The notes beneath the pieces were generated by a model. The model made no database searches. It was not told where the DNA came from and saw nothing but the letters and a program-made list of their open reading frames with translations. From the NCBI GenBank assembly GCA_024641505.1, contig JAHECY010000017.1:1-50978 (forward strand): DNA of 50,978 bases. The letters are read 5' to 3'. Position numbers and translations under genes: made by a program. The stretch's first letter is position 1, and each line of letters begins with the position of its first letter. This DNA is from Gammaproteobacteria bacterium. Lineage in GTDB: Bacteria > Pseudomonadota > Gammaproteobacteria > SG8-11. Shown piece after piece: positions 1 to 50,978 of the stretch.

Positions 1-118
1 TGGGTCATGGGTCATGGGTCATGGGTCATGGGTCATGGGTCATGGGTCATGGGTCATGGGTCATGGGTCATGGGTCATGGGTCATGGGTCATGGGTCATG
101 GGTCATGGGTCATGGGTC
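1..118. repeat. Heptanucleotide tandem array (TGGGTCA)n
   Basis: Sixteen exact TGGGTCA units run from base 1 to 112, followed by TGGGTC at 113-118. The left edge of the window cuts the array, so the true copy number is unknown. It ends three bases from the stop codon of the minus-strand phosphatase gene, so it sits in that gene's 3' flank. A 7-bp unit is not a multiple of three, and the array can be read through in any frame; the Met-Gly-His-Gly type frames across it are a by-product of the repeat. Confidence 0.95.
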
Positions 119-121
119 GCC

Positions 122-772
122 TCAGTTTCCCGCGCCGCCATAACGCCGTGCCAGTGTCTGCCACTGCGCCGTGGTCAATGTCGCCAGCACTTCCATGCCC
201 CGGTCACCGTGCGGGCGAATGACGGCGGTATCCGTCTCGCCCAGCAGGATATTCGCGGCGGCCATGACATTGAACTGGTGCGCCACGTAGACGATGTTAG
301 TGCCCGGTTTCTGCTCTTGTCGCAGATGCTGCAGCAACCAGGTGATGCGTTCCTGCCGCTCCTTGGGATTGGCTGCGTCATCCAGAATACGCAACTCCGG
401 TTGCACTTTATAATCGCGGAACGCCAGATTGGCGGTGTCCATGCATCGGCAATAGGGGCTCGCGATGACCTGACTGATGGCGACGTCTAACTTGCGCATT
501 GATTTGCCCAGCAGAAGCGCCTGTTCCCGTCCCTCGTCGGACAGATTACGCTGTTGCTGACAATTTTTTAGGTCCACCACATCAAAATCCAGGTGCCGCT
601 TGTCGGTAATACCGTGCCGCACATAGATATTCAAACCACCTTGACGCAGTGCCGCCACTAGCTCATTGGCGTTGGCAGGTAATGGCGCATCAGCCACAGG
701 CGGGGTCGTCGCGCAACTCACCAATAACGAAAAACCAGCAATAATAAACACCAACGGATGTAATTTACGCAT
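122..772 (-). CDS. Histidine phosphatase family lipoprotein
   Basis: A 216-residue protein. The N terminus has a lipoprotein signal: basic start, hydrophobic stretch, then the lipobox Leu-Val-Ser-Cys with Cys20 as the lipidation site, so the protein is expected to be membrane-anchored in the envelope. The phosphatase signature is Val-Arg-His-Gly with His53 as the likely phosphoacceptor, and a second catalytic His165 lies in Val-Ala-His-Gln. Members of this superfamily hydrolyse phosphate esters; the substrate cannot be told. The ATG at 772 is preferred over the GTG at 775 because a GGAGG site lies five bases before it. The gene ends directly at the heptamer array. Confidence 0.8.
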   Translation of the reverse strand: MRKLHPLVFIIAGFSLLVSCATTPPVADAPLPANANELVAALRQGGLNIYVRHGITDKRHLDFDVVDLKNCQQQRNLSDEGREQALLLGKSMRKLDVAISQVIASPYCRCMDTANLAFRDYKVQPELRILDDAANPKERQERITWLLQHLRQEQKPGTNIVYVAHQFNVMAAANILLGETDTAVIRPHGDRGMEVLATLTTAQWQTLARRYGGAGN

Positions 773-1002
773 CACCGCCTCCCCGCGTGCTTAACAATTT
801 TCGTGACCGGTGTCTCAACCGTATCGGCGGCTACCCGGCACCATTTGCCGCAATCCCGCAACCCATTGATTATTCGCATCTTCACGTCCTGTTTTGAGAC
901 TGCCATGGCATCCAATCCGATAACTATATACAAAAATCGGTTAAAGCGTTTACCGGCAATGGACGATCACCGGCTCAGATACATCTTACGAGGAGGTGCT
1001 CC

Positions 1003-1080
1003 ATGGCAGTAACGATTATTTTAACGGTGGTATTGTTCGGTATTCTCCTGGCTGCTATGCGTGAAGAAGGCAGCATGTAA
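1003..1080 (+). CDS. Tiny single-span membrane protein (25 aa)
   Basis: A 25-codon reading frame begins MAVTIILTVVLFGILLAA and ends with a short charged tail Met-Arg-Glu-Glu-Gly-Ser-Met. The hydrophobic run is long enough for one membrane span. A near-perfect Shine-Dalgarno AGGAGGT at 991-997 sits five bases before the ATG, and an intrinsic terminator begins about 20 bases after the stop. This start-to-terminator package is the argument that it is a real gene. I do not recognise the family. It could be an accessory subunit of a membrane complex or a stress peptide, but nothing nearby names a partner. Confidence 0.55.
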   Translation: MAVTIILTVVLFGILLAAMREEGSM

Positions 1081-1101
1081 GCCGCACTACCATGATTCTG
1101 G

Positions 1102-1130
1102 AAGGCCGGCCCAGTGCCGGCCTTTTTATT
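1102..1130 (+). terminator. Rho-independent terminator
   Basis: A 9-bp perfect stem AAGGCCGGC/GCCGGCCTT with loop CCAGT is followed by a T-rich tract on the plus strand. It closes the tiny gene at 1003-1080 and overlaps the 3' end of the convergent hydrolase gene. Confidence 0.8.
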
Positions 1131-2325
1131 TGTCCGCGAGCGCTTCCGTCGTGATTTGTACGCGCTCCGACAACAGGCGGTGTACCGGACAACGGTCGGC
1201 GATTTCCATCAGGCGCGTCTGCTGCTCCGCGTCGAGATTGCCTGACAAATGAATCCGACGCAGCATGCTCCCGCTGTAACCTGCTGCCGCCGGCTTACCC
1301 TCCTGCTTGCTAACCGTTACCTCCACGGAACCTAATCGCCACTCCTTGCGCCTGGCATACATTCGCAAGGTAATGGCGGTGCAACCACCCAGGGCGGCCA
1401 TCAACAGCTCCGAGGGCGTGGGCCCCTGATCGTGACCGGCCAGAGCCTCCGGCTCGTCCAGAATGAAATGATGCCCACGCACACTGACCGCGCATTGGTA
1501 ATCGCTTTCATTGAAAACACGCACCACCTTGTCATCCATCGTGGTCGATTGCTGCCGAGTCGTGGCGCTGATATATTTACCTGCCCAGGCGGCAATCAGG
1601 CTCGCGGCGTACTCCGCATCCATTTTTCTCGATAACAAGTGATCCGCGTCATCCAACGACAGGAAACTCTTGGGATGACGCGCATGCTGGAAGATCTGCG
1701 CCGCGTGTTCGATGCCTACGACCTTGTCACCGGGTGCATGCAACACCAGCAACGCCTTATTCAAAGAACGGATTTCCGTAAGAATATCGGAGCGCTCCAC
1801 GTCTTCGACGAATTGCCGGGTCATGGTCACTTCATTGGCCAGCAGCGACACCTGCGCCGCGCCCTCATTGGCAATCACATCACGCTGGTGCTCAAAGTGA
1901 CTCAGCACATGCCCCGGATCGAACGGCGTACCGATCGTGGCCACCGCCACTACGGAAGCGATGCGGGGCGCGACCTTGATCACCGCCGCCCCACCCAGTG
2001 AGTGTCCGATCAATAACTGTGGCGGCGCCAGCCGGTCACTGATGAAAGCCGTGGCGGCAATCAAGTCTTCGACATTGCTGGTAAAATTGGTTTCGGTGAA
2101 ATCCCCTTCGCTCTCCCCCAGGCCGGGGAAGTCGAAACGCAATACCGCATACCCGTGTTCGGTAAGGGTACGCGACAGAAACACCGCGGCCTTGATATCC
2201 TTGGTGCAGGTGAAACAATGGGCGAAAATAGCGACGGCGTGGAAGGCATCATCATCGGGCATATCGATGCGCCCGGCCAGGCGTTGCCCCATGGCGTTCT
2301 GGAAAAAGACTTTCTGGGTGTGCAT
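1126..2325 (-). CDS. Bifunctional alpha/beta hydrolase - OsmC fusion
   Basis: A 399-residue, two-domain protein. Residues 1 to about 255 form an alpha/beta hydrolase with nucleophile motif Gly-His-Ser-Leu-Gly-Gly (Ser109) and likely acid/base Asp200 and His229. Residues about 265-399 form an OsmC domain with the two redox cysteines expected for peroxide-reducing members: Cys315 in Gly-Gly-Cys-Thr-Ala and Cys379 in Asp-Arg-Cys-Pro-Val. The fusion is a known architecture in proteobacteria. OsmC proteins reduce organic hydroperoxides with thiols; the hydrolase substrate is unknown. The protein is probably cytoplasmic, as there is no signal peptide. The gene is 24 bases downstream of the methyltransferase gene on the same strand. 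Confidence 0.88.
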   Translation of the reverse strand: MHTQKVFFQNAMGQRLAGRIDMPDDDAFHAVAIFAHCFTCTKDIKAAVFLSRTLTEHGYAVLRFDFPGLGESEGDFTETNFTSNVEDLIAATAFISDRLAPPQLLIGHSLGGAAVIKVAPRIASVVAVATIGTPFDPGHVLSHFEHQRDVIANEGAAQVSLLANEVTMTRQFVEDVERSDILTEIRSLNKALLVLHAPGDKVVGIEHAAQIFQHARHPKSFLSLDDADHLLSRKMDAEYAASLIAAWAGKYISATTRQQSTTMDDKVVRVFNESDYQCAVSVRGHHFILDEPEALAGHDQGPTPSELLMAALGGCTAITLRMYARRKEWRLGSVEVTVSKQEGKPAAAGYSGSMLRRIHLSGNLDAEQQTRLMEIADRCPVHRLLSERVQITTEALADK

Positions 2326-2349
2326 CGCAACGGATCCGCAGAGTGCCGG

Positions 2350-3225
2350 TCAAACGCCGGGACGTTTTTCGGCTACCAGATAAGTCACCCATGACTCCTG
2401 GTTTTCCACTTCCCGGGTCTCATAATATTCGCCGGTGCCTTCCAGATATTCATCGTCATCTTCATCTTCCGCCATCTCTTCCCAGAAAACGCGTACCGTG
2501 TTGAAGCCTGCTTCCGTCAGCAACTCGCTCAATTCGGGAATGCTCCACAAACGCCAATCATAAGTAAACGCCTTATCCATGCGCGACCCATCCTCAAATA
2601 AAAAATGAATGTAACAGAGAATGTCGTGGGTAATGGGATTGAACTTGTCCTGATCCCAGATATACGTGAAGGTTTCATCCTCGACTTCGCGCTCTTCCTC
2701 CATGGCTTCCATGGCTTCGGTACCACCGAAAATATCCAGAATGAACAGTCCCTGGTCCGCGAGTCCTTGATAGGCGCCTCGGAAATAACGCAACATTTGC
2801 GCGCGTGTCTTGAACACCTGATAGCTGAAATTCATGGCACAGGTGACATCCGCCCGGGGTTCGCCGATTTCCAGCACATCGGCGTGACGCAACTGAATGC
2901 GAGCGGCAATTTGTTCGCCGGCGGGTTGAATGTTGTGTTGCATCCCCCAATCCAGCGTGTCCCGGCACAAATCCACGCCCAGGGCGCGCTTATTCTCATG
3001 GTTTTTACACCACTCCGTGGACAAAAAGGCGGTGCCGCAGAAATCCTCGCGCAGCAGTTTGGGGTCCGCGGCAAAAACTTTACGGTATTGCTCCGTGAAG
3101 AATTCGACGGAATGCTCCGGCGCCTGCACCGACTTCTGGTACAACTCATGACGGTCCGCACGTTGCGCCTCAGTGACTTTGGGTGCGGATTTTTTCTTTG
3201 GCTTGTTCCCGGTCTTCACGGTCAT
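2350..3225 (-). CDS. Class I SAM-dependent methyltransferase
   Basis: A 291-residue protein with a lysine-rich N-terminal tail and a Rossmann-type methyltransferase core. The Arg-Glu-Asp-Phe-Cys-Gly-Thr segment stands for motif I, Gly-Val-Asp-Leu for the acidic end of strand 2, and Ala-Asp-Val-Leu-Glu for the adenine loop. The C-terminal part is strongly acidic (a Glu/Asp run near residue 255). The substrate is unknown. An ATG 22 codons upstream (3291) is also open, but it lies inside the end of the porin gene, so the ATG at 3225 is preferred. The gene follows the porin by 22 bases and may be cotranscribed with it. Confidence 0.8.
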   Translation of the reverse strand: MTVKTGNKPKKKSAPKVTEAQRADRHELYQKSVQAPEHSVEFFTEQYRKVFAADPKLLREDFCGTAFLSTEWCKNHENKRALGVDLCRDTLDWGMQHNIQPAGEQIAARIQLRHADVLEIGEPRADVTCAMNFSYQVFKTRAQMLRYFRGAYQGLADQGLFILDIFGGTEAMEAMEEEREVEDETFTYIWDQDKFNPITHDILCYIHFLFEDGSRMDKAFTYDWRLWSIPELSELLTEAGFNTVRVFWEEMAEDEDDDEYLEGTGEYYETREVENQESWVTYLVAEKRPGV

Positions 3226-3247
3226 GTTGGTTTCCGCATCCGTGGCA

Positions 3248-4360
3248 TCAAAAATCCTTGCGCATGCCCACGGAAAACACCGATTCTTCATGCGTGGTAC
3301 GACGATAACCGCCGAAAAACCGCGTTTCCTTGCTGGCCCGGTGAATCAAGCCCGCGGTGGCATAGCTGACGGTATCCGGACGCGGCGCGCCCATGGCATT
3401 ACCCGGTTCAGATCGGCCCACCTGCACGATCCACAGATTGTTCTTGTTGCGACCTTCATAACCGATGAAGGAATACACATCTTCGATGCCTTTGTTGTCA
3501 ATACTCTCACGCTGCAACTTGAACTTGTGATCATTACTGATTTCGAGCATGCCGCCAACTTTGCCGGCGCGATAGGATTTCTCACCCGGCTGCTCATCAT
3601 CGCTGTCGTTATTGCCCGCGAGGAATACTTCGAATTCCTTGGTACCGTAACTGACCGCATAACTGAGGGCATCGCCGTTGGTGGCGCACTGAGCGCATTT
3701 GGTGGCGTTGGCTTCCGTTTCCGGATTGTAGGCAAACCACACGATCAGACCCCCGATACTGGATGAGCGATAACCGAGAGAATCCACCAGAAAACCATTA
3801 TGACCGAAGGCACCGGGACTCATGCCCCCGTGATTACGAGCTTCCAGGGTAGTGGCGACAAATGGATCGTACTTGACCCCACCGGTATATTTATAGGGGG
3901 ACTTGATGCGTCCGAATTCCACGGTACCGAAATGCCCCTGAATACCCAAATTGGTTTCGCGGGGCGTCAGACCGGTGTTCGTGTTATTACATTCGTGAGT
4001 GTGCTCAGCGCCGGCAGCGCCGCCGCTTTCGGTGGAACAAGAGGCGCCGGCATCACCATCGGCGGTATCCACCTGGTATTCCAGCACCGCGAAGGTCAGC
4101 AATGAATCATTCAAATCTTCCGAAGCTTTGACCGTGATTCGACCCTGGGATTCATCCACCATATTGGTGCCGTCCATTTTCGAACCCTTCCCGCTCAAAC
4201 CGTCGCTGCGGTCGGCGGCATCCTTGACAAACGCCAGTTCCACCTGAGCCCGCCCCCCCACAGTGACATCCGCGCCGGCGGCCAGTGGCGCCAGGAGAGC
4301 CACCGGCACCAGGAGCCAGGAGGTGGTGGTGATGGTCACTAACTTATGCTGCATTGCCAT
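3248..4360 (-). CDS. Outer-membrane porin (Gram-negative porin-like)
   Basis: A 370-residue protein with a signal peptide ending Ala-Ala-Gly-Ala before Asp-Val-Thr-Val-Gly-Gly. Many short alternating strands follow, and the last residue is Phe after Gly-Met-Arg-Lys-Asp, the usual barrel C terminus recognised by the BAM machinery. The Arg-Glu-Thr-Asn-Leu-Gly-Ile and Gly-Arg-Ile-Lys-Ser-Pro segments resemble trimeric porins of proteobacteria. An insert around residues 125-145 carries two cysteines (Cys-Ser-Thr-Glu and Glu-Cys-Asn-Asn), perhaps a disulphide-closed external loop. The ATG at 4360 has AAGGA eight bases upstream; the open frame extends further to 4408, but that adds a basic stretch before the signal peptide. 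Confidence 0.85.
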   Translation of the reverse strand: MAMQHKLVTITTTSWLLVPVALLAPLAAGADVTVGGRAQVELAFVKDAADRSDGLSGKGSKMDGTNMVDESQGRITVKASEDLNDSLLTFAVLEYQVDTADGDAGASCSTESGGAAGAEHTHECNNTNTGLTPRETNLGIQGHFGTVEFGRIKSPYKYTGGVKYDPFVATTLEARNHGGMSPGAFGHNGFLVDSLGYRSSSIGGLIVWFAYNPETEANATKCAQCATNGDALSYAVSYGTKEFEVFLAGNNDSDDEQPGEKSYRAGKVGGMLEISNDHKFKLQRESIDNKGIEDVYSFIGYEGRNKNNLWIVQVGRSEPGNAMGAPRPDTVSYATAGLIHRASKETRFFGGYRRTTHEESVFSVGMRKDF

Positions 4361-4441
4361 GTTTTTGGTCCTTATCCTTACCCGATACCTATGACTGGAG
4401 GCCGCCATTATGCCATTAAATCGGTTCCGGCCCTATCCCAA

Positions 4442-4470
4442 TAAAAAAAAACGGGACCCGAAGGTCCCGT
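4442..4470 (-). terminator. Rho-independent terminator of the second porin gene
   Basis: On the minus strand the stem ACGGGACC/GGTCCCGT with a TTCG tetraloop is followed by a run of about nine T. It lies 30 bases after the stop of the porin at 4500-5585 and separates the two porin genes. Confidence 0.9.
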
Positions 4471-4499
4471 AGGAGTTTATTGTAATTATCTGGTACTGA

Positions 4500-5585
4500 T
4501 TAGAACTTGAACTTCATGCCCAGGGAGATACCGCTGTTGGCTTCGGTGGTGCCGTCAGAAGCAGCTGTGGTAATGGTCTGGCTGGCAGTACCGTGGCCGC
4601 CGCCGCCGACTTTGTATTTGCCCGCGTCGTCATTGGTCACACCGGCATAAACTGCATAGACGGTAACGTCTTTGCCCAGTTTATGGTCATAACCCAGAGC
4701 CACCATGGTAGCGCCGTCGTCGGTGGCAGCGTTGTCGTTAGCACCGGCCGCGTAGTATTGCAGCTTCAAAGTGCCGGCGTCGCCCAGGCCCATGCTGCCG
4801 CCAAGACCCATGGTAGCGCGGCTGTTGTCGCCATTGGCGCTGTAACCGTCAACGGTCTGGTACAGGGCATTAACACCGAAGGTGCCGAATTTCATCATGA
4901 AACCCAAACGCATTGCGGACTCGGAATCACCATCGGGATTGCCGCCCATTTCCGCGGACAGGGAGTGATAACCCAGGCCGACATACATGTCTTTCATGGA
5001 GTAATCAACGCTAACCACGAAACCGGTGGCATTTTCGCCATTGGTGTCCTGGGGAACGTAACCAACCATCAGGCCAACGTCACCGAACTTGTTCATGTAG
5101 CCGATACCGCCCAGACGCTTTTCAGCGAAGTTAGCGCCGGCGCCGGCGCCGATGATGCTACGGGAATCAGCAATGGTGTCACCGAACAGGTCAACCTTGC
5201 GGCCTACCAGTTTCACGGGGCTGTCATGGTAACCGATCATGGCGGTACCGAAGCCACCGGACAGGCCGGCATAAGAATTGTAGTTAGACAGAGAAGCTCC
5301 GCCGGAATCCAGAGCAACACCCTGCTCGATTTTCCAGATGCCCTTCAGGCCTTCGCCAGCGTCTACGTCGCCGCTGAAACCGATACGGGAGGCATTGCTG
5401 GACACGAAAATGCCAACATCATCATTGGTGCCGTCACCATCGGAGTCAATGGTCTTGTCAGCCAGGCCGCTCAGGGAGTCCACGGATACATGGGCTACGC
5501 CATAGATTTTAGTTTCCGCTTGAACAGACAGGGAACCCAGCGCCAGGGCTGCGCTCACTGCTATTACAGATAATTTCTTATTCAT
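4500..5585 (-). CDS. Outer-membrane porin
   Basis: A 361-residue porin. The signal peptide begins MNKKLSVIAVSAALALGSLS and is cut after Val-Gln-Ala before Glu-Thr-Lys-Ile-Tyr-Gly. The Lys-Ile-Tyr-Gly start, Ser-Arg-Ile-Gly-Phe-Ser-Gly strand, Trp-Lys-Ile-Glu-Gln segment and terminal Met-Lys-Phe-Lys-Phe are typical of 16-strand trimeric porins. The start at 5585 is chosen because AGGAG lies six bases upstream; the ATG two codons earlier would abut that site. A long AT-rich 5' region and a strong terminator suggest a highly expressed single gene. It is in the same family as the neighbouring porin but clearly diverged, so it is an old duplication at most. Confidence 0.9.
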   Translation of the reverse strand: MNKKLSVIAVSAALALGSLSVQAETKIYGVAHVSVDSLSGLADKTIDSDGDGTNDDVGIFVSSNASRIGFSGDVDAGEGLKGIWKIEQGVALDSGGASLSNYNSYAGLSGGFGTAMIGYHDSPVKLVGRKVDLFGDTIADSRSIIGAGAGANFAEKRLGGIGYMNKFGDVGLMVGYVPQDTNGENATGFVVSVDYSMKDMYVGLGYHSLSAEMGGNPDGDSESAMRLGFMMKFGTFGVNALYQTVDGYSANGDNSRATMGLGGSMGLGDAGTLKLQYYAAGANDNAATDDGATMVALGYDHKLGKDVTVYAVYAGVTNDDAGKYKVGGGGHGTASQTITTAASDGTTEANSGISLGMKFKF

Positions 5586-5596
5586 CGTCATCTCCT

Positions 5597-6016
5597 GCTC
5601 TTTTATTGGTTTAGTTAAAGTTGCTTATATAGTTATTGGTGTTAAAACTCGTTGGCGAAACTTTCGAATAATGCGTCTCGCTCACTGGTGTTACTTTATA
5701 GCTCACCTTGGCGTAAATATGCAACAGGCAATCATAAAAACTGAGAAATCAAGCACGAATTTGTTGCACTAACGCAACATTCGAGAAATTCTACGCTTAT
5801 ATTTATCCGGTTATAAAAAAAAGGCCCGGTTTTACGCCGATTTGAAGCCTTTTTTACTTAATGTCGCCGCTTTGTTTATTATTCATGCAAAAAAACGCCG
5901 TTGATTCAACACTCAACACCGAAGGTTATAAGTTTATACAAACAAATTACAAGATTATGTCTGGCAGTGATTTTCTACCAAAAAAAAACTCGCTGGCGCG
6001 AGTTCTTTTATGCATT
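5597..6016. other. AT-rich intergenic region upstream of the porin gene
   Basis: About 420 bases between the porin start and tRNA-Gln. It holds a TATATA-like box near 5625 on the minus strand, an inverted repeat TGTTGC-N6-GCAACA around 5763-5778, and an A-tract/T-tract hairpin at 5816-5855 (arms AAAAAAAGGC and GCCTTTTTT) that could terminate transcription from either side. I see no convincing protein-coding frame. A small RNA between the hairpins is possible but unsupported. Confidence 0.5.
5979..6004 (-). terminator. Terminator of the tRNA-Gln transcript
   Basis: On the minus strand the stem AACTCGC/GCGAGTT with loop GCCA is followed by a run of T residues (A-run 5980-5988 on the plus strand). 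It lies 13 bases after the CCA end of the tRNA gene. Confidence 0.85.
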
Positions 6017-6090
6017 TGGCTGGGGGACTAGGATTCGAACCTAGGTTGACGGAGTCAGAGTCCGTAGTCCTGCCGCTAGACGATCCCCCA
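6017..6090 (-). tRNA. tRNA-Gln (anticodon CTG)
   Basis: The minus strand folds as a 74-base tRNA. The acceptor stem is TGGGGGA/TCCCCCA, the discriminator is G, and CCA is encoded in the DNA. The T arm is CCTAG-GTTCGAA-CTAG-like and the anticodon stem ACGGA/TCCGT encloses the seven-base loop CTCTGAC, giving anticodon CTG, which reads CAG (Gln). The opening T-A base pair of the acceptor stem is usual for bacterial tRNA-Gln. A terminator follows at once, so it is probably a single-gene transcript. Confidence 0.95.
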
Positions 6091-6393
6091 AAAAACTTAG
6101 CCCATCACCGCGAAATGACCATTATTTCACCACTTACGGGCGACGGAAGGCGTATTGTATGGCGGATGGGGCAGTGTTGTCGACCATGCATGCGCACATC
6201 ACCCACCTATTCTTGTCGCCCGGGATGACCACATAATACTCGCGACCAAAGCAAGTCCCTTTAAAGACTTACGCGCCAGAGCCGTAATTAGAGATTAGCC
6301 CGTAAACGTGTTTACCCAGCCTGTCACACGTGCGGGCCAGGGCGTGCATGCCGACGCCACACATGACTCATATTGAACAAACCGGTGCCTATC
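6091..6393. other. Region between tRNA-Gln and the giant gene
   Basis: About 300 bases holding the promoter of the minus-strand tRNA and the 5' region of the plus-strand giant gene. I could not identify a clear -35/-10 pair, a strong Shine-Dalgarno site, or a partial tRNA copy that would mark an integration site. Confidence 0.4.
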
Positions 6394-9300
6394 ATGTCCC
6401 GTTCCCAAGCCGACCCCGATCATAACACTGAGGCTGGCGCAGTGCCTGCCGGCAAACCTGAAGACCTGCTGGCACGCGACCTACCCTGGCCGACGCTGTC
6501 CCGGGAAACACAGGCATCACCGGTAACCCAGGCCATGTCGCTGCCCCAGATGGTCGATCCCGTGCGCGCCCGGGAAAGCCTGGCACAACTGCAAAATATC
6601 CTGCGACGCAGCGCCATCCCCGCCGCCAACACCATCGAAGCGTTGGACCAATTGGTGGATCATGTTGGCGAAGGTTATGAACTATTCAATATCCCCGGCA
6701 CCGCAGTGACGGATATTCTCTACCAAGCCGCCGTGGCACGATTGCAGGCGGGTGCCGCGGGCGGGCGCACGCAGCGGTACCTCGACCGTCTCTCGCACCT
6801 GAATGTTGAACCCGGGCAACAGACTATTCTTAACGCATGGCGCTCGTTCAACCAGGGCGCCATCAATGAAGCCATGGCCCAGTTGAGCGCCGAGGGAACG
6901 CCCGATGCTCGCGAACAAATATTACAGATGTATCTGCGCCAGCACGATCGGGTAGGTATCATCAATTGGTTTCTCAAGGAAGCACCCAAGGGCATCGAGA
7001 ATCTGTCGGCGGCGAGCTGGCACACCGTCGCGGCGACATTTGCCAAATCCGAACTTTGGGAGGAAGCTGCCGGCCTGCTGGCGCAAATGCAGCCCCAACA
7101 TTACGCGGCATGTCCTCATTTATATTATCTCGAGGGCATCATCAATCTGGCGTTGCTGTTACCGCCGGTGCACCGTAAAAAAATTCTATACCGGCAATTG
7201 TTCGGTATCAGGCACCTCCTCAGCCAACATCCTGCCGCACGCCATTATCGGGAACGCGCTCACTGGGCGCTGCAGCAAGCGACGCAATCGCTATCCGCCA
7301 TCGGCGCACCGGATCGGGCCGAGAAGGCTTTGCGCATGAGCACCTGGCTGCTGCTGACCGATCCGGCAACTTATGAACAAGGGGTCGCGGCGGTCCAGGA
7401 CGCCATGCACGAACCAACACGGGCAGCCTTGTATATTGAACTGGCCGCGGAATTCACCATCGCGGTGCACACCAGAGTACTGCAACGCTACCTCAATAAG
7501 CAGGCGTTGATCGCCGGTTTCGACGCCGATGAAATCGCTGCCCGCTATTTCTATCTCAAATACATTGGCAACCATGTCCAACTGATACAATTTTTAAGTT
7601 ACGAACAGGATAAACTGCAGCGCCGCGTGTTTGACGCCGGCACCTGGGCGGACTTCCTGATTCACGAACTGCTGGCAACAGACCGGTTTCCACGGGCGGA
7701 AGCCATAATGTACAGCCATCGGGAAACACTCACCGAGGACTTCCCGAAATGGAGTCACAATATCGCGCACCTGCGGTGCAACCTGGCAACGCCTTTTCAG
7801 AAATTCATCGACGACGAATCGGTAACCAATCTCAGCGCATTGTGCCGGCACTTGCAAGCCGCCGGCGATGCCGCGGCACTCAAACCTTTCGTCCAGGAAT
7901 TGTTTCAACGGCAACCCACGCTGGAACATGCCGTAGCCGTAGCGCAATGCCTCGTGACCACACGTGACGATCTGCTCCTGCTGACCTTCCTGGAGCAGAA
8001 TCTTGGATTAATGGAAGACGACGCCTACTTGACCCAGTGCTATGCCTGGTGTCAATTCCAGCAAGGCAACGTTCAGGTCGTGAGTCGCTTACTGGATCAA
8101 ACCGCGCAGCCGGCGTCGGACGGGCAGATATTGTCGCTCGCCTTGTACAACGCATTTACCGCCTGCGATTGGCGGCAACTGGCGCCACTGACAGACAAAC
8201 TGGGAACGGTGGATGCGACTTGGCAGGCGGATGATTTGTTGACCCTGGCACTGATCGTGGCGCCAATGGACAAACAACACGCCGTCGCCTTGATTACCCA
8301 GGCGGTGAACATCGCGGGCGACAAACCCCGACTGTTAACCCAAGCATACAACTTGATGGTGAATTTGGGGGAAAAGATCTCGGCCACTCCCTGGCTGTAC
8401 CGGGCAATTTGCGCCTACGACAATACTGGAGCACTCTGGCAGCATGGCTACAATCAAATCGTGGACATCGTCAGCAACGCGCGCGAATGCCCCTCGAACC
8501 TGTGGACCCATGTCAGCGCGGCGCACTTTCCCGCGGCGTTGGCCGCGCAGGCCTTGCACTACCCGCTGTCGGAATTGTTGGTCGGTCAGGCTCTGGCCAA
8601 TGAGCAGGACGGTGATGCGCGTTATCGCACCCTGATTCCACTGCACTTGGCGCATTGCGGCGCCAACGATATCTCCATGGCACGTTCCGTAGCCATGGAT
8701 TTCGGTGCGCTGTTGCTGGCGGAATCTTTGCAGTTGTGGCCACTGCTCACCCGGCGTTTCGATACCATTGTCATTCCCTTCAGCACCGCGGGTGTACTGC
8801 GTGAGGAACAACTCAAGCTGCAACACGGCCAACTGCCCCGGTTTGAGATTGCCAGCCACTTGTTGGCGCACGTCGAGCAAGGCCGTATTGATATACTGTT
8901 GCCGATCAGCACACACCCACCGGCGTGGCTGGTCAATGAAGTTGGCGTCACGCGGGCGCAGCTGCTGCACGCCGCGCACACCAACCGGGGCAAGGTGATT
9001 CTACCGACACCGATATTCAAGTCCTATTCCATGGCCTGCGAAGAGGCCGAGCTGGGCATATACGATGAATGCATCGTCTCTACCCACCAATGTCTGGATG
9101 TGTTGGTGCGCAACCTGAGCGCCGCGCATCGCACTACCGCAAAAAGTTATTTATCAGACATGGACACCGACCACATTCACACCATGGCGAAGCAACATGA
9201 CGGCCCGATTTATCTGGACGAACAAGCCCTGGTGTATCTCAGCGACGCCAGAGTACTGGACGAAGCCCTGAATTCAGGTCACCACTACTGCATTCACAGC

Positions 9301-11802
9301 AGCACCGTCCAGGAGCTGCACGATACGCTCACCGCAGCCAGCTACCGCGAAGACACGATGCGTGTACTGGAATCCTTGCAGCAACGTTTGCAGCAAGGCA
9401 TTGCCGCCGGCAATATCAGACTCACGCCGCGACTCAAATCAAAATATAATGTCCATACCCTTGCCGGCTCCATCGTGGAGCTTTTGGATGGTTACTCCTA
9501 CGCGGATTTTTACTGGATCGATGATCGTAGCCTGAGTAGCCGCAAGAATCATCTCAACAGCGAAGACCGGCGCCAGAAACGTCTGATCGGCCTGCTGGAT
9601 ATTATCGACGAACTGGCGGACAGCGGGTTGCTCAGCAAGCAGGAAAAATTCGCACTGCGGCTTAACTTGCGCCGGCGCGGTTACTACGCGATACCGCTGG
9701 AACTGCCGGAGCTGCATTTCTGGCTGGCCGAATCCCGGATGGACAGCACCGGCAAACGCCTGATGGAAACCGATGCCTTGCGAGACCTGCGGCATTACAC
9801 CCAACAGATCATGGCCAATCAAGTGTTGCAACTTCCCGCCGAAGCCTATTTCATGGATCGCCTGCATCTGACCGTGATGGTGGCGGTCCGCGACACTTGG
9901 GCCCAATCGGAGAATTCCCTGGCGTTGGCCGAAGCCCGTTCCACATGGTTGGCGGATGAGTTGTTTCCAAAGCTTACCCAATGGCGTCATGCGTTGGAAC
10001 CGGCCATGAATCTCTATTTTTTCGAGGACACCAGCGCCATGTCGATCGCCGCTTTTCTGGCATTGCAACCGGCCGATCCACGACGGGCGGCAGCGTATTT
10101 GCGCTGGCTGGGACAATCGCAGTTAACACCCCTGGAAACACGCAACTGGCCGGTAATCGAAAAAACCGCCGCCATGCATGCACAACAGTTAGTAACCGTG
10201 GTATCCGCGGAGAAAGCATCCGGCACCACCGTGACGCCTGCATTGCTTGGCGCTTATATCGATATGTTACCGCCACTATTGCATCCCATGTTGAACCGGG
10301 ACGCCGACCTGGGCCGCCTGACCGGCAGCATTTCCGATTCCAAAGCGAGTGACTTGATATTTGCCGAGCAACGCGCCGTACTGCTGGCGCGCTTAACCTC
10401 CAACATCAATGACCTGACGCAACTCGTACCCACAGACATGGGATATTATGAAGCCCTGTGTGGCACAACACACGACTACTATGAAATAGCGGATTACCTT
10501 AACCGTGTCTGGGAGCCGCATCTGCAACAGTTACTGGCAACGGATCTGGTCGCGGGCTTAACCATCGCGTTGCCGACCGGCGTATTCAACTGTACCCGCA
10601 TCCGGCACGCCCTGAATGACATCGATAACGATACGCTGTGGAACGCTCTGGCAGTCGCGCGGGAAGCCCGTGACCCAATCACCCTGCTCAACCTGCTCGA
10701 TCTGAGCCTGTGCCGCAGCGCTGATGCGCGCTACCATGACCTGGCTGAACACCTGATCGCGCGTCTGCATCAGCAACGCCTGCTCCATGCGGACCGCCAT
10801 GACCTCTATGTTGTGTTCCCGAAACTGCTGGCATATCTCTACCAGCGCCTGCGTCATCTACCGAGGCTGTCGGAACTCCCTGAATACTGGTTGCGCCTGT
10901 GCGCCTGGAGCCACTGCGGCATGCTGATCAACGACTGCTGCCGGCTTCAGGTCGACTTCGGACCATTGCTTGTATTGCTCGACGCCGAGGCAACCGTCCC
11001 CCGGGAAATCACCGATCTGGTGCAAGTGCTCGCCACGCCCGGTGCGCGCATGATGCTGCCGTCGCAATGCGATTTTCCGCTGGTGATGGAGAACCTGATG
11101 CAACGCATGCTCACCGGCTTGCTGGAAGCTCAAGCGATCCCGGATCACAGCGCACCACTCCGGCAAAATCTGGAACTGCTGCTGGCGCCACGCGCGGAGC
11201 AACGCCGCCCCTGGTTTCGAGATATCCACGATCTTGACATGCCCGATGACGTCATGCCAAATACGCGGCCGGCGTTGATGCCGGCGGTGGTGCAGGATTT
11301 GAAATCCAAGGTCGACAGCGACCCCCGGAATCCTTTATGGAAACATTTAGGATTAGTGGCACAAACCTGGACCCTGCCTCCCGATCTGTTGGCGACCGTG
11401 GCAGCGGCGCTACCACTCATGACGCTGGCCAAAGACCCGGAGCAACGTCACATGCAACTGGCGGCGCTCGGCGATTTGGCCTATCTACCGTGCATTTGCC
11501 GGCACCAGGACTTAGGGAGCGCGTTTCTGATGTTGTGCATGCGCACCATACGCCTCTATGGCATAACCCAAAGCGAGGTACGTCTGTATTTCACCAACGG
11601 CATGCTGGCCAGCAGTCACGGGGAAAATCTGCAGGAAAACTTCCGTCAATTCAATCTGTACCTGCGTCACCTGCTGTCGGAAATTACGGAACACGAGTCA
11701 CTGCAAACTCTGCAGATGTTGATCCGTAGCGTGAAACAAGAAACTTCAGTAAATATCTGGGGCTTCTCCCAGAGCGAGGCATTGCTGGGCATGGCGCTGT
11801 AA
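6394..11802 (+). CDS. Giant helical-repeat protein with two PIN-like domains
   Basis: An 1802-residue soluble protein without signal peptide or membrane spans. Residues about 50-740 look like an alpha-helical solenoid of TPR type. A first PIN-like segment begins at Asp769 (Ala-Met-Asp-Phe-Gly-Ala-Leu-Leu). A second, better preserved one begins at Asp942 (Ile-Tyr-Leu-Asp-Glu-Gln-Ala-Leu), with Glu974 in Val-Gln-Glu-Leu and Asp1043-Asp1044 in Trp-Ile-Asp-Asp-Arg, an acidic set like that of PIN ribonucleases. The rest to 1802 is again helical. Known large bacterial proteins combine TPRs and PIN domains, some in conflict or RNA-processing roles; the function here is inferred only. The ATG at 6394 is chosen; a TTG at 6373 is in frame, and neither has a clear ribosome site. 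The gene stands alone between tRNA-Gln and the S9/L13 operon. Confidence 0.8.
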   Translation: MSRSQADPDHNTEAGAVPAGKPEDLLARDLPWPTLSRETQASPVTQAMSLPQMVDPVRARESLAQLQNILRRSAIPAANTIEALDQLVDHVGEGYELFNIPGTAVTDILYQAAVARLQAGAAGGRTQRYLDRLSHLNVEPGQQTILNAWRSFNQGAINEAMAQLSAEGTPDAREQILQMYLRQHDRVGIINWFLKEAPKGIENLSAASWHTVAATFAKSELWEEAAGLLAQMQPQHYAACPHLYYLEGIINLALLLPPVHRKKILYRQLFGIRHLLSQHPAARHYRERAHWALQQATQSLSAIGAPDRAEKALRMSTWLLLTDPATYEQGVAAVQDAMHEPTRAALYIELAAEFTIAVHTRVLQRYLNKQALIAGFDADEIAARYFYLKYIGNHVQLIQFLSYEQDKLQRRVFDAGTWADFLIHELLATDRFPRAEAIMYSHRETLTEDFPKWSHNIAHLRCNLATPFQKFIDDESVTNLSALCRHLQAAGDAAALKPFVQELFQRQPTLEHAVAVAQCLVTTRDDLLLLTFLEQNLGLMEDDAYLTQCYAWCQFQQGNVQVVSRLLDQTAQPASDGQILSLALYNAFTACDWRQLAPLTDKLGTVDATWQADDLLTLALIVAPMDKQHAVALITQAVNIAGDKPRLLTQAYNLMVNLGEKISATPWLYRAICAYDNTGALWQHGYNQIVDIVSNARECPSNLWTHVSAAHFPAALAAQALHYPLSELLVGQALANEQDGDARYRTLIPLHLAHCGANDISMARSVAMDFGALLLAESLQLWPLLTRRFDTIVIPFSTAGVLREEQLKLQHGQLPRFEIASHLLAHVEQGRIDILLPISTHPPAWLVNEVGVTRAQLLHAAHTNRGKVILPTPIFKSYSMACEEAELGIYDECIVSTHQCLDVLVRNLSAAHRTTAKSYLSDMDTDHIHTMAKQHDGPIYLDEQALVYLSDARVLDEALNSGHHYCIHSSTVQELHDTLTAASYREDTMRVLESLQQRLQQGIAAGNIRLTPRLKSKYNVHTLAGSIVELLDGYSYADFYWIDDRSLSSRKNHLNSEDRRQKRLIGLLDIIDELADSGLLSKQEKFALRLNLRRRGYYAIPLELPELHFWLAESRMDSTGKRLMETDALRDLRHYTQQIMANQVLQLPAEAYFMDRLHLTVMVAVRDTWAQSENSLALAEARSTWLADELFPKLTQWRHALEPAMNLYFFEDTSAMSIAAFLALQPADPRRAAAYLRWLGQSQLTPLETRNWPVIEKTAAMHAQQLVTVVSAEKASGTTVTPALLGAYIDMLPPLLHPMLNRDADLGRLTGSISDSKASDLIFAEQRAVLLARLTSNINDLTQLVPTDMGYYEALCGTTHDYYEIADYLNRVWEPHLQQLLATDLVAGLTIALPTGVFNCTRIRHALNDIDNDTLWNALAVAREARDPITLLNLLDLSLCRSADARYHDLAEHLIARLHQQRLLHADRHDLYVVFPKLLAYLYQRLRHLPRLSELPEYWLRLCAWSHCGMLINDCCRLQVDFGPLLVLLDAEATVPREITDLVQVLATPGARMMLPSQCDFPLVMENLMQRMLTGLLEAQAIPDHSAPLRQNLELLLAPRAEQRRPWFRDIHDLDMPDDVMPNTRPALMPAVVQDLKSKVDSDPRNPLWKHLGLVAQTWTLPPDLLATVAAALPLMTLAKDPEQRHMQLAALGDLAYLPCICRHQDLGSAFLMLCMRTIRLYGITQSEVRLYFTNGMLASSHGENLQENFRQFNLYLRHLLSEITEHESLQTLQMLIRSVKQETSVNIWGFSQSEALLGMAL

Positions 11803-11821
11803 AGCGCGCTATTTTGCGGGC

Positions 11822-11853
11822 AAAAAAAAAGGCGGTGACAACCGCCTTTTTTT
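11822..11853. terminator. Bidirectional terminator
   Basis: The stem GGCGGT/ACCGCC with loop GACA is flanked by nine A on the left and seven T on the right, so it can stop both the giant gene (plus) and rpsI (minus). Confidence 0.9.
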
Positions 11854-11867
11854 CGTTTGCAAAGTGC

Positions 11868-12251
11868 TTAACGCTTGGAGTACTGAGGACGCTTGCGCGC
11901 CTTGTGCAGACCCACTTTCTTACGTTCCACCTCACGCGCATCCCGGGTCAGATAGCCACCCTGGCGCAGCGTTGAGCGCAAACCATCGTTATGCGCCAAC
12001 AGGGCGCGGGCGATACCGTGCCGAATGGCGCCGGCCTGGCCGATGTCACCACCGCCGCGCACGTTGACGTTGATGTCGAACTGGTCGTTGGTATTGGTGG
12101 ACACCAGGGGCTGACGCACCAGCATCCGGGCGGTTTCCCGGCCGAAATACTTGTCCAGATCCAGATGATTCACCGTAATCTTGCCACTGCCCTTTTTCAA
12201 AAATACTCTGGCGGTGGAACTCTTGCGCCGACCTACACTGATTAATTGCAT
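11868..12251 (-). CDS. rpsI: 30S ribosomal protein S9
   Basis: A 127-residue protein of normal length. It shows the S9 signature: the opening [11 protein letters not shown], the [15 protein letters not shown] motif, and the basic tail ending Arg-Pro-Gln-Tyr-Ser-Lys-Arg, which in S9 reaches toward the P-site tRNA. It is 19 bases downstream of rplM, forming the standard L13-S9 operon. Confidence 0.99.
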
Positions 12252-12270
12252 ACTGATATCACCCGTCTAT

Positions 12271-12699
12271 TTAAATTTCCAAGGGTTTGGGTTGCTGAGC
12301 GGTGTGCTGATGCTCTGGCCCGGCGTAAACCTTGAGTTTACGGAACATTTCGCGGCCCAATGGATTTTTGGGCAACATGCCTTTTACCGCGGTCTCGATG
12401 ACGGTTTCCGGCCGTTTCGTGATCTGGTCACGGAAACTGATGGATTTGATGCCACCGGGATAACCGGTATGGTGGTAATACATCTTATCGGTGTTCTTGC
12501 GGCCGGTCACTGCGATTTTTTCCGCGTTGATGACCACGATATAGTCCCCGGTATCCATATGGGGCGTAAATTCCGGCTTATGTTTGCCCCGTAAACGGCT
12601 GGCAATGGCGGTGGCCAATCGACCCAGGGTTTTATCGGTGGCATCAACTACAAACCAATCCCGCCGTATGGTCGAGGGTTTTGCACTAACTGTTTTCAT
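12271..12699 (-). CDS. rplM: 50S ribosomal protein L13
   Basis: A 142-residue protein of family length, with [16 protein letters not shown] at the N terminus and the [10 protein letters not shown] motif near the C terminus. L13 is an early assembly protein of the large subunit. It is the first gene of the rplM-rpsI operon and has its own near-consensus promoter upstream. Confidence 0.99.
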
Positions 12700-12740
12700 C
12701 CTAATTCTGCTCCAACACGGGCCAGTTGAAAAAGTGTGAA

Positions 12741-12769
12741 ATACTACGAATTCAGCACCGAAGTGTCAA
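12741..12769 (-). promoter_or_regulatory. Sigma-70 promoter of rplM-rpsI
   Basis: Read on the minus strand: -35 TTGACA (complement of 12764-12769), a 17-base spacer, and -10 TAGTAT (complement of 12741-12746). The -10 lies about 40 bases before the rplM ATG. This is the best promoter match seen in the window and fits the high demand for ribosomal proteins. Confidence 0.8.
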
Positions 12770-12795
12770 CAATAAGTTGTTATTCCGGGAGAAAT

Positions 12796-12827
12796 AAAAA
12801 AACACGGCACCAGGGGGTGGTGCCGTG
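12796..12827 (-). terminator. Strong minus-strand terminator upstream of rplM
   Basis: On the minus strand the 10-bp perfect stem CACGGCACCA/TGGTGCCGTG with a CCCCC loop is followed by seven T. It would end transcripts coming from the right, most likely from the ferredoxin gene, before they reach the rplM promoter. Confidence 0.85.
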
Positions 12828-12871
12828 AAAGAATTCCACCTTTTAGGGGGAGGTGGAGGAGAAATAACAAC

Positions 12872-12940
12872 ATGAAATACTTAGGAGCCATTATGGCGGG
12901 GATAGTTATATTAGTCAACACTAATATTTTAATTTTCTGA
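12872..12940 (+). CDS. Possible tiny hydrophobic peptide (22 aa)
   Basis: A 22-codon frame starts MKYLGAIMAGIVILVN and stays hydrophobic to its end, enough for one membrane span. A purine-rich GGAGGTGGAGGAG block lies upstream, the nearest GGAGGAG being about ten bases before the ATG. A hairpin at 12837-12857 would pair part of this block, so translation could be controlled by structure. No convincing promoter or strong downstream terminator is seen, and it runs antisense to the expected 3' end of the ferredoxin transcript. It may be real or chance. Confidence 0.35.
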   Translation: MKYLGAIMAGIVILVNTNILIF

Positions 12941-13120
12941 TATCAATATAAGAAAATAAAGCGTTTTTATTCAATGGGATAGACTTACCCATCATCAAGA
13001 TGGTTAATTGGGCTAATAATATTTATTAAAACTCTCGCCACAGTCAAAAGCCTGCAAAGCCCTCACCGCTCCCCGGAATCCCTCCCGTCCCCCCCAACCC
13101 CCACAGATAACCCTGAGCAC

Positions 13121-13220
13121 TGTAGGGCGTATATTACGCACCGTAAGATCTTTTTTTCACGACGCTTCGTTTCTGGAAATTCTTCGTCCCTGAAAAAAAA
13201 CGGTGCGTCATCACCCTACA
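13121..13220. repeat. Palindromic repeat pair (MITE-like), copy 1
   Basis: The left end (13121-13144) reads TGTAGGGCGTATATTACGCA followed by CCGT, and the right end (13200-13220) is its imperfect inverted copy ending CACCCTACA. About 55 bases with T-rich and A-rich borders lie between them. The right end contains the TAG stop codon of the ferredoxin gene. It is the same family as the copies at 15529-15658, 26205-26224 and 27287-27310. Confidence 0.75.
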
Positions 13221-13536
13221 CGGGAGAATCAAGCAGTAAACGTTCGACAATCCGTCCCTTCACCAGATGCTCCTGCACGATTTCTTCGATATCCTCTTGA
13301 TCGACATAGGTATACCAGACTCCCTGGGGATAAACGGCCACCACCGGACCCTCGTCGCAGCGATCCATACAACCGGCATTGTTGATGCGTACCCCGCCTT
13401 TACCCGCCAGCCCCAAAGCCCTGACGCGACCTTTGGCGTAATCGCGCATCGCCTGAGCCTCCGCGTTCTGGCAGCAATTCCGGCCATCACTGCGCAGATT
13501 GGTACAGAAAAACACATGGTATTGATAATATGGCAT
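13216..13536 (-). CDS. Thioredoxin-like (2Fe-2S) ferredoxin
   Basis: A 106-residue protein. Cysteines in Phe-Phe-Cys-Thr-Asn, Asn-Cys-Cys-Gln and Gly-Cys-Met-Asp-Arg-Cys-Asp-Glu-Gly-Pro match the thioredoxin-fold 2Fe-2S ferredoxins of proteobacteria. The Gly-Pro-Val-Val-Ala-Val-Tyr-Pro segment after the last cysteines is also typical. It is likely a cytoplasmic electron carrier; its partner is unknown. The ATG at 13536 has AAGGT eight bases upstream, so the longer open frame to 13578 is not used. The gene is divergent from the Fe-S protein gene at 13660, so the two share an upstream region. The stop codon lies inside a palindromic repeat. Confidence 0.88.
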   Translation of the reverse strand: MPYYQYHVFFCTNLRSDGRNCCQNAEAQAMRDYAKGRVRALGLAGKGGVRINNAGCMDRCDEGPVVAVYPQGVWYTYVDQEDIEEIVQEHLVKGRIVERLLLDSPV

Positions 13537-13659
13537 GATTGGATACCTTGAGGTTGTTCTTCGCCTGCAATCTACCACTGCCGGTGCCGGGGCTCAATTC
13601 CCCGGCTGCATTGAACGCCCCTGAATCAACACAGCCAAAATTAACATGAGGTAACCGCC

Positions 13660-14859
13660 GTGTCGGATCACCACAAAGTCCTCGCGCTGGCGGATCAGTG
13701 CGTAAAATGTGGCATGTGTCAGACGGTATGTCCCACCTACCGTTTACAGCACCATGAAGCCGAATCCCCCCGCGGCCGCATCGCTTTGATTCAAGGTTTG
13801 CTGGAAAACCGCCTGCCACTGAATTCGGGACTGATCACCCATTTAGATAACTGCCTGCAATGCCGGGCCTGTGAAGCCTTGTGCCCGTCACGGGTGGCCT
13901 ATGGCGCGATCATGGACTTCGCCAGCGCGCACATTGCACCCCGGCGGCGACGCAACTTGGCGGTTCAGTCCTTTTTCCAAATGTTCAACCGTTTACTGAA
14001 CAATGACGCATATGTTGCCGTACTGCGGGGCATGTTGTGGATTTACCAGAAAACGGGGCTTCGTTCCCTGGGTCAGCGCCGCGGTTGGATCGGTGCCGTC
14101 AATCTGGCGGCGATCCCCGTGTCAACCATCAGCGATAACGCGCCGACGACAACTCCGGCAGCACGCACTCCTGTCACTCTGTTCACCGGCTGCATGAGCG
14201 ATTTGTTGCAACCGGATACCCAGAACGCCGCTATCAGGGTATTGGCGCACTTGGGGTTTGATGCGGTACTCCCCGACGGACGGCAATGCTGCGGTGCCCT
14301 GCATCGACGACACGGGGATCAGGAACGCGCTCAAACGCTGCAGCAGCAGTTAACTACGCATGTCGATACTGCTCTGCCCGTCGTTTCCCTGGTGAGCGCC
14401 TGCGCCCTGAGCTTACGTGAGCACAGCACCCTCAAGGTCATGGATTTCAGCCGGTTCGTGGAACAGCATTGGCCGTCGACCACGCGCCTGCCGGCGCTGC
14501 CCTGCACGCTGCTGGTTCATGAAGCCTGCAGTCTGCGCAATGGTTTACGCGAACACCAATACTTGTATAAATTACTGGGTCGCATTCCCGAAGCCGCCGT
14601 GCTGCCTCTGGAAAACAACCCCCTGTGCTGTGGCGCCGCCGGCACCCACCGACTGTCTCACCCCGAGGTCGCCCGCACGCTGGTGGCGGACAAGGTCGAC
14701 CACATTGCCGCCGTCGAACATCCCATGGTGGTGACCACCAACCTGGGATGCGCGTTACATCTGACAACAGCATTGCGTCAGGCCGGTCTCGAAGTCCCGG
14801 TGCTGCATCCCGCCCAAGTACTGGCCAGCCTGCTGCCATCAATGCCAAACTTGCCCTGA
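13660..14859 (+). CDS. GlcF-like Fe-S oxidoreductase subunit
   Basis: A 399-residue protein. Two [4Fe-4S] motifs lie at the N terminus (Cys14, 17, 20, 24 and Cys65, 68, 71, 75), each ending Cys-Pro. Two cysteine-rich CCG domains follow, with Cys-Cys-Gly-Ala near residues 210 and 324. This is the layout of glycolate oxidase subunit GlcF and related lactate or glycerol-3-phosphate oxidase Fe-S subunits. In GlcF the protein passes electrons from the flavin subunit to quinone. The FAD subunits GlcD and GlcE are not in the window, so the substrate is open. The start is GTG with GAGGT seven bases upstream. Confidence 0.88.
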   Translation: MSDHHKVLALADQCVKCGMCQTVCPTYRLQHHEAESPRGRIALIQGLLENRLPLNSGLITHLDNCLQCRACEALCPSRVAYGAIMDFASAHIAPRRRRNLAVQSFFQMFNRLLNNDAYVAVLRGMLWIYQKTGLRSLGQRRGWIGAVNLAAIPVSTISDNAPTTTPAARTPVTLFTGCMSDLLQPDTQNAAIRVLAHLGFDAVLPDGRQCCGALHRRHGDQERAQTLQQQLTTHVDTALPVVSLVSACALSLREHSTLKVMDFSRFVEQHWPSTTRLPALPCTLLVHEACSLRNGLREHQYLYKLLGRIPEAAVLPLENNPLCCGAAGTHRLSHPEVARTLVADKVDHIAAVEHPMVVTTNLGCALHLTTALRQAGLEVPVLHPAQVLASLLPSMPNLP

Positions 14860-14885
14860 AGCCGCGCCGAGGTTATCGTAAGCCA

Positions 14886-15533
14886 ATGCAAAACCGCCGC
14901 CACTATTCACCTCTGGATCGTCTGCTCATCAGCGTCGACCAGGGCATCCGTACCGTGTTCGGTGCCCCAGAGATTACAGAACGTCCCGATCCCGCGTCAC
15001 AACTGCCGGATGCGGAGCTATCCGTACCGGAACGGCGTCTGGCCGGCGCTCTCATGCGCATCAATCACGCGGGAGAAGTGGCCGCCCAGGGGTTATACCA
15101 AGGACAGGCGTTGAGCGCCCGCTTGCCGGACGTGCGCGACAAGATGGAACGCGCCGCGCAGGAAGAAAACGACCACCTGGACTGGTGCGCCCGTCGTATC
15201 GAGGAACTGGAGACTCATACCAGTTACTTGAGTCCGCTGTGGTATCTGGGCTCCGTCGCCATCGGCGCCGCCGCCGGCCTCGCCGGCGACAAATGGAGCC
15301 TGGGCTTCGTGGCGGAAACCGAGCACCAGGTAATCAGGCATCTGGACAGCCATCTGCAACGCCTGCCGGCCGAGGACGTGAAAAGTCGCGCCATTCTTGA
15401 ACAAATGCGTATCGATGAACGCCAACATGCCACCGTCGCCCTGGAGGCCGGGGGCGCACCCCTGCCCCTGCCGGTCAAAAAACTCATGCAACTCACTTCG
15501 AAAATCATGACCCGCACCGCGTTCTGGCTGTAG
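14886..15533 (+). CDS. coq7: Ubiquinone biosynthesis di-iron monooxygenase Coq7
   Basis: A 215-residue protein of the Coq7 (DMQ hydroxylase) family, which hydroxylates 2-polyprenyl-3-methyl-6-methoxy-1,4-benzoquinol at C5 in ubiquinone synthesis. The di-iron ligands are visible: Glu64 in Asn-His-Ala-Gly-Glu, Glu94 and His97 in Glu-Glu-Asn-Asp-His, Glu146 in Glu-His-Gln-Val, and Glu178/His181 in Asp-Glu-Arg-Gln-His. A hydrophobic surface helix near residues 115-135 fits peripheral membrane binding. It starts 26 bases after the Fe-S gene. The TAG stop is the first part of a palindromic repeat. Confidence 0.96.
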   Translation: MQNRRHYSPLDRLLISVDQGIRTVFGAPEITERPDPASQLPDAELSVPERRLAGALMRINHAGEVAAQGLYQGQALSARLPDVRDKMERAAQEENDHLDWCARRIEELETHTSYLSPLWYLGSVAIGAAAGLAGDKWSLGFVAETEHQVIRHLDSHLQRLPAEDVKSRAILEQMRIDERQHATVALEAGGAPLPLPVKKLMQLTSKIMTRTAFWL

Positions 15534-15658
15534 GGTGCGTATTACGCACCGTTTAACTTTTTGTCTTCGCGGTTTCGTCAACCGATAAAAAAACGGCGCG
15601 TAATGGCACGGATTATTGGTGATTCCGACTTTGTGCGGTGCGTAATACGCACCCTACA
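15529..15658. repeat. Palindromic repeat pair (MITE-like), copy 2
   Basis: The left end (15529-15551) and right end (15636-15658) are perfect inverted copies with core GGGTGCGTATTACGCACC, each itself a palindrome. A degenerate third end lies inside at 15594-15609. The interior has T-rich then A-rich tracts like copy 1. The left end overlaps the coq7 stop codon. No reading frame that could be a transposase is present, so if mobile it would need help from elsewhere. Confidence 0.85.
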
Positions 15659-15659
15659 G

Positions 15660-15736
15660 CCAACAACCAACAACCAACAACCAACAACCAACAACCAACA
15701 ACCAACAGCAAACAGCAAACAGCAAACACCCAACAG
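15660..15736. repeat. Heptanucleotide tandem array (CCAACAA)n
   Basis: Eleven seven-base units: six perfect CCAACAA, then variants CCAACAG, CAAACAG (twice), CAAACAC and CCAACAG. The array starts two bases after the right end of the palindromic element and lies between coq7 and speD, so it is not in a coding frame. The variants cluster at the right, as expected if growth happens at the left. Confidence 0.93.
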
Positions 15737-15834
15737 CCGGCGCTGGCGGTAACACCCGTCATCACCGGTATCGATCAAAGAGCGGAGCGATGGTAGAGCG
15801 CGGATAACGTGGTGACGAAGCGGGACTGGGAAAT

Positions 15835-15857
15835 GCGCCCCGGGCCGCCCGGGGCGC
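15835..15857 (-). terminator. GC-rich hairpin after speD
   Basis: The 10-bp perfect stem GCGCCCCGGG/CCCGGGGCGC with a three-base loop lies five bases after the speD stop. There is no U-tract, so it may stabilise the mRNA end or work with Rho rather than terminate by itself. Confidence 0.55.
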
Positions 15858-15862
15858 GTAGG

Positions 15863-16681
15863 TTATTTGGTACGGGGTGTCGACACGATATTGCTGCCGG
15901 AAAAAATCTCCTTCATTTCCCGCTGCAAGCGCTGGCGAATGGTGCGGTCATCGCGCGGAGTCAAATCCGCCGCATCCATGCCAAACAAATAGTTATCGAT
16001 GGCAAATTCCTTCAGGATCATCTTGGTATGGAAGATGTTTTCCTGGTACACGTTGACGTCGATCATCTGGTAACGCTCTTTCGTGTCCTTGGCAATGAAG
16101 TTCTGAATCGAGTTGATCTTGTGATCAATAAAGAATTTCTTGCCGCGCACATCCCGCGTAAAACCGCGTACCCGGTAATCCATGATCACGATATCCGAGT
16201 CGAAACTGTGGATCAGGTAATTTAACGCGCGCAGCGGCGAAATACGCCCACAGGTGGATACATCGATGTCAGCGCGAAACGTACTGATACCATTGTCCGG
16301 ATGACTCTCCGGGTAGGTATGCACGGTGATGTGACTCTTGTCCAGGTGCGTCACCACGGATTCGGGCAACGGCCCCGGCGCTTCCGTGTTCTCGATATCC
16401 TTGGCGGATATCAGTTCCTCGGAAATCAACATCGTGACGCTGGCGCCCTGAGGATCATAATCCTGGTGGGCAATATTGAGAATATTGGCGCCGATCAGGT
16501 CCGCCACCTCGGTGAGGATATTGGTCAGACGTTCCGCATTGTATTCCTCGTCGATGTATTCGATATACTTGCGGCGTTGACTGCGCGTCAGGGCATAACA
16601 GATATCATAAATATTGAAGCTCAACGTCTTGGTCAGGTTATTAAAGCCCTTGAGCTTGACTCTTTTAAGTGGTTTAACCAA
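15863..16681 (-). CDS. speD: S-adenosylmethionine decarboxylase proenzyme
   Basis: A 272-residue protein of the long E. coli-type SpeD family, making decarboxylated SAM for spermidine synthesis. The proenzyme cleaves itself at Lys115-Ser116 within Leu-Asp-Lys-Ser-His-Ile, turning Ser116 into the pyruvoyl group. The opening [11 protein letters not shown] and the [12 protein letters not shown] segment match the family closely. The start is a TTG at 16681, with AAGGG about eight bases upstream; no in-frame ATG exists near the expected N terminus. The gene lies near crp and coq7, an arrangement also seen in pseudomonads. Confidence 0.97.
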
Positions 16682-16704
16682 TCGCGCAACCCTTCTTCAA
16701 CGGT

Positions 16705-17121
16705 TTACAAATTTGTCTGAGCGCCGGGGGTGCCCCGTGCCAGTGGCGGATGAAAAATGAATTGTAGCTTATTACCATCAGGATCATAACAATAAAAACT
16801 TCGTGCGCCGTCCCGATGCTGCTTCACTGCGGTATGCATGGACACACCGTTAGCGGCAAGATAGGCGTGCCAGGCATCCACATGTTCCGGAACATCAAGT
16901 ATAAATCCAATATGGTCCAGATGTTGCGGGCCGTCGAAATGGCTGTCGCTGCGGTGCAGGGCGAGATTGTCGACTCCGCCGCTAAGGTAAACATTGTCCG
17001 CATCCGGCCGCCATTCCACCCGCATCCCCACCAGATCCACGTAGAATTGTTCACAGGCCGCAAACTGGTTTACATAAAGCGCCACATGACGCAGGCCTGC
17101 CGTCGCTGCCGGTCTTTGCAT
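16705..17121 (-). CDS. VOC family (glyoxalase/dioxygenase-fold) protein
   Basis: A 138-residue single-domain VOC protein with paired beta-alpha-beta-beta-beta units. The first metal-ligand His is in Leu-Arg-His-Val-Ala-Leu, and another His is in Leu-Asp-His-Ile-Gly-Phe. The usual C-terminal Glu position (Asp-Pro-Asp-Gly-Asn-Lys-Leu-x) is Gln here, so metal binding may differ from glyoxalase I. The substrate is unknown. It lies 24 bases upstream of speD on the same strand and may be cotranscribed with it. Confidence 0.8.
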   Translation of the reverse strand: MQRPAATAGLRHVALYVNQFAACEQFYVDLVGMRVEWRPDADNVYLSGGVDNLALHRSDSHFDGPQHLDHIGFILDVPEHVDAWHAYLAANGVSMHTAVKQHRDGARSFYCYDPDGNKLQFIFHPPLARGTPGAQTNL

Positions 17122-17297
17122 AAATCTCTTCTCCTGTCATGAACCAAACACCGGCACTCAAGCGCCTGTAACAAACCCGTCACCGAGGCGCGACGACTGC
17201 GAAGAATAACTCGTTGTCTTGAAAAGTTTTTTACAGTCTCATCCAGGCGCCTTTGCGCCGCGACAAAAAATAATTTAGGTTCATGGACGGACATCGC

Positions 17298-18944
17298 TCA
17301 GTGCGCCTGCCCGAAAACCATTTGTTTTACATCCTGCCAGGTATTTTGCCCGAAGCGTTTGCGTATTACCGCCGGCAGCGCCACCGATCCCTCCGACAGT
17401 AATCGATCATGAAATCCCTTCAATGACAGCTCCGGTTGCTGCAACCGCAGGCAATCGCGGGTGGCATTGATCAGAGCCCAACCGACCCCGTACCCCATGG
17501 GTACGGTAGGCGCCATGGAGTACCAGGTAAGGTCGGCTTTCGCCTGACCGGCGCTGAATCCCAGCACCTCCTGCATGCGCGCCGCAGCGCGCTCCACGCT
17601 CAACCCCCGGGTCTGGATCTCGACGTCGATAATAATACGTAACGCCCGCCACAGTCGGTCTTTCAGCAATAAAAACCGGCTTTCGGGCGCATCGAGAAAA
17701 CCCTGTTCCATCATCATCTGTTCGCAATACAGGGCCCAGCCTTCGTACAAAGTCGCCGAGGGACTGGTGAGACGCGGCACCGTAGAAGCTTCGGCATTCA
17801 GATTGGCGGTAACAAACTGCAAATGGTGCCCCGGATAGGATTCGTGCACGCAGGTATGCATGATCGACAGGTGGTTGTGTTCGCCCATATCGCCAGGCTG
17901 AGTCACCGGTGTCACATAATAAAAACCCCGTTGCCGATTGTCATTTACCGCCGGCTCCATGTAGGCGGCAAACGGAATCTGGTGACGTAAAAATCCCGGT
18001 GTCGCCACCACATCGAGCTGCTCCACGGCGGGAAATGTCACCAGATCGTGGGATCTGACGAAATCCCGCGCCGCCACCATGCCCGCCAGATAACTGTCCA
18101 GCAGCGCTTCAGGAGACGGATGCTGCTTCTGTAACTGCCGGGTCAGGGTCAGCACATCGCGGTCCCCACGCAATTGTTCTGTCGCCTGCTCCAATTCGAC
18201 CAGCGTTTTGTCAAACAGGCTCTGACCGAATGCCAGCAACTGCGCCGATGTCAGGTCCAGAAAATGCCGGTGCTGCAAGTGACGTAAATAACGCTGCTCC
18301 CCGATGGCAAAATCCCCCGTCGCCCGGGCGCCCAGATCCCGTTCCAGAAACCGGGCAAACCCGATCAACGCCTGACTGGCCTCCTCCAGCACCCCCTTGG
18401 CAACCACCGCGCCCAACTGCGGATGGCTGTTAAGCGTCTGAAAATACTCCACGCCACTCACCGCTTCCTGGATGGCCGCCTCCAGCCACAGCGCCGGTAT
18501 CCTTTCCGGTTGCCGCGCCAGGTAGCTGCGGGCCTTGCGCAGGTGCCCGGGAATCGCCTCCAGGCGCCGGGCCATATTTTGCGCCATATCGGCCACGGGC
18601 TTTACCGTTAACTGGTGGATGGCCTGAATCGGCAGAAAACGCTGGGGACTGCACAAACGCCAGTCGCAGGCCAGTAATTCGTGCCCTTCGATCATGGCGC
18701 TGCCGTAAAGCAGCTGGTAATCCAGCTGGGCATCCGGCGTCAGGTTATCCAGACTGATTTCTTCCAAGGTGGATAATAGCTTTTCATTGAGCACCACCAG
18801 TGCGCCGACCTCATCGTCATCCACCGGTGGCAGTTGATCCGCGTAACCGGGTACGCCGATATTCACCGCAACTTCCGGATGAAACCGAAACCACGCCTGG
18901 TAATACCGTTGCTGCAATGCCAGAAAGCGTTCTTGATCAGACAC
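17298..18944 (-). CDS. DUF885 family putative metallo-carboxypeptidase
   Basis: A 548-residue protein of the DUF885 family. The zinc-site-like motif His-Glu-Ser-Tyr-Pro-Gly-His-His (residues 367-374) is followed by Leu-Tyr-Glu-Gly-Trp-Ala-Leu-Tyr, which provides a possible third ligand. There is no signal peptide, so it is probably cytoplasmic, unlike several exported relatives. The family is distantly related to M32-type carboxypeptidases, and the activity is not proven for most members. It lies about 175 bases upstream of the VOC gene and 26 bases downstream of the OsmC gene, so it may be cotranscribed with OsmC. Confidence 0.85.
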   Translation of the reverse strand: MSDQERFLALQQRYYQAWFRFHPEVAVNIGVPGYADQLPPVDDDEVGALVVLNEKLLSTLEEISLDNLTPDAQLDYQLLYGSAMIEGHELLACDWRLCSPQRFLPIQAIHQLTVKPVADMAQNMARRLEAIPGHLRKARSYLARQPERIPALWLEAAIQEAVSGVEYFQTLNSHPQLGAVVAKGVLEEASQALIGFARFLERDLGARATGDFAIGEQRYLRHLQHRHFLDLTSAQLLAFGQSLFDKTLVELEQATEQLRGDRDVLTLTRQLQKQHPSPEALLDSYLAGMVAARDFVRSHDLVTFPAVEQLDVVATPGFLRHQIPFAAYMEPAVNDNRQRGFYYVTPVTQPGDMGEHNHLSIMHTCVHESYPGHHLQFVTANLNAEASTVPRLTSPSATLYEGWALYCEQMMMEQGFLDAPESRFLLLKDRLWRALRIIIDVEIQTRGLSVERAAARMQEVLGFSAGQAKADLTWYSMAPTVPMGYGVGWALINATRDCLRLQQPELSLKGFHDRLLSEGSVALPAVIRKRFGQNTWQDVKQMVFGQAH

Positions 18945-18970
18945 TAGGGAATTATTCCGGAAGAATGTAA

Positions 18971-19387
18971 CTAAGGGACGATACTGAATTCGTGGGTGAT
19001 GGCCACACCACCCTGCTTGAGCATGAGCGACGCGGAGCAGTATTTTTCCGCGGACAAAGCCACGGCGCGCTGCACCTGACTTTCCTGGAGCGACTGGCCC
19101 TTGACGAAGAATTTGATATGGATGCGGGTAAATACCTTGGGCTCGGCATCCGCGCGTTCCGCTTCCAGCTCCACCCAGCAGTCTTCTACAGTCTGACGAG
19201 ACTTGCGCAAGATATGAACAACATCAAACGCGGTACAGCCACCGACGCCCAGCAACACTAATTCCATGGGACGCACCCCCAGATTGCGCCCCCCCATGTC
19301 CGGCGGCCCATCCATGACCACCGCATGGCCACTTCCGGATTCCCCCAAAAATGTTGATTGTTCAACCCACTTAATCCGTGCTTTCAA
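18971..19387 (-). CDS. OsmC family protein (YhfA-like)
   Basis: A 138-residue OsmC-fold protein with the conserved cysteines in Gly-Gly-Cys-Thr-Ala-Phe-Asp-Val-Val and Glu-Lys-Tyr-Cys-Ser-Ala-Ser. It resembles E. coli YhfA, whose gene is also next to crp. The start is probably the TTG at 19387: AAGGAG lies seven bases before it, while the same site directly touches the ATG at 19393. The TTG start also gives the N terminus (x-Lys-Ala-Arg-Ile-Lys-Trp-Val-Glu) seen in YhfA. The role is presumably thiol-dependent peroxide reduction or a related redox task. Confidence 0.88.
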   Translation of the reverse strand: MKARIKWVEQSTFLGESGSGHAVVMDGPPDMGGRNLGVRPMELVLLGVGGCTAFDVVHILRKSRQTVEDCWVELEAERADAEPKVFTRIHIKFFVKGQSLQESQVQRAVALSAEKYCSASLMLKQGGVAITHEFSIVP

Positions 19388-19521
19388 TGACATCTCCTTC
19401 AGGCCACCGGGGCCACTCCCGAATGATGATTAAGGGTTTTCCCAAAGCTGCCGATTAAATAGCAAGCTTGCGGATTAATCCGTCAATAATTGCAACTGAC
19501 TACGATAAACAGGGTGAAAAA

Positions 19522-20202
19522 ATGGCTGCAAATCCTTCCGTCACCATCAGCACGCCGTCCATGGACCGGTTCCTGGAACATTGCCACCGGCGCCGTTATC
19601 CGGCCAAAAGCCTGATTATTTATGCTGGTGATGTACCTGATGTCCTCTATTATATCGTCAGTGGCTCCGTCACCGTTCTAATCGAGGATGACGAGGGACG
19701 CGAAATTGTACTCGCCTATTTAAACCCAGGCGACTTTTTTGGTGAAATGGGCCTGTTTGGTCATGAAGCCAACCGCAGCGCTTATGTGCGTGCCCGCACC
19801 CAGTGTGAATTGGCGGAAATTGGCTATGGGAAATTCCGCCAATTGGCCAACGACCAATCGGATATCCTGTTCGAACTGGCCTCGCAAATGGCCCTGCGCC
19901 TGCGCCGCACCAGCCGCAAGGTCGGACACTTGGCCTTTATGGACGTCACCGGCCGGATCGCCCGCACGCTGCTGGACTTGACCAACGAACCTGACGCCAT
20001 GACCCACCCCGAAGGGATGCAGATCCGCATTACCCGTCAGGAATTGGGGCGCATCGTCGGTTGTTCCCGGGAGATGGTGGGCCGGGTGCTGAAAAACATG
20101 GAAGATCAGGAACTCATCACCGTGAAGGGCAAAACCATCGTGGTGCTCGGCGCACGCCGGGACAACCAACCCACCAATGCCAAGGTATTGAACGCAAAAT
20201 AA
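19522..20202 (+). CDS. crp: cAMP receptor protein (CRP/Vfr type)
   Basis: A 226-residue regulator. The cAMP pocket shows Gly-Glu-Met-Gly-Leu-Phe and Asn-Arg-Ser-Ala-Tyr-Val, and the C-helix has Arg-Arg-Thr-Ser-Arg-Lys-Val-Gly where Thr-Ser contact cAMP in E. coli. The recognition helix is [10 protein letters not shown], almost identical to CRP, so TGTGA-N6-TCACA type sites are expected. The ATG at 19522 is chosen over a TTG 18 codons upstream because it has AGGG close by and gives the family length. The gene is divergent from osmC; their 134-base gap holds both promoters. Confidence 0.96.
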
Positions 20203-20339
20203 TGACCATGGCACACCGGACCGAGAGTCTGGCGCCACCGTAACTTTGTGCACCCATCCCGCGCGCGGGGCAGTATTACCCGACAGACAAGAAACTTTCG
20301 CGGTACTCATATCAGAGGGTTCGTATCCGCATTTTTGTT

Positions 20340-20522
20340 ATGTTGTCATTGTTGTTGTATGCCACTCTCAGCCAGACGGCGGTGACTGCCGGTAACGCCA
20401 ACAGTGCATCCAAGGTTTACGGCCAGAAGATCGATGCGCAACTCATCGTCAGCGACTTTCTGCAACAGCGCGTAATGCTATCGCCGACGGGCGCGATCAA
20501 GACCCACGTGCAAGGGCAATAG
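20340..20522 (+). CDS. Possible small exported protein (60 aa)
   Basis: A 60-residue frame with a hydrophobic N terminus (MLSLLLYATLSQTAVTAG) that could be a short signal peptide or anchor, followed by a polar tail. A GC-rich hairpin follows 20 bases after the stop. There is no good Shine-Dalgarno site; the nearest AGAGGG is too far upstream. I do not recognise it. It could be a real small secreted protein or only a chance frame. Confidence 0.35.
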   Translation: MLSLLLYATLSQTAVTAGNANSASKVYGQKIDAQLIVSDFLQQRVMLSPTGAIKTHVQGQ

Positions 20523-20542
20523 TTCAATGGCATTTATAGTAG

Positions 20543-20567
20543 AAAGGGGGGCATTAAGCCCCCCTTT
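20543..20567. terminator. Hairpin between convergent genes
   Basis: The 9-bp perfect stem AAAGGGGGG/CCCCCCTTT with loop CATTAAG lies between the small plus-strand frame and the minus-strand DsrE gene. The U-tract is only three bases in either direction, so it is a moderate bidirectional terminator. Confidence 0.6.
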
Positions 20568-20598
20568 CCATTGGTAACCATGCGTTACCCCGGCACAG

Positions 20599-21051
20599 TT
20601 AAATTTTCAGGTAGGTCCAACCCGCTTCCTGCTTCTCCATGATTTCAATGACGCCACCGGGTACTACTTTGACGCCGGGAAACAAATCCTTCTCGGTGAC
20701 ATTGGTAGCCTTCATGGTCGCGCCACAGGCGAGCAGCTGCACGCCGTTGCCGACAGCTTCCTTCATGCGATTACCGACCGCGGATTCGAACTTGAACATG
20801 TCAAGACCGGGACCATTGGCAACGACCTCGATTTCGACATTTTCCTTGCCGACTTTCTTCTGTAAATTGCCGGCATTGTTGAGTACCTGGTTCCATTTTT
20901 TTTCGTCACTGTCGGTGACATGGAAAACAACATGGTGTTTTTTACCGGAATCACCTGCCGCCTTATCGGTATCCGCGGCCAGCGCGACGCCAGCGCCGCC
21001 CATGGTGATGATCAAAGCCGCTACAGCGCCCTTCATGCAAGTCTTATACAT
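20599..21051 (-). CDS. Periplasmic DsrE family protein
   Basis: A 150-residue protein with a signal peptide (Met-Tyr-Lys-Thr-Cys-Met-Lys then a hydrophobic core) cut after Ala-Leu-Ala. The mature part is a DsrE/DsrF-like domain with Val-Val-Phe-His-Val, Val-Val-Ala-Asn-Gly-Pro-Gly and the conserved Cys in Leu-Leu-Ala-Cys-Gly-Ala-Thr. Cytoplasmic DsrE proteins carry sulfur on that Cys; exported versions are common in sulfur-metabolising bacteria, with an unknown role. The ATG at 21051 has GGGAG upstream; the longer frame to 21099 would put residues before the signal. Confidence 0.85.
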   Translation of the reverse strand: MYKTCMKGAVAALIITMGGAGVALAADTDKAAGDSGKKHHVVFHVTDSDEKKWNQVLNNAGNLQKKVGKENVEIEVVANGPGLDMFKFESAVGNRMKEAVGNGVQLLACGATMKATNVTEKDLFPGVKVVPGGVIEIMEKQEAGWTYLKI

Positions 21052-21901
21052 ACACGGTTCTCCCAATAAAATTGATAGCTGAAGCATAGTGCGCGCCATG
21101 CACTGCGCACTTGCCCGTCACGTATGGCAAAGCAAACACTCTTGATCTGTAAATACAGCTACAAACAACGTTAAGAACTATAGCCGCTTCTTCCGGCAAA
21201 CACAAACCCTACCGTTGACATCCATACATCCACACGCATGCGCATCATCGAGCATATAAAGGCCGACGCAAACAATGACGCGAGCAACCAAATTTACCTC
21301 AGCTCCAAACATCGACACCCAGCTCCGGTATCGACTCATCAAACAGGCAGTTCACCGAACCCTGAATTCATCTCGCGCCGGTAGTTAACCGCGATCATTC
21401 CATGACACCCATGATTGCTTGTTTTTTATAAGGTATAAACCATGAACACAGCGCGATCCGGCACGCCGCATTCAAACCGTTATCCAGGTAAGGCAAGCAC
21501 GGTTACCGCTTCCCTTGCCCGCCAGAGCTTTCCTACCGTGGCTACCACCCGAGGCCGGTGCTCCATTGTTAAGCCCCCTGATCACGCCTATGTCAACATT
21601 GCCCGGGCACCAGGTCCGTGGACCCTGCGTGGCTGAGATGGCGACTGGGTCAACGCCATGCTGGAAATCAGGTCATCCACGACACTGCGGAGGCCGAACG
21701 TTTCCCGGCTATCCGCGCTACCGGCCAAATCCGCGTCGTGAGTAAACTATATGGTAATTGCGACATAAACATTTGTGTCCGAACGCATATACCCGTTAAA
21801 CAAACAAGCAATCATTTACGATATATAGCTGAATACCCGGTAATTTTCCCGACAACTGAAGCATTTTTCATATATACGATGGTTCCCGCCAAAAGCCGCC
21901 T
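21052..21901. other. 850-base region without a confident gene
   Basis: The region between the divergent DsrE and binding-protein genes. The first 390 bases show nothing coding. From about 21442 to 21760 there are overlapping short plus-strand frames in all three phases, each broken by stops and lacking a ribosome site; this could be a decayed gene but I recognise no family. The last 140 bases are AT-rich and probably carry the promoter for the gene at 21902. No repeats or terminators were found. Confidence 0.4.
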
Positions 21902-22834
21902 ATGAATATAGATAACCGACATTGCAAGGAAAGATCCAATAACAAATTGAAACCCTGCGTTCTCCTGTGCACCGTTCTCATGCTAGTCAGTGGCGTTGTG
22001 TTCGGCAATGACAGCGATACGAAACCCCCTAAACATTTCAGCTTTGGTGTGGTACCACAGTTTGACGCGGCATATATTCTTGCCGCATGGAGACCGATAC
22101 TGGACAAACTGGAATCAGAAACCGGTTACAAGTTTCAACTGACAGGCTCCGTCAATATTCCGGACTTTGAAAACAAGCTGGCCAATGGCATTTTCGATTT
22201 CGCCTATATGAATCCCTACCATATGGTGAAAACCTCGCGTAATGAAATCTACAAACCCCTGGCCCGGGACATCGAGCGATTGCTATATGGAATCATCGTG
22301 GTACGCAACGACAGCGACTTCCATGACATCAGGCAACTCGATGGGAAATATATCGCTTTTCCGGCACCAAACGCACTCGCGGCGTCGCTGATGCCGCGAG
22401 CCATACTGACTTCTGATTTAAAGATGTCGATCAAGCCGATATATGTTCAATCTCATAGCTCGGTATATCTCAATGTCGCATTGGGCCGCGCCGCCGCTGG
22501 CGGCGGGGTTCAGAAAACTTTACAACAACAGTCTCCGGAGATACGCAATGCATTACGTATTTTATACACCACGCCCAAAGTGGCGCCCCACCCCATAGCC
22601 ACCCACAAACGAATACCCAAAACCGTGCGCATGAAAGTATTACGCGCGCTGCTTGCCATGGGGGAACGCGCGAATGGGCGCGCACTCCTCAGGAAAATCC
22701 CGATCAGCAAAATAGGTGTAGCGTCCATGAAAGACTATCTTCCCATTCAGGCCATGGAATTGGAACGCTTCAGCTCAGACTCGAACAGTGACACTCCCAC
22801 CGATACCATGCCGCCGGTGAATTTCACGGATTGA
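21902..22834 (+). CDS. PhnD-like periplasmic substrate-binding protein
   Basis: A 310-residue protein with a basic N terminus, a hydrophobic signal core (around residues 18-35) and a mature part resembling phosphate/phosphite/phosphonate ABC-type binding proteins. Landmarks are Phe-Gly-Val-Val-Pro-Gln-Phe-Asp, Phe-Asp-Phe-Ala-Tyr-Met-Asn-Pro-Tyr and a two-lobe length. No ABC permease or ATPase gene is nearby. The next gene, 32 bases downstream, is a membrane histidine kinase, so this protein most likely works as the kinase's periplasmic ligand sensor, not as a transporter part. The ligand is unknown. No clear Shine-Dalgarno site precedes the ATG. Confidence 0.85.
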   Translation: MNIDNRHCKERSNNKLKPCVLLCTVLMLVSGVVFGNDSDTKPPKHFSFGVVPQFDAAYILAAWRPILDKLESETGYKFQLTGSVNIPDFENKLANGIFDFAYMNPYHMVKTSRNEIYKPLARDIERLLYGIIVVRNDSDFHDIRQLDGKYIAFPAPNALAASLMPRAILTSDLKMSIKPIYVQSHSSVYLNVALGRAAAGGGVQKTLQQQSPEIRNALRILYTTPKVAPHPIATHKRIPKTVRMKVLRALLAMGERANGRALLRKIPISKIGVASMKDYLPIQAMELERFSSDSNSDTPTDTMPPVNFTD

Positions 22835-22866
22835 ACCACACCTTGGCAACGCAGAGCTGACATCAG

Positions 22867-25128
22867 ATGGGTATTCGACTTAAATTGATATTCCCTGTAT
22901 TCGCCGGATTAATCCTGGTTATCACGATCCCCTATGTAATATGGCTGCCGAATTTGCTGGAAAAAGAACGAGAAGATTTCATCAGACAGGAACATCATAC
23001 CTTGGACATTCTCGCCAATGCCCTGACCCGACCCATATTAGATAGCGATCTTGGCCAACTGTACGCCATTATCAACTCCGTCCAATTGAGTTACCCGGAA
23101 TGGAAATCCATCGTTGTCCGTACCAGGGACGGAAATAGAATATATCCATTAAGCGAACTAACGGCCAGCGCCGGTGCACGCAACGGCGTATTGCTACACC
23201 ACGAAATCAAACAACTTGAAAATATTCTGGGACATATAGATCTATTATCGGATTTTGACGCGAGACTTGTCGATCGAAGCCGCACCATAAAACACCTCAT
23301 ATTCCTGATTGTCACCCTTATTGGTATGGCCCTGCTGCTGACGGCGATACTACAAGATAAATTTGTCAGCAAGCCCCTGCGTCATTTGGCAATCGCGGCG
23401 CGTCATATATCCAATGGCGACTTCGATGTCGGGCTGCCAAAACAGTCAAACGACGAAGTCGGTGAATTGACGCACGCATTTGACAAGATGAAACATAGCC
23501 TGCAAACAACCCAAACCAGATTATCAAAGGAGCTAGAGAACGCACAGCTTTCAGCGCAGGCGTTGAATGCGAGCGAAAATCGGCTACATACCCTGTTTCA
23601 CAGCATTACTGATGGCATCGTAACCATATCGCCAGACGGCACCATCGAATCCTTGAATCCCGGCGCCAGCAAACTTCTCGGATACCAACCGGAAGAATTG
23701 GTCAATAATAACGTCAGCCTGATCATGCCGCCGCCATTTGCTGAGCATCATAGCCAACATATAGGCGCATATGGAAAAGTCGGAAAATCAAAATTTGTCG
23801 ACAAGGGCCCGCGCCAATTGGTTGCAAAGCGGAAGGATGGCACGGTGATACCGATTGAACTCACGGTTAGCATCATGCATTTAAACGGGAAACTGTTTTT
23901 TGTCGGGCTGATGCGCGATATCTCAGACCGCATAAAAGCGGAATCCGAGAGAAATGAATTACTGCACCAACTTCAACAGGTGCAAAAAATGGAGGCCGTG
24001 GGTAACTTGACGGGCGGCATCGCCCACGACTTCAACAATATGCTGACAGCCATCCTCGGCTACAATGAACTGGCGATGGAAACGCACCTGAAGCACAATT
24101 ACTCTTCATTAACCAACTACCTCTCCGAGGTGGGAAAAGCCGGAATGCTGGCCCGCAACCTGGTGCAACAGATGCTTGCTTTCAGCAGGCACGAAGCGGG
24201 CGAGGCAAAAACTGTAGCCATCGGTCCGATTGTTGACGATGCCGTCAAAATGCTGCATGCCACGATACCGTCAAGCATAGGAATCAGTTCTTGCCTGGCC
24301 GCGGATTTACCGAAAATCAACACAGACCCCGTTAAGCTGCATCAGATCATCATGAATCTCGTCATCAATGCCCGGGATGCGCTTGATGGCAAGGGCAGCA
24401 TCGACATCACAACGGACAGGCGGGCCATTGTCAGTATATGCAATTCCTGTCATGAAAAATTTTCCGGCGACTTTGTAACACTGACGGTAAAAGACAATGG
24501 CACCGGCGTTTCCGCTGATGTCTTACAACGAATGTTTGATCCTTTCTATACAACAAAGGCAACGGGAAAAGGGACAGGCATGGGCCTGTCAGTAGTGCAC
24601 GGCATCGTCCATGCCGGCAAGGGACATATTCTGGTAACAAGCACCCTCGGCAAAGGCTCTGAATTTACCATTGCGCTGCCACCCATCAATGACAATCCCG
24701 ATACTACCAGCAAGCCGGAGCACGAGCCCACCCAAAAAACCGATCACCACGGCACCGGCAATATTCTTATTGTAGATGACGAGGTTGCTGTTGGCTCATT
24801 TCTGGGCACATTACTGGAGACCCGAGGATACGACACTACTGTCCTGTCAGACAGCGCATTGGCGCTGAAACAATTCAAACTAAATCCGGAAAATTACGAT
24901 CTTGTGATTACCGATCAAACCATGCCCAATTTAACCGGCGCCGAGCTTGCCAAAGAGCTGTTGGACATTAGACCGCAGCTACCGATAATACTGTGCACCG
25001 GGCACAGCGAGCAAATTGATGAAGCCGGCGCGCACCGCCTGGGGCTTAAAAAGTTCATCCACAAACCAATAGATATCAACCTGCTGCTGTCGTCAATCAG
25101 TCAGTTGTTAAACACCATGGCATCATGA
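22867..25128 (+). CDS. Hybrid sensor histidine kinase (HAMP-PAS-HK-REC)
   Basis: A 753-residue membrane sensor. Span 1 is at residues 7-28, a periplasmic domain of about 110 residues follows, and span 2 is near 140-162. Then come HAMP, a short coiled linker, a PAS domain (about 235-355), a HisKA box Gly-Gly-Ile-Ala-His-Asp-Phe-Asn-Asn with phosphoacceptor His387, and an ATPase domain with N-box Asn-Ala-Arg-Asp-Ala-Leu and G-box Asp-Asn-Gly-Thr-Gly-Val. The C-terminal receiver domain has Asp683. Between the N and G boxes is an insert with Cys525-x-x-Cys528-His529. It probably receives the ligand signal from the upstream PhnD-like protein; the output regulator is not in the window. Confidence 0.92.
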   Translation: MGIRLKLIFPVFAGLILVITIPYVIWLPNLLEKEREDFIRQEHHTLDILANALTRPILDSDLGQLYAIINSVQLSYPEWKSIVVRTRDGNRIYPLSELTASAGARNGVLLHHEIKQLENILGHIDLLSDFDARLVDRSRTIKHLIFLIVTLIGMALLLTAILQDKFVSKPLRHLAIAARHISNGDFDVGLPKQSNDEVGELTHAFDKMKHSLQTTQTRLSKELENAQLSAQALNASENRLHTLFHSITDGIVTISPDGTIESLNPGASKLLGYQPEELVNNNVSLIMPPPFAEHHSQHIGAYGKVGKSKFVDKGPRQLVAKRKDGTVIPIELTVSIMHLNGKLFFVGLMRDISDRIKAESERNELLHQLQQVQKMEAVGNLTGGIAHDFNNMLTAILGYNELAMETHLKHNYSSLTNYLSEVGKAGMLARNLVQQMLAFSRHEAGEAKTVAIGPIVDDAVKMLHATIPSSIGISSCLAADLPKINTDPVKLHQIIMNLVINARDALDGKGSIDITTDRRAIVSICNSCHEKFSGDFVTLTVKDNGTGVSADVLQRMFDPFYTTKATGKGTGMGLSVVHGIVHAGKGHILVTSTLGKGSEFTIALPPINDNPDTTSKPEHEPTQKTDHHGTGNILIVDDEVAVGSFLGTLLETRGYDTTVLSDSALALKQFKLNPENYDLVITDQTMPNLTGAELAKELLDIRPQLPIILCTGHSEQIDEAGAHRLGLKKFIHKPIDINLLLSSISQLLNTMAS

Positions 25129-25368
25129 TTCGTCCACAATACGTTATTGATGTCACACATGGCGCGTCTGCGGCAATATAGAGATATCCCGGCATCGGTC
25201 TTCGGATTACAGGCATAGCAGGGAAATCGAATACAACAGGCGCACAGAACCAACGCACAGGCAGCGGGCGTTCCCGGGCAATCGCCGCAGCGAAATCCCG
25301 GCTCAAACTCATACAGAACAAGTCTGGAGCAAAGCGCTAAACCCGCTCTATCTGCTCACCCCAAGACG

Positions 25369-26166
25369 CTATGCGCCAAATAATGCCTGCAGCTTCGCGC
25401 CGGGATCATGTTCCCGCATAAACGCCTCCCCAACCAGGAACGCATTAACTCCGTGGTGCCGCATGTAGTCCACATCTTCCCGGGTATGTATGGCGCTTTC
25501 GGTGACCACGATACGCCCCTCGGGAATATTCGCCAACAACTCGATAGTGGTATCCAGGCGAGTCTCGAAGGTGCGCAAGTTCCGATTATTAATGCCGATC
25601 AGCTGGTCCGACAGGCGCAACGCCCGCTCCAGCTCTTCCCGGTCGTGCACTTCCACCAGCACATCCATGTTCAGATGCGCCGCCAACGCCGACAGCTCCG
25701 CCAGCATGGCATCATCCAGCGCGGCGACGATCAACAATATGCAATCAGCACCGATGGCCCGGGCTTCATAGACCTGATAGGGATCGATGATAAAATCCTT
25801 GCGAATCACCGGCAGCTGACACGCGGCCCGAGCTTGTTGCAGATAGACATTTGACCCTTGAAAAAAATCAACGTCCGTCAACACCGACAAACAGGTCGCG
25901 CCCCCCTGCTCATAGGAATGAGCGATCTCCGCGGGACGAAAATCCGGCCGGATCACCCCCTTGCTGGGTGAAGCCTTCTTGATTTCAGCGATTACCGCGG
26001 CTTTTCCGCTGCGCACCCGGGCCACCATGGCCGCGGTAAACCCCCGGGGCGGGTCCGCCTGCAGCGCCTGCTGCGTGATGGCGCGCAGCGTTACTTCCTG
26101 GGAACGGGTTTGGATTTCTTCCGCCTTGCGCGCGAGAATTTTTTGCAGTATGTCTGGAGTACTCAT
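25369..26166 (-). CDS. trpC: Indole-3-glycerol phosphate synthase
   Basis: A 265-residue, single-domain TIM-barrel enzyme that closes the ring of carboxyphenylaminodeoxyribulose phosphate in tryptophan synthesis. Typical segments are [11 protein letters not shown], Arg-Lys-Asp-Phe-Ile, Ile-Asn-Asn-Arg-Asn-Leu and Val-Thr-Glu-Ser. No PRA isomerase (TrpF) is fused. The ATG at 26166 has AGGA six bases upstream; the open frame to 26223 overlaps the trpD end and is not used. It is the last gene of the trp cluster here. Confidence 0.97.
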
Positions 26167-26204
26167 GAAATTCCTGAATCTTGAATGCCAGCTTGCTTTA
26201 CCGG

Positions 26205-26224
26205 CAGAATGCGCATTACGCACC
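26205..26224. repeat. Palindromic repeat copy at the trpD stop codon
   Basis: Reads AGAATGCGCATTACGCACCT on the plus strand, differing at about three of 17 core positions from the family core GGGTGCGTATTACGCACC. The trpD stop codon TAA (26216-26218 complement) lies in its centre. Only a single arm pair is present here, with no partner end nearby. Confidence 0.55.
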
Positions 26225-27241
26225 TGACATGCGGTTGCTCACCACCACCAGTTGTTCGAGCTTGGCCAGGCCCTTGCCCGAGTCCAGGGTATCGCCCGCC
26301 AGTTTGATTCCGGCCGCCAGATCCGCAGCGACGCCTGCCGCATACAACGCGGCGCCGGCATTCAAGGCGACGATATCGCGCGCCGGGCCGGGGGTGCCGG
26401 CCAAAGCGTCTTTCATCATCGCCAGGGACGCCGCTACCGTACTCACCTTGAGAACGCCGATGTCGGTGGAGCTAAAACCAAACTGCTCCGGCGTCACCTC
26501 GAATTCCCGCACCGCGCCATGCTTCAACTCCGCCACTTTGGTTGGCGCCCCGATACTGATCTCGTCCAAACCATCCCGGGAATGTACCACCAGCACATGG
26601 CGGCTGCCCAATTGCCCCAACACCTTGGCCAGAGGTTCCAGCCAACTGTCGGCGAACACGCCGATCACCTGATTCGGTGCCGCCGCGGGATTCGTCAACG
26701 GTCCCAGCACATTGAATATGGTGCGCACTCCCATTTCCTTGCGCGGACCAATGGCGTGTTTCATCGCGCTGTGATGCGCCGGCGCGAACATGAAACCCAC
26801 ACCCACTTCGTTGATGCAGGTCGCCACCTGTTCCGGCGTCAAGTTCAAGTTCACACCTGCCGCTTCCAGCACATCGGCGCTGCCGGATTTGCTGGAAATG
26901 GATCGGTTACCGTGTTTGGCCACGCGGCCGCCGGCGGCGGCCACCACGAAGGCGCTGGTGGTAGAGACATTGAAGGTATGCGCCGCGTCCCCACCGGTGC
27001 CACAGGTGTCCACCAGATGCTCGCCCGGCACCAGCACCGGCGTTGCCAGCTCGCGCATCACCAGAGCCGCGGCGGCGATCTCTTCCACGGTTTCGCCCTT
27101 CATGCGCAACCCCACCAGGAAGCCGCCGATCTGCGCCTGCGTGGCGCCGCCGGTCATGATGGTCTTCATCACCGCCTGCATTTCCGCACCGGTGAGATCC
27201 CGGCGCTCGGTGACGGCGCGAATGGCTGTGGTCATATCCAT
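26216..27241 (-). CDS. trpD: Anthranilate phosphoribosyltransferase
   Basis: A 341-residue enzyme that joins anthranilate to PRPP. The PRPP loop Gly-Thr-Gly-Gly-Asp is at residues 81-85, followed by Phe-Asn-Val-Ser-Thr, and the Lys-His-Gly-Asn-Arg and Gly-Val-Arg-Thr-Ile-Phe-Asn segments are present. It is a separate protein, not fused to TrpG as in enterics. A GGGGGT site lies before the ATG, just below a hairpin at 27261-27280. The last codons Ser-Gly-Ala-stop fall within a palindromic repeat copy, so the C terminus may have been changed by its insertion. Confidence 0.97.
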
Positions 27242-27260
27242 GGTTGTTACCCCCTATGCA

Positions 27261-27280
27261 GGGGTGCAATTTTGCACCCC
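27261..27280. other. Intercistronic hairpin upstream of trpD
   Basis: A perfect palindrome GGGGTGCA-ATTT-TGCACCCC lies between trpG and trpD, four bases upstream of the trpD Shine-Dalgarno run. It may stabilise the downstream part of the message or affect trpD translation. Confidence 0.65.
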
Positions 27281-27286
27281 GTCTTG

Positions 27287-27310
27287 TGTAGGGTGCGTAT
27301 CACGCACCGT
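27287..27310. repeat. Palindromic repeat copy between trpG and trpD
   Basis: Reads TGTAGGGTGCGTATCACGCA then CCGT, one mismatch from the family core. It is a single end with no inverted partner, and sits seven bases from the intercistronic hairpin. Confidence 0.75.
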
Positions 27311-27401
27311 GGTTTCTATCCGGAACGAAAATAAACTTTACGCGCCACCATTTCCCGCCTGCGATAGCGGCGGGGTGCCGTTGTCCTCGCCAAGCACGGG
27401 T

Positions 27402-27980
27402 TTACAGCGTCAGAAAATTCCGCAACAGGTCATGGCCGTGCTGCGTCAAAATCGATTCCGGATGAAACTGCACGCCCTCGATCTTGAACTGCTTGTGACG
27501 CACGCCCATGATCTCATCGCGCTTGCCTCTGGCGCCTTTGGTCCAGGCGCTCACCTCCAGACACTCCGGCAAACTTTCCTGCTCGATCACCAGGGAATGG
27601 TAGCGCGTTGCCTCAAACGGATTGGTCAGGTCCTTGAACACGCCTTTGCCATCGTGATACATGGGCGAAGTCTTGCCGTGCATTACCTGGCGCGCGTGCA
27701 CCACCTTGCCGCCGAACACCTGGCCGATGCTCTGATGCCCCAGGCACACACCGAGTATCGGCACCTTGCCGGCGAAAGCGCGGATCACCTCCATGGAGAT
27801 GCCCGCTTCGTTCGGGGTGCACGGCCCCGGAGAAATGACAATGCGTTCCGGCTGCAACTGCTCCAGCTCCGCCACCGTCGTCTGGTCGTTACGATACACT
27901 TTTACCGCCGCGCCCAACTCGCCGAAATATTGCACCAGGTTATAGGTAAAGGAATCATAGTTATCGATCATCACCAACAT
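27402..27980 (-). CDS. trpG: Anthranilate synthase component II (glutamine amidotransferase)
   Basis: A 192-residue class I amidotransferase that supplies ammonia to TrpE. The triad is Cys79 in [11 protein letters not shown], His173 and Glu175 in Gln-Phe-His-Pro-Glu-Ser. The same protein type can also serve PabB in folate synthesis. The Shine-Dalgarno AAGGAGGT lies within the last codons of trpE, so the two are tightly linked. A gap of 160 bases with two hairpin elements separates it from trpD. Confidence 0.95.
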
Positions 27981-27982
27981 GG

Positions 27983-29473
27983 CTACACCTCCTTACCCAA
28001 ACGTTCCACCCCGGCTTCCGCCATCGCCACCGCCCGGAATACCGCACGGCGCTTGTTAAGGGTTTCTTCCCACTCGGTCAACGGCACGGAATCGGCGACG
28101 ATACCACCACCGGCCTGAATATACAGGACGTGATCCTTGATCACGGCAGTGCGGATGGCGATCGCGGTATCCATATTACCGGTCCATGACAAATACCCCA
28201 CGGCGCCCCCATAGATCCCGCGTTTCACCGGTTCCAGTTCATCGATAATTTCCATGGCGCGGATTTTCGGCGCGCCGCTCAAGGTGCCGGCGGGAAAGGT
28301 CGCGCGCAACACATCGATCGGCGTGTAACCCGAGGCCAGCTGGCCGGTGACATGGGACACGATATGCATCACATGGGAGTAACGTTCGATCACCATGCGG
28401 TCGGTCACTTTCACGCTGCCGGTTTGGGCGATGCGTCCCACGTCGTTGCGCCCCAGATCGATGAGCATCAAATGCTCCGCCAGCTCCTTGGGGTCCGCCA
28501 GCAATTCCCGCTCCAGCGCCAGGTCCTCGGCTTCGGTCTTGCCCCGGGGTCGGGTGCCGGCGATCGGCCGCACGGTCACTTCCCCGTCCTCAAGACGCAC
28601 CAGAATTTCCGGTGACGAACCGACCACGTGAAAATCGCCGAAGTTGAAGAAAAACATATAGGGAGAGGGATTCAGGCAACGTAACGCCCGGTACAAATCC
28701 AGGGGCGGTGCCTTATAGGGAGTGCTCATACGCTGGGATATCACCACCTGCATGATATCGCCATCGACGATGTATTCCTTAGCACGCTCCACCGCCTGCA
28801 TGTGTTCCGCCTGGGTAAAACTGGACTCGAAATCCGACTCCTGCACTTTGCGTCGGAACGGCGTGCCGGCACTGCGATTCAGGGGCGCACGCAAGCGGCC
28901 TTCCAGGGCATCCAAGCGCTGCTGGGCCTGACGCAGGGAGTTGGTGGCGTCCGGGTCCACGTGCACGATGAGATACAATTTGCCACTGAGATTGTCGAAC
29001 ACCACCACTTCTTCGGATACCAGTAACAGAATATCCGGCAGTCCCAACGGGTCCGCGTGCTGCGCCTTGTCCAGGCGCGGCTCCACATAACGTACCGCAT
29101 CGTAACCAAAGTAGCCGACGAGACCGCCGGTGAACCGGGGCATGTCGGGAATCTCCGATGACCGATAACCGCCGTAATACTGATCGATCCAGGCCAGGGG
29201 ATCGCTCATTTCCGCGCTGCGCACTTCCCGGTTGTTTTCCAGCACTACGACCTGATGCCCATGGACCTTGATCACTGTGCGGCACGGCAGACCGATGATG
29301 GAGTAGCGCCCCCACTTCTCGCCGCCTTGCACCGACTCCAGTAAATAGGAATACGGACCATCGGCCAGCTTCAAATAGGTACTTAACGGGGTATCAAGAT
29401 CCGCCAGCAGCTCCCGGACCACGGGCAGCCGGCTTTGGCGTGTTGGCGCGTCAGCGCTTGAGGTATTCGGCAT
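27983..29473 (-). CDS. trpE: Anthranilate synthase component I
   Basis: A 496-residue chorismate-utilising enzyme making anthranilate. The Leu-Leu-Glu-Ser-Val sequence near residue 45 belongs to the tryptophan feedback site. The catalytic core has [10 protein letters not shown], Met-Leu-Ile-Asp-Leu-Gly-Arg-Asn-Asp, [10 protein letters not shown] and Gly-Ala-Val-Gly-Tyr-Leu. The start is an ATG with AGGTGACCT just before it. A small frame with adjacent Trp codons lies 55 bases upstream, suggesting translational sensing of tryptophan as well as feedback inhibition. Confidence 0.97.
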
Positions 29474-29528
29474 AGGTCACCTGTAGTAAACAAAAACCGA
29501 ATTCAATCCCAACAACAATAAGCACGTA

Positions 29529-29576
29529 CTAGCCGCGCCATCGCCAGGTTTGAGCATTGATATCGTTCGCGTTCAT
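29529..29576 (-). CDS. trpL: Candidate trp leader peptide
   Basis: A 15-codon frame between gph and trpE encodes MNANDINAQTWRWRG, with TGG-CGA-TGG near its end. It has its own Shine-Dalgarno AGGT five bases before the ATG. Two Trp codons in 15, directly ahead of trpE, is what a tryptophan attenuation leader looks like. I see no strong terminator hairpin with a U-tract between it and trpE, so classical attenuation is not shown. Control could use a weaker structure, Rho, or translation coupling, or the match could be chance. Confidence 0.6.
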   Translation of the reverse strand: MNANDINAQTWRWRG

Positions 29577-29585
29577 GGTGACCTG

Positions 29586-30278
29586 TCAGTTAGTGATCGC
29601 TTTTCTGGCCGATTGTAATAGACCCCGCAGTTCTTCGAAAGAGTCAATTACCGCGTCCGGCTGCGCCAGGCGGATGTCCTGGCCATGATTGTAGCCATAG
29701 GACACGCACACCACGGTAAAACCCGCGGCACGGGCCGCTTTGACATCACTGACCGAGTCTCCCAGCATCAACGCCTGGGTCGGCACCACGCCAAAATGTT
29801 CTGCCGCATGCAACAACGGCAGGGGGTCCGGTTTCTTTTTAGGCAGGCTGTCACCACTGATCACCAGAGCAAACAGGTCACGAATACCCAGGGTCTCCAG
29901 AATCGTCAAGGTGAACTGTTCCGCCTTGTTGGTGACACAACCCAGCGCCAGACCACTTTCCCGCAACCACTCCAGGCCGGCACGCACGCCAGGATACAAC
30001 TGGGACCGGGAACAGGCATGAGCCGCGTACAGCTCCAGGTAAATCGGGTACGCCTGTTGGAACAGAGCTTCGTCCGGCTCTCCCTCCAAGCGACCGATCA
30101 GGGTGCGGCGCACCAGGCGCTCCACACCGTTACCCACCCAATCGCGCACCGCCGCCTCACCGCGCGCCGGCTGACCGATGCGCCGCATCATTTCATCGGC
30201 GCACCAGGCCAGGTCCGGTACGCTGTCCACCATGGTGCCGTCCAGATCCACCAGCACCATACGGGTTTTCTCAAACAT
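29586..30278 (-). CDS. gph: Phosphoglycolate phosphatase
   Basis: A 230-residue HAD-superfamily hydrolase with nucleophile Asp11 and Asp13 in Asp-Leu-Asp-Gly-Thr, a helical cap domain, Thr-Asn-Lys (motif II), Lys-Lys-Lys-Pro-Asp-Pro and Leu-Gly-Asp-Ser-Val-Ser-Asp (motif IV). The gph position next to rpe and trpE is the standard gammaproteobacterial one. It removes the phosphate of 2-phosphoglycolate from DNA repair or oxygenase side reactions. It begins one base after the rpe stop, so the two are cotranscribed. Confidence 0.94.
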   Translation of the reverse strand: MFEKTRMVLVDLDGTMVDSVPDLAWCADEMMRRIGQPARGEAAVRDWVGNGVERLVRRTLIGRLEGEPDEALFQQAYPIYLELYAAHACSRSQLYPGVRAGLEWLRESGLALGCVTNKAEQFTLTILETLGIRDLFALVISGDSLPKKKPDPLPLLHAAEHFGVVPTQALMLGDSVSDVKAARAAGFTVVCVSYGYNHGQDIRLAQPDAVIDSFEELRGLLQSARKAITN

Positions 30279-30279
30279 A

Positions 30280-30954
30280 TTAACCCCGGGCTTTGGCCAA
30301 CTCGGCGCGCATACCGTTGATGGTAGCTTTATAGTCCTTGGTATTGAAAATCGCCGATCCGGCCACGAAGGTATCGGCGCCCGCCTCGGCGATGGCCCGG
30401 ATATTGTCGGTTTTCACGCCACCGTCGATTTCCAGACGAATCTTATAGCCGCTGTCATCGATCATGCGGCGCGCCTCGCGCAGCTTGGGCAGTGAAGATT
30501 CGATGAATTTCTGACCACCAAAACCCGGATTCACGGACATCAGCAACACCATATCCACCTTGTCCATGACGTATTTTAAGTAATCCAGAGGTGTCGCCGG
30601 GTTGAACACCAGGCCCGACTTGCAGCCGCACTCCCGGATCAGACCCAGGGTACGGTCGACATGCTCGGAGGCTTCCGGGTGAAACGTGATATAGCTGGCA
30701 CCGGCCTTGGCGAAATCCGGAATGATCCGGTCCACGGGCTTGACCATGAGATGGACATCGATAGGCGCGGTGACACCGTGCTTGCGCAGGGCTTCGCATA
30801 CCAGGGGCCCGATGGTGAGATTGGGCACATAATGGTTATCCATGACGTCGAAATGGACGACATCCGCCCCATCCCGCAATACGTTGGTAACTTCTTCACC
30901 GAGCCGGGCGAAATCCGCCGACAGTATCGACGGCGCGATCCAAAAATCCTGCAT
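30280..30954 (-). CDS. rpe: Ribulose-phosphate 3-epimerase
   Basis: A 224-residue TIM-barrel epimerase interconverting ribulose-5-phosphate and xylulose-5-phosphate in the pentose phosphate pathway. Metal and catalytic residues lie in His-Phe-Asp-Val-Met-Asp, Asp-Val-His-Leu-Met-Val, [10 protein letters not shown] and Glu-Ile-Asp-Gly-Gly-Val. The ATG at 30954 has GAGGT six bases upstream and gives the family N terminus ([10 protein letters not shown]), so the long open extension to 31152 is not translated. It is first in the rpe-gph-trpE-trpG-trpD-trpC run. Confidence 0.97.
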
Positions 30955-31351
30955 ACCTGCACCTCTATTTGATCTAAATGGATGAAAATAACCGGAACCG
31001 CGAACTTTACCCGATTGTGGAGCAATTTTCAGCCTCTTTGCTGAGGCGGGACCCGATACTGGGCATAATAATCCGTTCTCAATCGGATTTCCGAGGTGGC
31101 GCGAAGCCCGGGACCCACACCAAACGGCCGCGCCTGCACGGGCTGCCGGCAATATTGCCGTCGATAACTCATGGATAATCGCTTTCCAGGGAATATCCAG
31201 GAATTAATACTGGGAAATTTTGCCGAACATTCGCGGCTACCGCGACGCCGGCGGGTCCCGCGACCAGCGGTCTTGTCGCCCTGGCAACGTTACCCATAGA
31301 ATGGCGGATTCTCCCGAATCCCGGCACGCCGGCTGTTACCGGAGTACCGCT
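30955..31351. other. Divergent control region between rpe and rluE
   Basis: About 400 bases between divergent genes. It includes a small hairpin GCCTC-N6-GAGGC near 31033-31048 and an imperfect palindrome CCAG-N9-CTGG near 31188. No clear sigma-70 promoter could be assigned, and no coding frame has support. Confidence 0.4.
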
Positions 31352-31981
31352 ATGCCAAAAATTATTCTGCTCAACAAACCGTTTAACGTCCTGTGTCAGT
31401 TCACTGATGATCGCGGCCGCACGACCTTGGCGGATTTCATACAACAACCCGGGGTCTACGCGGCGGGGCGACTCGACTATGACAGCGAAGGCCTGGTGGT
31501 ATTAACCGGCGATGGCCGGCTGCAAGCGCACATCAGCCACCCGCGACATAAAATGGCCAAGGTCTATTGGGTACAGGTAGAGGGCGTACCGGATGCGGCA
31601 GCGTTACAAACATTACGCGAGGGTATTCATCTGACGGACGGTCCGACGCTGCCCGCGCAAGTTGACCTCATGCCTGAACCGGACATCTCGCCGCGCGATC
31701 CGCCCGTCCGCTTTCGCAAAACCATTCCCACCAGCTGGTTGCAGATAGCCATTACCGAGGGACGTAATCGTCAGGTGCGGCGCATGACTGCCGCGGCGGG
31801 TTTTCCGACCTTGCGCCTGGTGCGGTACGCGGTCGGTGAATGGAATTTGAGTGGTTTGGCGCCCGGTCAGTGGCGGGCACTGGAAATCACGGGACCACCC
31901 GCGAATCGCCGGCCACGGCCACACAACAAACGTTCCCTGCGCCCGGCGCGAGTACCTATGGTCAAAACAAGGACCGAATAG
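31352..31981 (+). CDS. rluE: 23S rRNA pseudouridine synthase (RluE-like)
   Basis: A 209-residue RsuA/RluB/E/F-family pseudouridine synthase without an S4 domain, as in RluE. The catalytic Asp42 is in [10 protein letters not shown], and Arg-Asn-Arg-Gln-Val-Arg-Arg-Met is the second family motif. RluE modifies U2457 of 23S rRNA in E. coli. The C-terminal 25 residues are basic. The ATG at 31352 has GGAG eight bases upstream; upstream in-frame codons back to 31220 have no family match. Confidence 0.9.
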
Positions 31982-32047
31982 CCACGCTGTGCTCCTGGCG
32001 CTCGAGTACCGTAGGTCATGTTCGGCGACGCACCGCCACAGACAACT

Positions 32048-32078
32048 GACCCGATGCTGGGCGCTCCCGCATCGGGTC
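32048..32078. terminator. Long hairpin between convergent genes
   Basis: The arms GACCCGATGC and GCATCGGGTC are perfect, and GGG/CCC extend the pairing within the loop. It lies between the ends of rluE and the minus-strand exported protein. There is no U-tract on either strand, so it may act as an mRNA 3'-end barrier more than as an intrinsic terminator. Confidence 0.6.
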
Positions 32079-32088
32079 AACGTGCCAT

Positions 32089-32475
32089 TTACTGCTTGGC
32101 CGACGCCCGCTTTTCCAATGCCTCCAAGCGCGCTTCGACCGACATGCCGTGTAATGCCGCTTCGCAACCGTTGTTGTACATCACGGTATGCAGCTTATCC
32201 ATGGCGACCTGCATTTGTTCCAGGTGACCACGCAGCGCCCGTTTGTGGGACAAGCGCAGTGTCTGCGCACCGCGTACCATACTTACCCGGCGCAACTCGG
32301 CTTTGGTATCTTCGATGCGGCGCTGCAGCGTCTCTTCGTTCACCGCCCCCATGTCTCCCACATCAATCGTCGTATTGCTGTCACACGCGGGGTGTTGGTC
32401 CGACGCCGCCATAACCGGCATGGCAGCCGCCAGTGCAAGCGCCAGTGCCGTCATATATTTGCTTACTGTATTCAT
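32089..32475 (-). CDS. Small exported protein of unknown function
   Basis: A 128-residue protein with a signal peptide (hydrophobic Ala/Leu core, cut after Val-Met-Ala-Ala). The mature part is mainly charged alpha helix, likely a short coiled coil, with two cysteines (Pro-Ala-Cys-Asp near the mature N terminus and Asn-Gly-Cys-Glu) that could form a disulphide. Four or more Met and His residues are spread along it, which would fit metal contact but is weak evidence. GAGGT lies seven bases before the ATG. It is divergent from a heavy-metal type regulator and shares a region with a perfect palindrome, so it is probably a target of that regulator. Confidence 0.75.
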   Translation of the reverse strand: MNTVSKYMTALALALAAAMPVMAASDQHPACDSNTTIDVGDMGAVNEETLQRRIEDTKAELRRVSMVRGAQTLRLSHKRALRGHLEQMQVAMDKLHTVMYNNGCEAALHGMSVEARLEALEKRASAKQ

Positions 32476-32598
32476 GCTGTTACCTCACTAAAGTAAACTC
32501 CGGAAACCCGACACGACGCGGGCCGGAGCGCCACGGACCGTCTCCAATGTTAATGGTGCCAGCATACGCAACCCTGTCTGACAGCACCCTGTCGCCAC

Positions 32599-32616
32599 CA
32601 TTACAATATTGTAATG
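32599..32616. promoter_or_regulatory. Operator-like palindrome, CusR/CopR-box type
   Basis: A perfect 18-bp palindrome CATTACAATATTGTAATG lies between the divergent exported-protein gene and the response-regulator gene. The TTACA-N4-TGTAA core resembles boxes bound by CopR/CusR-type regulators of copper genes. It lies 85 bases before the regulator ATG and 124 bases before the exported-protein ATG, placed to control both. A TACACT element at 32644-32649 may be the -10 of the regulator promoter. Confidence 0.75.
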
Positions 32617-32700
32617 TTGCTGCATTCATCAGGAATCTGCGCTTACACTAGTCATCGCAGCGTACGCACCAGCCGGTAATTACCGTAGTATGGAATACCC

Positions 32701-33384
32701 ATGAAATTGTTAATCATTGAAGATGAAATCAAAACCGGCGCCTATCTCAAGCAGGGACTGAGCGAGGCTGGCTTCATCGTGGATCTGGCCCAGAATGGCC
32801 TGGACGGACAGCATCTGGCCATGACCGAAGATTATGACCTGGTGATCCTGGATGTCATGTTGCCGGATCTTGACGGCTGGCGTTTGCTGCAATCCCTGCG
32901 TGGCGCCGGCCGATTAGTGCCGGTGCTGTTTTTAACGGCGCGCGACAGCGTGGATGACCGGGTCAAAGGTCTGGAACTGGGCGCCGACGATTACCTGGTC
33001 AAACCCTTTGCATTCGCTGAGCTGCTGGCCCGGGTGCGTACCCTGCTGCGCCGCGGCACCACGCCGACCACGGAGCAAATCCTGCAAATTGCCGATCTGG
33101 AACTGGACCTGACGCGCCGACGCGTCAGTCGGGGCGGCAAGCGCATCACCCTGACCGCCAAGGAGTTCGCGTTACTGGAACTGATGATCCGACGCCAGGG
33201 TGAGGTGCTGCCCCGTTCCCTGATCGCTTCCCAGGTGTGGGACATGAACTTCGACAGTGACACCAATATTATCGATGTCGCCATCCGCCGCTTGCGCGCA
33301 AAAATCGACGACGCGTTTTCGGTAAAACTGATACGCACGATACGCGGCATGGGCTATACGATCGATGACGGAGACGCGACCTGA
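32701..33384 (+). CDS. Heavy-metal type response regulator (OmpR family)
   Basis: A 227-residue OmpR/PhoB-family regulator. The receiver has the acidic pair near Glu8-Asp9, phosphoacceptor Asp51, and Lys in [15 protein letters not shown]. The winged-helix output has [10 protein letters not shown] and Val-Asp/[13 protein letters not shown]. These are typical of the CusR/CopR/IrlR group that senses copper, silver or other metals with its kinase. The stop codon directly touches the kinase ATG. Confidence 0.92.
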
Positions 33385-34779
33385 ATGAAACGGCCCATGT
33401 CCCTGAGCTTGCGCATCACATTACTGTTCGGCATCAGTGCCGCGCTGGTATTGACCGTGTTCGGATGGACCATCAACAACACGATCGAAAGCCATTTCGC
33501 TTCCGAGGACAGCAGCGAACTCGAGGCGGTAGCGGCGGTAGTGGAAAAATCACTGGCCACGCTGCCCGCCGCCGATCAACTGAGCCATATTCAGCAACAT
33601 TTCACCGATCTGCTGAGCGCCCACCGGGGCACGATGCTGCACATTACCGACGCCTCCGGCCGAACCCTGTATGCCAGTCCAGGCCCGGATGTCGCCGCCT
33701 TGCCCGTCGCCGACGGCACCCCCCGCGAAGATATCCAGGAATGGCAGGACAGCGCGCACCGCTATCGGGTATTGCGACGCACCCGCGCTATCGAGCAGGA
33801 ACTTTACACCAGCCCGCTTACCATCGTGGTCGCCATCGCCATCGATTACCACCTGCATCTGTTACAACGTTTACGCCAGACATTGTGGTACATGGTCGCC
33901 GGGGCCATTGTCGTCACCGGCATCCTGGGGTGGTTAACCGTACGTCAGGGGCACAAACCGCTACACCAAATCGTCGAACAAATACAGCACATCAGTGCCC
34001 AGGAATTGCACACACGGTTGCTGCCGGAGAGCGTGCCTGCGGAACTCACGGAGCTGGCCAACTCCTGCAACGCGTTGTTGCAGCGCATGCAGCAGGCATT
34101 TGTCCAGCTAAGCAATTTCTCCGACGACATCGCGCATGAGTTGCGTACACCCGTTACCGTGCTCATGACCCAGACCCAAGTAGCCCTGTCCCAGATCCGA
34201 TCCGCAGAAGCCTATCGGGAAGTGCTGTATTCCAATATGGAGGAGTACGAACGGCTGGCGCAAATGATCGGCGACATGCTGTTTTTGGCAAAAACCAGCA
34301 ACAAACTTGACGCCCAGATCATGGCCGAGGTGGACCTGGGCGCGGAAGTGCACAGTCTATTCGATTATTACGAAGCCTGGGCTGATGAGCGTGGCATCAC
34401 GCTCGCCGTCACCGGTGATGGCAGTGTGCGCGGTGACCGCTTGATGCTGCGCCGCGCGCTCAGTAATTTGTTGTCCAATGCCATACGCCATACGCCGGCG
34501 CAACAATCGGTGACGGTACACCTGGACAGCAATGGGCACACCCGCATCAGCGTGCGTAATCCCGGCGCGCCGATTCCCGCGCAACATCTGGACCGCTTGT
34601 TTGATCGTTTTTACCGCATCGATCCCTCACGGCAACGCAGCGGCGAAGGCACCGGCCTGGGCCTGGCGATCGTCAAAGCCATTGCCCAGGCCCATCACGG
34701 TTCGATTCACGTCAGTTCGGACGTGGCCTATACCCAATTCACACTGGTATTGCCCCGCACCGGTGCTTGCCTGGATTGA
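33385..34779 (+). CDS. Heavy-metal type sensor histidine kinase
   Basis: A 464-residue CusS-like kinase. Spans are near residues 9-29 and 168-188 with a periplasmic sensor of about 135 residues between them, then HAMP, and a HisKA box Asp-Asp-Ile-Ala-His-Glu-Leu-Arg-Thr-Pro with phosphoacceptor His251. The ATPase domain has Asn-Leu-Leu-Ser-Asn-Ala-Ile-Arg-His-Thr and Gly-Glu-Gly-Thr-Gly-Leu-Gly-Leu-Ala-Ile-Val. The G1 box is degenerate (Val-Arg-Asn-Pro-Gly-Ala-Pro-Ile), as is usual in this group. It begins right at the regulator stop codon. No metal efflux pump is adjacent, so its targets lie elsewhere except for the divergent exported protein. Confidence 0.92.
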   Translation: MKRPMSLSLRITLLFGISAALVLTVFGWTINNTIESHFASEDSSELEAVAAVVEKSLATLPAADQLSHIQQHFTDLLSAHRGTMLHITDASGRTLYASPGPDVAALPVADGTPREDIQEWQDSAHRYRVLRRTRAIEQELYTSPLTIVVAIAIDYHLHLLQRLRQTLWYMVAGAIVVTGILGWLTVRQGHKPLHQIVEQIQHISAQELHTRLLPESVPAELTELANSCNALLQRMQQAFVQLSNFSDDIAHELRTPVTVLMTQTQVALSQIRSAEAYREVLYSNMEEYERLAQMIGDMLFLAKTSNKLDAQIMAEVDLGAEVHSLFDYYEAWADERGITLAVTGDGSVRGDRLMLRRALSNLLSNAIRHTPAQQSVTVHLDSNGHTRISVRNPGAPIPAQHLDRLFDRFYRIDPSRQRSGEGTGLGLAIVKAIAQAHHGSIHVSSDVAYTQFTLVLPRTGACLD

Positions 34780-35007
34780 AGCCAAAGCAAACGGCGTGCT
34801 GCAAGTTTCCGGTGCCGGGGTTTGGTGCAAGCGGCGAGCCGACACCGCCGTTGCGCGCACCTCAGGGACCGCGCCGCCGTTTGCGCATTAACCCGCTCCC
34901 AGCATAAGGTTTAATGACTTAGCGCATAAATTCCGGCCAATAACCTAGTGCGTTTGTATATTTTTCCTTACAATAAGGGCCTCACTTTACAGGAGCTTTT
35001 TTCCATC

Positions 35008-35463
35008 ATGATGATTGCCAACGCCCTTCACCTGTTATCCGCCGTCATTTGGGTTGGCGGTATGTTCTTCGCCTATATGGCGCTGCGCCCGGTGGCCGCT
35101 TCCCTGCTGGAGCCGCCGTTACGCCTGCCGTTGTGGGGCCAGGTGTTCCGCAAGTTCTTTTTGTGGGTATGGAAAGCGGTGGTATTGCTGCTGGCGACCG
35201 GTTACTGGATGGTGTTCGAAGGTTTCGGCGGGTTCGCCGGTGCCGGCACCCATGTGCACATCATGCACGGACTGGGTTTGGTCATGGTGGGCTTGTTCGC
35301 CTATGTGTTCTTCGCGCCCTACAAGAAACTCACCAAAGCGGTGGCGGACAAGGATTTCCCGAGCGGCGCCGGGCACCTCAACCGCATCCGGCAGGTGATA
35401 CTGGTCAATATGAGCATCGGGTTGATCGTGGTGGTAGTGGCCAGCGGTGGACGCTACTGGTAA
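35008..35463 (+). CDS. CopD-like four-span membrane protein
   Basis: A 151-residue protein with four hydrophobic segments (about 5-22, 50-70, 78-100 and 128-147). His8 and Trp16 in Ala-Leu-His-Leu-Leu-Ser-Ala-Val-Ile-Trp-Val-Gly-Gly-Met and His84, His87 in His-Val-His-Ile-Met-His-Gly are the kind of residues that bind haem or copper in the CopD family. AGGAG lies 12 bases before the ATG pair, a somewhat long spacing. Being close behind a metal-type two-component system, it may take part in copper handling, but the 228-base gap leaves cotranscription open. Confidence 0.75.
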   Translation: MMIANALHLLSAVIWVGGMFFAYMALRPVAASLLEPPLRLPLWGQVFRKFFLWVWKAVVLLLATGYWMVFEGFGGFAGAGTHVHIMHGLGLVMVGLFAYVFFAPYKKLTKAVADKDFPSGAGHLNRIRQVILVNMSIGLIVVVVASGGRYW

Positions 35464-35536
35464 CACGGCGCAAGCGCCGGGCACACCTGCGCGGCGCATC
35501 ATGGCATGCAGCTGATAGCGGGCGGCGACGCCCGGG

Positions 35537-36943
35537 TCAGGCTAATTCCCCGCCCTTCGCTTGATCCTGGAAATTTTCGGGCGCGATATCGTGCGTCAGG
35601 CGGAACACCCCCTCCACCACATGACGCGTGAGCTGGATTTCAACCATCAGCGTCTGATTGGGTTCAAAATAGCGTTTGAGATTCGCGAAGGTGCCCCGAT
35701 GCTCGGCCACCGAATAATAACTGAAGCCTGACGCGGGGCGCGCCGCGACCTTAAAGCCGAACTTGCCGCTGATCGCAGGCTTTGCGAACCAGTCAGCCAT
35801 GACATCGTAATCGATATAATAGGTCAGCTTCCCGAGATTGGTTTTATTACGTTGACGATCGACGAAAAATCCGGGAGGTAAATGATTCTCATTGTAAGAC
35901 GGCCCGGCGGTAAAAATAACATCATAATCAACCAGCCTGTTGTCACGATCGTCGAAGATATTGAAAATCAACATGCAATAACGCCGGGTGACGAATTTGC
36001 GCTCAAAAAGAAAAGAATCCCGGGTGTATATCTCGCGCTCATTCTGTTGTGTTTGCTGCGTCTGCTCACCAAGCTCCTTCAGCACCGTGCGGTAAGACGC
36101 TGCGCTGCGCACCTCAAGACAACGCGATATCCAGCGCACCGCAGGATGGGAAGCATCATTGTGCGACTGCACGCTGCGCATGATACCCATGGCCTCCCCG
36201 GAATGAGCACAGCCGGGAAGAATACCAAAAGCAAAGTTTTCGGTGCGCCCTTCCTTGACCAGCTTGAATCTGCCGTTTTGTTGCGAGAGCCGGATCATGC
36301 CGTAGTTCATGTTCGCCGCGGCCGCCCGTACCACACCGTCGGAACCCACTTCCCCCGAGTATGAATTCAAGTGATCGTAGAAACCGCGATCAATTGATTG
36401 GCCGGTAAGAACATATACGTAAAGCCCGGCATCCAGGCATCGATAGTCAAACCACGACTGGTTCAACGCCCAACCATGATCGCTGCCCAACTCGAGCCAG
36501 TCAAGCACCCCCGCGCCAGGCTGCACACCGTCCAGGAAAAACTTCATTCTCGAAAGACGCCCCTTCCCGAGTTGCGCCAGGGCGGAGCCATGATTCGCCG
36601 GCGCCAGCATCACCAGGTGTTGCAACGGACACTGATCCAGATTTTTCTTGAAGTAAACATCTATCCATTGACGAACGACGAGTGCGCCCGCGGAATGCGC
36701 AATACAGGCAAAGCGTTCACCCGGCGCCAGCCGCGGCAGAATTTCAGTATTGACGGCACGCTGCATGGCGCGCGCGATATCATCGACATTCACCTCATCC
36801 GCGAAACTGACGTACTTGCCAAGATAGAGGTGCTCCACTGTGACGCGCAACTTTGGCGCAGCATTTGTCGCCAGCGCTGCGGGTAAGGCACCATAGGCGT
36901 CGGTACTGGTTACGCTCCACCCGTGAATAAATACGATCAGCAT
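35537..36943 (-). CDS. Alpha/beta-fold esterase/lipase with extra C-terminal domain
   Basis: A 468-residue protein. The N-terminal half is an alpha/beta hydrolase: oxyanion strand Val-Phe-Ile-His-Gly-Trp and nucleophile elbow Ala-His-Ser-Ala-Gly (Ser84), with Pro-Ala-Asn-His-Gly-Ser-Ala-Leu, a segment common in lipase-like enzymes. From about residue 300 a second, beta-rich domain follows, containing Phe-Asn-Ile-Phe-Asp-Asp-Arg-Asp and a run of short strands; I do not recognise it. There is no signal peptide or lipobox. It could be a phospholipase acting on internal or secreted membranes; no type VI secretion genes are nearby. AAGGA lies six bases before the ATG. Confidence 0.8.
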   Translation of the reverse strand: MLIVFIHGWSVTSTDAYGALPAALATNAAPKLRVTVEHLYLGKYVSFADEVNVDDIARAMQRAVNTEILPRLAPGERFACIAHSAGALVVRQWIDVYFKKNLDQCPLQHLVMLAPANHGSALAQLGKGRLSRMKFFLDGVQPGAGVLDWLELGSDHGWALNQSWFDYRCLDAGLYVYVLTGQSIDRGFYDHLNSYSGEVGSDGVVRAAAANMNYGMIRLSQQNGRFKLVKEGRTENFAFGILPGCAHSGEAMGIMRSVQSHNDASHPAVRWISRCLEVRSAASYRTVLKELGEQTQQTQQNEREIYTRDSFLFERKFVTRRYCMLIFNIFDDRDNRLVDYDVIFTAGPSYNENHLPPGFFVDRQRNKTNLGKLTYYIDYDVMADWFAKPAISGKFGFKVAARPASGFSYYSVAEHRGTFANLKRYFEPNQTLMVEIQLTRHVVEGVFRLTHDIAPENFQDQAKGGELA

Positions 36944-37122
36944 AATGAGTCCTTAACTGCCATATCCCTGAACCGCAAGCGCGGCGCACGGCGTGGAAAT
37001 GGCGTGGTGCCTGCTGACTCGGCCAGCGCCAAGTGGCCGGCACACTCGCCACCAGGGCCGCGTGTTCGAGTTGTCAAATTATAGTGGATATCCTATCATG
37101 CTTGAAAAACAGGGATAAGCGT

Positions 37123-39861
37123 ATGTCGCCACTAGGGGTTTTGTTCGCCGTGGTTTTTGGCATGTTTGCGGCCGCGGTGGAAGGAGAAGGGATTGCACTG
37201 CTGGGACTGGTTCTGGGTTACAGTTTTGGCGCGTTGTTGCAGTTGCAATCCAGGGTAAAACGACTCGAACACCAATTGGCGCAATCAGCCTTGCTGCAAA
37301 CCGCCGCACCCGGACCGGCGCCGCGCACATCGGGCGCAGCACCCGCTGCCGCCCCCCCCACCTTACCCGCGCGCCCATCGGCACCGGACCCGATCGCCAA
37401 CCTTCAGTTGTGGACTACTGAACCGAGGCAGTCACATCGGCCGGCTGCAGCCGTCGCCGGTGCGCCACGCGCTGCCGGGCTCGACAGTCCCGCCATGGAA
37501 CGGCCATCAGAGACCGTGTTGTTCGACAAGCTGGCGGGATACGTGAAATCTTTTTTTACCGACGGCAATGTTGTGGTCAAGGTTGGCCTGCTGGTGCTGT
37601 TCATCGGCGTCGGCTTTCTCATCAAGTACGCCGCCGAGCATGACCTGCTGCCCATCGAACTGCGCGCCGCCGTCATCGGCCTGGCGGGTATCGCACTGCT
37701 GGTCGTCGGCTGGCGTTTGCGACACGACAAAGGTATTTACGCATTGCTGCTGCAGGGCGGTGGCGTGGGTGTCATGTATGTCAACGTGTTCGGCGCCGCC
37801 AAGCTTTATCAGCTGATACCGGCAAGCGCGGCACTGGTCATCATGGTGGCATTGGTGGCGTTGTCAGGTGTGCTTGCCGTGTTGCAGAACGCGAAATACC
37901 TGGCATTTTACGGCGCCGCGGGCGGCTTTCTCGCGCCGATTCTGGCGTCGACCGGCTCTGGCAGTCACGTGATGCTGTTCAGCTACTATGCATTGTTGAA
38001 CCTTGGCATCGTCGGCATCGCCTGGTTTCGCTCATGGCGTGAATTGAATCTGCTGGGCTTCGTCTTTACCTTCGCCATCGGCATGCTGTGGGGCGCGAAA
38101 TACTATCAGCCGGCATACTTTGCCAGCGTGGAGCCGTTCCTCATCGTGTTTTTCGTGTTCTTTGTCACGATCGCGATACTGTTCGCGTTGCGGCAACCGC
38201 CGCAACTCAAGGGCTATGTCGACAGCTCCCTGGTGTTCGGCGTGCCGATCATCGCCTTCGGTTTACAAGCCGCTCTGGTCAAGGACACCGAGTATGGACT
38301 GGCCTTCAGCGCCTTGGGGATGAGCGCCTTTTATGTCGCATTGGCGTCGGCGCTATGGCGGCGCCAACTGGAGGGCATGCGCTTGCTGACCGAGGCCTTT
38401 CTCGCCATGGGCGTGGTATTCGGTACCCTGGCAATCCCGCTGGCGATGGACGGACGCTGGACATCGGTGGCCTGGGCGCTGGAGGGTGCCGCCATCGTCT
38501 GGGTCGGAGTACGGCAGCAACGCGTTCTGGCCCGCGCTTTCGGCGTGCTATTGCAGGCGGGATCCGGGCTGTTCTTTTTCCAGGACCTGCATCTGGCCGT
38601 CAGTACCGTGCCCATATTGAATGGCAGCTATATCGGCGCACTGCTGGTAAGCCTCGCCGGTCTGTTTAGCAGCTACTATCTGTACCAACACACGGACCAA
38701 TTGCGACCCTGGGAACGGCCCGCCCACCTCCCGCTATTGCTGTGGGGGCTGTGCTGGTGGTTCGGCGCGGGCTTGCATGAAATCGACGAACATACTGTCG
38801 GCGATATACTGGCCATCAGCTGGACCTCCATGTTCATCAGCGGCAGTCTGCTGTTGGCGCGCTATCTGGAACGCCGATTGTCCTGGCCCATGCTGCGCTA
38901 CCCCATTTTCGGGCAACTTTATGCCATGCTGGCGCTGCTGGGCCTATCGATGGTTATCGGCATCCAACATCCCCTGGCCGATTTTGGCTGGCTGGCCTGG
39001 CCACTGGCGATTGGCACCCTCTATTACATGCTTTACTACTATCGCGACGGGGTACGATCCAGCGTATTGCAATGGCAACACATCATCGGCTTCTGGTTTC
39101 TGGTGGTGTTCGTCTCCTGGGAGGCGTCATGGTGGGCCGGTGAACACATCGGCGGCAACGCCTGGCGCGATGCTACGTATGGCCTGGTACCGGCACTCAT
39201 CATGCTTGCTCTGCTGCGCAGAGGGCGCGCCTTACGCTGGCCGGTGGCCGCTCATTTTGACTGGTATGCGGGCTACGCGGCGCTACCGGTCATGGCATTG
39301 CTGGGCCTGTTTGCGTTTGCCACCGGCACCTGGCATGAAGGCAATCCCTGGCCGGTCACCTACATACCGTTCGCCAATCCGGTGGACATCGTCGTCGGTC
39401 TGATCATGTACCTGACCCTGCTCTGGCGTCACCAACTGCGGCAAGGTCTGATCCCCATGGGCCCATGGCCGCAACCGCGCCAGGTCGGCTATGCCAGCGC
39501 CGTCATCGGTTTTTTCTGGCTCAATGGCATCATCGCGCGCAGCGTACACCACTGGTTCGGTATCCCCCACGATCTTAGCGCGCTTACGGATTCGGTGATT
39601 TTCCAGGCGAGCATTTCGGTAGCCTGGACGCTGACCTCCTTGAGCGTGATGTTCGTCGCCAGTCGCAGGGCCAGACGGGAATCGTGGTTCGTTGGTCTGG
39701 GGCTGTTTGCGGTGGTGGTGGCAAAACTCTTTGTGGTCGACATTTCACAGGAGAATGAATTGGTCATGATAATGTCTCTGATCATCGTCGCGGTACTGGC
39801 CATCGTCTTCGGCTATTACCTGTCGCCCTTACCACCGCGCAGCAAAAAGGAACCGGCATGA
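37123..39861 (+). CDS. DUF2339 family multi-span membrane protein
   Basis: A 912-residue inner-membrane protein. After an N-terminal span and a coiled segment (Leu-Gln-Ser-Arg-Val-Lys-Arg-Leu-Glu-His) comes a Pro/Ala-rich linker of about 100 residues, then more than twenty hydrophobic segments to the C terminus. The Val-Lys-Val-Gly-x-Leu-Val-Leu-Phe-Ile-Gly-Val-Gly-Phe-Leu segment is characteristic of the DUF2339 family. The function is unknown. The ATG at 37123 has AGGG upstream and gives a membrane-type N terminus; the frame extends to 37033. The stop overlaps the DUF3999 start by four bases (ATGA), so the two are translationally coupled. Confidence 0.88.
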   Translation: MSPLGVLFAVVFGMFAAAVEGEGIALLGLVLGYSFGALLQLQSRVKRLEHQLAQSALLQTAAPGPAPRTSGAAPAAAPPTLPARPSAPDPIANLQLWTTEPRQSHRPAAAVAGAPRAAGLDSPAMERPSETVLFDKLAGYVKSFFTDGNVVVKVGLLVLFIGVGFLIKYAAEHDLLPIELRAAVIGLAGIALLVVGWRLRHDKGIYALLLQGGGVGVMYVNVFGAAKLYQLIPASAALVIMVALVALSGVLAVLQNAKYLAFYGAAGGFLAPILASTGSGSHVMLFSYYALLNLGIVGIAWFRSWRELNLLGFVFTFAIGMLWGAKYYQPAYFASVEPFLIVFFVFFVTIAILFALRQPPQLKGYVDSSLVFGVPIIAFGLQAALVKDTEYGLAFSALGMSAFYVALASALWRRQLEGMRLLTEAFLAMGVVFGTLAIPLAMDGRWTSVAWALEGAAIVWVGVRQQRVLARAFGVLLQAGSGLFFFQDLHLAVSTVPILNGSYIGALLVSLAGLFSSYYLYQHTDQLRPWERPAHLPLLLWGLCWWFGAGLHEIDEHTVGDILAISWTSMFISGSLLLARYLERRLSWPMLRYPIFGQLYAMLALLGLSMVIGIQHPLADFGWLAWPLAIGTLYYMLYYYRDGVRSSVLQWQHIIGFWFLVVFVSWEASWWAGEHIGGNAWRDATYGLVPALIMLALLRRGRALRWPVAAHFDWYAGYAALPVMALLGLFAFATGTWHEGNPWPVTYIPFANPVDIVVGLIMYLTLLWRHQLRQGLIPMGPWPQPRQVGYASAVIGFFWLNGIIARSVHHWFGIPHDLSALTDSVIFQASISVAWTLTSLSVMFVASRRARRESWFVGLGLFAVVVAKLFVVDISQENELVMIMSLIIVAVLAIVFGYYLSPLPPRSKKEPA

Positions 39862-41219
39862 AACCCTGGAGCTTACTACTCTGTTGCCTGCCGATAGCAC
39901 CATCGGCACATGCCATCGACAAAGCCGATTTCGCCTTTGGCTACACGCTGCAAGTGGCGGGTGACGGCGCGATTTACGCTGTGGACTTGTCAGCGGACAT
40001 CTATCGCGGCCTGGTCCGATCCGACCGCGGCGATTTACGGGTATTCAACAGTGCCGGTGTTACCGTGCCCCACTACATCAGGCGAGCCGAACATCGCAGC
40101 AAGCAGCAGGTGCCCGACGTCAACGTGCCCTTGTTTCCGCTCTATGAGGCGTCCGGCGCGGCGGTCACGGCGGATGGTCTAAATGTGCACATCGCCACCG
40201 ACGCCAAAGGCGCCGTCGTCGACATTAAATACGCCAACGGCGCGCCCGACCAGCAGCATCTCAGAGCCTATTTGCTCGACGCCAGTCAGCTTGAGCATCC
40301 GCCAAACGTGCTGTTGCTGCACTGGCCCGAAGCAACAGCGGATTTCGTCGCGACCTTACAAGTTGAGCACAGCAACGATCTGTCGGTGTGGCGCAGCCTG
40401 GTCAACGCCGGCACCTTGAGCAACCTGCATTACGCCGGACACACCCTGGTCCAACAGCGCATCGAGCTGCCGACCACCGACTACAAATACCTGCGCTTGC
40501 GCTGGCAGGGCAATCAGGCTATTGAATTAAACCAGGTAATTGCACAGTTCCCGGAACACCTGCAAGCGCAAGAGCGCCAATGGACCAATGTTGACGCTAC
40601 CCGCAGCGGCCAGGAGCAAGGTTACTACTACTTCGCCACCGGCGCCGTATTACCCGTGGATCGTTTGAACATTGCCCTACCGCAACGCAACACTCTGGCT
40701 CAAGTGCGGATCGAGTCCGCCGCTTCGGACCAGGGTCCATGGCAACGTCGTTATGACGGATTGGTGTACGATTTGCAGTTTGCCGACCAGCGGCTGATGA
40801 CCCCGGATATCCTGCTCGACGCTACTACCCACGGTCACTGGCGTCTGCGGTTTACCTCTGCAGAAGGACAACCGACTGCCCCGCCGCAACTGCGGTTGGG
40901 CTGGATTGCAGAACAATTATTGTTCGTGGCGCAGGGCATACCGCCGTTCGTGCTGGCATACGGCAGTGGGCGCGTCACCAGCGTCGACACGCCGTTACCC
41001 ATGCTGCTGCGTATGGCGGAGGGCGCGCCGGATCAACTGGTGCAGCAGGCGCACCTGGGGCAACGCATGGCATTGGGCGACGCCAGCAACCTGCAACCCG
41101 TCACGCCGCCCACGGACTGGAAGCGTTATGGTTTGTGGAGCATTCTGGCGCTGGGTGTGATATTACTCGCCTGGATGGCGCTGCGCTTGTATCGCGAGAT
41201 GGAACCGCAGCAACCCTAG
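39858..41219 (+). CDS. DUF3999 family periplasmic, membrane-anchored protein
   Basis: A 453-residue protein with a signal peptide ending Ala-His-Ala, a large beta-rich periplasmic part, and one C-terminal membrane span (Ile-Leu-Ala-Leu-Gly-Val-Ile-Leu-Leu-Ala-Trp) with a short basic cytoplasmic tail. The DUF3999 family regularly occurs beside DUF2339, and the four-base overlap here supports a complex between the two. The Tyr-Leu-Arg-Leu-Arg-Trp segment looks like a jelly-roll or galactose-binding-like fold, so carbohydrate or envelope binding is a reasonable guess only. Confidence 0.85.
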   Translation: MKPWSLLLCCLPIAPSAHAIDKADFAFGYTLQVAGDGAIYAVDLSADIYRGLVRSDRGDLRVFNSAGVTVPHYIRRAEHRSKQQVPDVNVPLFPLYEASGAAVTADGLNVHIATDAKGAVVDIKYANGAPDQQHLRAYLLDASQLEHPPNVLLLHWPEATADFVATLQVEHSNDLSVWRSLVNAGTLSNLHYAGHTLVQQRIELPTTDYKYLRLRWQGNQAIELNQVIAQFPEHLQAQERQWTNVDATRSGQEQGYYYFATGAVLPVDRLNIALPQRNTLAQVRIESAASDQGPWQRRYDGLVYDLQFADQRLMTPDILLDATTHGHWRLRFTSAEGQPTAPPQLRLGWIAEQLLFVAQGIPPFVLAYGSGRVTSVDTPLPMLLRMAEGAPDQLVQQAHLGQRMALGDASNLQPVTPPTDWKRYGLWSILALGVILLAWMALRLYREMEPQQP

Positions 41220-41246
41220 ACACGCGTTGTTAGCGTTGCTACCAGG

Positions 41247-42989
41247 CTATTGCTGCGCGTTCAACAAACTCAACGCCGCTTCCCGCGCCTCCGGAATACC
41301 GGCGAAGAAATCCAGGTGTCCCGGTTCGCGGCGCATACCGGCGCGCAACAATTTGCGATAGATAGGGGCGTTGAGACCCGCCATGATGACGGCAATATGG
41401 ACTTTGTTGAGTTTTTTCACGGACGAATCCAGGGCCACGATGCCGGTCATATCCAATACCGGCACATCGGTCATGTCGATAATCACGACCCGCACTTTGG
41501 TGTTGACGCGCTGCAGGACACTCATGGCCTTTTCCGCCGCGCCGAAGAATAAGGGACCGTTAATATCGTACACCGCAATCTGCTCCGGAAGATTCTGCAA
41601 ATGCGCGTGGTGCTCGCCGTTCAGCAACGTAGTGTGAGTCAACTCCACCATACGTCTGATAAAAAGCAGCGAAGCCAAGCCAACGCCCACCGCCACGGCA
41701 ACCACCATATCGATCATAACCGTCAAGCCGAAACAGGCAAGCAGCACCAGCACGTCACTGCGCGGCGCGACGCGCACGATATTGACAAAATGCCGCGCTT
41801 CGCTCATGTTCCATGCCACCATGATCAGCAGCGCCGCCAACGACGCCATCGGCAGATAACCGAGCACGTTCGCGAAACTGATTACCGCCAGCAGCACCAC
41901 CACACCATGGATCACGGCGGCCAACGGTGATACGGCGCCGGCGCGGATATTGGTGGCGGTACGCGCGATGGCGCCGGTAGCGGTGATACCGCCGAAAAAG
42001 GGCGCCACGATATTACCGATCCCCTGGCCCACCAACTCGGCGTTGGGATTGTGTTTGCCACCGGTCATGCCGTCGGCGACCACGGCGCACAACAAAGACT
42101 CGATCGCGCCCAGCAGCGCCACGGTGAACGCCGCCGGCAGCAAAGTACGGATCAGGTCATAGGACAGACCGATGGGGGCACCCGTGGCATCGGGCATTTG
42201 CCATGGCCACAGCCATATCGGCGCGATTCCGGGGATGCCGCTACCGGTGACGCCACCCACACTATAGGAAAAACGCGACGCGATGGTCGCCACCTCAAAA
42301 CCGGGAATCCAGCGCGTGCCGAGCCATGCGCACAACGCGCCACATAGAATCGCGACCAAATGTCCGGGAATGCGCGGCTTCAGTTTCTGCCACAGTATCA
42401 ACACCGCCAGCGTCACGCCCCCGACCGCAACATCCTGCCATCGCGTCGTTGGCAGGGCTGCGACGATCGCCAGCACCTTGTCGGTAAAATGCTCGGGCAT
42501 GACCCCGGCTTGCAAACCCAGCAAGTCCTTCAGTTGCAGCACGGCGATAACCACGGCAATGCCGGCGGTGAAACCGGTGGTCACCGGATACGGAATATAT
42601 TCGATGAGCCGCCCCAACCTGCCCAGACCGAGAGCCAGCAACATGAGTCCCGACATGATCGTCGTCAACAACAGACCGCCCAGTCCATATTGGTGCGTAA
42701 TCGGTAACAGGATCACCACGAACGCCGCGGTCGGGCCGGAAATACTGTAACGCGCACCGCCAGTCAACGCGATGACGATACCGGCAACGATGGAGGTATA
42801 TAATCCGTATTGCGGTGCGACGCCGCTGGCAATGGCCAGCGCCATGGCCAACGGTACGGCAACGACGCCCACGGTGACTCCCGCCAGCAGGTCCGCGCGC
42901 AAATCCGCGAACCGATAGGAGACGAACAGTGTTTCACGAAGCGCGGTCGCCCATAGGCGTGAAGTTGATTTCTCATCCGGCACGGACAT
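41247..42989 (-). CDS. SulP family anion transporter with STAS domain
   Basis: A 580-residue inner-membrane protein. The SulP core has about 14 membrane segments, including Ala-Gly-Val-Thr-Val-Gly-Val-Val-Ala-Val-Pro-Leu-Ala-Met-Ala near the start and Ser-Gly-Pro-Thr-Ala-Ala-Phe. A C-terminal STAS domain (about 450-575) follows, with Val-Leu-Asp-Met-Thr-Gly at the loop that regulates transport. Relatives move sulfate, bicarbonate or C4-dicarboxylates (E. coli DauA), so the substrate is open. The ATG at 42989 is used; a TTG seven codons upstream is possible. Convergent with DUF3999. Confidence 0.92.
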   Translation of the reverse strand: MSVPDEKSTSRLWATALRETLFVSYRFADLRADLLAGVTVGVVAVPLAMALAIASGVAPQYGLYTSIVAGIVIALTGGARYSISGPTAAFVVILLPITHQYGLGGLLLTTIMSGLMLLALGLGRLGRLIEYIPYPVTTGFTAGIAVVIAVLQLKDLLGLQAGVMPEHFTDKVLAIVAALPTTRWQDVAVGGVTLAVLILWQKLKPRIPGHLVAILCGALCAWLGTRWIPGFEVATIASRFSYSVGGVTGSGIPGIAPIWLWPWQMPDATGAPIGLSYDLIRTLLPAAFTVALLGAIESLLCAVVADGMTGGKHNPNAELVGQGIGNIVAPFFGGITATGAIARTATNIRAGAVSPLAAVIHGVVVLLAVISFANVLGYLPMASLAALLIMVAWNMSEARHFVNIVRVAPRSDVLVLLACFGLTVMIDMVVAVAVGVGLASLLFIRRMVELTHTTLLNGEHHAHLQNLPEQIAVYDINGPLFFGAAEKAMSVLQRVNTKVRVVIIDMTDVPVLDMTGIVALDSSVKKLNKVHIAVIMAGLNAPIYRKLLRAGMRREPGHLDFFAGIPEAREAALSLLNAQQ

Positions 42990-43071
42990 GGGTATTTGCT
43001 CGCTGAACAATCAAACTCAACATGGAATCCGCCGTGTGCACCAAGCTACCGCTGGCTCGTAATGGCGACCT

Positions 43072-44043
43072 TCAAAACGGTACAATTATACCCAAACTAA
43101 GCGCGTGTGAGCGCCATTGCACGCTGTTCAACGGCTGGGAGACGGGATCATCGTGGGAAAGAAAAAACCGGGTATAGCCCTGTCCGGTCTCCCAATACTG
43201 CTGGTCATAACGCAACAGCAAGCGCATGAAAGCAACATCGTAACTGGCGCCCAGCGACAACACATGGCCGATACCGTTGGCCCTCTGCTCATAACTTTTG
43301 GGATGCTCAAACGCGTTGATCAGATTCCAGTTGGCGTAACCGTAGTAACCTACATAGTGGTATTCATAAGAGGCATTGAAACCGAGGCGTGATAACGCCT
43401 GTACCTGCACATTACCGCCAATCCAACGTCCCGACCAACGGGCACGGTAGGTACTGTTCAAACCGCTGAATGATCCGACGCCCGGCGGCGGACCGCTCAG
43501 ATCCGGTGGCATGTTGCCGGGCTCGGAAACCGCCTGCCGGCCATTGGTCATACGCCATTTCTGTTCATGATGGGAAATGCCGGCGCGCGGCACAAAACGC
43601 CAGGGACCGATTTCCAGGCGGGAAAAATGCCATCCGGCGCCAAGCGACAGGTCCCGGGTCAAATCACCCTCGGTGTCATTATAAGAACGGGAGAATTCCC
43701 GGGTGCGATCATTACCGCCATAATCGGAATCCTGGCCTTCACCGTCACGCACCTCGCCCTGTTGATAGGATGCCACCACCGATACCCGGCGATACCGGAC
43801 CGAACCCTGCCACCGCAGGTCATCGATCTGGACTCGGCGCCACGTCAACTCGGAAAGGATATTGGGATCGAAACCGGGACCGGCGAGACTCCAGCGCATA
43901 TTGTCCTGACGCTGGCTTTTGGTTATACCAGTTTCAAACTGCGGGACATCCGGCTCTTGAGCCAGAACCGGCGTAACCGCAGTCAGCAGCAGAACGGCAC
44001 AGACGCAACTCCGTGGTACGCCCCGGATGCCGGCTGCCATCAT
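43072..44043 (-). CDS. Outer-membrane beta-barrel protein, unknown function
   Basis: A 323-residue protein with a signal peptide cut after Val-Leu-Ala, then alternating aromatic strands such as Gly-Ser-Val-Arg-Tyr-Arg-Arg-Val-Ser-Val-Val-Ala-Ser-Tyr and Tyr-Glu-Tyr-His-Tyr-Val-Gly-Tyr-Tyr-Gly-Tyr, and a C-terminal Phe. It looks like a 10- to 12-strand barrel, perhaps omptin-like in size, but I cannot place it in a named family. Its ATG overlaps the djlA stop by one base (TGATG), so the two are coupled, which is unusual for a barrel and a cytoplasmic-side co-chaperone. Confidence 0.75.
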   Translation of the reverse strand: MMAAGIRGVPRSCVCAVLLLTAVTPVLAQEPDVPQFETGITKSQRQDNMRWSLAGPGFDPNILSELTWRRVQIDDLRWQGSVRYRRVSVVASYQQGEVRDGEGQDSDYGGNDRTREFSRSYNDTEGDLTRDLSLGAGWHFSRLEIGPWRFVPRAGISHHEQKWRMTNGRQAVSEPGNMPPDLSGPPPGVGSFSGLNSTYRARWSGRWIGGNVQVQALSRLGFNASYEYHYVGYYGYANWNLINAFEHPKSYEQRANGIGHVLSLGASYDVAFMRLLLRYDQQYWETGQGYTRFFLSHDDPVSQPLNSVQWRSHALSLGIIVPF

Positions 44044-45008
44044 CAGAAGTTACGGTATTCCCGCAGCACCTCATAAGCACTGCGTATCTCCGTGGTTTTC
44101 TCCGACGCCAGGCGCACCATTTCCTCCGGCAGCCCCTTGGCGACCAGCTTGTCGGGATGATGTTGGCTAAGCAGACGTCGGTATGCTTTTTGAATATCGG
44201 CATCCGCGATATGCGAGGACAAGCCCAGAATCGCATAGGCTTCATCGACGGACATGGTCTTACGCTGTGTGCCACCGGACCTGGCGACGCTTTCTCCGGC
44301 AACATTGAGATTGTGCTGGGCGCGTACCATGTTATCGATACGGCCGAATTCGCGACGATTGAATCCCAGGCGTTTGCTGATATCCAGCAACGCGTCCTTC
44401 TCATGGCGGTTCAATTCACCATCGGCATAGGCACCATGCAGCTGGCCTTCAAGAAACACGCGCAGCAGATTGCTGTTATTGCGACACTCGCGCTTGAGCT
44501 GTTTGATCACCGGCACCAGCGGAAAATCCGGTAACCGGCCCTGACCGAAAATGCGTTCCGCCACGTCTTTCTGCTCATCGGTCAACGACATGCGCTCCAT
44601 CAACGCCTTCATGATCCGATACTCATCGTCATTGATCTCGCCGTCAATGGCGGCTACGTGCCCCATAACCGAGAAAGTCGCGGTAAAAAACGCCGTTTGC
44701 GCCCGCGCCTGCACCGGTTTACTGTCTACTTTAGCGATTCTGGTACGCGATCTGTCAGGTACCTCAACCTGGACCTGATCATAGGTATCCGTCTCATCGA
44801 AGATACCGCCGCCCGCCGCCAGACTTTCCATATTGGCAGTCGGAATGACATCATTGCCCGTGACAAATTGCGCGGTCAAACCATGCACACGGTTATTGCG
44901 CAATGTCCGATCGACATTGTGCCCAAGCGCCATGCCCAGCAGCCCCCCGATCGGCCCACCGATCACATAGCCCAGGGTACTGCCAAAAATTTTTCCCCAC
45001 CAGTTCAT
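44043..45008 (-). CDS. djlA: DnaJ-like membrane co-chaperone DjlA
   Basis: A 321-residue protein. An N-terminal glycine-rich membrane segment (Gly-Tyr-Val-Ile-Gly-Gly-Pro-Ile-Gly-Gly-Leu-Leu-Gly) is followed by a TerB-like helical domain (about 105-215, with Asp-Gly-Glu-Ile-Asn-Asp-Asp-Glu) and a C-terminal J domain with His-Pro-Asp in His-His-Pro-Asp-Lys. This is the DjlA layout; it stimulates DnaK from the inner membrane and influences envelope stress and capsule signalling in E. coli. The ATG at 45008 is used, with TTG at 45014 as alternative. The gene overlaps the barrel gene by one base. Confidence 0.93.
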   Translation of the reverse strand: MNWWGKIFGSTLGYVIGGPIGGLLGMALGHNVDRTLRNNRVHGLTAQFVTGNDVIPTANMESLAAGGGIFDETDTYDQVQVEVPDRSRTRIAKVDSKPVQARAQTAFFTATFSVMGHVAAIDGEINDDEYRIMKALMERMSLTDEQKDVAERIFGQGRLPDFPLVPVIKQLKRECRNNSNLLRVFLEGQLHGAYADGELNRHEKDALLDISKRLGFNRREFGRIDNMVRAQHNLNVAGESVARSGGTQRKTMSVDEAYAILGLSSHIADADIQKAYRRLLSQHHPDKLVAKGLPEEMVRLASEKTTEIRSAYEVLREYRNF

Positions 45009-45180
45009 AGTCAAATCCGATGTCTACCCAAGATTTTTACGCCGGCTCCTTGCCGCGCTGCCCATGGCATTGGCACTGTGCCCATACCGCAGAATCAATT
45101 ACATATTATTACCGTATAATTGCTAAAATGCCTGCCGAAATAAAATAATAATTCTATATAAACCTGCAGAACAAAACTGG

Positions 45181-46410
45181 TCAATGGGTCTCACCATCGG
45201 CCAGAGGCATCCCCGCATCCAGCGTCAAGGGCATAACGGTGACCACTGCGCCAGGGTCAAAACCGGTACTCTCCTCCGGCACGATAATCAGCCCGTTAGT
45301 GTGGCGCAACGGCCCCACCATATGCGATCCCTGACCGGCCAGCGTGGTTGCCAGCAACTTGCCGTCAACGACCTGCAAGCGGGCGCGCAAAAACTCGCGG
45401 CGCCCCGACTGCCGCCGAAATCCGTTGACCGCCGTGGCATGCAGCGCGATATCGCTTGGCACGCCATGTTGCCACACGGTGATTGCCGGTCTCACAAACA
45501 AATAATAGGTCACCAGGCTGGACACCGGATTACCGGGTAGCGCAAAAAAATGCGTCCGTGCGCCGATGTGGCCATAGACCACAGGTTTACCAGGCTTAAT
45601 CCGTATCCGCCACAAATCGATGGTACCCAACTCGGCAAACACCTGCTTCACCAGATCGTGGTCGCCCACGGAGGCGCCACCGCTGGTAATAATAAAATCG
45701 TAAGCCTGAGCGCCCGTCAACACCGCCCGCAGCGCGGCCACATCGTCGGCGATAATACCGCCGTCATCCACGGCAACGCCCTGGGCGCGCAGTAGCGCCA
45801 TGGCGGTGTGCCGGTTGGATTCGTAAATCCTGCCCGGTTCCAGGGCTGCGCCCGGAGGGGTCAGCTCGTTACCGGTCGCCAGGACCAGCGCGCGAGGTTG
45901 CCGCACCACCGGCACTGCGCTGTACCCATTGGTCGCCAGCAACGCCAGATCCAGCGGGCGGATACAATGTCCACGTTGGTAGAGCGGCTGACCGGCGTAA
46001 AAATCCTCGCCCTGCCGGCGGATGTTGTCGCCGGCGGTTAGCGGCTCACGCACCCAAATACGATCCTGCTCGCGCTGTACATCTTCCTGAATGACCACGC
46101 AATCAGCGCCCTGCGGCAATGGGGCGCCAGTGAAGATGCGCATAGCGGTGCCCGGTGCCAGAACCTTTGGTAAATCACCGCAACTGGACTCGCCCTGTAC
46201 CGGCAGGCTGCTCTGATCAGAGGTCAAATCGGCGCTGCATAAGGCATAACCGTCCATTGCGGAATTATCGAACGCGGGATTATGCACGCGCGCCACCACC
46301 TCCTCGGCGCAGTAACGCTGCACCGCCGCCAGCAAAGGTACGGTCTCCGTATCTGCGCAGGTTTTAATCGACGCAAAAATACGTGCGCGAGCTTCTTCCA
46401 GAGATAGCAT
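45181..46410 (-). CDS. moeA: Molybdopterin molybdenumtransferase MoeA
   Basis: A 409-residue enzyme that inserts molybdate into adenylylated molybdopterin. Typical segments are Asn-Ser-Ala-Met-Asp-Gly-Tyr-Ala, Ile-Phe-Thr-Gly-Ala-Pro-Leu-Pro, Arg-Gln-Gly-Glu-Asp, Leu-Ala-Thr-Gly-Asn-Glu-Leu and Thr-Ser-Gly-Gly-Ala-Ser-Val-Gly-Asp-His-Asp, and Leu-Pro-Gly-Asn-Pro-Val-Ser in the active-site loop. The ATG at 46410 is chosen because the family begins near Leu-Ser-x-Glu-Glu-Ala; a TTG at 46443 is open. No other molybdenum cofactor gene or Mo enzyme is in the window. Confidence 0.95.
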   Translation of the reverse strand: MLSLEEARARIFASIKTCADTETVPLLAAVQRYCAEEVVARVHNPAFDNSAMDGYALCSADLTSDQSSLPVQGESSCGDLPKVLAPGTAMRIFTGAPLPQGADCVVIQEDVQREQDRIWVREPLTAGDNIRRQGEDFYAGQPLYQRGHCIRPLDLALLATNGYSAVPVVRQPRALVLATGNELTPPGAALEPGRIYESNRHTAMALLRAQGVAVDDGGIIADDVAALRAVLTGAQAYDFIITSGGASVGDHDLVKQVFAELGTIDLWRIRIKPGKPVVYGHIGARTHFFALPGNPVSSLVTYYLFVRPAITVWQHGVPSDIALHATAVNGFRRQSGRREFLRARLQVVDGKLLATTLAGQGSHMVGPLRHTNGLIIVPEESTGFDPGAVVTVMPLTLDAGMPLADGETH

Positions 46411-46570
46411 GGATCGATGGCCCAAAGTCTGGTGACTAAACAAGTCCCCTATGATTACACATATTCCAGCTTTTTAACATGTGTACAAATTCACAACTCC
46501 TGGCACCGGAAGAACGTGGCGAAAGACCCGGGCACAGCGTTGGTCATATGGCAGTATTTTATTGATTTTA

Positions 46571-46603
46571 TAAAGAAAAACCGGAACACAAGGGTTCCGG
46601 TTT
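46571..46603 (-). terminator. Rho-independent terminator of the tiny gene at 46628
   Basis: On the minus strand AAACCGGAAC-CCTTGT-GTTCCGGTTT is followed by TTCTTTA. It lies 25 bases after the stop of the tiny membrane-protein gene and stops read-through toward moeA. Confidence 0.85.
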
Positions 46604-46627
46604 GTTCGCGATATGGGCTGGATATGC

Positions 46628-46708
46628 TTACAGATAGGTGATGAAGAGGCCTATCGAGCTGGCAATACAGACCACAGATACTAAACCGGTAATATATTTT
46701 TCAAACAT
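46628..46708 (-). CDS. Tiny single-span membrane protein (26 aa)
   Basis: A 26-codon frame beginning MFEKYITGLVSVVCIASS and ending Ile-Gly-Leu-Phe-Ile-Thr-Tyr-Leu. From residue 6 on it is one hydrophobic span; the charged Glu-Lys at the N terminus sets orientation. The Shine-Dalgarno GGGAGGAG (46715-46722, complement) lies six bases before the ATG, and a strong terminator follows. An inverted repeat TTGGT-N6-ACCAA at 46759-46774 lies upstream and may be an operator or part of the promoter. Family unknown; it recalls small subunits such as KdpF or CydX in size only. Confidence 0.6.
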   Translation of the reverse strand: MFEKYITGLVSVVCIASSIGLFITYL

Positions 46709-47208
46709 TTCTAGCTCCTCCCGCGAGAAAAACCCACTTTTCTGTGCTAACCTTAGACTTGGTATCATAACCAATTGATTTTATTATGATCCCCCGTTGA
46801 ACCGATATACTTTATCAAATTATTTAACTATTTTTCAAGCTATTTCTTAGCTCGGTATGGCACGTTTAATTACGGAAAATAATGGGTTTCCACAATAAAT
46901 GGAAAATCAGGGCTAAAAAATACACTTTAACCTACGCATTATAGTGAAATGCTCAGGATTTGTGACGCGAATCATGCCCGGTATATTCGCCACGGGGTAC
47001 AATTCCCTCCTGACCGGACAAGTGTCAGAAACCCACGGGCGGGTCGCGGATGATCCCGCCCGGAGATTCACTCTGGGCACTGTCTGAGCAGTGGGTTATT
47101 CTGTGCCCAATGCAGCAGGTTGCCCGACTTTGCCAAAATCCAGATTTATGCAACCATGCGTTTAAATATGCCACTTTTCAGGGTCTCTCTCTTGGAACAT
47201 CACAATTC
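46709..47208. other. AT-rich region upstream of argA
   Basis: About 500 bases between the divergent tiny gene and argA. It holds the inverted repeat TTGGT-N6-ACCAA (46759-46774) and a GC hairpin with arms CGGGCGGG/CCCGCCCG at about 47038-47061. In-frame codons run upstream of argA back to 47050 but look non-conserved. No convincing ArgR box was found. Confidence 0.45.
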
Positions 47209-48522
47209 ATGGTAGCCCCCGTGCAAGCGCCCAGTTTCGTAACCTGGTTCCGACAGGCCGCTCCCTATATCAACGCTTTTCGCGGCCGAACCTTCGTCCT
47301 TGCATTCGGCGGAGAAGCCGTTGCCGATCCGGGATTCAATCATCTGATCCATGATCTGGCCCTGCTGGAAAGCCTGGGTATTCGCCTGGTGGTGGTACAT
47401 GGCGCCCGCCCCCAGATCGAGTCCCGATTACAGCAACGTCAAGCTCAGATTCGTTACCACGGAGATTTACGCATCACCGACGCCACCGCGCTGGAGTGCG
47501 TCAAAGAGGCCAGCAGTCACGTGCGCCTGGAAATCGAAGCATTGTTCTCCATGGGACTGGCCAATTCACCGATGGCCGGCGCCCGGATCCGGGCGGTATC
47601 GGGTAACTTCGTGATTGCCCGACCTATCGGCATACGCGACGGTATCGATCATCAGCATACCGGCGTGGTACGCCGCATCGATACCGAGGGCATCCAAAAG
47701 CAATTGCAGGATGGCGCAATCGTTATCCTGTCACCCGTCGGTTTCTCTCCGACGGGAGAAGTGTTCAATCTGAGCGCGGAAGACGTCGCCATGTCCGCGG
47801 CAGTTTCCCTGAAAGCGGACAAATTAATCTATCTCAGCGAGGAACCGCTGCTGGACAACGACGGTCACATCGTCCGGGAATTGTCCATCGGTGCCGCGCG
47901 TGAATTGCTCACCGCCGGCACCGCCATCGGCGGCGCCCGTTACCTGCGCCATGCCATCCACGCCTGCGAACACGGTATTCGCCGGGTGCATGTGCTCGAC
48001 CGCCAGCGTGATGGTGGTTTACTGCAGGAATTGTTCACCCGGGACGGGATCGGCGCATTGATTTCCGCGGATCTGTACGAAGGCCTGCGGGCCGCGCGTC
48101 TGGATGATATTGCGGGCATCCTGGAATTGATCCGTCCCATGGAAGAAGAAGGCGTCCTGGTCAAACGTTCACGGGAAATGCTGGAGCAGGAGATACACCA
48201 CTACGCGGTTATCGAACGTGACGGCACCATTATCGCCTGCGCCGCCCTGCATCCCTACTCGGAACACCGTATGGCGGAACTGGCGGGACTGGCGGTGCAT
48301 AACGACTACCGCGGCATGGGCAAAGGTCACGTGCTTTACTCATACATTGAAAAACAAGCGCGTGACATGGGCATGAAAAAGTTGTTCATCCTGACGACGC
48401 AATCCAGCCACTGGTTTCAGGAGAAGGGCTTCACCAGAATGGAATTGACGGATCTGCCCATGAAAAAACAGGAACTCTATAACTTGCAGCGACGCTCGCA
48501 ACCTTATGGCAAGGATTTGTAA
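47209..48522 (+). CDS. argA: Amino-acid N-acetyltransferase (N-acetylglutamate synthase)
   Basis: A 437-residue enzyme, close to the 443 residues of E. coli ArgA. An amino-acid-kinase-like domain (about 20-280, with Val-Val-Val-His-Gly-Ala-Arg-Pro-Gln and Ser-Pro-Val-Gly-Phe-Ser-Pro-Thr-Gly-Glu) binds arginine for feedback. It is followed by a GNAT acetyltransferase domain with the acetyl-CoA loop Tyr-Arg-Gly-Met-Gly-Lys-Gly. It makes N-acetylglutamate, the first step of arginine synthesis. The ATG at 47209 is chosen by family length; an open frame reaches 47050. The Shine-Dalgarno is weak. Confidence 0.95.
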   Translation: MVAPVQAPSFVTWFRQAAPYINAFRGRTFVLAFGGEAVADPGFNHLIHDLALLESLGIRLVVVHGARPQIESRLQQRQAQIRYHGDLRITDATALECVKEASSHVRLEIEALFSMGLANSPMAGARIRAVSGNFVIARPIGIRDGIDHQHTGVVRRIDTEGIQKQLQDGAIVILSPVGFSPTGEVFNLSAEDVAMSAAVSLKADKLIYLSEEPLLDNDGHIVRELSIGAARELLTAGTAIGGARYLRHAIHACEHGIRRVHVLDRQRDGGLLQELFTRDGIGALISADLYEGLRAARLDDIAGILELIRPMEEEGVLVKRSREMLEQEIHHYAVIERDGTIIACAALHPYSEHRMAELAGLAVHNDYRGMGKGHVLYSYIEKQARDMGMKKLFILTTQSSHWFQEKGFTRMELTDLPMKKQELYNLQRRSQPYGKDL

Positions 48523-48601
48523 ATAGGATAAAGGCACCGGCCGCGGTGGCACCGTCCGGACTTTGTCACTTGATTGGTAAATCTACTTCCAAGGTAAACA
48601 C

Positions 48602-50978
48602 ATGAAGAAAATTTTTTGGTCGTTGGCGGTACTTTGTTGTTCGAGCCTGACGAGTAATGCATGGGCCGCGTTCGGTTATGACCCGTTCCTGAGCTGGAAT
48701 ACGCTGTATTCGGAAAATTTCAACATTCATTTCCATGACGGCGAAGAAGAGCTCGCCAAAAAAGTGGCCAAGATCGCCGAACGCATTCATCGGCTCCGAG
48801 TAAAGGAATTCAGCTGGGTACCCACCGAACCCACTGAAGTGATCCTCAGTGATCGCGTCGATTTCACCAACGGCGCCGCCACACCGATCTACCAGAACAC
48901 CATGTATCTTTATATGACGCCGCCGGATGAAGTCAACACCCTGGAAGATTTTGACGACTGGCTGGATCTGCTCATCGCGCATGAGTACACGCACATCATC
49001 CACATGGACAAGGTGCGCGGTGGCCCCAAAGGCATCCGCAGAATCTTTGGTCGGGCGCCCGCCGGGCTCGCCTCATTTGCCACTTTCCCGAATGCCTTGC
49101 AACCGCTGTTCTACATAGAAGGCCTGGCCACATACATGGAAACCGACAAGGCGCGCGGCGTCGGTCGCGGCCAGAGCAGCACTTACGCCATGATGATGCG
49201 CATGGAAACGTTGAACGGTATTAAAACGCTGCGCAATGTCAACCAACCCGTGACCGCATGGCCGGCCGGCACTACCCGCTACCTGTACGGCGTTTATTTC
49301 TGGAATTTTATCGCCGATACCTACGGCCCGGAACGGGTACCCGCCTGGGTGGAAAAGTACAGCGGCCACGTCATTCCCTGGGCCTTGAACCATACCAGCC
49401 ATCATATTCTGGGCGAGGATCTGGATATCGTTTGGGAAAAGTTTGACGCCTATTTAACGGATAAATTCCAACCCCAGATACAGGCGGTGCGGCAACGTGG
49501 CGAGCTGGCGGGCGAACAGCTTACCCACGACGGCTACTATACCGGCCATACCCGGTTTGGACCCGACGGCGATATCTATTACGTACGCGATGATTTTCGT
49601 GATGACTCCTATCTCATGGTGCAACACAAGAACGAGCTGCGGCCGCGCGTCATCACCCGTGTCGACGGCAACCGCTTCGATATCCATCCCCAGGCGGGCA
49701 TTGTGCTGACGCAACTCAACGTGGTCAGCAATACCGAATTCTATTCCGATATCTACCATATCGACATCAAAAGCCACAAGGTGCGGCGCCTCACCGAGTC
49801 CGGACGTTATCGTTCCGCGACCTGGAGTCCGGACGGCAAGCAGATCATCGCAATCCACAATGAAGCGGGCAACAACAGCGTACACTTACTGGACGTACAG
49901 GGAAAATTGCTGAAAGAGTTGTGGCAAGGCAAGAACATGGAGGTCGTTGGCGAACCGGATTGGTCACCGGACGGCAAATGGCTGGTGGCACCGGTGTGGC
50001 GCAGCGAAAACCGCTGGGACCTGGAGCTGTTTTCCCTGGCTGACGGGAAATGGCGCAAGCTGACCCAGGATGACAACATCAAGATGAACCCGCAGTTTAC
50101 CGGTGACGGTAAATCCGTGGTATTTACCGCGGATTACGGCGGCATCTATAACATCCAGATCATGAACCTGGAAAACAGCCAGGTGCGCCAACTGACCAAT
50201 GTCATCGGCGGCGCCTTCTTCCCTTCACTGGACCATGACCAGAAACAATTGACCTACACCGGTTTCACCGACAAGGGCTATGACGTCTTTCGGCTGAACC
50301 TCGATCCCGGCAAAACTCTGACGCCGGCGGCGGCGTTGCCGCCAGCCGTGGATCACAGCGCGGACACGGCCAGCGAACCTATGCCCCAGTACCATATCGA
50401 ACCTTACTCCCCGTGGCACACCATCAAACCCCGCTGGTGGCATCCGATTCTCGATGTCACGGAAAATAGCACCGTTCTGGGTGTGATGACCGGCGCCTCG
50501 GATAGCCTCAACCGGCACACTTACTTCTTTGCCCCCGCCTATGATTTCAACAACCACTGGCACGAGGGTACCCTCGGATATATTTATGACCGCTTCACGC
50601 CCACGCTGCGGCTGCTCGGCAACCGCAGTGTCGCTGAAGTCATGCGCAAGTCGCCGCTCGACAAGAATAAACAGGTTCTGGAACGCGTCACCACGAATGA
50701 TTTCGCTTCCGCAGAATTGATATTCCCGTTACTCGATTTCAACTACCAATGGGGTATGAACCTGGGCGCGGTTTACAATCGGGAACGAGATCGTACCGTC
50801 GGCAAATACGACATCGCGGAACCCGAGACCACGGATGCACTGCTGGGCGCGGCCTTGACATTCAATTCCGCCAAAACCTTTCCCATCTCCGTCAGCCGGT
50901 CCCGGGGACGGACCGTCAAACTGATCGGCGAAGACAGTGATTATGGCAACTACGACTACACCGGCAAAGTGCTGATCG
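48602..50978 (+). CDS. Secreted metalloprotease - beta-propeller - barrel protein (3' end cut)
   Basis: At least 792 residues, running off the right edge. A signal peptide ends Ala-Trp-Ala. Residues 40-200 form a gluzincin-type peptidase domain with His127-Glu-Tyr-Thr-His131 and Glu173 in Ile-Glu-Gly-Leu-Ala-Thr-Tyr as the third ligand. Residues about 300-580 hold TolB-like propeller blades (Trp-Ser-Pro-Asp-Gly-Lys twice, plus variants). From about 630 on, alternating strands with Asn-Tyr-Gln-Trp-Gly-Met-Asn-Leu-Gly-Ala suggest an outer-membrane barrel. It is likely exported to the outer membrane. AGGT lies about seven bases before the ATG. Confidence 0.85.
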   Translation, partial: MKKIFWSLAVLCCSSLTSNAWAAFGYDPFLSWNTLYSENFNIHFHDGEEELAKKVAKIAERIHRLRVKEFSWVPTEPTEVILSDRVDFTNGAATPIYQNTMYLYMTPPDEVNTLEDFDDWLDLLIAHEYTHIIHMDKVRGGPKGIRRIFGRAPAGLASFATFPNALQPLFYIEGLATYMETDKARGVGRGQSSTYAMMMRMETLNGIKTLRNVNQPVTAWPAGTTRYLYGVYFWNFIADTYGPERVPAWVEKYSGHVIPWALNHTSHHILGEDLDIVWEKFDAYLTDKFQPQIQAVRQRGELAGEQLTHDGYYTGHTRFGPDGDIYYVRDDFRDDSYLMVQHKNELRPRVITRVDGNRFDIHPQAGIVLTQLNVVSNTEFYSDIYHIDIKSHKVRRLTESGRYRSATWSPDGKQIIAIHNEAGNNSVHLLDVQGKLLKELWQGKNMEVVGEPDWSPDGKWLVAPVWRSENRWDLELFSLADGKWRKLTQDDNIKMNPQFTGDGKSVVFTADYGGIYNIQIMNLENSQVRQLTNVIGGAFFPSLDHDQKQLTYTGFTDKGYDVFRLNLDPGKTLTPAAALPPAVDHSADTASEPMPQYHIEPYSPWHTIKPRWWHPILDVTENSTVLGVMTGASDSLNRHTYFFAPAYDFNNHWHEGTLGYIYDRFTPTLRLLGNRSVAEVMRKSPLDKNKQVLERVTTNDFASAELIFPLLDFNYQWGMNLGAVYNRERDRTVGKYDIAEPETTDALLGAALTFNSAKTFPISVSRSRGRTVKLIGEDSDYGNYDYTGKVLI

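Follow-up and report, generated by a model that had tools for sequence, protein, structure and literature searches.

A putative tryptophan-sensing translational attenuator upstream of trpE in Gammaproteobacteria

Comparison of trpE upstream regions suggests that in Gammaproteobacteria the supply of tryptophan may be sensed through a block of translation, and not through the textbook stop of transcription. We estimate the probability that a Trp-sensing translational attenuator controls trpE at the locus described here at roughly 60%. Attenuation by tryptophan is the textbook case of regulation sensed by a ribosome, and it is told through a transcription terminator. The arrangement proposed here consists of a short leader frame with Trp codons near its end, an unusual arginine codon directly before the last of them, and a helix in which the start of the leader is predicted to pair with the Shine-Dalgarno sequence of trpE.

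Results

A short Trp leader precedes trpE

The window, the whole stretch of 50,978 nucleotides that was analysed, carries on its minus strand the gene order (rpe-like ORF)-gph-leader-trpE-trpG-trpD-trpC, as read from the list of open reading frames. The upstream gene, gph (29586..30278), is phosphoglycolate phosphatase-like and was assigned from that list and by tblastn to relatives. The regulated gene, trpE (27983..29473), encodes anthranilate synthase component I and has relatives at 60-72% identity. Inside the 112-nt gap between the two genes lies a frame of 15 codons followed by TAG (29529..29576, minus strand), which encodes MNANDINAQTWRWRG and reads ATG AAC GCG AAC GAT ATC AAT GCT CAA ACC TGG CGA TGG CGC GGC TAG. 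Its ATG is 9 nt from the gph stop and directly adjoins the 3' end of a ribosome site, AGGTCACC (29577..29584), and its stop is 55 nt from the trpE ATG at 29473. The Trp codons stand near the end as TGG CGA TGG (Trp11-Arg12-Trp13; 29538..29546), of which CGA-TGG (29543..29538) is the conserved core. The initial annotation had described a 15-codon Trp leader with its own ribosome site 55 nt before trpE, and all of its coordinates are correct; it had also seen TGG-CGA-TGG, although not that CGA directly before UGG is the most conserved feature.

The comparison set comprises 222 distinct gammaproteobacterial sequences from upstream of trpE, 149 of which have room for a leader, defined as a gap of at least 85 nt after gph or a gph that was not located. 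A frame of at least six codons with Arg-Trp within its last six codons was scored as a leader. Such frames occur in 104 of the 149 gaps, against 1.95 expected from shuffles and 1 on the reverse strand; for frames with CGA-TGG the count is 95 of 149, against 0.65 expected and 0 on the reverse strand. In dinucleotide shuffles of the gph-trpE gap in the window, an Arg-Trp frame arises in 1.65% and the CGA-TGG version in 0.05%. The leader stop in relatives is mostly 42-75 nt 5' of trpE. Within the family to which the genome belongs, the region is intact in two relatives and both carry a leader with W-R, MRTFKQKDRRWRSQA in L083 and MDTTTQTNRGWRRG in L098; in a third it is broken by a contig end, and in a genome of the same genus (G001), whose assembly is 79% complete, the region was not matched. 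Absence of the frame or of its Trp codons from close relatives had been named at the outset as the finding that would speak against a leader; L083, L098 and most Gammaproteobacteria with a long enough gap have one. On the evidence of sequence conservation, we regard it as confirmed that the frame before trpE is not a chance ORF and that the Trp leader is real and widely conserved.

The leader varies in its surroundings. In about 50 relatives (L002, L006, L084, L115, L149, L216 and others) trpE lies at most 60 nt from gph or overlaps it and no leader is present; the leader, it seems, comes and goes as one block. In Oceanospirillum, Halomonas and relatives (L009, L031, L034, L040) the leaders end in KRWRW, with CGC preceding the first Trp and CGA the second, and their spacing to trpE is longer, at 71-97 nt. 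Elsewhere in the genome under study, trpB (L239) follows directly behind a trpF-like frame and, by eye, has no separate leader in the stretch inspected.

The leader start pairs with the trpE Shine-Dalgarno sequence

The trpE Shine-Dalgarno sequence, AGGTGACCT, occupies 29474..29482. The initial annotation had taken the two ribosome sites as near repeats of each other; in fact the leader ribosome site AGGUCACC is the perfect 8-nt reverse complement of the trpE Shine-Dalgarno GGUGACCU, and 29577..29584 pairs with 29474..29481 in the predicted fold. We refer to the leader side of this helix as arm A and to the trpE side as arm D. In the fold of the ribosome-free leader, the core of the trpE Shine-Dalgarno is predicted to be fully paired, and the energy of the hairpin at this locus, taken alone, is unremarkable (z = -1.39). 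The two family members L083 and L098 have similar long hairpins; that of L083 is a single, nearly continuous structure from the leader start to the trpE ribosome site (-60.5 kcal/mol for a stretch of 200 nt).

Across 113 leaders, the predicted accessibility of the trpE Shine-Dalgarno is 0.318 with the native leader versus 0.425 with shuffled leaders (p = 2e-11); the stretch that pairs with it is located 25-50 nt 5' of the Trp codon. Covariation was analysed by comparing the energies of leader-start and trpE ribosome-site duplexes within and across species. Native duplexes average -16.3 kcal/mol and mismatched ones -10.7 kcal/mol in the 113 leaders (z = -19.9); among 103 non-redundant representatives the values are -16.7 kcal/mol and, across species, -10.8 kcal/mol (z = -20.2). 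The window for arm A was picked after the position of the partner had been seen, and with windows anchored on trpE alone instead of the Trp codon z is still -14.3. In genomes without room for a leader, which served as a control, z is -0.8. Genomes that have room but no Arg-Trp leader give z = -5.7; this group probably includes variant leaders such as L098. Two further controls gave z = -1.9 (leader start against early trpE coding sequence) and z = -3.0 (far upstream sequence against the trpE Shine-Dalgarno). The Trp-codon region, considered as an alternative partner, shows no specific pairing with the trpE Shine-Dalgarno (z = -1.2). In leaders with an unambiguous start the partner is codons 3-5, inside the footprint of an initiating ribosome, and at the locus in the window it is the leader ribosome site.

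Judged from this covariation, the trpE Shine-Dalgarno is sequestered by a conserved pairing with the leader. The early proposal that the trpE site is masked after the ribosome has passed is supported by this covariation, with a different geometry: the partner is the leader start, which lies behind a ribosome stalled at the Trp codons and not under it. Sequestration could also act mainly through Rho, with untranslated trpE terminated early. Rho polarity on untranslated messages is well established and this reading fits the A:D helix of the translational model; it extends that model by one step and does not replace it, and we consider it improbable as the principal route.

CGA precedes the last Trp codon

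In 95 of 108 leaders, CGA encodes the Arg of the last Arg-Trp pair, whereas in the trpE genes that follow these leaders it accounts for 3.9% of Arg codons. A general preference for CGA before UGG is ruled out, as CGA supplies only 9 of the 47 Arg codons that precede TGG inside trpE and gph. The Arg codon after the leader Trp shows ordinary usage (CGC 43, CGT 15, CGG 9, CGA 6). Nor does the RNA fold account for CGA: the third base of the codon has a pairing probability of only 0.51, and a G at that position would make the fold more stable, by a mean of 1.1 kcal/mol, so that structure gives no reason for an A. The AUG inside CGAUGG was considered as a hidden start; its frames relative to trpE are distributed 39/28/26 and the stops are scattered, giving no sign of coupling. 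Pseudomonads, which have two Trp codons, carry CGU or CGC in place of CGA, which argues that CGA is not indispensable.

CGA is decoded through inosine-A wobble. A Salmonella assay based on the his leader peptide found it to be slowly read (PMC4046918). We suggest that CGA before UGG probably slows decoding in the trpE leader as well.

The conserved Arg-Trp end might instead act as a peptide, stalling the ribosome by sensing a small molecule in the manner of TnaC, whose arrest senses free Trp. Conservation of the peptide end (RW, RWRx, WRW) is what such a mechanism would predict, but the synonymous choice of CGA is conserved beyond the need of a peptide sensor, and the peptide ends and upstream residues are widely variable. 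Induction by free Trp would also run in the wrong direction for a biosynthetic gene. Nascent-peptide arrest is therefore highly improbable here.

The tip hairpin rarely resembles a terminator

Folds place a second hairpin at the tip of the structure (29508..29546), in which the Trp-codon region pairs with the region after the leader stop and the stop itself lies in the loop. Across relatives this hairpin is more stable than with a shuffled post-stop arm (p = 5e-11). At the locus itself it is terminator-like in the weakest sense only and is not convincing: a search of 2.5 kb for intrinsic terminators returned one weak 6-bp terminator-like site against 2.3 expected, in agreement with the original remark that no U-tract terminator follows the leader. 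Searches of Rfam, Trp_leader included, gave no match either for this region (E up to 10) or for 12 relatives (E up to 5). Among the 103 representatives, 16 (about 16%) combine a hairpin of at least -7 kcal/mol in strength with 5 U in the 8 positions behind it, versus 3.7% in shuffles, and only 5 of 103 remain when 6 of 8 U are demanded. In L011, L140 and L148 a tip hairpin of -14 to -17 kcal/mol is followed by a U-rich run; these are possible true terminators overlapping the Trp codons. In the stretch 35-15 nt 5' of trpE, T content also climbs to about 0.38-0.40.

The tip hairpin and the U-rich stretch behind it could together terminate transcription unless a stalled ribosome directly melted the hairpin, as in pyrBI. 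The selection on the hairpin, the rise in T content and the excess over shuffles, with good-looking cases in L011, L140 and L148, are what this form of transcription attenuation would leave behind. The terminator-like signature is, however, absent from 87 of 103 leaders, the site at the locus is weak and within chance, and the complementarity to the trpE Shine-Dalgarno is left unexplained; we think it unlikely as the mechanism at this locus. Since the fraction of terminator-like leaders exceeds that in shuffles, some lineages may act on transcription, and termination may have a part there without being the common feature. Attenuation of the classical E. coli trp type, with mutually exclusive 1:2, 2:3 and 3:4 hairpins, is very unlikely. 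It would account for a leader ORF with Trp codons before trpE, and attenuation of P. putida trpE is reported in the title of a paper, Pseudomonas having the same leader. Only about 50 nt separate the leader stop from trpE, however, and the tip arm and arm D take up this space; most leaders lack a terminator, and the Rfam model for the class matches neither this locus nor the 12 relatives.

A second ribosome is probably needed to open the helix

We infer a switch in which tryptophan would be the signal and translation of trpE the response. In the absence of ribosomes, the leader RNA would fold back on itself into a single long, imperfect hairpin that has the leader stop codon in its middle, with arm A at the leader start paired to arm D at the trpE Shine-Dalgarno and the Trp-codon region paired to the post-stop region at the tip, and trpE would stay untranslated. 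When charged tRNA-Trp is scarce, a ribosome would halt when CGA occupies the P site and UGG the A site. The next ribosome would then wait at the leader start behind the stalled one and cover arm A, which would free the trpE ribosome site and allow trpE(GDC) to be made. With plentiful Trp, termination 3-15 nt past the Trp codon would leave arm A exposed and the helix would close. The slow CGA codon probably prolongs the pause, so that one or two Trp codons would suffice.

Because the partner of the trpE Shine-Dalgarno lies behind a Trp-stalled ribosome, a second ribosome, queued or initiating, is probably needed. In models averaged over the relatives, Shine-Dalgarno accessibility increases from 0.30 to 0.47 when the leader start is masked. 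It stays at 0.30 with a single ribosome at the Trp codon and reaches 0.46 if another is stacked behind the stalled one. The distance from the leader start to the Trp codon is commonly 39-54 nt, which, given the ribosome footprint, leaves room for just such a second ribosome. The modelled ribosome positions and this spacing favour queueing. The model would require queueing or initiation kinetics, since a lone stalled ribosome is predicted to leave arm A uncovered. At the locus in the window, masking of the leader start leaves the predicted mean accessibility of the trpE Shine-Dalgarno unraised, because a weaker local hairpin at the trpE start (AUUCGG:CCGAAU) persists.

In many genomes the leader start is 0-50 nt from the gph stop, so ribosomes leaving gph may feed the leader. 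In fluorescent Pseudomonas (L021, L033, L035, L039 and others) a stop-free gph frame continues into the leader and ends in ...LWMKVIKALARWRWRA*; the boundary between gph and leader seems to be fused in this group, and the Trp codons would be read by the very ribosomes that translate gph.

Discussion

Much of the class Gammaproteobacteria seems to use an arrangement at trpE that differs from the textbook one and is backed by covariation. Such an arrangement would account for leaders that have a single Trp codon and no terminator. As a tentative extension, which we hold to be possible but more doubtful than the proposal for the locus itself, the switch would be class-wide. The mutual pairing of two ribosome sites would set them in competition, queueing behind CGA-UGG, a slow codon followed by a sensor codon, would decide which of them is open, and CGA would make one Trp codon enough to sense the charging of tRNA-Trp. 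With its near-invariant CGA before UGG, the leader lends itself to a direct test of whether the decoding speed of a codon pair serves as a regulatory part. The CGA-UGG leader motif could also help in annotating how trpE is controlled in many uncultured bacteria.

The leader resembles E. coli trpL (Rfam Trp_leader) in being a short ORF directly before trpE with Trp codons near its end, and in its presumed signal, the delay of a ribosome at those codons. Among the features of the trpL type, the leader ORF with Trp codons is present here and an intrinsic terminator and a Trp_leader match are not. In contrast to trpL, our locus has no convincing terminator, its alternative pairing is predicted to hide the trpE ribosome site, and the leaders of its relatives often have a single Trp codon with CGA before it.

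In E. coli pyrBI, the leader ORF overlaps a hairpin that the ribosome melts directly, with an effect on transcription. The trpE leader likewise overlaps a hairpin, but in most of the leaders compared this hairpin lacks the U tract.

Attenuation of P. putida trpE/trpGDC is the subject of Olekhnovich and Gussin (2001), by its title as given in the references of PMC8297930. The gene is the same, and in pseudomonads the same RWRW leader stands in front of it; unlike the leader in the window, theirs contains CGU/CGC-UGG pairs, and in fluorescent Pseudomonas it consists of the final part of the gph frame. Neither the CGA-UGG pair nor the pairing of one ribosome site with another was described in the literature that we searched; parts of the arrangement may have been reported before, in the P. 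putida study among others.

In attenuators of the erm type, known from macrolide resistance, occupancy of a leader ORF by a ribosome frees a sequestered ribosome site, as is proposed for the trpE leader. The signal here would be tRNA charging and not a drug, and the leader's own start would be the antagonist of the target ribosome site. In layout, the closest system so far described is the LEU element upstream of leuA in Actinobacteria, in which a run of codons pairs with the Shine-Dalgarno within a pseudoknot (Seliverstov 2005, PMC1262725). Both systems place codons for the product amino acid in a leader ORF, lack a terminator and pair leader sequence with the downstream Shine-Dalgarno. They differ in the pairing partner: in the LEU element it is the codon run, whereas in the trpE leader it is the leader start, the Trp region giving z = -1.2 against the trpE Shine-Dalgarno.
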